Source: Rhodovulum imhoffii
GTDB taxonomy: Bacteria; Pseudomonadota; Alphaproteobacteria; Rhodobacterales; Rhodobacteraceae
NCBI RefSeq assembly: GCF_003046545.1
Contig: NZ_QAAA01000019.1
Span: 1 to 45,737, forward strand
Direction of reading: 5' to 3'
Length of the DNA: 45,737 bases
A program made the position numbers and the translations under genes. Shown one piece after another: positions 1 to 45,737 of this stretch. The notes below the pieces were generated by a model, which was not told the DNA's origin, ran no database searches, and worked only from the letters and a program-made list of their open reading frames with translations. Positions within the stretch are counted from its first letter, which is position 1. Each line of letters begins with the position of its first letter.

Positions 1-65
1 GATCGCTGTATTGCCGCTCGGATGGCGTGCGTGGTCGTGGCGCTGCCGTGACGTATCTGTCCCAT
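1..65 (-). CDS. IS481-family transposase, N-terminal fragment (cut by window edge)
   Basis: Read on the minus strand from an ATG at 65, the sequence encodes MGQIRHGSATTTHAIRAAI and then leaves the window. This N-terminus (MGQ..HGSATTT.AIR.AIQ) is characteristic of a group of IS481-family transposases, where it begins the helix-turn-helix DNA-binding part. Only about 21 codons are visible, so integrity cannot be judged. The right edge of the window holds the C-terminal part of the same kind of transposase, also on the minus strand. Confidence 0.8.
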   Translation of the reverse strand, partial: MGQIRHGSATTTHAIRAAIQR

Positions 66-121
66 AGGGCTTCCTTCCATTCCAGCGAAAGGATCGCGCC
101 ATCAAACCTTGGGATCAAACA
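1..121 (-). mobile_element. IS481-type element, 5' end region
   Basis: The partial transposase gene and its short upstream region (66-121) probably form the 5' end of an insertion sequence. It abuts the stop codon of the next gene at 123-125. The exact terminus is not certain. The minus-strand sequence just outside the stop starts GTGTTTGATCCC, and IS481 members usually end in TGT, so a terminus near 119-121 is likely. No target-site duplication can be tested because the other end is outside the window. Confidence 0.55.
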
Positions 122-122
122 C

Positions 123-509
123 CTAGGCACGGATCATCGGGAAAAACGCCACCGCAAATTGCAAAGCCAACCCCACCCCGCCCCAAAGCGTTGCATAAGC
201 AGCAAGGTACCCCAAGATTCCTTGGCCATAACCATAGACTGATACGGTAAGACCCGCGATCAGCAGCAGCACAAAGGCGACGCTCCCCATCACCAGGCGG
301 TGGGTCACCTTGGCGGGCACATCGAATTTCTGCACCAGCCACCCCGCCGCGACCCAGCACAGAACCAGAAGGATTGGAATTTCCAGCGCCTGCGCGGAAC
401 CGACCGTTCCAAGCGGGCCGCCGATCATGAACCGGACAAGGCCCAGCAGGAATCCCACACCAAAAACAAGAACGAAATAGACTACCCCCGCGGAGACCGC
501 GTTTTTCAT
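123..509 (-). CDS. small integral membrane protein, unknown function
   Basis: The product is 128 residues and almost entirely hydrophobic, with about four predicted membrane segments (around residues 6-28, 43-60, 70-92 and 100-124). No catalytic motif or known family is recognised. It starts 4 bp after the recN stop, so it is probably translated from the same transcript, at the far end of the lpxC-bamD-recN group. Its stop codon lies at the border of the IS481-type element, so its natural C-terminus may have been changed by the insertion. Function is not assigned. Confidence 0.7.
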   Translation of the reverse strand: MKNAVSAGVVYFVLVFGVGFLLGLVRFMIGGPLGTVGSAQALEIPILLVLCWVAAGWLVQKFDVPAKVTHRLVMGSVAFVLLLIAGLTVSVYGYGQGILGYLAAYATLWGGVGLALQFAVAFFPMIRA

Positions 510-513
510 CGCA

Positions 514-2166
514 TTACCCTTCCAAAAGCGCCTGTGCGGCCGCCCTGGCCTGAGGCGTAATCGTATCTCCCGAAATCATGCGGGCAATTTCATCAATTCG
601 GTCCGCGCCGGTCAATGGCGTCACGGAAGACAGAGTCGTTTCCGCACGCACTTTCTTTTCGACGCGCCAGTGATGCGCCGCCAGCGCCGCCACCTGCGGC
701 GAGTGGGTCACCACCAGAACCTGCCCACCCCCGGCCAACGCGGCCAGCCGACGCCCCACGGCATCCGCCGTTGCACCGCCCACCCCGCGATCGATCTCAT
801 CAAAAATCAGGGTCTGCCCCGATGTTTGCTGCGTCAGGCAAACCTTCAGCGCCAGGAGGAAGCGGCTCAGTTCCCCGCCCGAGGCGATCTTGTTCAACGG
901 CCCGGCCGGCGCACCCGGATTCGTTGCAACCTGAAATGTTACCGTATCCCCCCCCTCGGGGCCGGGATCGGCAGAGGTAACCAGAGTGGTAAACACGGCC
1001 CGTTCCATTTTCAGCGGGGCAAGCTCCCCCGTCATGGCCGCGTCCAGCGCCCTTGCCGCTGCGTGGCGCTTTTGCGTCAATCTCCGGGCAGCGGCTTCAT
1101 AGGCGGCATGGGCCGTGTCCAGGGTCATACGCAGCGCCGCCAAGTCTGCTTCACCGCCATCCAGCGCGCAAAGGCGTCGGCGCAAGTCTTCCGCCAGTCC
1201 CCCCAGATCGTCGGGCTGCACCCCATGCTTGCGCGCCAGCGCCCTGAGGGCAAACAGTCGCTCCTCGGTCGCTTCAAGATCCGCCGGGTCGAATTCCAGT
1301 ACACCGAGGCACGCCTCCACCCCCTGTACGGCTTCGCCCAGTTCAACCATCGCACGCCCCAGCGCCTCGATCGCCGGGTCCAGAGTACCTTCGACAATAT
1401 CCGCCGTACCTTCGAGCCAACGCAGAGCATCGCCCATACGCGCCTCCGCCCCGCCCCCTTCGGAAAGCGCCGCATGGGCGCGGACGATATCTTCGCGGAC
1501 CCGATCCGCAACCTGCATGGCACGGCGGCGGGCGTCCAGGACCGCGTCCTCACCCGGCACGGGAGACAAGCTATCAAGCTCCTCAACCGCGTGGCGGAGG
1601 AATTCTTCCTCCGCCTTCAGCGCGCAAAGCGCGGCCTCCGCACGTTCCATATCGGCCTGCGCTGCGGCACGGGCCCGCCACGCGGCGCGCGTTTGGGCGA
1701 TATCGCCGGACAAGGCAGCGTAATCATCCAGAAGCTGACGGTGGCCCCGCGGATTCAACAGCCCCCGATCGTCCTGCTGCCCGTGCAGTTCGATCAGCGT
1801 ATCGGAGAGTGCGCGCAAAATCTCACCGCTGACACGCCGGTCATTGACCCAGGAGGTCTTGCGGCCATCGCGGGTATTGATACGGCGCAGAATCAACGTC
1901 TCGCCCTCGGGGACCCCGGCCTCTTTCAGAACCGCCCGCGCCGCATGCCCGGCTGGTAGGTCGAATTCCGCCGTGACCTCAGCCTGCCCGGCGCCCGTGC
2001 GCACCAGATCAGCACGCCCGCGCCAGCCAAGAACGAAGCCCAGCGAATCCAGAAGTATCGACTTCCCCGCCCCGGTTTCTCCGGTCAGGACATTCAGGCC
2101 CGGCTGGAAGGCAAGATCCAGCCGGTCGATGATAAGCATGTCCCGGATTTCGAGACTGCGCAGCAT
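514..2166 (-). CDS. recN: DNA repair protein RecN
   Basis: RecN is an SMC-like ATPase that acts in recombinational repair of double-strand breaks. The 550-residue product has the N-terminal Walker A motif TGETGAGKS (about residues 28-36) following the typical MLRSLEIRDMLIIDRLDL start. A long Ala/Glu/Arg-rich coiled-coil middle follows. The C-terminal half has a signature-like SGGELSRFLLALK and Walker B LIFDEIDRGVGG, then VLVVTHSPQVAA. Length matches the family (about 550 residues). It lies 18 bp downstream of bamD and 4 bp upstream of a small membrane protein gene, so it is probably co-transcribed with bamD. The order bamD-recN behind lpxC is common in Rhodobacterales. Confidence 0.97.
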   Translation of the reverse strand: MLRSLEIRDMLIIDRLDLAFQPGLNVLTGETGAGKSILLDSLGFVLGWRGRADLVRTGAGQAEVTAEFDLPAGHAARAVLKEAGVPEGETLILRRINTRDGRKTSWVNDRRVSGEILRALSDTLIELHGQQDDRGLLNPRGHRQLLDDYAALSGDIAQTRAAWRARAAAQADMERAEAALCALKAEEEFLRHAVEELDSLSPVPGEDAVLDARRRAMQVADRVREDIVRAHAALSEGGGAEARMGDALRWLEGTADIVEGTLDPAIEALGRAMVELGEAVQGVEACLGVLEFDPADLEATEERLFALRALARKHGVQPDDLGGLAEDLRRRLCALDGGEADLAALRMTLDTAHAAYEAAARRLTQKRHAAARALDAAMTGELAPLKMERAVFTTLVTSADPGPEGGDTVTFQVATNPGAPAGPLNKIASGGELSRFLLALKVCLTQQTSGQTLIFDEIDRGVGGATADAVGRRLAALAGGGQVLVVTHSPQVAALAAHHWRVEKKVRAETTLSSVTPLTGADRIDEIARMISGDTITPQARAAAQALLEG

Positions 2167-2184
2167 GCGCGCTCTCCGCGTCTG

Positions 2185-3027
2185 TCAGAGCCATTGGCCC
2201 TTGATCATCTGACGATATACGGTGCGCAGCCAGCTCGTGCCGCGCGCCTCGGGGGCCAGTCCCCGTCCTTTTAACAGGTTGAAGGCATCCTGATACCAGT
2301 CGGTCGACTGGAAGTTGAAACCCAAAATCGCTCCGGCTGTCTGGGCTTCCTCATCCAGCCCCAGCGCCAGATACGCTTCGACAAGGCGGTATAGCGCCTC
2401 AGCGGTATGCGTGGTGGTCTGGAAGTCTTCAACCACGACCCTGAACCGATTGATGGCAGCAGTGTGATGGCCGCGCTTGAGATAGTAGCGCCCGATCTCC
2501 ATCTCCTTTGCGGCAAGGTGATCGAAGGCAAGATCGAATTTCAGGATTGCCGACTTCGCGTATTCGCTTTCAGGATAACGTTCGATCACGGTCCGAAGGG
2601 CCTGAAGCGCCTGAAAGGTCAGCCCCTGATCACGCCCGACAAGGTCGATCTGGTCGTAATAGCTGAGTGCCAGCAGATACTGGGCATAAGCCGCGTCCTC
2701 ATCGGCTGGGTAAAAATCAATGTAGCGCTGCGCGGCAATGCGGCTGTTCTCGTAATCCCGCTCCTTGTGATAGGCGAAGGCCTGCATGATCAGCGCGCGC
2801 CGGGCCCAGTCGGAATAGGGGTACAACCGCTCCACCTCTCCAAAAAGCCGGGCGGCTTCCTCTGCGTCATCCTCAACCTCGAGTTCCCGCTCCGCCTGGG
2901 TATAAATCTGCTGAGCGGTATAGCTTTCCAACGCGGGTTCACGCCGACTGCCAATCGGGCTGCAGGCGGTTGCAAGAACCAGCGTCGAAAAAGCCAATTG
3001 CACCAATCGCCCGCTGCGTCCCGTCAT
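2185..3027 (-). CDS. bamD: outer membrane assembly lipoprotein BamD
   Basis: BamD is the essential lipoprotein partner of BamA in the machine that inserts beta-barrel proteins into the outer membrane. The chosen ATG at 3027 gives 280 residues beginning MTGRSGRLVQLAFSTLVLA. This is a lipoprotein signal with lipobox LATAC (lipidated Cys about residue 21). An open frame continues 70 codons further upstream, but that part is not BamD-like and overlaps the end of lpxC. The body is a chain of TPR-like helices (EAARLFGEVERLYPYSDW, RYIDFYPADEDAAYAQYL, LRTVIERYPESEYAKSA) typical of the family. It follows lpxC after an intrinsic terminator and precedes recN. Confidence 0.95.
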   Translation of the reverse strand: MTGRSGRLVQLAFSTLVLATACSPIGSRREPALESYTAQQIYTQAERELEVEDDAEEAARLFGEVERLYPYSDWARRALIMQAFAYHKERDYENSRIAAQRYIDFYPADEDAAYAQYLLALSYYDQIDLVGRDQGLTFQALQALRTVIERYPESEYAKSAILKFDLAFDHLAAKEMEIGRYYLKRGHHTAAINRFRVVVEDFQTTTHTAEALYRLVEAYLALGLDEEAQTAGAILGFNFQSTDWYQDAFNLLKGRGLAPEARGTSWLRTVYRQMIKGQWL

Positions 3028-3048
3028 CGAAAGACCTATCTTATCGCC

Positions 3049-3078
3049 AAAACATCCCGGCTGGGGCCGGGTTGTTTT
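3049..3078 (-). terminator. intrinsic terminator after lpxC
   Basis: An inverted repeat AAAACA-t-CCCGGC / GCCGGG-t-TGTTTT surrounds a 4-nt loop. It forms a 12-13 bp stem with one mismatch and gives a U-rich stretch on the minus strand. It lies between the lpxC stop (3134) and the bamD start (3027), so it probably ends or attenuates lpxC transcription. Confidence 0.7.
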
Positions 3079-3133
3079 GTCCTCTAGCACAGAAATATCT
3101 GGGGCAAAACGTCTTTGGACGGGAATTTCCCGG

Positions 3134-4054
3134 TTACGCAGCAGCCGGAAAGTCCGCCGGGCAAACCCCCGCCCCCGGGAGCCGCGCCCCAAGGGCGCCG
3201 CTACAGGTTTCCAACCGGTAAGCGTTGGGGCTTGCAAACAGGGTTCGCAACAATTTGTTCGTCAGCGCATGGCCTGCCCGCTCCCCTTCGTAGCGACCGA
3301 GAATCGGCGCCCCGGCCAGCGCCAGATCGCCCAGCGCATCCAACATCTTGTGGCGAACGGGCTCATCGGCATGGCGCAACCCCCCGGGGCTGAGCACCGC
3401 GGCACCTTCCACCACGACAGCGTTGGTCAGACTTCCGCCAAGGGCCAGCCCATTCTCGCGCATCATGTCCACGTCCCGCTGCCGGCAGAACGTCCGGCTG
3501 TCACACAGTTCCCGCACGAAAGCGCCATTGGCCATGTTGAGGAAACGATGCTGGCGCCCGATGGCGGCGTCTTCGAAATCGATCTGAAAGTCGATCTCGA
3601 ACCCTTCCGCAGGCACCAGGCGCGCGCGGGCGGCCCCTTCGCAAACTTCGACCGGCTCCAGAATGCGCAGCACCCTTACAGGGGCAGCCAACGGCTGGAG
3701 CCCACGGGTAAGGACCGCGCGCACAAAGGGGGCGGCGCTGCCATCCATGATCGGCACTTCGGGGCCATCGAGATCGATCAGCGCGTTGTTCACCCCGCAC
3801 CCCGCCAGCGCCGCCATCACATGTTCCACGGTCGAAACGCTGGCCCCGGAATCGTTACGCAGCAGGGTGCACAGGCGTGACGGCTCGACAGAACTCCAGC
3901 GCGCAGGGATCATGCCCCCCTGCCCGGCCAGATCCGTGCGACGGAACCAGATCCCGTATTCCGCCGACGCAGGCCGGATCACCATGCGTACAGGGCGCCC
4001 GGAGTGAAGCCCGACACCCTTGAATTCGATCGAAGATTTAACCGTCGTCTGCAA
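3134..4054 (-). CDS. lpxC: UDP-3-O-acyl-N-acetylglucosamine deacetylase LpxC
   Basis: LpxC carries out the committed, zinc-dependent deacetylation step of lipid A synthesis in the cytoplasm. The 306-residue protein shows the family start (KSSIEFKGVGLHSGRPV), the zinc ligand His in STVEHVMAAL (H78) and the pair H235/D239 in HKMLDALGD, plus the following LALAGAPILGRY. Translation appears to start at a TTG codon (4054) preceded by AGGTG five bases upstream; no ATG fits the conserved N-terminus. The gene follows ftsZ after a terminator, the usual place for lpxC at the end of dcw clusters. A weak promoter-like pair TTGAGG-17-TAAGTC lies upstream on the minus strand. Confidence 0.97.
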   Translation of the reverse strand: MQTTVKSSIEFKGVGLHSGRPVRMVIRPASAEYGIWFRRTDLAGQGGMIPARWSSVEPSRLCTLLRNDSGASVSTVEHVMAALAGCGVNNALIDLDGPEVPIMDGSAAPFVRAVLTRGLQPLAAPVRVLRILEPVEVCEGAARARLVPAEGFEIDFQIDFEDAAIGRQHRFLNMANGAFVRELCDSRTFCRQRDVDMMRENGLALGGSLTNAVVVEGAAVLSPGGLRHADEPVRHKMLDALGDLALAGAPILGRYEGERAGHALTNKLLRTLFASPNAYRLETCSGALGARLPGAGVCPADFPAAA

Positions 4055-4224
4055 TGCAACACCTGTTATCCGGTCGGGCTTCTGTGACCCGCTGACCCTG
4101 ACTTAATTGTCGCACCACGTTCCCTCAACTCAATCTTTGCAACATCGTGAAACATCCCGGCGGCCGGGGCGGCGGGTTTCCGCCAAACCCGGCAAAACCC
4201 CTCGTAAGACTCTGTTTAAAAATG

Positions 4225-4249
4225 AAAAAGAGGCCGCGAAAACGGCCCC
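4225..4249 (-). terminator. intrinsic terminator after ftsZ
   Basis: On the minus strand a GGGGCCG / CGGCCTC stem (7 bp with one G-U pair, 6-nt loop) is followed by TTTTTC. It starts 24 bases downstream of the ftsZ stop. This is the main visible end of the dcw transcript and separates it from lpxC. Confidence 0.8.
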
Positions 4250-4272
4250 TTCCACTCTGGAGTCGTGTTCGC

Positions 4273-5808
4273 CTAGTTGGCCTGACGACGCAGGAATGCC
4301 GGAATTTCGATACGCTCGTCTTCGGCCTCCGGCTCCTCTTCGTCATCGAAGCCGTAAACCGGCGGCTGACGGCGCATCGCCTGGCTGTTGCGATCATGGG
4401 TTTCGTGCCCATGCCCGGCCATCCGGTTGATCAGGGATCCGATGCCGAAACGTGGGCGGTCCGCCGCTTTCTCAGGCAAATCGGGGACGGCCTGCGGCGT
4501 GTTGTAAGTGCCGGGGTTGGGGACCTTGCTGACCGCCTTCTGCAACCGTGCAAGCGCCTCCGGAGAGGGCGTGCCGGGCGCGCGTACGGCCTCCTGCGGC
4601 TCCGGCCGATAGGCCGGTGGCGGCAGATCGTCGTCCTGCGCCTGCACCGCCGGCTCCACGAAGGCGGCCGCCGGCTCGCTCTCGAGTTCCGGGAAAAAGC
4701 TCGGCTCCTCCGGTTCGGGCCGGAACGCGGGTTCCTCACCCACCAGTTCTGGGTCCTCCGTCACGCTTTCGGCCACGGTTTCCGCGGGCCTCAGCGGCTC
4801 TGCCAGGCGGCGGCGCGGCACAGGGGTTTCCTGCATATCGGTGCTGGCGTCGATGCCCGTTGCCACGACGGAAACGCGCATCTTTCCATCCATCTCCGGA
4901 TCGAGCGTCGACCCGACGATGATGTTGGCGTCCGGGTCGACCTCTTCGCGGATGCGGTTCGCGGCCTCGTCCAGTTCGAACAAGGTCAGATCGTAGCCTC
5001 CGGTGATGTTGATCAGAACGCCCTTGGCGCCCTTGAGGCTGATCTCGTCCAGAAGAGGGTTGGCGATCGCCTTCTCGGCGGCCATCACGGCACGGCTCTC
5101 GCCCTCGCCCTCGCCCGTGCCCATCATGGCCTTGCCCATTTCGTCCATCACCGCACGAACGTCGGCAAAGTCGAGGTTGATCAGCCCCGGCCGCACCATC
5201 AGGTCGGTGACGCCCTTGACCCCCTGATAAAGAACGTCGTCCGCCATCAGGAAGGCCTCGGTAAACGTCGTCTTCTCATTCGCCAGCCGGAACAGGTTCT
5301 GATTGGGAATGATAATCAGGGTATCCACGACCTTCTGCAGCGCCTCGACACCTTCCTCGGCCTGCCGCATTCGTTTTGCCCCTTCGAACTGGAAGGGTTT
5401 TGTCACCACCCCAACAGTCAGAACGCCAAGCTCCCGTGCAGCCTGGGCGATGATCGGAGCGGCCCCGGTCCCGGTTCCGCCCCCCATCCCGGCGGTGATG
5501 AAGCACATGTGCGATCCCGCAAGGTGATCGACGATTTCCTCGATGCTTTCTTCGGCCGCAGCAGCCCCGACGGAAGGCCGTGCCCCGGCCCCCAGCCCCT
5601 CGGTCACCTTGAGGCCGATCTGCACCCGTGACGGGGCGCGCGATTGCTGAAGCGCCTGTGCATCGGTATTCGCGGTGACGAACTCGACGCCTTCAAGCTG
5701 CTTCTCGATCATGTTGTTCACAGCATTGCCACCAGCGCCACCGACGCCAAATACCGTGATCCGTGGCTTGAGCTCGGTCTGCTCGGGCATATTGAGGTTC
5801 AAAGTCAT
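4273..5808 (-). CDS. ftsZ: cell division GTPase FtsZ
   Basis: FtsZ is the tubulin-like GTPase that polymerises into the Z-ring at midcell. The 511-residue product has the nucleotide-binding start [19 protein letters not shown], the tubulin signature GGGTGTG (about residues 109-115) and the core through about residue 320. A long Pro/Glu/Ala-rich disordered linker follows. The last residues, [11 protein letters not shown], form the conserved C-terminal peptide that binds FtsA and other tethers. It is longer than E. coli FtsZ (383) because of the linker, as usual in alphaproteobacteria. A 168-bp gap separates it from ftsA, longer than other gaps in the cluster, so a separate ftsZ promoter or leader is plausible. 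A terminator follows. Confidence 0.99.
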
Positions 5809-5976
5809 GGATAGGTCCGCCTGTTTTCCCGGTATGCGCCGGATTTTTTACTTACTCGCCATCAATCTTACCGACTCAGGGGGGGGAGGTCACGAAAAAA
5901 TTGCCAAAACCTACGAAATATGGCACCGGCAAGCTGTCATTCGGCGACATCCCGCCGCACTCCACCCTATATTGCG

Positions 5977-7311
5977 TTACCAGTTATCCCGGAACCAACG
6001 CACCGCGCGCCGAAGCGATGTCGCCGGGTATCGTTCCGAAGGAACGGCAAAATCCCACCATTCGTCCTGCGGGTGCGCCGCGAAAAGGCACAACCCCACG
6101 GCGCTGGAAAACGCGGCCCCCGTTGCCGATTGCGGCAATCCCTGAACCCGCAAGGGCCGCCCCAGCCGAACATGCTGGCCCAGAATACGGCTGGCCACCG
6201 CATCCAGTCCCGGAATGAGGCTGCCCCCCCCGGTCAGCACGATCTTGCGGCCCGGCAGGTATTCGAACCCCGCAGCATCAAGGCGCGCGCGCACATCCTC
6301 GAGAATCTCTTCCACCCGCGGGCGCATGATACCGATCAGTTCCGCCCGGCTGACGGTGCGGCGGTCATGTTCGTAATCTCCGGTCTCCCCGCCGATCGCG
6401 ATCATCTCCCGGTCGTCCATGCCGGTGGCGACGAGGCCCCCGTTGAACGTCTTGATCCGCTCCGCCGTATCGAAGGGCACCTGCAGGCACTGGCAGATGT
6501 CGGAGGTCACATGCCGCCCGCCCATGCGCACACTGTCGGCATAAATCATGTGCTTTTTGATGAAAACCGAAACGCCGGTGGTTCCGCCTCCCATGTCGAT
6601 ACAGGCCGCCCCCAGTTCCTGTTCGTCTTCGACAAGGCTGGAAACGCCCGACACATAGGCCGAATTCGCAATCCCCGCCAATTCGAGATCGCAACGCTTG
6701 ATACAATATATCAGGTTCTCGATCACACTGCCCTCGACGGTCAGCAGATGCATGTCCACCGACAGCCGCTTGCCGATCTGGCCACGCGGGTCGCTCAGCC
6801 CGGTACGGTGATCCAGCGCGAAATTGACCGGCTGGGCATGCAAGACTTCCCGGCCCGGCCCGATATCGGGCATTTCACAAGAGGCCAGCGCAGAGGCGAC
6901 ATCCTCCTCCTTGACCACATGGCCGGAAAGATCCACACCGCCTTCCAGCCCGTATGAGCGCGGACGCGCCCCCGCAAAACAGGCGATCACGTGGTCCACG
7001 CGCTGGCGCGCCATCTTCTGCGCGCGCTGCACGACAGTGCGGATCGCACGCTCGGTCTCCTGCATCGCGGTGATCTCGCCAAACCGCACCCCCCGCGACC
7101 GTAGCGCCGCCGCCCCGATCACCCGAAAGCTCGACTGCCCGGCCAGCGGGCCGACGCCCTCGGAATCGCGCAGCCTGTCGCTGCCGTCAAAGCGCAGGAC
7201 AAGACAGGCCAGTTTGGACGTCCCGACATCCAGGATCGCGACAACGCCCCTGTCCATCGCCTGTTTGCGCATCCGGCGCATTGCACGCTGAGACTGGTAC
7301 AGATTGCTCAT
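5977..7311 (-). CDS. ftsA: cell division protein FtsA
   Basis: FtsA is the actin-like ATPase that ties FtsZ filaments to the inner membrane and recruits later division proteins. The 444-residue sequence has the phosphate-1 region AILDVGTSKLACLVL (near residue 25), phosphate-2 CIDMGGGTTGVSVF, the adenosine region VLTGGGSLIPGLDAVA and a C-terminal amphipathic end AVRWFRDNW that fits the membrane-targeting helix. Its start overlaps the ftsQ stop by 4 bases, so the two are translationally coupled. ftsZ follows after 168 bp. Confidence 0.97.
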   Translation of the reverse strand: MSNLYQSQRAMRRMRKQAMDRGVVAILDVGTSKLACLVLRFDGSDRLRDSEGVGPLAGQSSFRVIGAAALRSRGVRFGEITAMQETERAIRTVVQRAQKMARQRVDHVIACFAGARPRSYGLEGGVDLSGHVVKEEDVASALASCEMPDIGPGREVLHAQPVNFALDHRTGLSDPRGQIGKRLSVDMHLLTVEGSVIENLIYCIKRCDLELAGIANSAYVSGVSSLVEDEQELGAACIDMGGGTTGVSVFIKKHMIYADSVRMGGRHVTSDICQCLQVPFDTAERIKTFNGGLVATGMDDREMIAIGGETGDYEHDRRTVSRAELIGIMRPRVEEILEDVRARLDAAGFEYLPGRKIVLTGGGSLIPGLDAVASRILGQHVRLGRPLRVQGLPQSATGAAFSSAVGLCLFAAHPQDEWWDFAVPSERYPATSLRRAVRWFRDNW

Positions 7312-8186
7312 CCGCTTGTCGCCCCCAATTCCATAGCTTTGATTTCCTGAAATATCTTTTGCGCGTTCGGCCCCATTCGCAGGGTCGGCCGCGCGGGTAT
7401 CCTGAGATCGACGGCGACCACGTCCCGGGACAACAAGTCCTCCGCCTGGTCCAGCGCCATCACACGCTCCAGCGCCGCAAGCGCCCCCTCCTCGGGCAGC
7501 AGAATACGCTGCCCGCGGTCAAGAACGACATCCCAGCGCCGCTCCCCCATACGCACCAGCCCGCGCAACCGCGCCTCGACGGGACGGGCCGCCGCCAGCA
7601 ACGCCAGCGCCTCGGGCACTGCGACCTCGGCCCCCTGCCCCACGATCAGCGGCAGATCGGCCCGTGCGCCCCGGCGGGTCACAGCCCCGACCCGGTGGCC
7701 TTCACGGTCCAGAAGCTCCAGGCCGTTTTCGCTCCGCCACAGGATGCGCGGGGTACGCTCCACGACACGGACTTCCAGAACTCCGCCGGGACGGATGAAC
7801 AAATCCGCACGTGCAATGGCATCCAGCCCGGTAACGGCCTGCCGCACCGGATCCAGATCAAGATCGAAAGAGGAGACGGGAAAATCCAGCCCCATCACAT
7901 CGCCGATATCCTCGGCCACCTCGGGGGACGCCCCGACAATGGAAACCGAACTCACCATGAACTCGGGCCGTTCCACGATCGAACGGCGCAACTCGAGCCC
8001 CGCATTCAACAACACCGCGCGGTTCGCCGGGTCGCCAAGGTAAAACGCCGCCAGCCCCCCCAGTACCAGCACGGGCACCCCAAAGCGCAGACCGTTGCGC
8101 ACGACCGGCGTCAGCCACAGCCGTTCCGCCCGATAGGCCCAGCGTGACGGCGCCCCCGGCGCATGCTTGCGTTTCAGCGGTTGCAC
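7308..8186 (-). CDS. ftsQ: cell division protein FtsQ
   Basis: FtsQ is a bitopic inner-membrane protein that links early and late divisome proteins. The chosen start is a GTG at 8186 ([19 protein letters not shown]), because GGAGG lies 7 bases upstream, inside the end of ddl. This gives 292 residues. A basic cytoplasmic tail is followed by one membrane segment ([12 protein letters not shown] region, about residues 37-55), then a POTRA domain ([19 protein letters not shown]...) and the FtsQ beta domain. The gene overlaps ddl by 13 bases and ftsA by 4, so it is tightly coupled to both neighbours. Confidence 0.93.
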
Positions 8187-9088
8187 GACGCATCCTCCAC
8201 CATCCAGCGGCACAACTGTCCGAAAGACATGCCGCAAGACACCGCCTGTTCCGGTGAAAGGGAGGTGGGCGTCATGCCCGGCTGGGTGTTTGTCTCCAGC
8301 AGGATCAGCCCCGCAAGCCCCCGCGTCGCATCCCAGCGGAAATCGGTGCGGCTTACCCCCCGGCACCCCAGCGCGCGATGGGCACGCAGAGCATAGTCAA
8401 GACAGGCCTCGAACACCTCCGCCGGCAGGTCCGCAGGCAGAATATGGCGCGATCCTCCCGCCTTGTACTTGGCATCGTAATCGTACCAGCCATCGGTCAG
8501 GATATCCGTCACGGTCAGCGCCCGGTCTCCCACAATAGTGGTGGTCAGTTCCCGGCCCGGCGCAAAACGCTCCACCATGACCGTTTCAGGCATATCCGCA
8601 GATAGCTCGGGCGGACCGTCGACAGGATCACGGACGATATACACCCCGACCGACGAGCCCTCATTATAGGGCTTCACCACGTAGGGCGGAGACATCACAT
8701 GGCGCGCACGAACCTCATCGGCACGGGCCAGTACGCTTTCCATCACCGGCAGCCCGGCAGCCCGGTAAGCGGTCTTGGTGCATTCCTTGTCCATCGCCAA
8801 CGCCGAGGCCAGAACCCCGGAATGGGTGTAGGGCAATCCCATCCACTCCAGCAGCCCCTGCACGCAGCCATCTTCCCCCCAGCGACCGTGAAGCGCGTTG
8901 AAAACCACGTCCGGACCAAGCCTGGACAACCGCGCGGGCAGATCCCGCCCCGCGTCGATCTCAATCACATCAAAACCCTGCCCCCGCAGCGCCGCAGCGC
9001 ATTCGCGCCCTGATGACAGGGAAACCTCCCGCTCTGCGGAAAGGCCGCCCATCAGAACCGCAACCTTGGGGGATGCCCTGCTCGACAT
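8174..9088 (-). CDS. ddl: D-alanine--D-alanine ligase
   Basis: Ddl joins two D-alanines with ATP, giving the dipeptide that MurF adds to the precursor. The ATP-grasp enzyme is 304 residues from the ATG at 9088. A GTG three codons earlier is an alternative; AGG lies 8 bases before the ATG. Recognisable parts are the start [20 protein letters not shown], the ATP-binding loop [10 protein letters not shown], the ELTTTIVGD strand and the C-terminal metal-binding stretch [15 protein letters not shown]. It sits between murB (39 bp upstream) and ftsQ (overlapping), the standard dcw position. Confidence 0.97.
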
Positions 9089-9127
9089 GCCCGCCACCTG
9101 TGCCTCACATCGCTTTTCGCGATAGTG

Positions 9128-10057
9128 TTATTCGTTGTCCGGGGCGGATTGGCCCACCCTCATGATCTCCCACTCTAGCTGGATTCCGCTGTCTTGGAAA
9201 ACCCTTTTTCGGACGAGTTCGCCCAACCCCTCGAGATCCGCGGCGGTCGCGCAACCGGTATTGATCAGGAAATTCGCATGCTTTTCAGACATCTGGGCAC
9301 CCCCCAGACGCGCCCCTCGCAGTCCCGCACGCTCGATCAGGCGCCACGCCTTGAGGTCATGCACATCATCCGCCCGCCCGGTCGAAGACGCCCCCGAAGG
9401 GTTGCGGAACGTCGACCCCGCACTACGTTCCCCGGTGGGCTGGCTGGCATCGCGGCGGGCGATCTGATCGGCCATGCGGGCCTCCAGATCCTCCGGCCGC
9501 CCCGGTTTGCCCTGCAACACGGCCTCCGTCAGCACCCAGCCTTCGGGCAGATCGCTCAGACGGTATCCAAAATTGAGATCTTCCGCGCGCAGCGTCACCT
9601 GCCGCCCCTCTCGGGTGATGACTTGCGCCTCGACAAACACATCCGCGATGTAACTGCCGTAACAGCCTGCATTCATCCGGATCGCTCCACCGATCGCACC
9701 GGGAATGGTCCGCAGAAATGTCAAATCGACCCCTGCCGCCGCCGCACGTCGCGCCACATGCGTATCCAGCGCCGCAGCCCCGGCGTGCACATGAAACCCG
9801 TCCACGCGAATCCCGTTGAACCCGCGGCCAAGCCGGATCACGGCCCCGCGTATCCCGCCATCGCGCACGATCAGGTTCGATCCGACCCCGATCGGGAAAA
9901 CCGGCACGGCCGGGTCCAGCGCCGCCAGAAAGGAGGCCAGGTCCTGGGAATCCTCCGGCTGAAACAGCCATTCCGCCGGTCCGCCCACCCGCAGCCAGGT
10001 CAGGTCTGACAGCGCCCGGCCGGGAACCAGGCTGCCACGCACCTGCGGAAGCGTCAT
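9128..10057 (-). CDS. murB: UDP-N-acetylenolpyruvoylglucosamine reductase MurB
   Basis: MurB is the FAD-dependent, NADPH-using reductase that makes UDP-N-acetylmuramate. The 309-residue protein shows [13 protein letters not shown] near the N-terminus, the FAD-binding stretch [35 protein letters not shown], and the catalytic serine region [10 protein letters not shown]. The C-terminus carries the conserved Glu in LEWEIMRVG. Its start overlaps the stop of the upstream 91-codon membrane gene by 4 bases. Confidence 0.97.
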
Positions 10058-10329
10058 TCGCGCCTCCCCGCCATCGCCCCCAGCGCATAGAGCCCCGCCG
10101 AGAGAGCCGCCGCACCCATCCAGGGAAAAATCACATCATGGCGAAGAACCACGGCGGGCCCCTTGGCCGGCAAGGACAAAGCGATCGCGCCAACTGCCAG
10201 AGAATACACGCCGAACAATCCCAAAAACCCTCTCCAGGCACCGCGCAGACCATGGCAAAGCACCGCATAGGCCACGACCGGGGCCACAGCCCAGCTTGCA
10301 TAGGCCAGCAAGATCGCCGACCCCGTCAT
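10054..10329 (-). CDS. small membrane protein between DUF2484 gene and murB
   Basis: From the ATG at 10329 the product is 91 residues with about three hydrophobic segments ([53 protein letters not shown]) and an Arg-rich end. The family is not recognised. The start overlaps the upstream DUF2484 gene by 4 bases and the stop overlaps murB by 4, so it is locked into the murC-murB translation chain. That coupling suggests a role tied to envelope synthesis, but no function can be stated. Confidence 0.75.
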
Positions 10330-10586
10330 CGCGAACGTCCGGCCCCCGGCCCGTGCTGGCGTATCCACGCGATGAAATCGCGCTTTGGAAGCCGCAGGAC
10401 CGCCACGCCGCCAATCAGGACGGCCAGCCCCCAGACAGGCCCCATCTGGTAAGTCAGCAAACCGATCAGCGGAACCCCCACTACCACCAACCCGAAGGCC
10501 AGCGGCGCCTGAAAATGTTCCGGCATCACGCCGACACCCAAGGCGACCAGGCCCCACAGGATGGCAAGACCGAGTGTCAGGTTCAT
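10326..10586 (-). CDS. DUF2484 family membrane protein
   Basis: The ATG at 10586 overlaps the murC stop (ATGA) and gives 86 residues: three hydrophobic segments ([52 protein letters not shown]) followed by a basic tail [14 protein letters not shown]. Sequence and position (directly after murC) match the DUF2484 family, which as far as I know is confined to Rhodobacterales dcw clusters. The function of the family is unknown. It is one of the better taxonomic markers in this window. Confidence 0.8.
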
Positions 10587-12007
10587 GCCACACCTCCGGC
10601 GGCCTTCGCCGTTCCGGCCAGCCGGGCGGGCAGGTTGTTCGCCCACGCGCTTATCGTCCCCGCACCGAGACAGACAACCATGTCCCCCGGCCCGGCTTGC
10701 TCACGGACCAGCCGCTCCAGGTCGTCTTCGCACAACAGGGCGCGGGCGTGACGGTGACCGTGGCGGATAAGCCCGGCGACCAGGTCGTCCCGGCTGGCCC
10801 CCTCCACCGGGTCTTCGCCAGCGGCATAAACTTCTGCAATTCCAACGACATCGGCATCGTTGAAACATGAACAAAAATCTTCGAACAGCGCCGACAGGCG
10901 GCTGTAGCGGTGCGGCTGGTGAACGGCGATGACCCGCCCCTGCGTGGCCTGCCGGGCCGCCTTCAACACCGCGGCAATCTCCACCGGATGATGGCCATAA
11001 TCGTCGATCACGGTCACACCGCCAACCTCCCCCACGCGGGTGAAACGCCGGTTCACTCCGCCGAACCCGGCCAGAGCGGCGCGGATTTCTTCCGCTTTCA
11101 TGCCCAGGTGCCGTGCCACGGCCACCGCCGACAGCGCATTCGACACGTTGTGGTCCCCCGGCATCGGCAGAGTGCAGCCTTCGATCACCCGGCCCTCGGC
11201 CTGCAACGCGATGTCGAAATGTGCCGCGCCACCTTCATAACGCAGGTTGATGGCCCGCACATCCGCCTGCGCATTGAACCCGAAAGTCGCCACACGCCGG
11301 TCCGTCAGCTTGCCGACCAGCGCCTGTACCTCGTGATGGTCGGTACAACACACCGCCAGACCGTAGAAGGGAATGTTGGACACGAAGTCGTAGAACCCCT
11401 GGCGGAGCGACTCGAAATCCCCCCAATGTTCCATGTGTTCGGGATCGATATTGGTGACGATGGCAATCGTCGCCGGAAGGCGGGTAAAGGTTCCGTCGCT
11501 TTCATCGGCCTCGACGACCATCCACTCCCCGGCACCCATGCGCGCGTTGGAACCGTAGGCGTGAATGATTCCGCCATTGATGACCGTCGCATCGAACCCG
11601 CCCGCATCCAGCAACGTGGCGACCATGGTCGTGGTCGTCGTCTTGCCATGCGTTCCCCCGACCGCGATGTTGGACTTCAGGCGCATCAGTTCGGCCAGCA
11701 TCTCCGCCCGGCGCACCACCGGCATCCCCCGCCGCCGCGCGGCGTCCAGCTCCGGATTGCCGGGCTTGATGGCCGAAGAAATCACCACCACCGCCGCGCC
11801 GTCCAGGTTTTCCGCGCGCTGCCCCTCGAACACTGTCGCGCCCAGGCGGCTCAACCGCGCGGTAATCTTGCTCGCCTTCAGGTCCGATCCCTGAACGCAG
11901 TAGCCAAGGTTGAGAAGCACCTCGGCAATACCGGACATACCGATTCCACCGATCCCGATGAAATGAATGGGTCCGACATCGGTGGGAAGTTTGGTGGCGG
12001 CGTTCAT
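10583..12007 (-). CDS. murC: UDP-N-acetylmuramate--L-alanine ligase MurC
   Basis: MurC adds the first amino acid, L-alanine, to UDP-MurNAc using ATP. The 474-residue protein has the N-terminal Rossmann start [18 protein letters not shown], the Mur-ligase ATP loop [14 protein letters not shown] (about residues 117-130), the conserved [11 protein letters not shown], and the central and C-terminal blocks [12 protein letters not shown] and [14 protein letters not shown]. It overlaps murG upstream and the DUF2484 gene downstream by 4 bases each. Confidence 0.98.
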
Positions 12008-13104
12008 ACTCGGACCTTACCTGATAAAGCCTCGACAAGCCCGGCAAGCCGCTGGGCCGCCTCCGGCCGGCCCTGGGCCAGCGCGGCATGGGCCATTTGA
12101 GTCGCCGCCCCCGGCTGCGACAGAATAGCGTTTATCTGCTGTGAGAGCGTTGCGGAATCAAGCCTCGACTCGGGGATCAGCACCGCCGCGCCGGCCTTGA
12201 CCAGCCCGCGCGCATTCGCCGTCTGGTGATCTCCGGTGGCCGCCGCAAAGGGAATCAGGATCGCCGGACGCCCCACCACGGAGATATCTGCAACCGAAGA
12301 CGCGCCGGAACGCGAAACCACCAGCTGCGCCTCAGCCAGCCGGGCCGGGACATCGTCGAAAAAGGGCCGGACCTCGGCATCGACACCGGCGCGGGCATAA
12401 GCCTCGGCAACGCGCGCCTCATCCTCTGGTCTGGCCTGATGGGCAACCCGCAGGTTGCGACGCAGCGGGTCGGGCAGAAGCGCAATCGCCTTCGGAGCGG
12501 TGTCGGACAGGATGCGCGCACCCTGGCTGCCACCGATGACCAGCAAACTCATCGGATAGTCGCCGGGCGGAATGTAGGGCGCACCCGCCCTGCCCAGCAC
12601 AGCCGCGCGTACCGGATTGCCGACATGAACACCCTCCACGCCAGTGGGCAGGTCCGTCGGCCATGTCCCGCAGGCAACGGCGGAAACACGCCGGGCAAAC
12701 AGCCTGTTCACCTTGCCCAATACGCCGTTCTGTTCGTGAATCATCGCCGGAATGCCCAGGATGCGAGCTGCGGCAAGCGCGGGAAAGGACGGGTAACCCC
12801 CAAACCCGGCCACCGCCGCCGGGCGGTCCCGGCCCATTTGCGCGATGGCGGAGGTCACACCGGCCGCCAGACGAAACGGCACGACACCCTTGGCCAGCCT
12901 TCCGCCGCGGGCGAAACTGGCGGCAGGAACCCGGCGGATCTCAACCTCATCCGGAAAGCCCCCTGCATAACGGGCGCCCCGAACATCGGTCGACAGCACG
13001 ACACGCCAGCCGCGTTCAAGCATTTCCTCGGCCAACGCCTGGGCAGGGAACATATGACCGCCTGTGCCGCCCGCAGCGATGACCAGAAGGTCGGATTGGC
13101 TCAT
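12004..13104 (-). CDS. murG: lipid II synthase MurG (GlcNAc transferase)
   Basis: MurG moves GlcNAc from UDP-GlcNAc onto lipid I on the inner face of the membrane, making lipid II. The start is taken as the ATG at 13104 ([17 protein letters not shown]), which overlaps the ftsW stop as ATGA. A GTG two codons earlier is possible but has poorer spacing. At 366 residues it is of normal length. The [17 protein letters not shown] loop and the C-terminal donor-site block [23 protein letters not shown] are clear, the last read across about residues 265-287. Confidence 0.97.
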
Positions 13105-14270
13105 CCCCACCCCTTTCTGCGCAGGATATCCCCGATTTCGCCTTGCGGACGGACCCGCGTCAGAGCCAGAAGCGCGCCAACGGTGATTCCCCCTGCGATC
13201 AGCGACGAACCGCCATAGCTGACGAAAGGCAAAGTCATCCCCTTGGCGGGCAACAGCCGGACCGCTACGCCCATATTGATGAAGGCCTGAATCCCGAAGA
13301 TACAGGCCAGCCCCGCGCCTGCCAGCCGGGTAAAGGTATCGCGTTCCCGCATCAAGCGGAAAAGCGACCGGATTACAATGATCGCATAAAGCGCCAGAAT
13401 CGTCAGCACCAGGACCAGCCCGTATTCCTCGGCCGCGACGGCGATGATGAAGTCCGTATGGGCATCGGGCAAGGACAGCTTGACCTGCCCTTCCCCCACG
13501 CCGGTGCCGAAAAACCCCCCCTCACGGATCGCGTTGGCGGCAAAGCCAAGCTGCGTGCGCGGGTCCAGTTCGGGGGACAAGAACCCGTCAATCCTTCGGG
13601 CAAAATGCTCGGAATTGCTGTAAGCCACGGTTCCGGCAAAAACCGTCGCCCCCGCCAGCCCCAGCAGCAGAAGGATCGGCGCCCCCGCCACGAAGTAGAT
13701 TACCCCCCAGGTGAACAGCACCAGCGCCGCCTGCCCGAAATCGGGTTGCAGCGCCAGAAACCCGACGATCACGACCGCCACGCCAAGCGAGATCAATCGC
13801 CCCGGCGGGCCGTTCGGCTCTTGTGCGGCGGCCATGAACCATGCGGTCAGGATGACGAATGCAGGCTTGAGAAACTCCGACGGCTGTACGCTGGCAAAGC
13901 CAAGGCTGTACCAGCGCACGGCACCCTTGCCGAAATCCGTTCCAAGCACCGGCAACAACGCCAGGGCAACAAAGGCTGCGAAAAACCCGATCACGCCCAG
14001 TCGCCGGATCAGCGTCGGCGACATCATCGAGGTCACAAACATCGCCACCAGTGCCGCGCCTCCAAACAGCGCCTGCCGTTCAACGTAATGGAAAGGGGCG
14101 AACCCGTTGTCGCGCGCCAGCGGCGGAGAGGCCGCCATGCCCAGCAACAAGCCGATGCAGCACAACAGCAGAATACAAACCAGACTGAGCTTGTCGACCG
14201 TGCGCCACCACCGTGGGAGTATCGGCTCCCCCGCCCGGATGGGTACGGAGCCATAGACCATTTCCGTCAT
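13101..14270 (-). CDS. ftsW: SEDS peptidoglycan glycosyltransferase FtsW
   Basis: FtsW is the septal glycosyltransferase of the SEDS family, working with the transpeptidase FtsI. The 389-residue protein has about ten hydrophobic segments and the family blocks [23 protein letters not shown] (about residues 116-138), [16 protein letters not shown] and [19 protein letters not shown]. The last block is the SEDS signature near the C-terminus. An 85-bp gap separates it from murD upstream; downstream it overlaps murG by 4 bases. Confidence 0.97.
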
Positions 14271-14355
14271 GGTTAACTGCCTTGCGCTGCCTCTGCTTCG
14301 CCCGTTTTCCGGGTCTGGGGACAGTTTAGCGTGGAACAGGTCGCAAAACCAGTGC

Positions 14356-15759
14356 CTAAGCGTTCACGTGCCTGCCCACCTCGGCGATGAAGTCCATACC
14401 GCGAACCTCGAAATTGTCATACTGGTCGAAGCTCGCCGCCGCTGGGGCCAGAAGCACCACGTCACCGGGGCAGGCCTCGGCCACCGCCCGGTCGACGGCA
14501 ACGGTCATCGTCGTACAGACCTCATGGGGGATCGCGGCCAGATGCAGCGCAAAACCCGCGGCCTCACGACCGATCACATAGGCCTTGGCCACGTTCCCCA
14601 GATACGGCACCACCGGGTCCAGGCCGCCTTCTTTCTCCAGCCCGCCGCAAATCCAGCGGATGTTGCGAAAAGCGGACAGCGCCTTGGCCGCGCTGGCAGC
14701 ATTGGTGGCCTTGGAGTCGTTGATGAACCGGACGCCATTCTTTTCCCCCACCGGCTGGCTGCGATGCGGCAGTCCGGCAAAGTCGTGGAATGCCTGTCCG
14801 ATCACCTTGGGGGAAATCCCTAAACAGCGCGCGGCGGCATAGGCCGCACAGGCGTTCTGATGGTTGTGGACGCCGGGCAGCCCCGCGATATCGCGCAAGT
14901 CGACCGAAGCCACCTGGCGCCCCTTGCGCCACTCGCTCAAAAACCCCTTGCGCGCCAGGATCAGCCACCCGGACCGATCCTGCACATGCCCCGAAGCCAC
15001 CCGGATCACCCGGTCGTCTCCGCTTCCCTCGGACAATTGATTGGCCAGAAAGCGCCCCTCCGGCTCATCGACACCGATAATGGCGCGGTCCGGCCCCCCC
15101 TCGGCAAAAAGCCGGCGCTTGGCCGCAAAATACCCCCCCGGTCCGGCATGGCGGTCCAGGTGATCGGCAGATAGGTTCGTGAAAACCGCAATATCAGGTG
15201 TCAGCGCGCGGGCCAGATCCGTCTGGTAGCTGGACAATTCCAGCACCACCACCCCCCCATCTCCGGGCGGGTCGATATCCAGCACACCCCGACCGATATT
15301 TCCCGCAAGCTGACTTTCCCGCCCCGCCATGCACAGAACGTGATGGATCAGTGCCGCCGTCGTCGATTTCCCGTTGGATCCCGTCACCGCAACAACCCGG
15401 GGTGTCTTGTCGAAATTCTCCCATTCCGCCGTCGCAAGAGAGCGGAAGAACAACCCGATATCATTGTCGACCGGCACACCCGCCTCCAGTGCTGCGGCGA
15501 CACCCCGGTGTGGGGCGGGGTAGAGATGTGCAATCCCCGGACTGACAATCAGTGCGGCAAGGCCATCCATCGCACCCGAACGGGCCAGATCTTCGGGGGT
15601 AAAGCCGGCCTCCTGCGCGCGGATCCGGGCCGCTTCGTTGTCATCCCAGACAACAGAATCCGCCCCACCCGCGCGCAACGCCCTTGCGGCGGACAGCCCG
15701 GACCGTCCGAGCCCGAGAACGGCAACCCGTTTCCCACGATACCCCTGAACCGGAATCAT
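14356..15759 (-). CDS. murD: UDP-N-acetylmuramoyl-L-alanine--D-glutamate ligase MurD
   Basis: MurD adds D-glutamate to UDP-MurNAc-L-Ala. The ATG at 15759 ([20 protein letters not shown]) gives 467 residues; an in-frame upstream extension of 16 codons lacks similarity and is left out. Visible parts are the N-terminal [13 protein letters not shown], the ATP loop [14 protein letters not shown], the ELSSYQ motif and the [12 protein letters not shown] block. The gene is separated from mraY by a small membrane gene and followed by ftsW after 85 bp. Confidence 0.97.
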
Positions 15760-15857
15760 GCGTAACCCCGTCTTGACTTTTCCCACAGCTTGGGGACCGA
15801 CGCGCAAGGAATGTCAAGCGCGCGCCGGCCCCCTGAACTGTCTGCGCGGGCGTAATG

Positions 15858-16181
15858 TCAGACCAGGTAGTGCCACCCCACGATCAGCGGCAGCAACACC
15901 AGAATCGCCAGCGCAAACAGGAACGATGCGGTCCGGTTCCCGCCCATCCAGCGCATCGCGCCCGCAAGCGCGGGTGCCACCATCACGGCGGCGATCATCA
16001 ACGGAAAAAACGTGTGAAAGATCGGGACGCAATTGCCCGGCTGGGTGAAGTTCTTCTGGCAATACGGCACGATCTCATCCGAAAACAGCACCGCCAGGAT
16101 CAGCAGATAGGCCAAAAAGGCCATGACGGAATACGGCGGCACCCCGTCAAACTGCTTTTTTTCAGTCGCCTCAGTCTTCAT
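15858..16181 (-). CDS. small membrane protein between mraY and murD
   Basis: The ATG at 16181, preceded by AGGAGG four bases upstream, gives 107 residues. An ATG at 16199 overlapping the mraY stop is the alternative and would add 6 residues. There are three hydrophobic segments (YSVMAFLAYLLILAVLF, FFPLMIAAVMVAPALAGA, SFLFALAILVLLPLIVG) and two cysteines in the loop between the first two (CQKNFTQPGNC). The family is not recognised. It is co-oriented and closely spaced between mraY and murD, so it belongs to the dcw transcript. Confidence 0.75.
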   Translation of the reverse strand: MKTEATEKKQFDGVPPYSVMAFLAYLLILAVLFSDEIVPYCQKNFTQPGNCVPIFHTFFPLMIAAVMVAPALAGAMRWMGGNRTASFLFALAILVLLPLIVGWHYLV

Positions 16182-16198
16182 CTGTCCTCCTATCGGCA

Positions 16199-17284
16199 TC
16201 ACCGAATTTTCAAGGTGGCCAACCCGATCAAAGCAAGGATCAGGGAAATGATCCAGAATCGAATGACGATCTGCGGCTCGGCCCACCCCTTCTTTTCGAA
16301 ATGATGATGTATCGGAGCCATAAGGAACACGCGCCTTTTTGTCATCTTGTAGTATGCGACCTGAATGATGACGCTCAGCGCCTCGATCACGAACAATCCG
16401 CCAACGATCCCCAGAACGATTTCATGCTTGGTGGCAACGGCAATCGCCCCCAGCGCGCCCCCCAGCGCAAGTGAGCCGGTATCCCCCATGAAAACCGCGG
16501 CAGGTGGGGCATTGTACCACAGGAACCCCAGCCCACCCCCGATCAGCGCAGCACTGAAAATGAGAATTTCCCCGGTGCCGGGCACGTAATGCACATCAAG
16601 ATACTCGGTGAAATCGACGCGCCCCACCGCATAAGCGATCACGCCCAGCGTGGCGGCGGCAATCATCACAGGCATGATCGCCAGACCATCAAGCCCATCG
16701 GTCAGGTTCACGGAATTCGCAGCCCCCACAATCACGAACATCGCGAAGGGCACGAAAAAAATCCCCATATTGATGAGGGCGTCCTTGAACACCGGGAACG
16801 CCAGTTGAAAGCTCAGATCCGGAGGATGCGCCCAAGAGGCCAGAAGCCCTGCAACGGCGGCAATCAGCAACCCCAACCCGAACCGAACCTTCCCCGGCAC
16901 GCCCTTGGTGTTGTTCTTCGATACCTTCGCATAATCGTCGGCAAACCCGATCGCCCCGAAGGATACCGTCACGAAAAGCAATATCCAGATATAGGCATTG
17001 TCCAGCCGCGCCCATAACAGCGTGGCAAAGACCAGCGCCCCCAGAATGAGAACCCCCCCCATCGTGGGAGTGCCGGACTTGGTTTCAAGGTGGCTCTGGG
17101 GGCCGTCCTCACGGATCGGCTGTCCGTTTTTCTGCCGTCTCTTGAGAAGGTTGATCAAAGGCCTGCCGAACAGAAAACCGAAAATCAGCGCCGTAAAAAA
17201 GGACGCGCCTGCACGAAAGGTGATATAGCGAAACAGATTGAAAACATCACCACCGTCGGAGAACTCGGTCAGCCAATACAGCAT
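16199..17284 (-). CDS. mraY: phospho-MurNAc-pentapeptide translocase MraY
   Basis: MraY transfers phospho-MurNAc-pentapeptide to undecaprenyl phosphate, giving lipid I. The 361-residue, roughly ten-segment membrane protein has the family motifs [17 protein letters not shown] (about residues 110-127), [13 protein letters not shown] and the cytoplasmic [19 protein letters not shown] near the C-terminus, which together form the Mg and nucleotide site. It starts 15 bp after the murF stop. Confidence 0.98.
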
Positions 17285-17299
17285 CTGTAAAAGTCCTTG

Positions 17300-18733
17300 T
17301 TAATCGGTTGAAACCGCTTGTCCCAGTTTGCGTATCGCATCGACGATTACGGATACACGGCTGCCCTTGGACCCTTTCACGAGTACGACATCGCCCGCGT
17401 CGCAAAGCACATGGGCGCGCGCGGCCAGATCCTCGGCCCGCTCCTGCCACTGGCCGCGCTGACGCGCAGGCAATGCAGCGTAGAGCGCCCGCATCCGCGG
17501 CCCCACACAGTGCACAACATCCACGCACCTGAATGCGGGCACATCCGCAATCGCACGATGCAGATCCTCTTCGTTCTCGCCCAGCTCCAGCATATCCCCC
17601 AGCACCGCGATCCGGCGACCCGAGGTCACACGCCCCAGTCCGTCCCGCGGCTGCGCGGCGGCGAGAACCTCCAGCGCCGCAGCCATGGAGGCCGGGTTCG
17701 CATTGAACGCATCGTCGATCAGGTCGATGATCAGATGGTCATCGACAACATCCAGCACCAGCCGTTCACGGGCCCCGCGCCCGGCAGGAGGCCGCCAGGC
17801 GCCAAGATCGCAAGCCGCCACCGCCGCGTCGATGCCGCAAACGTCCGCCACCGCCAGAACCCCCAGCGCGTTGGAGGCAAAATGGCGCCCCACCGCCCGG
17901 ATCTTGAACAGAAACGCTTTGCCATGGGCTTCGGCCTCGACCACCGTGGCGATGTCACCAAGGGTCACACGTGTCAGGCGGTAGTCGCTTCCCGTCGACT
18001 CCCCAAACCGCAGCACACGAGCTCCGGCGGCCCGCGCGGCCCCGGCCAGAATCGGTGTCACGTCCAGATCATTGTGAAACACCGCGATGCCGCCGGGTTC
18101 CAGGCCACGGAAAATCGCGGCCTTCTCCCGCGCGATGGCGGCGATATCCTCAAACGCCTCCAGATGCGCCGCCGCGACAGTGGTAACGAGCGCCACATCG
18201 GGCCGGGCCATCGCCGAGAGGGGGGCGATCTCACCGGGGTGGTTCATACCTATTTCGATCACAGCGAACCCGGCATCGCGCGGCATCCGCGCCAATGTCA
18301 GCGGCACACCCCAATGATTGTTGTAGCTTGCCTCCGCGGCATGGACATGCCCCTGCCGGGCCAGGACCGCGCGCAACATCTCCTTCGTCGAGGTCTTGCC
18401 GACAGAGCCCGTCACCCCGATCACCCGTGCCGCCGTACGCGCCCGTGCCGCGCGCCCCAAAGCCGTCAGCGCCGCCAGAACATCGGAAACGATCAGAAGC
18501 GGCGCGTCCTTCGCCACCCCCGCGGGCCGCCGGGAAACCAGTGCCGCAGCCGCGCCCTTTGCCAGCGCCTCAGCGACAAAATCATGTCCGTCGCGCCGAT
18601 CCGCGAGGGCGACGAACAGATCCCCCGGTGTCAGGCTGCGGGTATCGATGGAGACCCCCTGCGCCTTCCAAGCTGTCGTGGACTGACCGCCGGTGGCCGC
18701 CATGGCCTCCGCCGCTGTCCAGAGTATGCTCAT
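17300..18733 (-). CDS. murF: UDP-MurNAc-tripeptide--D-alanyl-D-alanine ligase MurF
   Basis: MurF adds the D-Ala-D-Ala made by Ddl, completing the pentapeptide. The 477-residue protein carries the N-terminal block GVSIDTRSLTPGDLFVAL, the ATP loop VTGSVGKTSTKEML (about residues 109-122), the NNHWGVPLTLARM substrate block and DAFNANPASMAAAL. The start overlaps the murE stop by 4 bases. Confidence 0.97.
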   Translation of the reverse strand: MSILWTAAEAMAATGGQSTTAWKAQGVSIDTRSLTPGDLFVALADRRDGHDFVAEALAKGAAAALVSRRPAGVAKDAPLLIVSDVLAALTALGRAARARTAARVIGVTGSVGKTSTKEMLRAVLARQGHVHAAEASYNNHWGVPLTLARMPRDAGFAVIEIGMNHPGEIAPLSAMARPDVALVTTVAAAHLEAFEDIAAIAREKAAIFRGLEPGGIAVFHNDLDVTPILAGAARAAGARVLRFGESTGSDYRLTRVTLGDIATVVEAEAHGKAFLFKIRAVGRHFASNALGVLAVADVCGIDAAVAACDLGAWRPPAGRGARERLVLDVVDDHLIIDLIDDAFNANPASMAAALEVLAAAQPRDGLGRVTSGRRIAVLGDMLELGENEEDLHRAIADVPAFRCVDVVHCVGPRMRALYAALPARQRGQWQERAEDLAARAHVLCDAGDVVLVKGSKGSRVSVIVDAIRKLGQAVSTD

Positions 18734-20217
18734 GACACCGCCCCGTCCAAAGCGGCGACTGCGACACTGGCCTGCTCCACATCATCGAAGGGGTAAACGT
18801 TCTCCCCCACGATCTGCCCGGTTTCATGTCCCTTGCCCGCAATCAGCAGCGCATCGCCTGCCTCCAACGCATCCACACCGCGCAATATGGCCTCCGCCCG
18901 GTCGCCGACCTCGGTCGCCTCTGGGCAGCCCGCCATAACCTCGGCGCGGATAGTGGCGGCATCCTCGGTCCGGGGGTTGTCATCGGTTACGATGACAAGA
19001 TCGGCGTTCTTCGCCGCCGCCTGCCCCATCAACGGGCGCTTGCCCCGGTCACGGTCGCCCCCCGCACCGAACACGACCACGATCCGTCCCATGACATGCG
19101 GACGCAAAGATCGCAGCGCGGAAACCAGCGCGCCGGGTTTGTGCGAGTAATCCACGAACACCGCCGCGCCGTTGCCCCGCGTCGCTGCCAGTTCCATCCG
19201 CCCCCGGACGGTCTCCAGCTCCGACAACACCGGGAAAACCCGTTCCGGTATCTCACCCGCGCCGATCGCCAGCCCCGCCGCCGCCAGAACGTTTTCTGCC
19301 TGGAACCCACCAATAAGTTCCAGCCGGGTCTGATGTGGCGCCCCCTGCCACGCAAAACGCAGGGTCTGGCCCGTCGCATCATAGGCCTGGGCAAGGATGC
19401 GCAGGTCGCAATCCTGCCCCCGCCCGATGGTCAGCAGGCCCCGCGTGCGGGCACGCGCATGCCCCAGCATCTGCACCCCGCGCGGGTCATCCGTATTGAC
19501 GACAGCCACGCCGTCCTCGGGCAGGATACGATCGAACAGGCCGACCTTCGCATTGAAGTAATCGTCGAAATCCTTGTGGTAATCGAGGTGATCCTGACTG
19601 AAATTCGTGAATGCCGCCGCCTTGATCGCCACCCCGTCAAGCCGCCGCTGCGCAAGCCCGTGACTCGAGGCCTCCATCGCGGCATGGGTAACGCCATGCG
19701 CAGCCATCTCCGCCAGAGCACGGTGCAGGGCGATCGGCTCCGGCGTGGTGTGGGTCAGCGGCGCCTGCCACGCCCCCTGAACGCCCATCGTGCCGATGCT
19801 GCATGCCTTGCGCCCCAACCCTTCCCAGATCTGGCGGGTGAAATTGACCACCGAGGTCTTTCCCGATGTCCCCGTCACCGCCACGACCGTGCCCGGCTGG
19901 CGCCCGAAGAACAACGCCGCCGCACAGGCCAGCGCCTGTCGCGGATCTTCGGTCACCACGACCGCCGCGGCACTACCGGCCAGTTCGTCCCTTGCGATCT
20001 CCGCCCCTGCCCGGTCGGTCAGGATGGCAGATGCGCCCATGCGCAAGGCGAAAGTGATGAACTCCGCACCATGGATATTCGTACCCGGAAGCGCCCCGAA
20101 CAAATGCCCCGGCCGGACCTCGCGACTATCCACCGACAGCCCCGTCACCGGAACGTCATGGCCGCCCCTCGACTGCAACCCGAGGGCAGAAAGAGTGATT
20201 TTCGCCGGATCAGCCAT
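18730..20217 (-). CDS. murE: UDP-MurNAc-L-Ala-D-Glu--meso-DAP ligase MurE
   Basis: MurE adds the third residue of the stem peptide. The 495-residue protein has the ATP loop VTGTSGKTSVVNF (about residues 114-126), the TTPEP block and the C-terminal substrate motif DNPR in VTDDNPRTED. DNPR is the signature of meso-diaminopimelate-adding MurE, as expected for a Gram-negative. It lies 17 bp after ftsI and overlaps murF by 4 bases. Confidence 0.98.
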   Translation of the reverse strand: MADPAKITLSALGLQSRGGHDVPVTGLSVDSREVRPGHLFGALPGTNIHGAEFITFALRMGASAILTDRAGAEIARDELAGSAAAVVVTEDPRQALACAAALFFGRQPGTVVAVTGTSGKTSVVNFTRQIWEGLGRKACSIGTMGVQGAWQAPLTHTTPEPIALHRALAEMAAHGVTHAAMEASSHGLAQRRLDGVAIKAAAFTNFSQDHLDYHKDFDDYFNAKVGLFDRILPEDGVAVVNTDDPRGVQMLGHARARTRGLLTIGRGQDCDLRILAQAYDATGQTLRFAWQGAPHQTRLELIGGFQAENVLAAAGLAIGAGEIPERVFPVLSELETVRGRMELAATRGNGAAVFVDYSHKPGALVSALRSLRPHVMGRIVVVFGAGGDRDRGKRPLMGQAAAKNADLVIVTDDNPRTEDAATIRAEVMAGCPEATEVGDRAEAILRGVDALEAGDALLIAGKGHETGQIVGENVYPFDDVEQASVAVAALDGAVS

Positions 20218-20234
20218 GGGCCGATGCTCCTTGC

Positions 20235-22016
20235 CTAGTTCGAGACCTCTGTTACCCCGAAGCCGGGGGCAGGTTCAATCTCGGGACGCAGGCCAAGAAG
20301 CGGCGCGGCGCGGCGGATGATCTCTGTCGCGACGGGCACGGCCGTCCAGCCAGCGGTGCGGCGCGGGCGCGGGCCAGAGGTTTCCTCGGGTTCGTCCAGC
20401 GTCACAATGAGCACATATTTTGGATCATGGGCGGGGAAAACGCTGGCGAAAGTGGCGATCACCTTGTCCTTGTAGTACCCGCCACCGGGCCTGGGCTTGT
20501 CGGCCGTGCCCGTCTTTCCCCCGACGGCATAGCCGGGAACCTCGCCGAAACTGGCGGTGCCCCGTGTCACCACCTCCCGCAGCATGGAGCGGATCCTGGC
20601 CGACGTCCCGGCAGACACAATCCGCTCTCCCGGTTGGGCGGGGGGGGCCGCCAGCAAGGTCGGCCGCACCCGCGTGCCGCCATTGACAACGGAAGCATAC
20701 GCTGCCGCCAGGTGCAGCGGGCTGGCGGAAAGGCCGTGGCCATAGGAAATGGTCATGGTCGAAATCTCTGACCAGTTGGCCGGGTAAAGCGGCTGCGCCC
20801 CCGGCGCTTCGACCATCTCGACCGGCGTCGGATCCAGAAAACCCAGTTGTTTCAGAAACGCCTTCTGACGCGCCGCCCCGATCTGCAGCGCAACCCTGGC
20901 CGTCCCGATGTTGGAGCTTTTCACAATGACGTCGGTCATCGACAGTTCACGCCCGTAATCGTGGAAATCACGAATCTTGTAGCGTCCCCAAACCAGCGGC
21001 CCCTTGGTTTCGATCATCGTCGAGGGCGCAACCAGCCCCAAATCCAGCGCCTGCGCGGCGGCGAAAATCTTGAAGGTGGAGCCAAGCTCATACACCCCCT
21101 GGACCGCCCGGTTGAAAAGCGGGCTGTCGCCGGCATCTCCTGTGGTCAACGGCGCCGGGCGGTCATTGGGATCGAAGGCCGGCAAAGACACCATCGAAAG
21201 GACTTCACCACTTTTCGCATCCATCAGAACCGCCGCCGCACCCTTGGCGTTCATGAGCGTCATCCCCCCCGCGAGAACCTGCTCCACCGTGGCCTGCACG
21301 GTCAGATCCAGCGACAGGCGCAACGGGGCGGCGCCATTGCCCGGATCGCGCAGGAAATCGTCGAAGGCCCGCTCCACCCCGGCCACGCCGATCACTTCGG
21401 CAGCATGCACGCTCTCGCGCCCGAAGCTGTATCCCCCCAGCACATGCGCCGCCAGCTTGCCGTTGGGATAAAAACGCATCTCACGCGGACCGAAAAGAAG
21501 CCCCGGCTCCCCGATGTCGTGGACACGCTGCATCTGTTCCGGGCTGATGCGCTTTTTCAACCAGATGAAGGTACGGTCACCGGTGAACAGCGCCTGGAGT
21601 TTCTCCGCCTCGAGATCGGGAAAGATTCGCGCCAGTTCCTGCGCAGCCCGCAGCTTGTCGACCATCAGGCGGGGCTGAGCGTAAAGCGAATGCGTCGCGA
21701 GGTTGGTGGCAAGCACCCGGCCCTTGCGGTCCACGATATCGGCCCGCTGCGCCACGATCTGCGCGCCCGGCGCGGCGGCGCGGGGTTCGCTCGGCTCAGA
21801 TGTCGCCAGAGCCCCCATCCGCAACCCGACAAGCGCGAACGCACTGAAAAAGAACACCCCCAGGACCAAAAGACGGCCCTCTGCCCGCTGACGCGCACGA
21901 TCCCGTTGCTGTTCCTGACGCAGGCGCTGGTTTTCCCGTTCGATGGCTGCGGGGCTTTCCCCCCGGTCACGGGCTGCCAGGATACGGGCAAGCGGGCGCA
22001 ACGGGGTCCGGATCAT
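20235..22016 (-). CDS. ftsI: septal peptidoglycan transpeptidase FtsI (PBP3)
   Basis: FtsI cross-links septal peptidoglycan in the periplasm, paired with FtsW. The 593-residue class B PBP has a basic cytoplasmic tail, one membrane segment (LLVLGVFFFSAFALVGL, about residues 49-65), a dimerisation/pedestal domain and the transpeptidase domain. The catalytic motifs are S313-TFK, S367-SN and K501-TG. Its start overlaps the ftsL stop by 4 bases. Confidence 0.98.
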   Translation of the reverse strand: MIRTPLRPLARILAARDRGESPAAIERENQRLRQEQQRDRARQRAEGRLLVLGVFFFSAFALVGLRMGALATSEPSEPRAAAPGAQIVAQRADIVDRKGRVLATNLATHSLYAQPRLMVDKLRAAQELARIFPDLEAEKLQALFTGDRTFIWLKKRISPEQMQRVHDIGEPGLLFGPREMRFYPNGKLAAHVLGGYSFGRESVHAAEVIGVAGVERAFDDFLRDPGNGAAPLRLSLDLTVQATVEQVLAGGMTLMNAKGAAAVLMDAKSGEVLSMVSLPAFDPNDRPAPLTTGDAGDSPLFNRAVQGVYELGSTFKIFAAAQALDLGLVAPSTMIETKGPLVWGRYKIRDFHDYGRELSMTDVIVKSSNIGTARVALQIGAARQKAFLKQLGFLDPTPVEMVEAPGAQPLYPANWSEISTMTISYGHGLSASPLHLAAAYASVVNGGTRVRPTLLAAPPAQPGERIVSAGTSARIRSMLREVVTRGTASFGEVPGYAVGGKTGTADKPRPGGGYYKDKVIATFASVFPAHDPKYVLIVTLDEPEETSGPRPRRTAGWTAVPVATEIIRRAAPLLGLRPEIEPAPGFGVTEVSN

Positions 22017-22342
22017 TGCAGCTCCTCCGCTTTGGGGTCGTGTTGCGGGAACTCCGGATCCGGGTAGGCGACCTGTTCGATCTGACCGAACTGCTCAGGC
22101 CTCAAGGGCAGCAACCCGAGCCGTTCGAACCCAAGCGAGGTCAGATCGCGCAACCGGTCCGGGCGGTTGAGATACGCCCATTCGGCGTTCAGCCGCGCCA
22201 GCGTTTCGTGCATCGCGCCGATCTCACCCTGCAACCGGCTGGCCTCCACCAGTGCCTGCTGGGTGCGGTAGTTTTCGCGATATGCCCAGATCGCAAGCGC
22301 CACGACCGCAAGCGCGGACAGGATATATAGCACACTTTTCAT
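22013..22342 (-). CDS. ftsL: cell division protein FtsL
   Basis: FtsL is a small bitopic protein that forms a coiled coil with FtsB and activates FtsWI. The ATG at 22342 overlaps the rsmH stop by one base (TGATG) and gives 109 residues; a TTG one codon earlier is unlikely. It has a membrane segment (VLYILSALAVVALAIWAY, residues 4-21) and a heptad-rich helix (QALVEASRLQGEIGAMHETLA, read over residues 29-49). The stretch LNRPDRLRDLTSLGF follows. Position between rsmH and ftsI confirms the call. Confidence 0.93.
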   Translation of the reverse strand: MKSVLYILSALAVVALAIWAYRENYRTQQALVEASRLQGEIGAMHETLARLNAEWAYLNRPDRLRDLTSLGFERLGLLPLRPEQFGQIEQVAYPDPEFPQHDPKAEELQ

Positions 22343-23331
22343 CAACCGCCCCTTTCCACCAGTTCAGGCAGACCAAGCGCCCGGAGGTCGGGATGCCCGG
22401 CCGGGGCGCCGGTACGTCGGGCGATACGCAGCTTCGCCGAGCGCGCGCGCGGGTTGGCCCCCATCTCGGCATCATCGGGTCCGACCGCCCGCCGGGTCAG
22501 CACCTGAAACCGGGAGGGCTCCGCCTCGATCTCCGGAGCGTGGCGATTGCCTGCCGCCGCCCGCCCCGACCGATGCTGAAGGAACCGCTTCACGATACGG
22601 TCTTCAAGGGAATGAAACGTCACCACCGCGAGGCGCCCGCCGGGCTTCAGCGCGGCCTCGGCGGCGATCAGCCCGGAGACGAGCTGCCCAAGCTCGTCAT
22701 TCACGGCGATACGCAACGCCTGAAAACTGCGGGTCGCGGGGTGGCTTTGCCCCGGTTTCGGGTGCGGCAGGCAGCCGCCGATGATATCGGCCAGTTGCGC
22801 GGTGCTGACGATCGGAGCGCCGCGCCGCGCCTTGGCGATGGCCCGTGCGATCCGGCGCGAGGCGCGCTCTTCCCCATACTGGAACAGAATATCGGCCAGG
22901 ACGCTCTCCTCGGCCGTGTTGACCAGGTCCGCCGCCGAAGGCCCCGCCCCGCCCATGCGCATGTCCAGCGGCCCATCCCGCGTGAAGGAAAAGCCCCGCT
23001 CTGCCTGGTCAAGTTGCATCGAAGACACCCCAAGGTCCAGGACAACCCCGTCAAGTAGGGCCGGCGCATGGCTGTCAATATCCGAGAAGGTGCCCTCAAC
23101 CAGCATCAGCCGGTCGCCATACACCCCGGCCCACCCCTGCGCCAGGGCGAAAACACTGGGGTCGCGGTCCACGCCGATGACCTTGTCTGCCCCGGCATCC
23201 AGGAGACCGCGCGCATACCCTCCGGCACCGAAAGTCCCGTCCAGCCAAAGGCCCGAAACCGGCGAGACGGCCTCCAGCAGCGGGCGCAGCAGCACCGGGA
23301 TGTGCGGCGCATGGCTGTCCGACCCGGCCAT
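22342..23331 (-). CDS. rsmH: 16S rRNA (cytosine1402-N4)-methyltransferase RsmH (MraW)
   Basis: RsmH methylates C1402 of 16S rRNA at N4 using S-adenosylmethionine. The 329-residue protein opens with [13 protein letters not shown] and the SAM-binding [14 protein letters not shown] (about residues 33-46), then [33 protein letters not shown] and the C-terminal [11 protein letters not shown]. It starts 3 bp after the mraZ stop and is the second gene of the dcw transcript. Confidence 0.97.
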
Positions 23332-23334
23332 CGT

Positions 23335-23841
23335 TCACCCCTCTTCCCGTGGCGGGGCGTATTTTTCCGCCAGCGAAAAGATGTTGAAATCCGGTCCCTG
23401 CGCAGCACGCCAGGCATCGAACGGGGCACTTTGCTCAGCTTCGAAGGTCTCGTAATTCCAGATCTTGAACGTATCCGACGTGGCGAAGAAATAAGCCTCA
23501 TCCATCAGGCCAATCTTGTCACGCAGGCGCTGCGGCAGGATCAGACGTCCGTCGGCATCTATCTCGGTCGGATGGGAAAGACCGTGAAAGTAATGCTCCA
23601 TCATCCGCCGGTCCACGGACCCGCGCGGCATGCGGGCAATCATGTCGTCGATTTCGTCGACGGCCCGCATCGTGAAACATTCAAGGTATTTCTGTAGCTT
23701 GTCCCCGTACACGATGACAAGGCGCGGGCGCAAACCCTTCTGCCAGTCCGGATCGCCCTGCTCCAGGACGCGGCGGAAAGAGGCTGGCACGGAAACCCGG
23801 CCTTTTGAATCCAGCTTTTGCTGAAAATCGCCTCTGAACAT
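23335..23841 (-). CDS. mraZ: transcriptional regulator MraZ
   Basis: MraZ is a ring-forming DNA-binding protein that represses its own dcw operon in E. coli. From the ATG at 23841 it has 168 residues: MFRGDFQQKLDSKGRVSVPA at the start and a second copy of the SpoVT-AbrB-like motif, DADGRLILPQRLR, in the middle. These are the two DxxxR repeats of the family. The frame stays open for 92 codons upstream, but that stretch is the non-coding leader. It is about 15-20 residues longer than E. coli MraZ. Five TGG repeats at 10-bp spacing about 260 bp upstream are its likely operator. Confidence 0.96.
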   Translation of the reverse strand: MFRGDFQQKLDSKGRVSVPASFRRVLEQGDPDWQKGLRPRLVIVYGDKLQKYLECFTMRAVDEIDDMIARMPRGSVDRRMMEHYFHGLSHPTEIDADGRLILPQRLRDKIGLMDEAYFFATSDTFKIWNYETFEAEQSAPFDAWRAAQGPDFNIFSLAEKYAPPREEG

Positions 23842-23882
23842 ATGCGCCACGGTCCTGACGCTCCTCTGCCTGCCCCCGAAGG

Positions 23883-23922
23883 AAAACGGCGGATCGGGCT
23901 GCTGCATTTGCCCGATCCGCCG
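23883..23922 (-). terminator. leader terminator upstream of mraZ
   Basis: A perfect 13-bp inverted repeat (CGGCGGATCGGGC at 23887-23899 with its complement at 23910-23922) surrounds a 10-nt loop. It is followed on the minus strand by TTTTCC. This is the strongest hairpin in the window and lies between the dcw promoter region and mraZ, so it must act as an attenuator if the cluster is read from that promoter. Confidence 0.88.
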
Positions 23923-24090
23923 CCCTCGCCCCATTTCTGGGTGCCCGGCTACGCGCGCCATCTGGGGGGATGTCTGCTCGCCCGCGCGCCGGATCTTGTC
24001 GTCGATGAAAGCGGGGCCTGTATGAAGCCTGCCAGTGCCTGATCGGGGTCTTTGCGCCCCTGTTGAACCCGTCTCATCCGATAGGAAAGT
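23883..24090 (-). ncRNA. upsM: UpsM-like sRNA from the mraZ 5' leader
   Basis: About 255 bp separate mraZ from the operator/promoter region, and on the minus strand this leader ends in a strong intrinsic terminator 41 bases upstream of the mraZ start codon. In R. sphaeroides the same position yields UpsM, a roughly 206-nt abundant sRNA made by partial termination in the mraZ leader. Here termination near 23883 with a start near 24090 would give about the same size. The upper limit (5' end) is inferred from that comparison, not seen directly. A second imperfect stem (CCGGC ... GCCGG with GCGCG/CGCGC) lies around 23944-23992. Confidence 0.7.
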
Positions 24091-24096
24091 TGTGCC

Positions 24097-24140
24097 ATGG
24101 GGAGACATGGAAATCAATGGAATTTTATGGCACCCAGTGG
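24097..24140 (-). promoter_or_regulatory. MraZ operator: five TGG repeats at 10-bp steps
   Basis: On the plus strand ATGG occurs at 24097, 24107, 24117 and 24127 and GTGG at 24137, an exact 10-bp period over five units, most followed by GGAG, AAAT or AATT. MraZ of E. coli and relatives binds tandem TGGG-type boxes spaced by 5 bp, i.e. the same 10-bp period. The repeats lie where the dcw promoter should be, just upstream of the inferred leader start. The exact -35 and -10 boxes are not clear. Confidence 0.75.
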
Positions 24141-24346
24141 AATTTACTGTTTCCGTGAAATGGCGATTCCCGAAACGCCCGTTTCGAGTCGCGCTAACGG
24201 CACCACTTTTAGGTGATGCCGCCAGAAAACCTTCAATATGTGGGGGAAAACAATCTAAGCGTGTAATTTGGCCGGGGGTTCGGAAAAATCGCCCCTACCC
24301 CCTCCGGCCACATTTCCCCGACCCACGAAGTGATTCGTTCTGCCCG

Positions 24347-24362
24347 GAACGGCCCCGTTCCA
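24347..24362 (-). terminator. possible terminator hairpin after mrp
   Basis: A perfect palindromic stem GGAACGG-cc-CCGTTCC lies 12 bp downstream of the mrp stop. It has no clear T run, so termination is uncertain. The remaining gene-free DNA between here and the MraZ boxes (24141-24346) should contain the upstream part of the dcw promoter; no gene is visible in it. Confidence 0.4.
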
Positions 24363-24373
24363 TGAAATCCCGC

Positions 24374-25435
24374 TCAGGCCACACCGCCACGTACCATCCC
24401 TTCGGCAAGGCGGGCATAAGCCTCCGCCAACGGGCCGTCGCCGGCGGCGACAGGCGCACCGGCATCCCCGCCCTGCCGCACCTCCAGGGCCAGCGGCAGT
24501 TCCCCCAGAAACGGCACACCGATTTTTGCGGCCTCCGCACGCACGCCGCCATGGCCGAAGATATGCGCCTCATGCCCGCAATTGGGGCAGATATAGCCGG
24601 ACATGTTCTCGATCAGGCCCAGAACCGGGGTCTTGAGCTTGTTGAACATGTCGATCGCCTTGCGAGCGTCCAGCAGCGCCACATCCTGCGGCGTGGACAC
24701 AACCAGCGCCCCCGTCAGGTTCGTGCGCTGACAAAGCGTCAACTGCACGTCCCCCGTACCGGGAGGCAGGTCGACGATCAGCACATCGAGTTCCCCCCAA
24801 TGCACCTGCCCCAGCATCTGCTGAAGCGCCCCCATCAGCATCGGCCCGCGCCAGACGACCGCCTGCCCATCCTCCAGCATCAGGCCGATGGACATCAACG
24901 TCACGCCATGTGCCTGCGGCGGCAGGATGGTCTTGCCACCGGGTGTGGCACCGGGGCGTCCGCTGACCCCCATCATGCGCGGAACCGACGGCCCGTGGAT
25001 ATCGGCATCGAGAAGCCCCACGCGCCGCCCCTGCCGTGCAAGTGCCACTGCAAGATTGGTCGCGACGGTGGATTTGCCCACCCCGCCCTTGCCGGATGCA
25101 ACGGCGACAATCCGCTCCACCCCGGTCAGCGGAATCTCCTCCGGCGTCGGATGCCGGCCGATCCTGATTCCGGGCGCGGGCCTTGACGCTGCGGGCGCGG
25201 TCAGCACAACAGACACCGTCCCGACCCCCTCCAGCGCGGCAAGCGCCGCCTGGGCGCGGGCACGCACATCTTCCAGCGCCTCCGCCTGGGTCGCGTCTGC
25301 CGCCTCGATGACGAAGCGAACGGTCGTCCCCTCAACCGTCAGGGCACGTACCATGTCCCGATCGATGAGGGTCCCGCCGCCGGGTATCTCCAGGCGGGAC
25401 AATACGGAAAGAACCTCGTTACGGGTTACGGGCAT
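24374..25435 (-). CDS. mrp: Mrp/ApbC family iron-sulfur cluster carrier ATPase
   Basis: Mrp (ApbC) is a P-loop ATPase that binds and hands on Fe-S clusters in the cytoplasm. The ATG at 25435 is preceded by GGAGGT at good distance and gives 353 residues; an ATG four codons earlier is an alternative. An N-terminal MIP18/DUF59-like domain (about residues 1-95) precedes the deviant Walker A ASGKGGVGKST and DADIHGPSVPRMMG. The cluster-binding pair is in NMSGYICPNCG. A second member of this superfamily lies in the molybdoenzyme operon at 35688-36725. Confidence 0.95.
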   Translation of the reverse strand: MPVTRNEVLSVLSRLEIPGGGTLIDRDMVRALTVEGTTVRFVIEAADATQAEALEDVRARAQAALAALEGVGTVSVVLTAPAASRPAPGIRIGRHPTPEEIPLTGVERIVAVASGKGGVGKSTVATNLAVALARQGRRVGLLDADIHGPSVPRMMGVSGRPGATPGGKTILPPQAHGVTLMSIGLMLEDGQAVVWRGPMLMGALQQMLGQVHWGELDVLIVDLPPGTGDVQLTLCQRTNLTGALVVSTPQDVALLDARKAIDMFNKLKTPVLGLIENMSGYICPNCGHEAHIFGHGGVRAEAAKIGVPFLGELPLALEVRQGGDAGAPVAAGDGPLAEAYARLAEGMVRGGVA

Positions 25436-25668
25436 CGGCACCTCCATCTCTGGGCCTAACTTGGCGCCTGAGCGGGCAAGAGCAAGCGAAAAGAGCCATA
25501 ACGCAAAACCGGGATTCTCGGGAAAGGGGTTAAATTAACTTATGCGTTTTCTGCATGGCAGAAATCCGAAAACACCCATTGTGCAGATGCAGCATAGTAT
25601 TATCTTGGAAGCATCAACGGAAACGGGGCTTCACTCCCGTCTCGGCGACACCACAGGACGCAACGCAA

Positions 25669-25899
25669 ATGGCACAAGCAAACCTTGTACAATCCGGTGA
25701 AATCCGGCCCCTCCAGAGGTTGGAAGCCTTTGTCGCATTGCGGCTGGAAGCCCTTGTAAAGTACGCCCGCTACCGGCAGACGCTGCGCGAATTGAACGGT
25801 CTGACCAATGCTGAACTGGCGGATATCGGGCTGAGCAGGCCGACACTTCGTCGCGCCGCCCTTGAAGCTGTCTATGGCAGCAAAGAAATAAACGGTTAA
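25669..25899 (+). CDS. ccaF1: DUF1127 protein, CcaF1-like RNA-binding protein
   Basis: The ATG at 25669 gives 76 residues. The C-terminal half, YRQTLRELNGLTNAELADIG and following LSRPTLRRAA, is the DUF1127 domain (Arg-rich helix pair). In R. sphaeroides the DUF1127 protein CcaF1 is an RNA-binding protein encoded just in front of the CcsR RNAs and made under stress sigma factors. The same arrangement is seen here: four CCTCCTCCC hairpins follow at once, and the stop codon TAA is itself part of the first hairpin stem. The 233-bp upstream region (25436-25668) has no other gene. A promoter-like TTGTGC-13-TATTAT (about 25579-25603) is only a weak candidate, so the presumed RpoH control is inference. 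Confidence 0.85.
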   Translation: MAQANLVQSGEIRPLQRLEAFVALRLEALVKYARYRQTLRELNGLTNAELADIGLSRPTLRRAALEAVYGSKEING

Positions 25900-25930
25900 G
25901 GAAGCCCCTCCTCCTCCCTGGGTTTCCTTA
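25897..25930 (+). ncRNA. ccsR1: CcsR/cuckoo RNA hairpin 1
   Basis: The stem TAAGGAA-G-CCC / GGG-T-TTCCTTA (11 bp with one G-U) surrounds a loop holding CCTCCTCCC (25910-25918). The stem begins with the TAA stop of the DUF1127 gene, which fits processing of the RNA out of that mRNA. The loop is complementary to a Shine-Dalgarno sequence. Confidence 0.8.
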
Positions 25931-25935
25931 TTCTC

Positions 25936-25968
25936 GCGGCGACATCTCCTCCTCCCTGATGTCGCCGC
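25936..25968 (+). ncRNA. ccsR2: CcsR/cuckoo RNA hairpin 2
   Basis: A perfect 11-bp stem GCGGCGACATC / GATGTCGCCGC carries an 11-nt loop with CCTCCTCCC (25948-25956). It lies 5 bases after hairpin 1. A small GGGGC/GCCCC hairpin around 25978-25992 follows before the next unit. Confidence 0.82.
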
Positions 25969-26000
25969 CCTTTATTCGGGGCAAAAGGCCCCAACGGAAT

Positions 26001-26037
26001 GCAGCGGGTGCCCTCCTCCTCCCTGGCCCCCCTGCTG
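26001..26037 (+). ncRNA. ccsR3: CcsR/cuckoo RNA hairpin 3
   Basis: An imperfect stem (CAGC-GGG-t-GCC / GGC-cc-CCC-t-GCTG) carries a loop with CCTCCTCCC at 26015-26023. It has the same architecture as its neighbours with compensating differences in the stem, which points to selection for the loop. Confidence 0.78.
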
Positions 26038-26042
26038 ACAAG

Positions 26043-26083
26043 ACGGCGGCGCCCCTCCTCCCTGGCGTCGCCGTTTCTTGTTT
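26043..26083 (+). ncRNA. ccsR4: CcsR/cuckoo RNA hairpin 4 with terminator tail
   Basis: The stem ACGGCG-G-CGCC / GGCG-T-CGCCGT (11 bp with one G-U) surrounds a 10-nt loop with CCTCCTCCC (26054-26062) and runs straight into TTTCTTGTTT (26074-26083). This last hairpin probably doubles as the terminator of the DUF1127-RNA transcript. The uvrD stop on the opposite strand lies 10 bases further on. Confidence 0.82.
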
Positions 26084-26092
26084 CCGCCTGCC

Positions 26093-28423
26093 TCAGAACG
26101 GGACATCCCCGGCACGGTCGGCGGCGGTCACGAACCGCGCCACGACCTTTTTTGCCCCGGCCTTGTCGAATTCCACATCCAGCTTGTCGCCCTCCAGCCC
26201 CATAACGGTGCCGTAGCCGAATTTCTGGTGGAACACCCGGTCCCCGGCGGTGAACCCGACGGGCTGCGCCTCGATCACCATCGCACGGGGGGCGGGCTGG
26301 CCGGCACGGGCCTGCATCCGGCGCCAACCGGGAGAATTATATACATCCGCCCGCGCCGCGCGCTGTTCGACCCCCGGCGCAGAAGCGCCATACCCCCCGC
26401 CGTAAAGGCCGGGAGGGGTCAACACCTCGACATGATCCTCTGGCAACTCGTCTATGAAACGCGACGGCAGCGCCGACTGCCACTGGCCGTAGACCCGGCG
26501 GTTGGCGGTAAAGGAAATCGTGCAGATTTCCTCTGCCCGCGTGATCCCGACATAGGCAAGGCGGCGTTCTTCCTCCAGCCCCTTCAGGCCGTTCTCATCC
26601 ATCGCGCGCTGAGAGGGAAACAACCCGTCTTCCCATCCCGGCAGGAACACGACGGCAAATTCCAGCCCCTTGGCCGCATGGAGCGTCATGATCGATATCT
26701 TCGGCTCTTCCGCGTCGCTCTCATTGTCCATGATAAGCGCGACATGCTCCAGAAACCCCTGAAGATTCTCGAATTCCTCCAGCGCCTTGACAAGCTCCTT
26801 GAGGTTTTCCAGCCGTCCCTGCGCATCGGGAGATTTGTCGGCCTGCCACATGGCCGTATAACCGGAATCGTCAAGAATGATCTCCGCCAGTTCGACATGG
26901 CTTTGCGTGGGATTCAGCACCTCCGCATGCCAGCGATCAAGGGCCTCCAGCAAAACCCGTAACTGCGCCGCGCCCTTACCGGTCAAGCCGCCCCCCTGTA
27001 GCACCCGCCGGGCCGCTTCGACCAGCGGGGTTCCAAGATCGCGCGCCGCCGTCTGGATTTTCTGCTGTGCCTTGTCGCCAAGACCCCGCTTGGGGGTGTT
27101 CACGATACGTTCGAAGGCCAGATCGTCCGCCGGGCTGACCGCGAGGCGGAAATAGGCCATCGCATCCCGAATCTCCAGCCGCTCGTAAAAACGCGGTCCG
27201 CCGATTACCCGATAAGGCAGACCGATGGTCAGGAAACGATCTTCAAAGGCGCGCATCTGGTGGCTGGCCCGCACCAGGATCGCCATCGCGTCCAGCGAAA
27301 AGGGGCGCAGGCTGCGCGTTCCCCGTTGCAGGGCCTCGGCCTCCTCTCCGATCCAGCGGGCTTCCTCTTCTCCATCCCAATGGCCGATCAGGCGAACCTT
27401 TTCGCCTTCCTCCGCGTCCGTCCACAGCGTCTTGCCCAACCGTCCCGTATTGGCGGCAATGACACCGCTGGCCACCGACAGGATGTGGGGGGAGGAGCGG
27501 TAGTTCTGCTCCAGCCGGATCACCTGCGCACCGGGAAAATCCTTTTCGAAGCGCAGGATGTTGCCCACCTCGGCCCCGCGCCAGCCGTAGATCGACTGAT
27601 CATCGTCGCCCACGCAACAGATGTTGTGATGCCCCCCGGCCAGCAGCCGCAGCCACAGATACTGCGCCACATTGGTATCCTGGTATTCATCCACGAGAAT
27701 ATAGCGGAACCAGCGCCGGTATTGTTCCAGCACATCCGGATGGGTCTGCAAGATCGTGACCACATGCAACAGCAGATCCCCGAAATCGGCCGCGTTAAGG
27801 GCTTTCAACCGCTCCTGATACGCCGCGTAAAGCGCCACGCCACGCCCGTCAAAGGCAGAGGCCTCTGCCACCGGCACCGCGCCCGGCCCCCAGGCCCGGT
27901 TTTTCCAGCGATCGATGAGCCCGGCCAGCTGGCGCGCGGGCCAGCGTTTTTCATCCAGGCCGGACGCCACGACCAACTGTTTCAGCAGACGAACCTGGTC
28001 GTCCGTGTCCAGAATTGTGAAATTCGGCTTCAACCCCGCCAGCTCCGCATGGCGCCGCAACAGCTTGACGCAAATCGCGTGAAAGGTTCCCAGCCAGGGC
28101 ATCCCCTCGACCGCGTGGCCCATCAGGGCCCCCACCCGCGTTTTCATCTCTCGTGCGGCTTTGTTGGTAAAGGTCACGGCCAGGATTTCATTAGGCCGGG
28201 CACGGCCGGTATTGAGCAGATGCGCAATGCGGGTCGTCAGCGCCTTGGTCTTGCCGGTCCCCGCCCCGGCCAGCATCAGAACCGGACCCTCCAGGGTTTC
28301 CACCGCCTGCCGCTGGGCGGAATTCAGGGTGTCAAGATAGGGCGCAGGCCGCGCGGCCATGGCACGGGCGGATAGCGGGCGGGCGGCGGCCTCGAAGGCG
28401 TCATCTTCATCAAATCCGGTCAT
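26093..28423 (-). CDS. uvrD: ATP-dependent DNA helicase UvrD/PcrA
   Basis: UvrD is a 3'-5' superfamily 1 helicase for nucleotide excision and mismatch repair. The 776-residue protein has the Q-motif region LNSAQRQAVETLEGPVLMLA, Walker A AGAGTGKTKALT, motif Ia AVTFTNKAAREM, motif II VDEYQDTNVAQ and motif III DDDQSIYGWRGA. Motifs V/VI are SIMTLHAAKGLEF and RRLAYVGITRAEE. The C-terminus has the Tudor-like fold seen in UvrD/PcrA (GDRVFHQKFGYGTVMGLEG). It faces the CcsR array and is divergent from pyc; the 297 bp between it and pyc (28424-28720) hold no gene but should hold both promoters. Confidence 0.97.
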   Translation of the reverse strand: MTGFDEDDAFEAAARPLSARAMAARPAPYLDTLNSAQRQAVETLEGPVLMLAGAGTGKTKALTTRIAHLLNTGRARPNEILAVTFTNKAAREMKTRVGALMGHAVEGMPWLGTFHAICVKLLRRHAELAGLKPNFTILDTDDQVRLLKQLVVASGLDEKRWPARQLAGLIDRWKNRAWGPGAVPVAEASAFDGRGVALYAAYQERLKALNAADFGDLLLHVVTILQTHPDVLEQYRRWFRYILVDEYQDTNVAQYLWLRLLAGGHHNICCVGDDDQSIYGWRGAEVGNILRFEKDFPGAQVIRLEQNYRSSPHILSVASGVIAANTGRLGKTLWTDAEEGEKVRLIGHWDGEEEARWIGEEAEALQRGTRSLRPFSLDAMAILVRASHQMRAFEDRFLTIGLPYRVIGGPRFYERLEIRDAMAYFRLAVSPADDLAFERIVNTPKRGLGDKAQQKIQTAARDLGTPLVEAARRVLQGGGLTGKGAAQLRVLLEALDRWHAEVLNPTQSHVELAEIILDDSGYTAMWQADKSPDAQGRLENLKELVKALEEFENLQGFLEHVALIMDNESDAEEPKISIMTLHAAKGLEFAVVFLPGWEDGLFPSQRAMDENGLKGLEEERRLAYVGITRAEEICTISFTANRRVYGQWQSALPSRFIDELPEDHVEVLTPPGLYGGGYGASAPGVEQRAARADVYNSPGWRRMQARAGQPAPRAMVIEAQPVGFTAGDRVFHQKFGYGTVMGLEGDKLDVEFDKAGAKKVVARFVTAADRAGDVPF

Positions 28424-28720
28424 GCCCGCAGATTAGCGCGCGCCGCATCCGAGTTAAAGAAGTGTTCGGGCAATGTTCCCGCCCGCAGGTAAAAGGATGC
28501 ACGCACCCGGCCCCCTGTCGGGACACACGGGGTCCCACGACGGAAGGGAAATTTCCTTTCCCTCCGGGGGGCCGCGGCGAACGAATTGCCAAGCGGAACT
28601 TTGCAGGTGCAGAAATTCCTGCTGGTTTGCTATGTTTTTATGGCACGGCGCTTTACGGCACGACAAAACAGGCGCTAGCACATGAAAACCATCGCAACTG
28701 CCAAGCTGGAGGGGCACACC

Positions 28721-31700
28721 GTGGCCGAGTTCAAAAAGATCCTCATCGCGAACCGGGGCGAGATCGCCATCCGCGTCATGCGTGCCGCCAACGAGTTGGG
28801 CAAACGCACCGTCGCCGTCTACGCGGAAGAGGACAAGCTGGGGCTGCACCGCTTCAAGGCCGACGAAGCCTACAGGGTCGGTGAGGGGCTGGGCCCGGTC
28901 CAGGCCTACCTGTCGATCGACGAAATCATCCGCGTGGCGAAAATGTCGGGGGCGGATGCGATCCACCCCGGCTATGGGTTGCTGTCGGAAAACCCGGACT
29001 TCGTGGAAGCCTGTACGGCCAACGGGCTTGCCTTCATCGGTCCCAGGGCGGACACGATGCGCGCCCTGGGCGACAAGGCCAGCGCCCGCAAAGTCGCCAT
29101 CAAGGCCGGTGTGCCCGTGATCCCCGCGACCGAGGTTCTGGGCGACGACATGGATGCCATCCGCAAGGAAGCGACGCAGATCGGCTATCCGCTGATGCTG
29201 AAGGCCAGCTGGGGCGGAGGCGGGCGCGGCATGCGGCCGATTCACTCCGAAGAGGAGCTGGAGGAAAAGATCCGCGAAGGCCGCCGCGAGGCCGAAGCCG
29301 CCTTTGGCAACGGTGAGGGCTACCTCGAAAAGATGATCACTCGCGCGCGTCACGTCGAGGTACAGGTTCTCGGCGACAACCGGGGCAGCATCTACCATTT
29401 GTGGGAGCGGGACTGCTCCGTCCAGCGGCGCAACCAGAAGGTCGTGGAACGCGCGCCGGCCCCCTACCTTTCCCCGGCCCAGCGTGAGCATCTGTGCCAT
29501 CTCGGCAAGAAGATCGCCGAGGAAGTGAACTATGAATGTGCCGGCACGATCGAATTCCTGATGGATATGGAGACGGGAGAGTTCTACTTCATCGAAGTGA
29601 ACCCTCGCGTGCAGGTGGAACACACCGTCACCGAGGAAGTCACCGGCATCGATATTGTCCGTGCACAGATCCTGATCTCGGAGGGGAAATCGCTGGTCGA
29701 GGCCACGGGCACCGCCTCCCAGTTTGATGTGATGCTGCGTGGCCATGCCCTGCAATGCCGGATCACCACCGAAGACCCCCAGAACAACTTCATCCCCGAT
29801 TACGGCCGCATCACCGCCTATCGCGGTGCTACCGGCATGGGTATCCGGCTGGACGGCGGCACCGCCTATTCCGGCGCGGTCATCACCCGCTACTACGACA
29901 GCCTGCTTGAAAAGGTCACCGCCTGGGCCCCCACACCCGAGGCAGCCATCGCCCGGATGGACCGTGCCTTGCGTGAATTCCGCATCCGCGGCGTATCGAC
30001 CAACATCGCCTTCGTCGAGAACCTGCTCAAGCATCCGACATTTCTGAACAACGAATACCACACCAAATTCATCGACCAGACCCCGGAGCTGTTCCAATTC
30101 AAGAAGCGTCGGGATCGGGCGACCAAGATTCTGACCTATATCGCCGACATCACCGTAAACGGGCACCCCGAGACCGAGGGCCGCGCCCGCCCGCCCGCCG
30201 AAGCCAGAGACCCGCGCCCGCCGAAAGCCCGCGGCAAGGAAATTCCATCCGGCACGCGCCAGATCCTTGACGAAAAAGGGGCAGAAGGGCTTGCCGCGTG
30301 GATGACCGGGCAAAAGAACCTGCTGCTGACCGACACAACCATGCGCGACGGGCACCAGTCTCTGCTGGCCACGCGGATGCGCTCGATCGACATGATCCGT
30401 GTTGCGCCCGCCTATGCCCGCAACCTGCCGCAACTTTTCAGCGTCGAGTGCTGGGGCGGCGCCACCTTTGACGTCGCCTACCGCTTCTTGCAGGAATGCC
30501 CATGGCAGCGCCTGCGCGACCTGCGCGAAGCCATGCCCAACCTGATGACCCAGATGCTGCTGCGCGGCTCCAACGGCGTGGGTTACACCAACTACCCCGA
30601 CAATGTGGTCAAAGGCTTCGTGGCGCAGGCCGCCGAGACCGGCGTGGATGTCTTTCGCGTGTTCGACAGTCTCAACTGGGTGGAGAACATGCGCGTGGCG
30701 ATGGATGCGGTGATCGAATCCGGCAAGGTCTGCGAAGGCACCATCTGCTATACCGGCGATATTCTCGACCCCGACCGCGCGAAATACGACCTGACCTACT
30801 ACGTCACCATGGGCAAGGCCCTTCGGGACGCAGGCGCCCATATTCTCGGCTTGAAGGACATGGCCGGGCTGCTCAAACCCTCGGCCGCCAGCGTTCTGGT
30901 CACGGCGCTGAAGGACGAAGTCGGTCTGCCAATTCACTTCCACACCCATGATACCTCCGGCATCGCCGGGGCGACCATCCTGGCCGCCAGCGCCGCCGGT
31001 GTGGACGCCGTGGATGCCGCGATGGATGCATTTTCGGGCGGCACCTCGCAGCCCTGCCTCGGCTCCATCGTCGAGGCCCTGCGCAACACCGATCGCGATA
31101 CCGGGCTGGATATTTCCGCCGTTCGCGAGATTTCCAACTACTGGGAACAGGTCCGCGGCGAATACGTGGCCTTCGAATCCGGCCTTCAGGCCCCCGCCTC
31201 CGAGGTTTACCTGCATGAGATGCCCGGCGGCCAGTTCACCAACCTCAAGGCACAGGCGCGCGCGCTCGGCCTGGAGGAGCGCTGGCCAGAGGTCGCCCGT
31301 GCCTATGCGGACGTGAACCAGATGTTTGGAGACATCGTGAAGGTCACGCCTTCGTCGAAAGTCGTGGGGGACATGGCCCTGATGATGGTCAGCCAGGGGC
31401 TTACCCGTGCCGAGGTCGAAGACCCCGAGCGTGAGGTCGCCTTTCCCGACTCTGTCGTGGACATGATGCGCGGCAACCTTGGCCAGCCGCCGGAGGGCTT
31501 CCCCAGCGGGCTGGTCAAGAAGGTGCTGAAAGATGAAACGCCTTCGACCGAACGGCCGGGCAAGCACCTGCCCCCCGTGGACATGGAGAAAACCCGCGCG
31601 GAACTGGCCCGGAAGTTCCCCGACCTTGCGCTCGATAACGAAGATCTGAACGGCTACCTGATGTACCCAAGGGTCTTTTCCGACTACACCGAGCGCCACC

Positions 31701-32164
31701 AGCTATACGGCCCCGTGCGCACCTTGCCCACACGCACCTTTTTCTACGGGCTGGCGCCGGGGGACGAAATCACAGCCGAGATCGACCCCGGCAAGACGCT
31801 GGAGATACGCCTTCAGGCTGTGGGCGACACCAACGAGGACGGCGAGGCCAAGGTATTCTTCGAACTCAACGGGCAGCCCCGCGTAATCCGCGTGGCAAAC
31901 CGCAAGGCCAAGGCCAGCGTCGCCAAGCGCCTGAAGATGGAACTGGGCAACCCAAGGCATGTGGGGGCGCCGATGCCGGGGGCGGTATCCTCCGTGGCGG
32001 TGATGGCTGGCCAGAAGGTCAAGGAAGGCGATCTGCTGTTGACCATCGAGGCCATGAAGATGGAAACCGGCCTGCACGCGGAACACGACGCCACCGTCAA
32101 GACGGTACATGTCAGCGCGGGCGCCCAGATCGACGCAAAAGATCTTTTGATCGAGTTCGAATAA
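28721..32164 (+). CDS. pyc: pyruvate carboxylase
   Basis: Pyruvate carboxylase makes oxaloacetate from pyruvate, bicarbonate and ATP with a swinging biotin. I choose the GTG at 28721 (AEFKKILIANRGEIAIRVMR follows), because GGAGGGG lies 6 bases upstream; an ATG at 28682 would add 13 residues. The 1147-residue chain has the biotin carboxylase domain (about 1-450, KASWGGGGRGM and FIEVNPRVQVEHTVTE). A Pro/Arg-rich linker leads to the carboxyltransferase domain (TTMRDGHQSLLATRMR, LKDMAGLLKPSAA, HFHTHDTSG). The biotinyl domain has the acceptor K1113 in EAMKME. This single-chain form is usual in alphaproteobacteria. Confidence 0.98.
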   Translation: MAEFKKILIANRGEIAIRVMRAANELGKRTVAVYAEEDKLGLHRFKADEAYRVGEGLGPVQAYLSIDEIIRVAKMSGADAIHPGYGLLSENPDFVEACTANGLAFIGPRADTMRALGDKASARKVAIKAGVPVIPATEVLGDDMDAIRKEATQIGYPLMLKASWGGGGRGMRPIHSEEELEEKIREGRREAEAAFGNGEGYLEKMITRARHVEVQVLGDNRGSIYHLWERDCSVQRRNQKVVERAPAPYLSPAQREHLCHLGKKIAEEVNYECAGTIEFLMDMETGEFYFIEVNPRVQVEHTVTEEVTGIDIVRAQILISEGKSLVEATGTASQFDVMLRGHALQCRITTEDPQNNFIPDYGRITAYRGATGMGIRLDGGTAYSGAVITRYYDSLLEKVTAWAPTPEAAIARMDRALREFRIRGVSTNIAFVENLLKHPTFLNNEYHTKFIDQTPELFQFKKRRDRATKILTYIADITVNGHPETEGRARPPAEARDPRPPKARGKEIPSGTRQILDEKGAEGLAAWMTGQKNLLLTDTTMRDGHQSLLATRMRSIDMIRVAPAYARNLPQLFSVECWGGATFDVAYRFLQECPWQRLRDLREAMPNLMTQMLLRGSNGVGYTNYPDNVVKGFVAQAAETGVDVFRVFDSLNWVENMRVAMDAVIESGKVCEGTICYTGDILDPDRAKYDLTYYVTMGKALRDAGAHILGLKDMAGLLKPSAASVLVTALKDEVGLPIHFHTHDTSGIAGATILAASAAGVDAVDAAMDAFSGGTSQPCLGSIVEALRNTDRDTGLDISAVREISNYWEQVRGEYVAFESGLQAPASEVYLHEMPGGQFTNLKAQARALGLEERWPEVARAYADVNQMFGDIVKVTPSSKVVGDMALMMVSQGLTRAEVEDPEREVAFPDSVVDMMRGNLGQPPEGFPSGLVKKVLKDETPSTERPGKHLPPVDMEKTRAELARKFPDLALDNEDLNGYLMYPRVFSDYTERHQLYGPVRTLPTRTFFYGLAPGDEITAEIDPGKTLEIRLQAVGDTNEDGEAKVFFELNGQPRVIRVANRKAKASVAKRLKMELGNPRHVGAPMPGAVSSVAVMAGQKVKEGDLLLTIEAMKMETGLHAEHDATVKTVHVSAGAQIDAKDLLIEFE

Positions 32165-32206
32165 CGTCGCTGGATAGCCGGGACCTTCCGGCACACAGCC
32201 TTTCCC

Positions 32207-32234
32207 ACGGCGCAGGTCCTGCCTGCGCCGTTCC
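32207..32234 (+). terminator. hairpin between pyc and the MAPEG gene
   Basis: A perfect 10-bp inverted repeat ACGGCGCAGG / CCTGCGCCGT with a 5-nt loop begins 43 bp after the pyc stop. It is followed by only a short TTCC, so it is a weak terminator or an attenuator before the downstream membrane protein genes. Confidence 0.55.
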
Positions 32235-32252
32235 TGGTGATGGAGAACAAAC

Positions 32253-32657
32253 ATGCCACATGCGACCCCCGTTTACGCCGGACTTCTGACACTGCTTTAC
32301 CTGTATCTCAGCGTTCGCGTCGTACAGCGACGTGCCAGCGGCAAGATCTTCAACGGCGACGGCGGGGACGCTGAAATGGCCCGGCGCATGCGCGTGCACG
32401 CCAATTTCAACGAGTATGTGCCCCTCGGGCTGGTTCTGCTGTTACTGGCTGAAATGCAGCGGGCGCCGCTTTGGCTCGTACATCTTTTGGGCCTGATGCT
32501 TCTTGCCGGGCGCGTGCTGCATGCGTGGGGAATGTCACGCCCGAAACAGGCCCCTGTCGGACGCGGTGGCGGCACGGTCCTGACCTGGGGCATGATGGGG
32601 CTCAGCGCGCTGGTGGTGCTGGCGCATGTCTTGTTTCAGGAGATGCCATATGGTTGA
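32253..32657 (+). CDS. MAPEG family membrane protein
   Basis: The 134-residue protein has four hydrophobic segments and the MAPEG pattern RMRVHANFNEYVPLGLVLLL, in which Arg/Asn/Glu residues form the glutathione-binding region in characterised relatives. The C-terminal part GMMGLSALVVLAHVLFQ fits too. The family covers membrane-associated glutathione transferases and related proteins of unknown substrate; bacterial members like this one are mostly uncharacterised. GGAG lies in front of the ATG. The 3' end overlaps the next gene by 8 bases, so the two are coupled. Confidence 0.88.
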   Translation: MPHATPVYAGLLTLLYLYLSVRVVQRRASGKIFNGDGGDAEMARRMRVHANFNEYVPLGLVLLLLAEMQRAPLWLVHLLGLMLLAGRVLHAWGMSRPKQAPVGRGGGTVLTWGMMGLSALVVLAHVLFQEMPYG

Positions 32658-33363
32658 CCTTTTATCGGACCCGGCGGTGTGGGCCTCTTTCCTGACGCTC
32701 ACGGTTCTGGAAATCATTCTGGGCGTGGACAACGTCATCTTCCTGTCCATCGCCTCTGCCCGTCTGCCCGAGGCCCAGCGCCGCCGGGCACGGCTGATCG
32801 GGTTAAGCGGCGCACTGATCCTGCGCATCGCCTTGTTGTTTTCCATCACATGGATCATCGGCCTGTCGGCCCCCTTCGCAAGGATTGCCGGTTTTGATCT
32901 TTCCTGGCGCGACGTAATTCTCCTGGCTGGCGGATTGTTCCTGATCTGGAAATCCAGCACCGAGATATTCAACGAAGTCGAAGGCGACACGGAGGAAGGG
33001 CAAAACACCCCCGGGACCACCTTCATGGCGGTGATCGTCCAGATCATGGTGCTGGATCTTGTGTTCTCGCTGGACAGCGTCATCACCGCCGTCGGCATCG
33101 CAGATCACCTGGAGGTGATGATCGCCGCCGTGGTCCTCGCCATCGGAGTGATGATGGTCGCCGCGGAACCGATCGCCGCTTTCGTGGAAGCACACCCGTC
33201 CACGAAGATGCTGGCACTGGCCTTCCTGGTGATGGTCGGCATGGCCCTGATGGCCGATGGCCTGCATTTCCACGTGGAACGTGGCTTCATCTATGCGGCA
33301 ATGGTTTTTGCCGGCGCGGTCGAGGCGCTGAACCTCCTGCGCGCCCGAAAACGCCGTGCCTGA
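32650..33363 (+). CDS. TerC family integral membrane protein
   Basis: From the ATG at 32650 the protein has 237 residues, about seven membrane segments and the paired TerC motifs LEIILGVDNVIFLSI (near residue 20) and DLVFSLDSVITAVGI (near residue 140), whose acidic residues lie in the membrane. TerC proteins are linked to tellurite resistance and, in several bacteria, to metal (Mn) export coupled to secreted enzymes. The actual substrate here is unknown. It overlaps the MAPEG gene and ends at a good terminator. Confidence 0.92.
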   Translation: MVDLLSDPAVWASFLTLTVLEIILGVDNVIFLSIASARLPEAQRRRARLIGLSGALILRIALLFSITWIIGLSAPFARIAGFDLSWRDVILLAGGLFLIWKSSTEIFNEVEGDTEEGQNTPGTTFMAVIVQIMVLDLVFSLDSVITAVGIADHLEVMIAAVVLAIGVMMVAAEPIAAFVEAHPSTKMLALAFLVMVGMALMADGLHFHVERGFIYAAMVFAGAVEALNLLRARKRRA

Positions 33364-33367
33364 CCCC

Positions 33368-33397
33368 ATGGCCGGACCTCTGGCCCGGCCATTTTTT
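33368..33397 (+). terminator. intrinsic terminator after the TerC-family gene
   Basis: An 8-bp perfect stem ATGGCCGG / CCGGCCAT with a 9-nt loop is followed by six Ts. It starts 5 bases after the stop codon and ends the pyc-MAPEG-TerC group. Confidence 0.9.
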
Positions 33398-33466
33398 CAT
33401 TCAGTATCAATCTTCTAGAGACTTCGGATTATGGGAAAAATTTTTCGGGAAAACACGCTTTTCCTC

Positions 33467-33493
33467 TTGCGCCCCCCGGCGGGAGTTTATAAA
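33467..33493 (+). promoter_or_regulatory. candidate promoter of tRNA-Gly
   Basis: TTGCGC (33467-33472) and TATAAA (33488-33493) are 15 bp apart, slightly short for a standard promoter, 20 bp before the tRNA. It is the only good -10-like box upstream of the tRNA. Confidence 0.5.
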
Positions 33494-33512
33494 TCATGCT
33501 TCACCAAACGGG

Positions 33513-33587
33513 GCGGGCGTAGCTCAGGGGTAGAGCATTACCTTGCCAAGGTAAGGGTCGTGAGTTCGAATCTCATCGCCCGCTCCA
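33513..33587 (+). tRNA. tRNA-Gly (GCC)
   Basis: The acceptor stem GCGGGCG pairs with CGCCCGC, the D-arm is TAGCTCAGGGGTAGAGCA, the anticodon stem-loop TTACCTTGCCAAGGTAA gives anticodon GCC, and the T-arm contains GTTCGAATC. CCA is encoded at 33585-33587. The 3' end is the likely attachment site of a former integrative element, because an integrase stump starts 81 bp downstream. Confidence 0.97.
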
Positions 33588-33667
33588 ATTTGGTTTAATC
33601 CATTGATCTCAAAGCAAGTCACTGATAGATAGAGACTTTTGCACCACAAACCTGCTACACAAACAGG

Positions 33668-33862
33668 ATGCAGCAGGACGTGTTCGATAGCCTTCACTAT
33701 GTCACCAAACGGCACAACAAGTACGGTATTCGCGTGCGGGTGCACGAGGATTTGCGCCCTGTTGTTGGCAAGCGCGAGATCGCTAAAAGCCTACGCACGA
33801 GTGATCCCGTGGCGCCCAAGCGGATTTACCATGAGGTTTTGGCCTCGGTTCTGGTCGCTCAA
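33668..33862 (+). pseudogene. phage-type tyrosine integrase, N-terminal stump
   Basis: From the ATG at 33668 about 62 codons read YVTKRHNKYGIRVRVHEDLR, then VVGKREIAKSLRTSDPVAPKR. This is the N-terminal SAM-like/DUF6538 domain of phage and island integrases (usually ..RRG..Y.FRRRVP.DLRP.LGK.EI..SL.TSD...AKR). After about residue 60 the similarity stops and the frame runs into the antisense of the next gene's 3' end. No catalytic domain (R...HxxR..Y) is present. Its place right behind tRNA-Gly is typical of an integrated island whose integrase has since been cut by a deletion or rearrangement. The right limit is approximate. Confidence 0.75.
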
Positions 33863-35691
33863 TCCGCAGCCTCCCGCCGGAGGAGGCACCCGCCGTCGCC
33901 TGCCGCCAGAACCACCCCCCCCACAGCAGTAACCGCGCGCAAACCGCTCTCGACCCCGGTTGGTTCCGAAATCCAGCGGTTCCCGTCATGGGACATGGCC
34001 GCGCCGGAACTCCCAACTGCGAAAGCGGCATCTTCCGTACCTGCGACCGCAAGCAGATCGTGCCGCGCCCTGGCCGCAGAAATGCGCCAGCGTGTTCCAT
34101 CGAAATGGCCTAATGTTCCCGCAAGGCCAACAACGAAAATGTCATTGAGGCCACGCCCCCAGACACCGAACAGAAACCGTTCGGTCCCAGCGTTGAACGC
34201 CTTCCAGTCCGTGCCGTTCCACCGCAACACAAGACCGAAATCCCCCACCGCCAGAAGATGCCTGTCATCCGGCCCCCACAGACCGTAGAGCGCATTTTTC
34301 GTCCCCGAAACCGCCCGCCGCCAGCCAGCAGAATCCCGGTGAAGGATGAGCCCTTCGTCCCCGGCAGCAAAAACCGTTCCCGCGTCATCCGACCACAACG
34401 CAAGCAGCGTCGTATTTGGCATCAGATCAAATTCACACCGCCAGGATCGGCCGTCAAAATGGTACACCTTGCCCTGTTCCCCCGCGGCCAGAAGCCCGCC
34501 CTCCGGCGCGCGCGCCAGCGCACGCAGCCCAACCGGGCCGACCTTGGGCAGGGGCACCCACTTGTCCCGATCCTCGACCAGAACGGTGCCGGATTCGCCA
34601 CAGGCATAGGCTGTGCCGCTTTTCGGGTCCCGCCACACCCCCCACAATGTGTGCTCGGTTCCGCTGTCAAGTCTCCGCCAAGAGCTGGTCTTTTCCAGGC
34701 CGCAGATTGCCGGAGCCTCCTTCGGGGGAGGGCCGTTCGAAAGGATCGTCCCGAAATCTCCCACGGCCAGTACACCTCCCCCAGGCGCAGGAACCAACCC
34801 GTGCAGGTCGTGGGAGGTTCCGCTCTCTACCGGGGCCGGACCTTCTTCGGTCAGGCGCCGAATCATACCCCGGTCACCGGCGACAAGCACACCGTCCTCA
34901 TCCTCCATTACTGCCAGATCCCGCAACCGGGGAAGGGAGGCATCCGGGAAAAGCCTCTCGAACCGATCTTCCTCCAGCAGTACGAGATCCCCGCGAAATC
35001 CGTTCTCCGCCGCGAAGTAACGCCCGCCCGCCAGTAGAACCGTCCCCGGCGCGATCTCCAGCGCGGCCGTGAAGCCAGTCGAGACAGAGCAGGCAAGCGA
35101 ATTCCAATCGCCCTCAAGCGATCGGAGCAACACTATTCCCCCGTGCCCCGCGGCCAGGACCCGCCCATCGGACAAGCAAAGAACCGCGCGCAGATGGGCG
35201 CGAGTCCCCGAGTTTTCAGCCTCCCACAACACGCCGGACCAGCGCAGGATCATACCGTCATCCCCAACCGTGAAGGCGGTGCCGCCCGTCTGCCCATCAA
35301 TTGCGAACAGCGGCGTATTCTCTGGATGGGCTGCATATTTGCCCGCCCCATCGACCCGGCAACCGCGTACCCGGTGCCAGGCCCGGCCATCGTAGCGCAG
35401 GATCGCTCCCATCCAGCCCACCGCCCAAAGCTCGTTGCGGTTATTGCCCCAAAGAGCATGAAGCGGCACGGGGACGGGCACGTTCATCCGCGCCCAGACG
35501 GTACCGTCGAAGTGGAACACCGTGCCTTTGTCTCCCACGAGGAACGTCCCGGTTTTATCCGCCCATCCGCCCCAGAAAACGCCGTCGACAGTGGGCGTCT
35601 CTCCCCCAACCGGGTGCCAGGCATGGGATAGTGAGTTCCCGGCAAAGCGGCCCCGAAAAAGAGCCCGGCGGCTGACGGCGACGGTGGTCAT
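33859..35691 (-). CDS. beta-propeller-like repeat protein of the ddh-type operon, unknown function
   Basis: The 610-residue protein is built from many repeats of about 40-45 residues of the form W..V.SGT...LHALWG....ELWAVG..G.ILR.DG..W (for example GTVFHFDGTVWARM, GMILRWSGVLWEAE, GLVLRWNGTDWKAF). Such repeats form beta-propellers. There is no Sec signal. The N-terminus MTTVAVSRRALFRGRF has a twin-arginine-like SRRALFRG reminiscent of NapF-type proteins, but no hydrophobic stretch follows, so it is probably cytoplasmic. It starts within the stop of the Nbp35-like ATPase gene (4-base overlap) and is the last gene of the operon. A scaffold or maturation role for the molybdoenzyme is only an inference from position. 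Confidence 0.85.
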   Translation of the reverse strand: MTTVAVSRRALFRGRFAGNSLSHAWHPVGGETPTVDGVFWGGWADKTGTFLVGDKGTVFHFDGTVWARMNVPVPVPLHALWGNNRNELWAVGWMGAILRYDGRAWHRVRGCRVDGAGKYAAHPENTPLFAIDGQTGGTAFTVGDDGMILRWSGVLWEAENSGTRAHLRAVLCLSDGRVLAAGHGGIVLLRSLEGDWNSLACSVSTGFTAALEIAPGTVLLAGGRYFAAENGFRGDLVLLEEDRFERLFPDASLPRLRDLAVMEDEDGVLVAGDRGMIRRLTEEGPAPVESGTSHDLHGLVPAPGGGVLAVGDFGTILSNGPPPKEAPAICGLEKTSSWRRLDSGTEHTLWGVWRDPKSGTAYACGESGTVLVEDRDKWVPLPKVGPVGLRALARAPEGGLLAAGEQGKVYHFDGRSWRCEFDLMPNTTLLALWSDDAGTVFAAGDEGLILHRDSAGWRRAVSGTKNALYGLWGPDDRHLLAVGDFGLVLRWNGTDWKAFNAGTERFLFGVWGRGLNDIFVVGLAGTLGHFDGTRWRISAARARHDLLAVAGTEDAAFAVGSSGAAMSHDGNRWISEPTGVESGLRAVTAVGGVVLAAGDGGCLLRREAAD

Positions 35692-36725
35692 CTGTCTGCT
35701 CTGGCCAATCTGGAAAGGCGCGCGGCTTCGTCAACAAGCAATGCGGCGGCCTCTCCGGCTATGTCCACGGGCAACCCGTCCACAAGGGCTCGCATCCCCA
35801 GGCCGGACATCTCTGCGGCGAGCCCCTCCTGAAAAGCGGCACGCGCGGCTTCCACCGCCGCCCTGATCAAAGGCCGGAAGGCGTGTGCTGCTGCGCCGTC
35901 CGGCTGCGCGGCAACCACCGGGACCCCGGTGTCGGAGCCAAGCGCCAGTTCGGGAACCAGCGGAATCCTCGCCAGCCGGGCGATTCCAAGTGCCTCCAGC
36001 GCGTCCCCAAATCCCGCGTCGGGGAACAGATGAAATTCGCCGCCACACTGGGGGCAGGTAACACCTGCCATGTTCTCCACCGCACCGAGTATCGGCAGCC
36101 CCCGTTCCTGGCAAAAGCGCGCGGCTTTCAGGCTGTCCATCTGCGCCACCGCCTGAGGCGTAGACACCAGAACCGCCGAAGCATTGTATCCTTCCAGCAG
36201 GTCGCACAGGGTGATCAGTTCGTTGCCGGTACCGGGAGGCATGTCGACCACCATCGTGTCCAGCGGTCCCCAGTCGAAACTGCCGATTAGGTGATGCAGA
36301 AAGTCATGTTTGTAAGCGTCGCGCCAGACAATCGGCACGCTGTCCTCCGCCAAAAGGAACGCCAAAGACCCCACCCGGAGGGGAAACGCCCCCCCTGCAC
36401 CACCGAAAACCCCCGGCGTCAGGCCCGACGGAGCCGGGCGGGAACGCGTTTCAAGCAGACCGAAGAAACGACTTTGATTCGGCCCGTGAATATCGGCATC
36501 CGCCAGGCCCACGCGCTGCCCCTGTGCCGCAAGCCCCACCGCAAGATTGGCCGCGACGGTGCTTTTGCCTACACCTCCCTTGTTGGAAAGAACGAGCAGC
36601 ACCTGCCCGATTTTCTCCAGCCGCGCAGAGATCAACGCCTTGTTGTGCCGGGACTTGTCCCGATGGCAGGTTTGTTCTTGGGGGCAGAATTGACAGGCGT
36701 GCCCAAGACCGCATTCGGCGTTCAC
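35688..36725 (-). CDS. Nbp35/Mrp-like Fe-S P-loop ATPase in the molybdoenzyme operon
   Basis: The 345-residue protein starts with GTG at 36725, overlapping the gamma-subunit stop by 4 bases. It has the deviant Walker A SNKGGVGKST (47-56), DADIHGPNQSRFFG, VVDMPPGTGNE and a C-terminal CPQCG (C224, C227), all features of Mrp/Nbp35 Fe-S scaffold ATPases. Unusually, its N-terminus carries C5, C11, C14 and C20; the part CQFCPQEQTC has the CX2CX5C spacing of eukaryotic Nbp35, which binds a [4Fe-4S] cluster there. It lacks the N-terminal MIP18-like domain of the housekeeping Mrp at 24374-25435. A dedicated Fe-S loading or maturation role for the alpha/beta subunits is likely from context but not shown. 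Confidence 0.85.
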   Translation of the reverse strand: MNAECGLGHACQFCPQEQTCHRDKSRHNKALISARLEKIGQVLLVLSNKGGVGKSTVAANLAVGLAAQGQRVGLADADIHGPNQSRFFGLLETRSRPAPSGLTPGVFGGAGGAFPLRVGSLAFLLAEDSVPIVWRDAYKHDFLHHLIGSFDWGPLDTMVVDMPPGTGNELITLCDLLEGYNASAVLVSTPQAVAQMDSLKAARFCQERGLPILGAVENMAGVTCPQCGGEFHLFPDAGFGDALEALGIARLARIPLVPELALGSDTGVPVVAAQPDGAAAHAFRPLIRAAVEAARAAFQEGLAAEMSGLGMRALVDGLPVDIAGEAAALLVDEAARLSRLARADR

Positions 36726-37489
36726 GGGATCGCTCCCGGCTCAACAAGAACCCACCCCTCGGAAACGCTCTTGAGCCCGTCCCGCTGAGCCTCGCTGCCC
36801 TGCCAGAGTGCAAAAGCGATCGGCACCACGGCACGGTTGAGCGCAACCTCATACTCGTCGCGCACCGCCAGCGGGCGCGACATTACCACCGTCCACTCGT
36901 TTGGGTCGCCGGGGTTATCAGTGTAAAGCCCATCTCCGGAAACCGTCTGTATCGGCAACCGGGTCAGGCTGCCATAGCCGCCAGCGGCAAGGTTCTGGAT
37001 CTGGTGGCCATCGGCACTCCAATACCAGATATTGACCGGCTGATCCGGCCCGGTCCCCATAAGGTAGGAGGTGGTGTCGTCGCCCAGCGAAAACTGCACC
37101 GCCGCGCCATCACGAAACCTGTCGCGCCCGGTTTGGCGGTCAGCCGTGTCGTCACGCCAGCGCAGCCGCACGTAGAACCGCTCTGACGTATGGGCAAACG
37201 TGACGTACAAATCCTGATCAGGGGTATCGTAGTTCACCCGCAATTCAACCGACCTGTGGACGGCCGGTGCCGGAACCATCCGCACGCGGTATTCGGGCAG
37301 GCGCTCCCATATGATGTCGTCAGGATCGTTGACCGATCGCAGATAGACCCCCTCGGGGATCTTCGCTGCGGCAACGATATCCCCGGCCTCCAGACGCAGC
37401 ACGTTGGCTTCCACCACCGTTTCGGCGGGAGCCGCCCATGGAGCGATGAAAGCAACCAGGAAAGCGAGTGTGCTTGGAAGATGTTGCAT
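36722..37489 (-). CDS. ddhC: type II DMSO reductase family gamma subunit, heme b (DdhC-like)
   Basis: The 255-residue protein starts with a Sec signal peptide (STLAFLVAFIAPWAAPA, cleavage near residue 22) and belongs to the ethylbenzene-dehydrogenase-type heme-b domain family. In relatives the heme iron is held by a Met and a Lys. Matching residues are the Met in TTSYLMGTGPDQPVN and the Lys in RDGLKSVSEGWVLVE. The subunit passes electrons from beta's Fe-S clusters to a soluble cytochrome c. It follows the chaperone gene with an 11-bp gap that holds GGAG. Confidence 0.85.
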   Translation of the reverse strand: MQHLPSTLAFLVAFIAPWAAPAETVVEANVLRLEAGDIVAAAKIPEGVYLRSVNDPDDIIWERLPEYRVRMVPAPAVHRSVELRVNYDTPDQDLYVTFAHTSERFYVRLRWRDDTADRQTGRDRFRDGAAVQFSLGDDTTSYLMGTGPDQPVNIWYWSADGHQIQNLAAGGYGSLTRLPIQTVSGDGLYTDNPGDPNEWTVVMSRPLAVRDEYEVALNRAVVPIAFALWQGSEAQRDGLKSVSEGWVLVEPGAIP

Positions 37490-37500
37490 GGGATGTCTCC

Positions 37501-38232
37501 TTATCCCCAGAGGGTCTGCGGCACGGAACAGGCCGGCGCAGCGGCAATTTCGGGATCGCGATACGGGCCCGTTCGCGCCTCAAGAGCTTTAATCTGGCCA
37601 TCGGCCAACCGGGCGAGGTCCTGCACAAGCTGAGCCAGTGTCGGGTCGGGCATACCGGGTGCGCACGCGCCCAGGCAAGCCGAGATCTCTGTCAGGCTGG
37701 GCGCAAGAAACCGGGACAGGAAGTCCCGTTGCGCGCGTTGAAACGAACCGCAATCGCGCCCCCGCTCCTGCGCGCGCGCCTCCAGGTGGCAAAGGACCGC
37801 CATAAACTCCAGCATCGCGCTCAGGTGATCGGGTTCATCGGTCCGGCCCTCGTCACCGGTGGCAGCTCGCAGGCCGAAATGACCATAGAACCTGGCCACG
37901 TTCAGCATGAACACTGGCCGGGACAACCCCGCCAGCAGCGCCAGGTGATCGCCAGCGAGGAGTGACGCGAAGGGTTTACCTCCGCGCCCATGCAGGAAGG
38001 CGGCAATATAGCCGGCCTCGAACACCTGAAAGTCATCCGTGGGCGCAGGCGCAGGCCAGGGCTGGCCGGTGGTTTCGGCCCAGGCGGCCCCAAAGGCGGC
38101 ATTGAACGTACCCGCACCCAGCGCAGAATGAAACTCCTTAGAAGGATGAGCAAAGGCCAGAGCTGAAAGACGCCATAGCGTTTCTCGGGCGCGGGGCGGG
38201 CCACAGCGGGTGGAGGGCGCAACGGGATACAT
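37501..38232 (-). CDS. ddhD: TorD-family molybdoenzyme chaperone (DdhD-like)
   Basis: The 243-residue helical protein has the TorD/DmsD/NarJ pattern: ETLWRLSALAFAHPSKEF near the N-terminus, then YIAAFLHGRGGKP, HLSAMLEFMAVLCHLEA, and a C-terminal helix pair ending in LAQLVQDLARLADGQI. Such chaperones bind the Tat signal of the catalytic subunit and keep it in the cytoplasm until the cofactor is in place. The start overlaps the beta-subunit stop by one base (TGATG). Position third, between beta and gamma, is the hallmark A-B-D-C order of ddh, ser and clr operons. Confidence 0.87.
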   Translation of the reverse strand: MYPVAPSTRCGPPRARETLWRLSALAFAHPSKEFHSALGAGTFNAAFGAAWAETTGQPWPAPAPTDDFQVFEAGYIAAFLHGRGGKPFASLLAGDHLALLAGLSRPVFMLNVARFYGHFGLRAATGDEGRTDEPDHLSAMLEFMAVLCHLEARAQERGRDCGSFQRAQRDFLSRFLAPSLTEISACLGACAPGMPDPTLAQLVQDLARLADGQIKALEARTGPYRDPEIAAAPACSVPQTLWG

Positions 38233-39212
38233 CAGCTGAGCTTAAACATATCTGCGTGACGGTAACCGATGAGTGTATCCATCAACTCGCTGTCACCGCC
38301 GTCTGCCTTTTTCTGACGCTCTGCCGCCAGCGTTTTGAGTGCTACGGCAACGCCATCGCCGAACAGGCTTTCCAGATAGCCTTGGGGAATCCGCTCTTCG
38401 TTGGTGGGGACGCTGTTCTCGTCGTATTTGGGGGGCGCCAGCGGCGGAACATAGAAAACGTTCGGCTCCGTTCCCCATTCGGCATGGAGCGGCAACGCAA
38501 CCTTCCAACGGTCTACCAGCGTATGTATCGGCCCTTCCTCGTCATCGCGGTAACCCACCCAGCGGATACGGCCCGCACATTGTCGCGCACAGGCGTTTGC
38601 AAGACCTTTTTCGATGCGCGGATAGCAAAAAATGCATTTCTCGGACTTGGAAATTTCCTCATTGAAATACACCTTCTTGTAGGGGCACGCGGTCACACAG
38701 TAGCGGTACCCGCGGCAGCGTTCCTGATCAATCAGAACGATCCCGTCTTCCTGGCGCTTGTAGATCGCATTGCGCGAACAAGCCGCAAGGCAGGCCGGAT
38801 TGGTGCAATGGTTACAGATGCGAGGCAGGTAGAAGTAATAGCTGTTGGGATAGTCGCCCTCCCCCTGGTCCTCATCCCAGTTCGCACCCCATGTCGGCTT
38901 GACGTTTGGGCGCAGCCACGGGTCGGTCCCCGTCATCAGGGCCTCTTCGTAGTTATAATCCCACGGGATACCGTAATCTTCGGCCGAGGGCGTAATACCA
39001 AGCTTGAGCGCCCCTTCAGCATCGAACCCCCCGCCCATCTGGGCGTAATTACGCGGGTACCCGGTACCGGGCATCGTTTCGACGTTGTTCCAGTACATGT
39101 ATTCCCGCCCGTTCCGGTTGGTCCACTGGAGCTTGCAGGCTGAGGTGCAAGTGTGACAGCCGATACACTTGTTGAGGTCCATCACCATGCAAAGCTGACG
39201 TTTGACGGCCAT
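38232..39212 (-). CDS. ddhB: type II DMSO reductase family beta subunit, Fe-S protein (DdhB-like)
   Basis: The 326-residue protein has four cysteine groups. The first is C16, C19, C22, C26 (KCIGCHTCTSACK), followed by CNHCTNPACLAACSR, CRGYRYCVTACPYKK and CIFCYPRIEKGLANACARQC. In the third group the second Cys is replaced by Tyr (CRGYRYC), as in type II enzymes where that site holds a [3Fe-4S] instead of a [4Fe-4S] cluster. So one 3Fe and three 4Fe clusters are expected. No signal peptide is present; the subunit would be carried out with the Tat-dependent alpha subunit. It lies 52 bp after alpha. Confidence 0.92.
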   Translation of the reverse strand: MAVKRQLCMVMDLNKCIGCHTCTSACKLQWTNRNGREYMYWNNVETMPGTGYPRNYAQMGGGFDAEGALKLGITPSAEDYGIPWDYNYEEALMTGTDPWLRPNVKPTWGANWDEDQGEGDYPNSYYFYLPRICNHCTNPACLAACSRNAIYKRQEDGIVLIDQERCRGYRYCVTACPYKKVYFNEEISKSEKCIFCYPRIEKGLANACARQCAGRIRWVGYRDDEEGPIHTLVDRWKVALPLHAEWGTEPNVFYVPPLAPPKYDENSVPTNEERIPQGYLESLFGDGVAVALKTLAAERQKKADGGDSELMDTLIGYRHADMFKLS

Positions 39213-39264
39213 ATTCTATCTCCCTTGGTTCCCGGGACGGCGACAAACTCACCGAATGGACTCC

Positions 39265-41997
39265 TTATACGGGTTCCACGTCCACGCCGCTCTCATGCGC
39301 CAGTTGGTTTGCGTTCCATTTAAAAAGCTTGAAGCCCAGATGCCCCCAGCCACCCGCAAGCTCGAGCGGCTGAATCAGTGTCGCCATGGCGTTGTTCATC
39401 GGTTTCCACTGGTCGTACTGGTGCGGTTCCCAGCCATGCTCCATCATGATCGAGGTCTCGGGCAGACTGGGGTAGAATTTGGCCTGGGCAAAGAACTCGC
39501 CCGCACCGTTGAAGATTCGCACCTTGGATCCATCGGCGATGCCCTTGCGCGCCGCCAGCCTGGGGTTGATGTAGATGTTGGGCTCACCCCTTTGCAGGCG
39601 CATCATGAACTTGTTTGACCGCCAGTTGGAATGAATGCCCCAGCGCGTGTGTGGCGAGTAAAACGAAAGCGGATAGGACGAGGCCTCGGGCCCAGCATTC
39701 AGGCGTGCGGTGGGAACCGTAGCGCCAAGCCGCACGAAGGTCGGGTGATCACAAAAGAAAGTTATGCGCCCCGTCAGCGTATCGTACGGCTTCTTGCCCT
39801 CAGTCTGGGCAACGAAAGGATTATAGGGTTCGTCGGGGGGGAGCGGCTGGTTGGCGCCGGCTTCGGCGGTCATCACGAAAAAGCCGCGCTCCGCCCCTTC
39901 CTCGAGACTGACTCCTCCAATCTCCGGACTGTTGTCGACAAGCCACTTCGTCGCGTCGTAGTCGGTCATAAGCATCCCACCCATGGTGTAGTCGTCATGG
40001 ATGGTATGAAAATCCCGGGTTACAGCGCCGTCCTCGTAACTGGTGATGCTGCGGGCGATGGCGCGCTCCTGAATCTTCTGCGTCAACAGCACCATGATAT
40101 CCCAGTCGGGCCTGGCCTCGCCGATCGGATCGACCGGCTTGGAAAAGACATTCATGAAACGATGATACCCGACGGTGCGCAAATCCCACGCTTCGTAATG
40201 GCTGGCGGCAGGCAGCAAGTAGTCGGCCCATTGCGCGGTACTGTCCATGCGTACATTGATATCAACAAAGAGTTCTGAAACTTCCTCCAGAATTCGCGCG
40301 CGGTACTTGTCGGCGAACTTGTTGCGCCGGAACTTGTTGTCGGCAATAGAGATCAGGCCCTTCATCTCTCCGTGATAAGGCATCCAGCCCTGACCGACGC
40401 TTTCATCGATCATCTCCTGAAGCTCGTCGAGATCGAAGCCCACGCGTTCCTTCAGCTTGGCCGGATCGTAATGCGCACGCGCGTGGTCGATCATGTGGCC
40501 GCGGACGAATTCCCCCATGCCGCCCGGCTCCAGTCGCGGAAGCTTGCGAAACCCGAACAGGGCCAATTCCAGCCATTTCGGATGGTTCCAATCAATCCAG
40601 GATGTATCGATGCCCCCCGCCTTGCCGCCGTGACCGGTAAGACCCAGCATCAGCGCCTGCGCCCAGCCTGTGTAGATTCCGTTGGAATAGCGCCCGATAT
40701 TGAACCCGTGCATCAGAATCGCCTTGCGGGCTCTGGCGAAGGCCCGGGCCTCTTGCCGGACAGTTTCAGGAGCCACGCCGGTAACGTCGGCAGTGTCCTC
40801 GGGGCTGTACCTGGCCGCTTCGGTCTTGACCTTTTCGAATACGGTTGTCACCGGGAGGCCCCCGACCTCGAACGTGCCCTCCAGCGCCGGGTCCACGCCG
40901 GCGAGCGCGATGGTCTTCTCATCGGAGCCCATCGAGCCCTTGATCGGCACCGCCGCTCCCGAAACGAGATCCCAGTGGTAAAACACCTGATCCGACCCGC
41001 CATCGACGATGTCAGCCTCACGCAAAAGCCTGCCGGTATCGGCGCGCACCAGCACCGGCAGGTCGGTTTGTTCCTTCATAAAACCGGGTTTATAGAGTTC
41101 TTCCGCGATAATGACGTTCACGAAAGACATCGCGAGAAACGGGTCGGTACCGGGTTTGACCGAAATCCACAGATCCGCGTGGATCGAGGATGGATTATAG
41201 TCCGGCGCAACCGAGACGACTCGGGCACCGTTCCACTTGGCCTCCCAGATGTAATGGGCATCGGGAATGCGCGTCGCGTTCGGATTGAACAGCGACATCA
41301 TGATGTAATCGGCATCAAACCACGCATCCGAGGTAAAGCTTTCCAGCGGGTTGCCATAGGCCAGGTGCGCGCCAGTGTTCAGGTCGCCAACATCGGTGAA
41401 GATATCGAGTTGCACCCCCCCTACCAGCGACGCAAACCTGTAAGGCGCGGCAAAACGGACCATCGACAGATTGCCCGAGCCAGTATGGGTCATCAGCTTT
41501 CCGGGACCGTACGTTTCGTAGATGTCGATGATCTTGTCGGCGATCTCGGTTGTGATCTCTTCCCAGGACATACGCTGCCACTTGCCTTCGCCGCGTTCGC
41601 CCACCCGCTTGAGCGGGTAGCGCAAGCGGTCGCCTTCATACATCGCCGCGGAATGGATGGACCCTTTCTGGCATCCGCGCGGGTTGGGGTCTGGCACATC
41701 CGGGGCGATCTGCGGATAAGCCGCCAGTTGTTCTTCGCGCAGGACAATACCGTCCTTGACATAGACGTTGAAGGCGCAGTTCCCCACGCAGTTGATACAA
41801 TGGGCCGACTTGCCGATCTTGTCCCAGGTAAACTCGCGGCGATAGAGGTCCTCCCAGTCACGGTAGGGATATTCCTCACCCAGCGTATCTTCCAGCGGCT
41901 CCAGCCGGTTCAGGGCCCAGGCGCGGTTGGCGGCGATAACCCCCGCCCCCGTCAGCGAACTGGTTCTCAGGAAATCCCGACGCTTCATGCGCAACAT
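39265..41997 (-). CDS. ddhA: type II DMSO reductase family molybdopterin subunit, probable dimethylsulfide dehydrogenase alpha
   Basis: The ATG at 41997, with GGAGG six bases upstream, gives 910 residues, the length I recall for DdhA of Rhodovulum sulfidophilum. A Tat signal (MKRRDFLRTS, cleavage near AWA-L28) marks a periplasmic enzyme. The FS0 cluster motif is H66-X3-C70-X3-C74-X34-C109; His in place of the first Cys defines type II enzymes (NarG, Ddh, Ebd, Ser, Clr). Blocks such as YPYRDWEDLYR, THTGSGNLSMVRFAAPYRFA and ATRIPDAHYIWEAKWNGA agree closely with my memory of DdhA. Expected reaction: oxidation of dimethylsulfide to DMSO. Selenate or chlorate reductases share the operon order, so the substrate is probable, not proven. 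Confidence 0.83.
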   Translation of the reverse strand: MLRMKRRDFLRTSSLTGAGVIAANRAWALNRLEPLEDTLGEEYPYRDWEDLYRREFTWDKIGKSAHCINCVGNCAFNVYVKDGIVLREEQLAAYPQIAPDVPDPNPRGCQKGSIHSAAMYEGDRLRYPLKRVGERGEGKWQRMSWEEITTEIADKIIDIYETYGPGKLMTHTGSGNLSMVRFAAPYRFASLVGGVQLDIFTDVGDLNTGAHLAYGNPLESFTSDAWFDADYIMMSLFNPNATRIPDAHYIWEAKWNGARVVSVAPDYNPSSIHADLWISVKPGTDPFLAMSFVNVIIAEELYKPGFMKEQTDLPVLVRADTGRLLREADIVDGGSDQVFYHWDLVSGAAVPIKGSMGSDEKTIALAGVDPALEGTFEVGGLPVTTVFEKVKTEAARYSPEDTADVTGVAPETVRQEARAFARARKAILMHGFNIGRYSNGIYTGWAQALMLGLTGHGGKAGGIDTSWIDWNHPKWLELALFGFRKLPRLEPGGMGEFVRGHMIDHARAHYDPAKLKERVGFDLDELQEMIDESVGQGWMPYHGEMKGLISIADNKFRRNKFADKYRARILEEVSELFVDINVRMDSTAQWADYLLPAASHYEAWDLRTVGYHRFMNVFSKPVDPIGEARPDWDIMVLLTQKIQERAIARSITSYEDGAVTRDFHTIHDDYTMGGMLMTDYDATKWLVDNSPEIGGVSLEEGAERGFFVMTAEAGANQPLPPDEPYNPFVAQTEGKKPYDTLTGRITFFCDHPTFVRLGATVPTARLNAGPEASSYPLSFYSPHTRWGIHSNWRSNKFMMRLQRGEPNIYINPRLAARKGIADGSKVRIFNGAGEFFAQAKFYPSLPETSIMMEHGWEPHQYDQWKPMNNAMATLIQPLELAGGWGHLGFKLFKWNANQLAHESGVDVEPV

Positions 41998-42079
41998 GGT
42001 TGTCCTCCCTCGTGACGTACCACGCATTTTGGGGCGGCGCGGACAAAAGAAGGATAGCGACCGGAACCCGGTCAAAGGC

Positions 42080-42115
42080 TGCAAACTTGTTAAAAAGTGT
42101 AAACGGGTTGTAAAC
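42080..42115. promoter_or_regulatory. phased TGTAAAC repeats between ddhA and the sensor kinase gene
   Basis: In the 207-bp divergent intergenic region the plus strand has TGTTAAA at 42088, TGTAAAC at 42098 and TGTAAAC at 42109, steps of 10 and 11 bp; TGCAAAC at 42080 may be a further half-site. Direct repeats one helical turn apart are the usual target of OmpR/PhoB-type regulators, and such a regulator is encoded at 44532-45230. The site could control both divergent operons. Confidence 0.55.
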
Positions 42116-42204
42116 AGCTCGGGCTGCCGCTTTGCAAATTCATTATTCCTGTTTCAATATCCCAAGCGAGCGGAACCGTGGGAGGCGGCACAGGCCGGGA
42201 ACGT

Positions 42205-44532
42205 ATGTCAGCCAGTATCAAAGCCAGCCCATCCGGAGCCTCGGCCAAGATACCCGCCTTGACGGCGTATCTGGAACAGGTCACCGATCAGCTGTTGCAC
42301 CAGTCCATCCTGTTTGCCAAGCGCAATGCCTATGCGCCCTTCACAACGACCATCCGCGCCGCATGGCTGGAGGCGATTCTCAGCCTTAACGAGGCGATTC
42401 TCGGTTATCTCGGCCATGATCGTCCAAACACGTCGGGACCTCTTGCAACTGTCGACTACGCGCGGGATCCAAGACTGGCCCGAATGCGCCAGATTGCACG
42501 ACAGCACCGCTCTCAGGGAGTTTCGCTCCAACTCTACCTCGGCCTGTTCAAGCATTTTCGACGGGTCTATCTGGACGCGTTGTCCAAAAGCGCCACGATC
42601 GGAACCGACGCCCTCCTCCAGCAAGTGCGCGACTTTTTCGATGAAAGCGAACTCAGCATCGTTGCGGACTGGACAACCACCGGGGATAACCAGAGACTAC
42701 GCGAGTTACAGGACCGGACCCGTCGCCTAATCCTTGAGAAAGACCGCTACTTCGCCATCTTCGAAAGCCTGCGCAACCCGGCGCTCCTGCTCGACCGGCA
42801 CCGCGCCATCGTTCACGGCAATCACGCCGCGGTGGAATTGTTCGTGGATGGAACCGAGGTCGGCGATAGCATATACTTGCGTTCACGCAAAACCCTACGC
42901 AGCCGGATGACCGCACGACTCGGCGATGCGCTGAAGCTCGACGAGGGGGCAGAGAAAACTCTCTGGATCGACACGCTTGCCGGGCGGCGCTGTTTCGACC
43001 TGCGCCTGCGGGTTCTGCACGACGCGGTTGAAAACATACCGCTTGGCTACCTGCTGCAGCTTTACGACGTTACCGCCCACCGCCACGCCACTGAAACCGC
43101 ACAACGGGCCGAGCGCCAGATGTCACGCTTTCTCGCCACGATGAGCCACGAGATCCGCACCCCGCTCCACAGCGTGCTTGGTGCTGCGGAACTCCTGCGC
43201 CGGGGTGACCGTAACGGACAAGAAAGCTACCTCGACGTGATCCAGAGCGCGGGCCAGTCCCTATTGCAAACACTCAACAACGTGCTGGATTATTCTAAGC
43301 TCGAAAGCGGCCTGCCCGAACCACGCCCCGCCGATACCGACCTGCTGGCCGCGCTGGAGACATTGTGCGCCATCGCCTCAGTCGGACCGGACGCGGCGCG
43401 TTCTTCCGTGTCCCTGGAAATCGCACGAGATGTCCCCACCCACGTCCGAATAGATTGGGCCATGGTGCGACAAGTGCTGACCAACCTCGTCACGAACGCG
43501 CTGCGCCACGATCAGGGCGGCGGGGTCAAATTGCGGGTCGCAAGAACGCAGGAAAGATTGCGGTTCGAAGTCGCCGATCATGGACCCGGCCTGCCGGAAT
43601 GCGAGGCACGGGCGCTTTTTCTACCGTTCAGCGAAACGAGCCCGCGCCATACGGCCGAAGGAGGCGCAGGGCTGGGGCTGGCGATCTCGCGCGAGTTGGT
43701 CCGGGCAATGGGCGGGCAGATCGGGTTCAGCAATACCGGGATCGGGGCGGTGGTCTGGTTCGACGTGCCCTGCACTCCCGTTCTGAACGATCGCGACGAC
43801 AGCACACCCCCCCAAACCGCCCCGCATGGCCGCCGTGGGTGGCGATGTCTTCTGATCGATGACGACAGGATCGGGGCGATCATTTCCTCCCACCACCTCC
43901 AACGGATCGGTTTCGAAACTGACCATGCCGGAAGCCTTGCCGAAGCGCGCAAGGCGTTAGAAACCTCACACTACGACGCGTTTGTGATCGATTACCTTCT
44001 GCCTGACGGCAAAGGCCCGGATTTCGTCCGCGACCTGCGCAGCGGCAACGCCGGTGCCTGTGCGAGGGTGGTCGGATTGACGGCGAATGTAGAAGCGCTG
44101 CGCGCCTCCGCCGATCTTGGAGAGGACTTCGACGTGATCCTTGCCAAGCCCGCTGACGGGGCGACGCTGGCACAGGCGCTGCTTCCCTTCGCGGCAAAAC
44201 CGGTCCGCAACTCTCCCCCCGGCAGATCCAATCTCGATGGGCTTTCCGGGGAAACCATATCCGCCATGGCAAAGGCGTTCATTACCCAGTGGGAAAGTTT
44301 TCGCATCCGGTTGCGGCAGGACACTCATCGCAAAGAGCTTGGAGATATCGCACATCGTCTGGCCGGAAGCAGCGCGCAACTGGGACTGCACGACTTGGAA
44401 CATCTCCTGAACGAATTGGAGCGCCGCTGCGAGACAGACCCCTCGGATATTGCTGATGTCGTCAACCGGCTGGACTACCCGGTCACGGATTGGCTTCAGT
44501 GGCACGAGGCAAACTTTGGGTGCGACCCGTAA
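42205..44532 (+). CDS. TorS-type hybrid sensor histidine kinase (HisKA-HATPase-REC-HPt)
   Basis: From the ATG at 42205 (GGGA five bases upstream; a GTG at 42178 is the alternative) the protein has 775 residues. Residues 1 to about 150 form an unrecognised all-helical domain (for example QGVSLQLYLGLFKHFRRVYL), followed by a PAS-like segment (YFAIFESLRNPALLLDRHRA). Next come HisKA with H315 in SHEIRTPLHSVLG, HATPase_c (NLVTNALRHD, GGAGLGLAIS), REC with D596 in VIDYLLPDGKG, and HPt with H717 in IAHRLAGSSAQLG. There is no membrane segment, so unlike TorS it senses a cytoplasmic signal. It is divergent from ddhA and coupled to the regulator gene, so it probably controls the operon. Confidence 0.92.
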   Translation: MSASIKASPSGASAKIPALTAYLEQVTDQLLHQSILFAKRNAYAPFTTTIRAAWLEAILSLNEAILGYLGHDRPNTSGPLATVDYARDPRLARMRQIARQHRSQGVSLQLYLGLFKHFRRVYLDALSKSATIGTDALLQQVRDFFDESELSIVADWTTTGDNQRLRELQDRTRRLILEKDRYFAIFESLRNPALLLDRHRAIVHGNHAAVELFVDGTEVGDSIYLRSRKTLRSRMTARLGDALKLDEGAEKTLWIDTLAGRRCFDLRLRVLHDAVENIPLGYLLQLYDVTAHRHATETAQRAERQMSRFLATMSHEIRTPLHSVLGAAELLRRGDRNGQESYLDVIQSAGQSLLQTLNNVLDYSKLESGLPEPRPADTDLLAALETLCAIASVGPDAARSSVSLEIARDVPTHVRIDWAMVRQVLTNLVTNALRHDQGGGVKLRVARTQERLRFEVADHGPGLPECEARALFLPFSETSPRHTAEGGAGLGLAISRELVRAMGGQIGFSNTGIGAVVWFDVPCTPVLNDRDDSTPPQTAPHGRRGWRCLLIDDDRIGAIISSHHLQRIGFETDHAGSLAEARKALETSHYDAFVIDYLLPDGKGPDFVRDLRSGNAGACARVVGLTANVEALRASADLGEDFDVILAKPADGATLAQALLPFAAKPVRNSPPGRSNLDGLSGETISAMAKAFITQWESFRIRLRQDTHRKELGDIAHRLAGSSAQLGLHDLEHLLNELERRCETDPSDIADVVNRLDYPVTDWLQWHEANFGCDP

Positions 44533-45230
44533 TGGTGGTGCGTCCCCCTTCCAACAACCTTGTCCTTGGCGTCGAGGATGACGAAGTCGTGCAGATCATG
44601 CTGGCCGAAGTCGTACGACTGGCAGGTGGCTGCTACAAAGCGGCGTGCAGCGCACAAGAAGCAGAGCGCCTTCTGGCGGAGAAAGACTTCGCGCTGGTTC
44701 TGCTGGACCGCCGCCTGCCCGACAGCGATGGCCTGTTACTGATCGAGGCCATCCGTCGGCTTGGGGATTGCCCGGTGATCGTTCTCTCGGAGCTCGACGG
44801 CTCCCATGACCGCTTGCTTGGCCTGGGGCTTGGCGCGACGGAGTATGTTTCCAAACCCTTCAACCCCGCAGAACTGAGCAGCCGAATTCGGTTTTTTCTC
44901 AATCGCCCGGAAAAGGATGCCCAGGACCTTGGCAAACCGATCTCGGCCGGGCGTCTTTGCTTGTTTCCGCTTTCGCGGCGGCTTTCCGTCGACGGCAGGG
45001 AAAGCTTCCTTCCCCCCGCCGAAGCACGCCTGTTTCAAGCGCTGCTGAGCCATCCCGGGGAAGCCCTTGACCGGGACCGACTGACACAGGCGGCCTGCGG
45101 TCGCGACTGGAGTCCGGGCGACCGCACGGTGGACGTTCTGATCGCGCGCTTGCGCAAACGGCTGCCGAAAACCGTCGCGCGCATCGTCACGGTTCACCGG
45201 CTTGGCTATCTGCTGGACCTTGCAAACTGA
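44532..45230 (+). CDS. OmpR-family response regulator
   Basis: The ATG at 44532 overlaps the kinase stop (TAATG), which ties its translation to the kinase. The 232-residue protein has a receiver domain with acidic pair EDDE, phospho-acceptor D59 in VLLDRRLPDSDG and K in VSKPFNPAEL. A winged-helix DNA-binding domain follows (EARLFQALLSHPGEALDRDR, DRTVDVLIARLRKRLP, VHRLGYLL). The pair resembles TorS/TorR in layout. Its likely target is the TGTAAAC repeat region in front of ddhA. Confidence 0.93.
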   Translation: MVVRPPSNNLVLGVEDDEVVQIMLAEVVRLAGGCYKAACSAQEAERLLAEKDFALVLLDRRLPDSDGLLLIEAIRRLGDCPVIVLSELDGSHDRLLGLGLGATEYVSKPFNPAELSSRIRFFLNRPEKDAQDLGKPISAGRLCLFPLSRRLSVDGRESFLPPAEARLFQALLSHPGEALDRDRLTQAACGRDWSPGDRTVDVLIARLRKRLPKTVARIVTVHRLGYLLDLAN

Positions 45231-45247
45231 CGTATACACCCTGCGAG

Positions 45248-45737
45248 TGTGAATCGGCATGCAAAATTGACCCACTTTGGTGGGTTATGAGCGAGTAGAA
45301 TTGACCCACCTGTTTTCGTTAGCCGTTCAGTCCCGGCATCTGGTGGATCGGATCGACGATGAATCTGTCCGGCTCTGAAGTCCAGACTTTGCAGACATAT
45401 TCGTATGGCGTGAGGCCGCTGAGCGTCTTCAGCCTACGAGCGAAGTTGCAGGCAGCCATGAAGTCCGCGAGATGGGTGCGGAGCTGATCATGGCTGTCGT
45501 AGTGGAAGCGTTTGACGGTGGCCTCCTTGATCGTGCGGTTCATCCGCTCGACTTGGCCATTGGTCCAGGGATGGTTGGGTTTGGTGAGCCGATGCTCGAT
45601 CCCATTGGCTTCGCAAATCATGTCGAAGCGCATCTGCCGTGAGTAGGCGGCATTCCGGTTCCTGGGCTGTTCGGCAAATTGGATGCCGTTATCGGTCAGG
45701 ATCGTGTGGATGCGGTAGGGGACGGCCTCGAGCAGAT
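45248..45737 (-). mobile_element. IS481-type element, 3' end region (cut by window edge)
   Basis: The transposase C-terminus (45319 onward) is followed on its 3' side by about 70 bp that probably end at TGTGAATCGG (45248), since IS481 elements usually end in TGT. This part contains a repeated ATTGACCCAC motif (about 45266 and 45298). The terminus lies 17 bp behind the response regulator gene. The other end is outside the window. Confidence 0.6.
45319..45737 (-). CDS. IS481-family transposase, C-terminal part (cut by window edge)
   Basis: About 139 codons are visible and the reading frame continues beyond the right edge. The DDE integrase core shows the second Asp in HTILTDNGIQF and the Glu in NHPWTNGQVERMNRT, followed by KEATVKRFHYDSHDQLRTHL and LTPYEYVCKVW, all typical of IS481-family transposases. 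The visible part looks intact. It belongs to the same transposase group as the fragment at 1-65 and has the same orientation. Confidence 0.92.
   Translation of the reverse strand, partial: LLEAVPYRIHTILTDNGIQFAEQPRNRNAAYSRQMRFDMICEANGIEHRLTKPNHPWTNGQVERMNRTIKEATVKRFHYDSHDQLRTHLADFMAACNFARRLKTLSGLTPYEYVCKVWTSEPDRFIVDPIHQMPGLNG

What the first reader, a model, noticed from the sequence alone, without database searches (positions are those of the whole stretch)
33859..41997. Six-gene ddh-type molybdoenzyme operon with two extra, translationally coupled genes
The order alpha-beta-chaperone-gamma matches ddhABDC, but two more genes follow with 4-base overlaps each: an Nbp35/Mrp-like Fe-S ATPase and a 610-residue beta-propeller-like protein. 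The characterised ddh, ser and clr operons as I know them end at the gamma subunit. The overlaps suggest all six products are needed together. This could be an undescribed maturation or quality-control module for type II DMSO-reductase-family enzymes.
Basis: partly seen in the sequence, partly recalled or inferred. Interest (0 to 1): 0.82.

Follow-up and report, generated by a model that had tools for sequence, protein, structure and literature searches.

The report
Dedicated iron-sulfur helper genes for molybdoenzyme
A bacterial molybdenum-enzyme operon carries two extra genes, an iron-sulfur-carrier-like ATPase and a double beta-propeller, that nearly always accompany this one enzyme branch and probably help load its metal clusters before export.

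Summary
The six-gene operon is real: alpha, beta, chaperone, gamma, then an Mrp/NBP35-type ATPase and a 610-residue propeller, the last two each joined by a 4-base overlap. The pair marks one well-supported clade of type II DMSO-reductase-family enzymes (alpha at least 68% identical). Of 46 fetched clade loci, 43 carry the ATPase and 41 the propeller; of 31 more distant loci (alpha at most 45%) none carries either, 21 of them with 6 kb or more downstream. In 121 genomes of one Halomonas family, enzyme, ATPase and full-length propeller occur in the same 8; in 198 of the window's family, enzyme and propeller in the same 3. The ATPase has an invariant N-terminal C-X5-C-X2-C-X5-C besides CPxC; the propeller begins with an invariant twin arginine without a clear hydrophobic stretch. 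Most likely they form a client-specific Fe-S loading module acting before Tat export; that function is inferred. Against: 'all six needed' is too strong (two Rhodospira genomes lack the propeller), 4-base overlaps are rare in relatives, and one clade member sits beside chlorite dismutase, so 'ddh' is unproven.

The parts
39265..41997 (-). Catalytic alpha subunit, type II DMSO reductase family, Tat-type leader (KRRDFL, by eye), H66/C70/C74/C109 for FS0, D205 as the presumed Mo ligand
   Evidence: TIGR03479 1272.8 bits vs cut-off 984.75; D205 aligns with position 223 of EbDH 2ivf; invariants in 4 sequences
38232..39212 (-). Beta subunit with Fe-S clusters
   Evidence: TIGR03478 578.8 vs 480.7
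37501..38232 (-). NarJ/TorD-family chaperone (DdhD/ClrD type)
   Evidence: TIGR03482 155.8 vs 152.3
36722..37489 (-). Gamma subunit (heme b type)
   Evidence: TIGR03477 203.8 vs 169.85; PF09459
35688..36725 (-). Mrp/NBP35-type P-loop ATPase, here read as the Fe-S carrier of the module
   Evidence: PF10609 3.3e-66; best PDB sequence hit Cfd1 6g2g 5e-41; in 43 of 46 clade loci
36666..36713 (-). N-terminal C-X5-C-X2-C-X5-C segment (residues 5-20) of the ATPase
   Evidence: Cys5, His9, Cys11, Phe13, Cys14, Cys20 invariant in 44 of 44 aligned; absent in 23 of 23 non-operon Mrp examined
36045..36056 (-). CPxC motif (residues 224-227) of the ATPase, site of the bridging labile [4Fe-4S] cluster in NBP35-type proteins
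   Evidence: C224, P225, C227 invariant in 44; role from passages of PMC8007109 and PMC6345978
33859..35691 (-). Tandem (read as 2 x 7 blades) beta-propeller protein without a recognisable export signal, here read as the adaptor
   Evidence: AlphaFold2 pLDDT 88.7; nearest folds are tandem propellers; in 41 of 46 clade loci
35650..35673 (-). SRRALFRG motif (residues 7-14) of the propeller: invariant twin arginine in a low-confidence tail
   Evidence: R8 and R9 invariant in 40 of 40; hydropathy; pLDDT under 50 for residues 1-11 and 13-22
42079..42117 (-). GTTTACA direct repeats at 11-base spacing upstream of alpha, possible response-regulator site
   Evidence: Paired TTAC-like repeats at 11-base spacing in 16 of 17 upstream regions (window and 16 relatives), TTTAC in both copies in 9 of 17; 0.6% of base-shuffled regions
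42178..44532 (+). Divergent TorS-like hybrid histidine kinase (regulatory neighbour, not part of the core module)
   Evidence: below the TorS cut-off; homologues in 16 alphaproteobacterial clade loci
44490..45230 (+). OmpR-family response regulator (regulatory neighbour)

Best explanation
The last two genes encode a client-specific iron-sulfur loading module for the periplasmic alpha-beta-gamma molybdoenzyme of the same operon. The ATPase, an Mrp/NBP35 protein, works as a cytoplasmic [4Fe-4S] carrier: one labile bridging cluster on CPxC between two monomers and a second, stable cluster on the N-terminal C-X5-C-X2-C-X5-C, as in eukaryotic Nbp35. It passes clusters to apo-alpha (FS0) and apo-beta (FS1-FS4) while they are held unexported. 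The tandem beta-propeller is the adaptor that brings carrier and client together; its invariant twin-arginine tail may dock on the operon's NarJ-family chaperone the way a remnant Tat leader does. Once the clusters and Mo cofactor are in, the alpha-beta pair leaves through Tat. Shown here: operon structure, conservation, near-exclusive co-occurrence in the samples, motifs, predicted folds, purifying selection. Inferred: cluster binding, transfer to alpha/beta, contact between ATPase, propeller and chaperone.
For: Six-gene order conserved: ATPase in 43 of 46 and propeller in 41 of 46 clade loci; three loci lacking both end inside the operon, and in two of these genomes the missing genes lie on another contig. 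0 of 31 distant loci carries either (21 of 31 have at least 6 kb downstream). On the alpha tree the trait needs one change, branch support 100. The same 8 of 121 genomes hold enzyme, ATPase and full-length propeller in one family; the same 3 of 198 hold enzyme and propeller in the window's family. In the window's phylum no other full-length propeller among 398 genomes and no other ATPase near this score among 239 (553 bits vs 214 at most). N-terminal four-cysteine motif in 44 of 44 operon ATPases and 0 of 23 other Mrp. Distances of ATPase and propeller track those of alpha (Spearman 0.90 and 0.93). Precedents, read as passages: MrpORP passes Fe-S in vitro to proteins of its own complex (PMC6345978); NapF, a cytoplasmic Fe-S protein, was needed for NapA cluster reconstitution and is placed before Tat export, FS0 insertion precedes Mo cofactor insertion in NarG (PMC10609526), and NarJ binds a remnant Tat peptide.
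Against: No biochemistry. The related clr operons presumably load the same cluster set without the pair, so it is not chemically required for this enzyme type. Two Rhodospira genomes keep the ATPase but have no propeller. A second operon copy in Oceanisphaera lacks both. The N-terminal spacing differs from Nbp35's C-X13-C-X2-C-X5-C in the first gap. The propeller is not recognisably WD40 (weak hits in 6 of 40), so kinship with Cia1 is not supported. In 4 of 41 propellers the stretch after RR is as hydrophobic as in the least hydrophobic alpha leader, so export is unlikely but not excluded. Tight overlaps are not conserved. No complex was modelled. Co-occurrence counts are not phylogenetically independent, and each genome search scored only the best few candidates per genome.
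Confidence: 0.58

Rival explanations
1. Quality control rather than delivery. The ATPase and propeller form a proofreading or retention device that senses cluster occupancy and releases the alpha-beta-chaperone complex to Tat only when complete; general Fe-S machinery and housekeeping Mrp supply the clusters.
For: Propeller has an invariant twin-arginine tail resembling a Tat motif, which could compete for or stabilise the chaperone; the genome has a DUF59-type housekeeping Mrp at window 24374-25447.
Against: The four invariant N-terminal cysteines plus CPxC in the ATPase suggest a carrier or scaffold more than a sensor.
Confidence: 0.2
2. The pair serves a wider set of clients and is only co-regulated with this enzyme, for example under anaerobic or DMS/oxyanion conditions.
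For: Mrp proteins act on several clients elsewhere (recalled); the propeller is dispensable in Rhodospira.
Against: In 113 of 113 enzyme-free genomes of one family neither ATPase nor full-length propeller was found, and in 195 of 195 of the window's family no full-length propeller (the ATPase was not searched there); one change on the enzyme tree.
Confidence: 0.12
3. The module handles another cofactor: heme b of gamma, or the Mo cofactor (an HypB-like metal-loading ATPase).
For: Foldseek also ranks an Mrp-like HypB high; in Rhodospira a DUF2478 gene, a family recalled near molybdate genes, takes the propeller's place.
Against: Gamma has a Sec-type leader by eye and its heme is probably inserted in the periplasm (recalled); the ATPase motifs are those of Fe-S carriers; clr operons with the same kind of Mo cofactor and gamma lack the pair.
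Confidence: 0.1

Closest known systems
MrpORP / Orp9 of Desulfovibrio (Mrp/NBP35 carrier of the ORP complex)
   Same: A Mrp/NBP35 ATPase of the ORP complex, proposed to mature that complex's Fe-S proteins; best-scoring NCBIfam model (231 bits)
   Different: Below that model's cut-off of 450; MrpORP carries a Di-Nase domain and N-terminal cysteines of other spacing (PMC6345978 passages); no propeller partner in the passages seen
Eukaryotic Nbp35-Cfd1 with the Cia1 propeller (CIA machinery)
   Same: Nbp35-type ATPase with CPxC and an N-terminal cysteine motif ending C-X2-C-X5-C (PMC8007109 passages); a beta-propeller partner in the wider system (Cia1, recalled)
   Different: First spacing X5 instead of X13; tandem propeller, not recognisably WD40; one client operon; no evidence of descent
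NapF of periplasmic nitrate reductase
   Same: Cytoplasmic accessory factor for Fe-S assembly of a Tat-exported molybdoenzyme (PMC10609526 passages); a twin-arginine-like N-terminus in NapF is recalled, not checked
   Different: NapF is an Fe-S protein with four tetra-cysteine motifs, not an ATPase or propeller
clrABDC of Ideonella and Alicycliphilus
   Same: Same four structural and chaperone genes in the same order
   Different: No ATPase or propeller in the 18.7-22.7 kb regions fetched (BLASTP); a cytochrome c and mobB follow instead
YCF48/BNR-type assembly propellers
   Same: Weak YCF48 (PF14870) hits in 20 of 40 members; propeller fold; assembly-factor theme (recalled)
   Different: Two propellers; the window protein itself has no YCF48 hit

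Membership tests
Type II DMSO reductase family (Ddh/Clr/Ser/Ebd group) | All four subunit/chaperone models over curated cut-offs | tested here: met
Type II DMSO reductase family (Ddh/Clr/Ser/Ebd group) | Conserved Asp Mo ligand and His/3 Cys FS0 site | tested here: met
   D205 aligns with 2ivf position 223 (that D223 is the ligand is recalled); the conserved Asp and the His ligand are stated for the subfamily in PMC8840923, section 3; H66, C70, C74, C109 invariant in 4 sequences
DMS dehydrogenase (DdhA) | High identity to R. sulfidophilum DdhA; DMS oxidation | not testable with these tools
   No R. sulfidophilum locus among the 77; no activity data
Chlorate reductase (Clr) | Linked chlorite dismutase | tested here: inconclusive
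   Not in the window; of the 77 loci plus 4 added loci only L053 has it; the window's whole genome was not searched (one search failed)
Mrp/NBP35 Fe-S carriers | Deviant Walker A KGGVGKS and CPxC | tested here: met
   Invariant in 44 sequences; PF10609
Mrp/NBP35 Fe-S carriers | Binds and transfers [4Fe-4S], hydrolyses ATP | not testable with these tools
   Needs biochemistry
Eukaryotic-type Nbp35 | N-terminal C-X13-C-X2-C-X5-C | tested here: not met
   Motif is C-X5-C-X2-C-X5-C in 44 of 44; the last three cysteines share the spacing
MrpORP (NF041136) | Score over cut-off, Di-Nase domain | tested here: not met
   231 vs 450 bits; no further Pfam domain in the helical C-terminus
Cia1 / WD40 propellers | WD40 repeats | tested here: not met
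   Pfam WD40 matches 6 of 40 members at E up to 0.1 (best 2e-6), not the window protein
YCF48 (PSII_BNR) | PF14870 over cut-off | tested here: inconclusive
   20 of 40 members at E up to 0.1, best 4e-7; window protein none

The most novel reading that the evidence does not exclude
A bacterial, single-client counterpart of the eukaryotic CIA pathway: an Nbp35-like carrier with its own N-terminal cluster plus a beta-propeller targeting factor, evolved (convergently) inside one molybdoenzyme operon, using a twin-arginine tail to read the client's Tat chaperone so that cluster loading and export licensing are coupled.
Probability: 0.35. Interest if true: 0.82.

Novelty: new variant of a known kind. 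Interest (0 to 1): 0.64.

Why it matters
How periplasmic molybdoenzymes of this type receive five Fe-S clusters before Tat export is poorly known. The review I saw in passages discusses NarJ-type chaperones and NapF and has no hit for Mrp, ApbC or propeller (PMC10609526). A conserved, enzyme-specific carrier plus adaptor would make Fe-S targeting testable in a simple genetic system, would suggest that heterologous expression of this enzyme branch may need more than the four known genes, and offers a second marker beside alpha for this branch.

Tried and rejected
Considered and rejected: (a) spurious ORFs: rejected by conservation and dN/dS. (b) The ATPase as the genome's housekeeping Mrp: rejected, another Mrp with a DUF59-type domain lies at window 24374-25447, 43% identical in the matched part. 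(c) Export of the propeller by Tat: unlikely; the best 13-residue hydropathy after RR has median 0.07 in 41 propellers against 1.18 in 46 alphas, but the ranges overlap: 4 of 41 propellers reach the alpha minimum of 0.78 (L032, L041, L070, L062; L037, whose start is shifted, is among the 41). (d) General type II feature: rejected by 31 distant loci. (e) Interrupted propeller in Labrenzia L066: the locus holds a run of N and the rest of the protein matches elsewhere on the same contig, so probably an assembly matter.

Led nowhere: propeller in plasmids at E 1e-10 (none) and viral contigs (none confirmed); propeller against PDB sequences (none); promoter/terminator scan, not above shuffles. Papers: searches listed none that I recognised from titles or abstract starts as describing the pair. 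Seen as passages only: PMC10100899, PMC6345978, PMC8007109, PMC10609526, PMC10654088, PMC8840923 (75, and its section 3 in 76), PMC6299022, PMC5748585, PMC9751292, PMC6650914. Most subscription papers are not held.

Limits: one search kept the best 80 of 252 relatives (77 loci), so 172 were not examined, and enzymes between 45% and 68% identity may be missing. The haloarchaeal lead is one record.
Full report
Observation. The six ORFs exist as described (DNA). Alpha, beta, chaperone and gamma pass the curated cut-offs of the type II DMSO-reductase subunit models. The fifth ORF is a P-loop ATPase of the Mrp/NBP35 family (PF10609; closest PDB sequence Cfd1, 5e-41; ApbC and Cfd1 on top in Foldseek). 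The sixth has no Pfam or NCBIfam match at 0.001. AlphaFold2 with 40 sequences gives mean pLDDT 88.7 and a string of blades that I read as two seven-bladed propellers (count by eye from strands and the repeated GDxG-type motif). Foldseek returns tandem propellers such as 2ymu and AIP1 1nr0; whole-chain TM is only about 0.4 and pTM 0.63, so the mutual placement of the halves is open.

Conservation. A scan of one genome for each of 84,980 species with an alpha alignment found 252 relatives; the best 80 (77 loci) were kept. They fall into 46 loci with alpha at least 68% identical to the window and 31 with alpha at most 45%. In the 46, the ATPase is found in 43 and the propeller in 41. Three loci (L029, L053, L073) end inside the operon; for L053 and L073 gamma, ATPase and propeller lie together on another contig of the same genome; L029 stays unknown. 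Two loci (L025, L059, both Rhodospira) have the ATPase but no propeller, and none was found in their genomes. L037 has a shortened propeller ORF and L066 one interrupted by N; both are counted among the 41. In the 31 distant loci neither gene was found (ORFs of 70 aa or more, BLASTP 1e-5); 21 of the 31 hold at least 6 kb downstream of alpha. The clr regions of Ideonella and Alicycliphilus also lack the pair. On a tree of 78 alphas the trait needs one change, on a branch with SH-aLRT 100; Rhodospira was scored as having the module on the ATPase alone, L053 and L073 on the second contigs, L029 was not scored.

Close spacing is conserved, coupling by overlap is not.

In 121 genomes of the Halomonas alimentaria family, 8 hold alpha over the cut-off, 8 the ATPase (E at most 1e-70) and 8 a full-length propeller: the same eight, with all three genes on one contig a few kb apart. 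One of the eight is the centre genome, chosen because it has the operon. Weak propeller matches (1e-10 to 1e-13) occur in two further genomes and as a second hit in one of the eight. In 198 genomes of the window's own family, 3 hold alpha over the cut-off and the same 3 a full-length propeller; one other has a partial match (5e-19). The ATPase was not searched in that sample. In 398 genomes of the phylum only the window's own has a strong propeller match; ten others have weak ones of at most 71.5 bits against 854.9. In 239 genomes of the phylum, 100 match the ATPase profile at 1e-55, but the window's operon protein scores 553 bits and the best other 214, and the listed others start at profile position 39 or later, behind the cysteine segment. 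In a class sample of 289, 4 genomes match the single propeller sequence at 1e-5, only the window's over its full length, and two other genomes have distant alphas: those of G116 lack the pair in the stretches fetched, and G202's contig ends inside alpha. These searches scored only the best few candidates of each genome.

Motifs. Cys5, His9, Cys11, Phe13, Cys14 and Cys20 of the ATPase are invariant in 44 sequences, giving C-X5-C-X2-C-X5-C. It was found in 0 of 23 Mrp proteins from non-operon loci (24 loci given, one without a usable ORF). Nbp35 and NUBP1 carry C-X13-C-X2-C-X5-C, which binds a stable [4Fe-4S], and a CPxC that binds a labile bridging one (PMC8007109, passages). Both arginines of the propeller's [SDEGNA]RR start are invariant in 40 of 40 full-length members, in a stretch of low confidence. 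The segment after them is usually not hydrophobic, but 4 of 41 overlap the range of the alpha leaders. The two Rhodospira ATPases are also the shortest after CPxC (79 and 80 residues; next shortest 116; median of 43 is 128; window 118; housekeeping Mrp 67). The helical C-terminus may therefore be where the propeller binds; that is inference from what is probably one event.

Evolution. dN/dS is 0.03-0.30 for the ATPase (8 pairs), 0.05-0.33 for the propeller (7 pairs) and 0.03-0.15 for alpha (8 pairs) (own Nei-Gojobori script). Pairwise distances correlate with alpha's as well as beta's do (Spearman 0.90 ATPase, 0.93 propeller, 0.90 beta; window and 39 loci, L037 and L066 left out). Hosts span alpha-, beta- and gammaproteobacteria and are interleaved in places, so the six genes seem to move together. 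In Stutzerimonas chloritidismutans AW-1 alpha and beta lie about 2 kb from a gene 62.5% identical to Ideonella chlorite dismutase, with transposase-like ORFs around (named by eye). This contig overlaps the one bearing the rest of the operon by 1641 bases at 99.8%, either an assembly overlap or two near-identical copies. A Pseudomonas MAG (L052) holds all six genes and is 99.7% identical to L053 over 4038 bases. A second tandem copy in Oceanisphaera has alpha, beta, chaperone and gamma but a 123-residue ATPase ORF and no propeller; similarity to the first copy (82%) stops near the start of the ATPase gene. If both copies are active, the first copy's factors would have to act in trans.

Mechanism. 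I favour a client-specific Fe-S loading module working in the cytoplasm before Tat export. Shown: linkage, specificity in the samples, motifs, predicted folds, selection. Inferred: cluster binding, transfer to FS0 and the beta clusters, contact with the NarJ-type chaperone. Precedents: MrpORP (PMC6345978, passages), NapF and NarJ (PMC10609526, passages). The parallel with Nbp35 plus the Cia1 propeller of the eukaryotic CIA system is one of function at most; Cia1's role is recalled, and WD40 membership was tested and not met.

Status. The enzyme, the ATPase family and the fold are known kinds; I found no description of the fixed pairing or its restriction to one enzyme clade in the library searched (listings and passages only), which lacks most subscription papers. 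Whether the clade's enzymes oxidise DMS or reduce an oxyanion remains open.

Noticed in passing
L022 9860-19345 (Halomicrobium urmianum plasmid): A haloarchaeal type II operon (alpha, beta, gamma, chaperone) is followed, after a protein without a Pfam match, by a HEAT-repeat protein and a DUF59-type Mrp ATPase: a possible independent pairing of a repeat protein and an Fe-S carrier with this enzyme family. One record only.
   Followed up: partly
window 42079-42117 and 42178-45230: Divergent TorS-like kinase and OmpR-type regulator; TTTAC-type direct repeats at 11-base spacing upstream of alpha, paired in 16 of 17 alphaproteobacterial upstream regions under a loose pattern.
   Followed up: partly
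L053 6929-9587: Chlorite dismutase homologue, a small cytochrome c and a transposase-like ORF next to the clade's operon in Stutzerimonas chloritidismutans AW-1.
   Followed up: partly
L025 16227-16808; L059 16267-16845: In Rhodospira a DUF2478 gene overlaps the end of the ATPase gene where the propeller would be (Pfam run on L025 only; L059 by eye).
   Followed up: partly
L163 488-6199 with L039: Tandem second operon copy with a 123-residue ATPase ORF and no propeller.
   Followed up: partly
window 33668-33858 and 45319-45633: A DUF6538 fragment (recalled as the start of tyrosine recombinases) and an integrase-core fragment border the operon plus regulators; G+C 61.4% in 33859-45230 against 63.6% in 1-33600. 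Possibly an island.
   Followed up: partly
L055 9391-9828 and 19 other clade loci: A small gene that looks like a c-type cytochrome (by eye, CxACH) lies beside the operon in 20 loci, mostly gammaproteobacteria; a possible electron partner.
   Followed up: no
G499 contigs C25 and C43 (L164, L165): One Thiorhodococcus MAG holds two six-gene operons on different contigs.
   Followed up: partly
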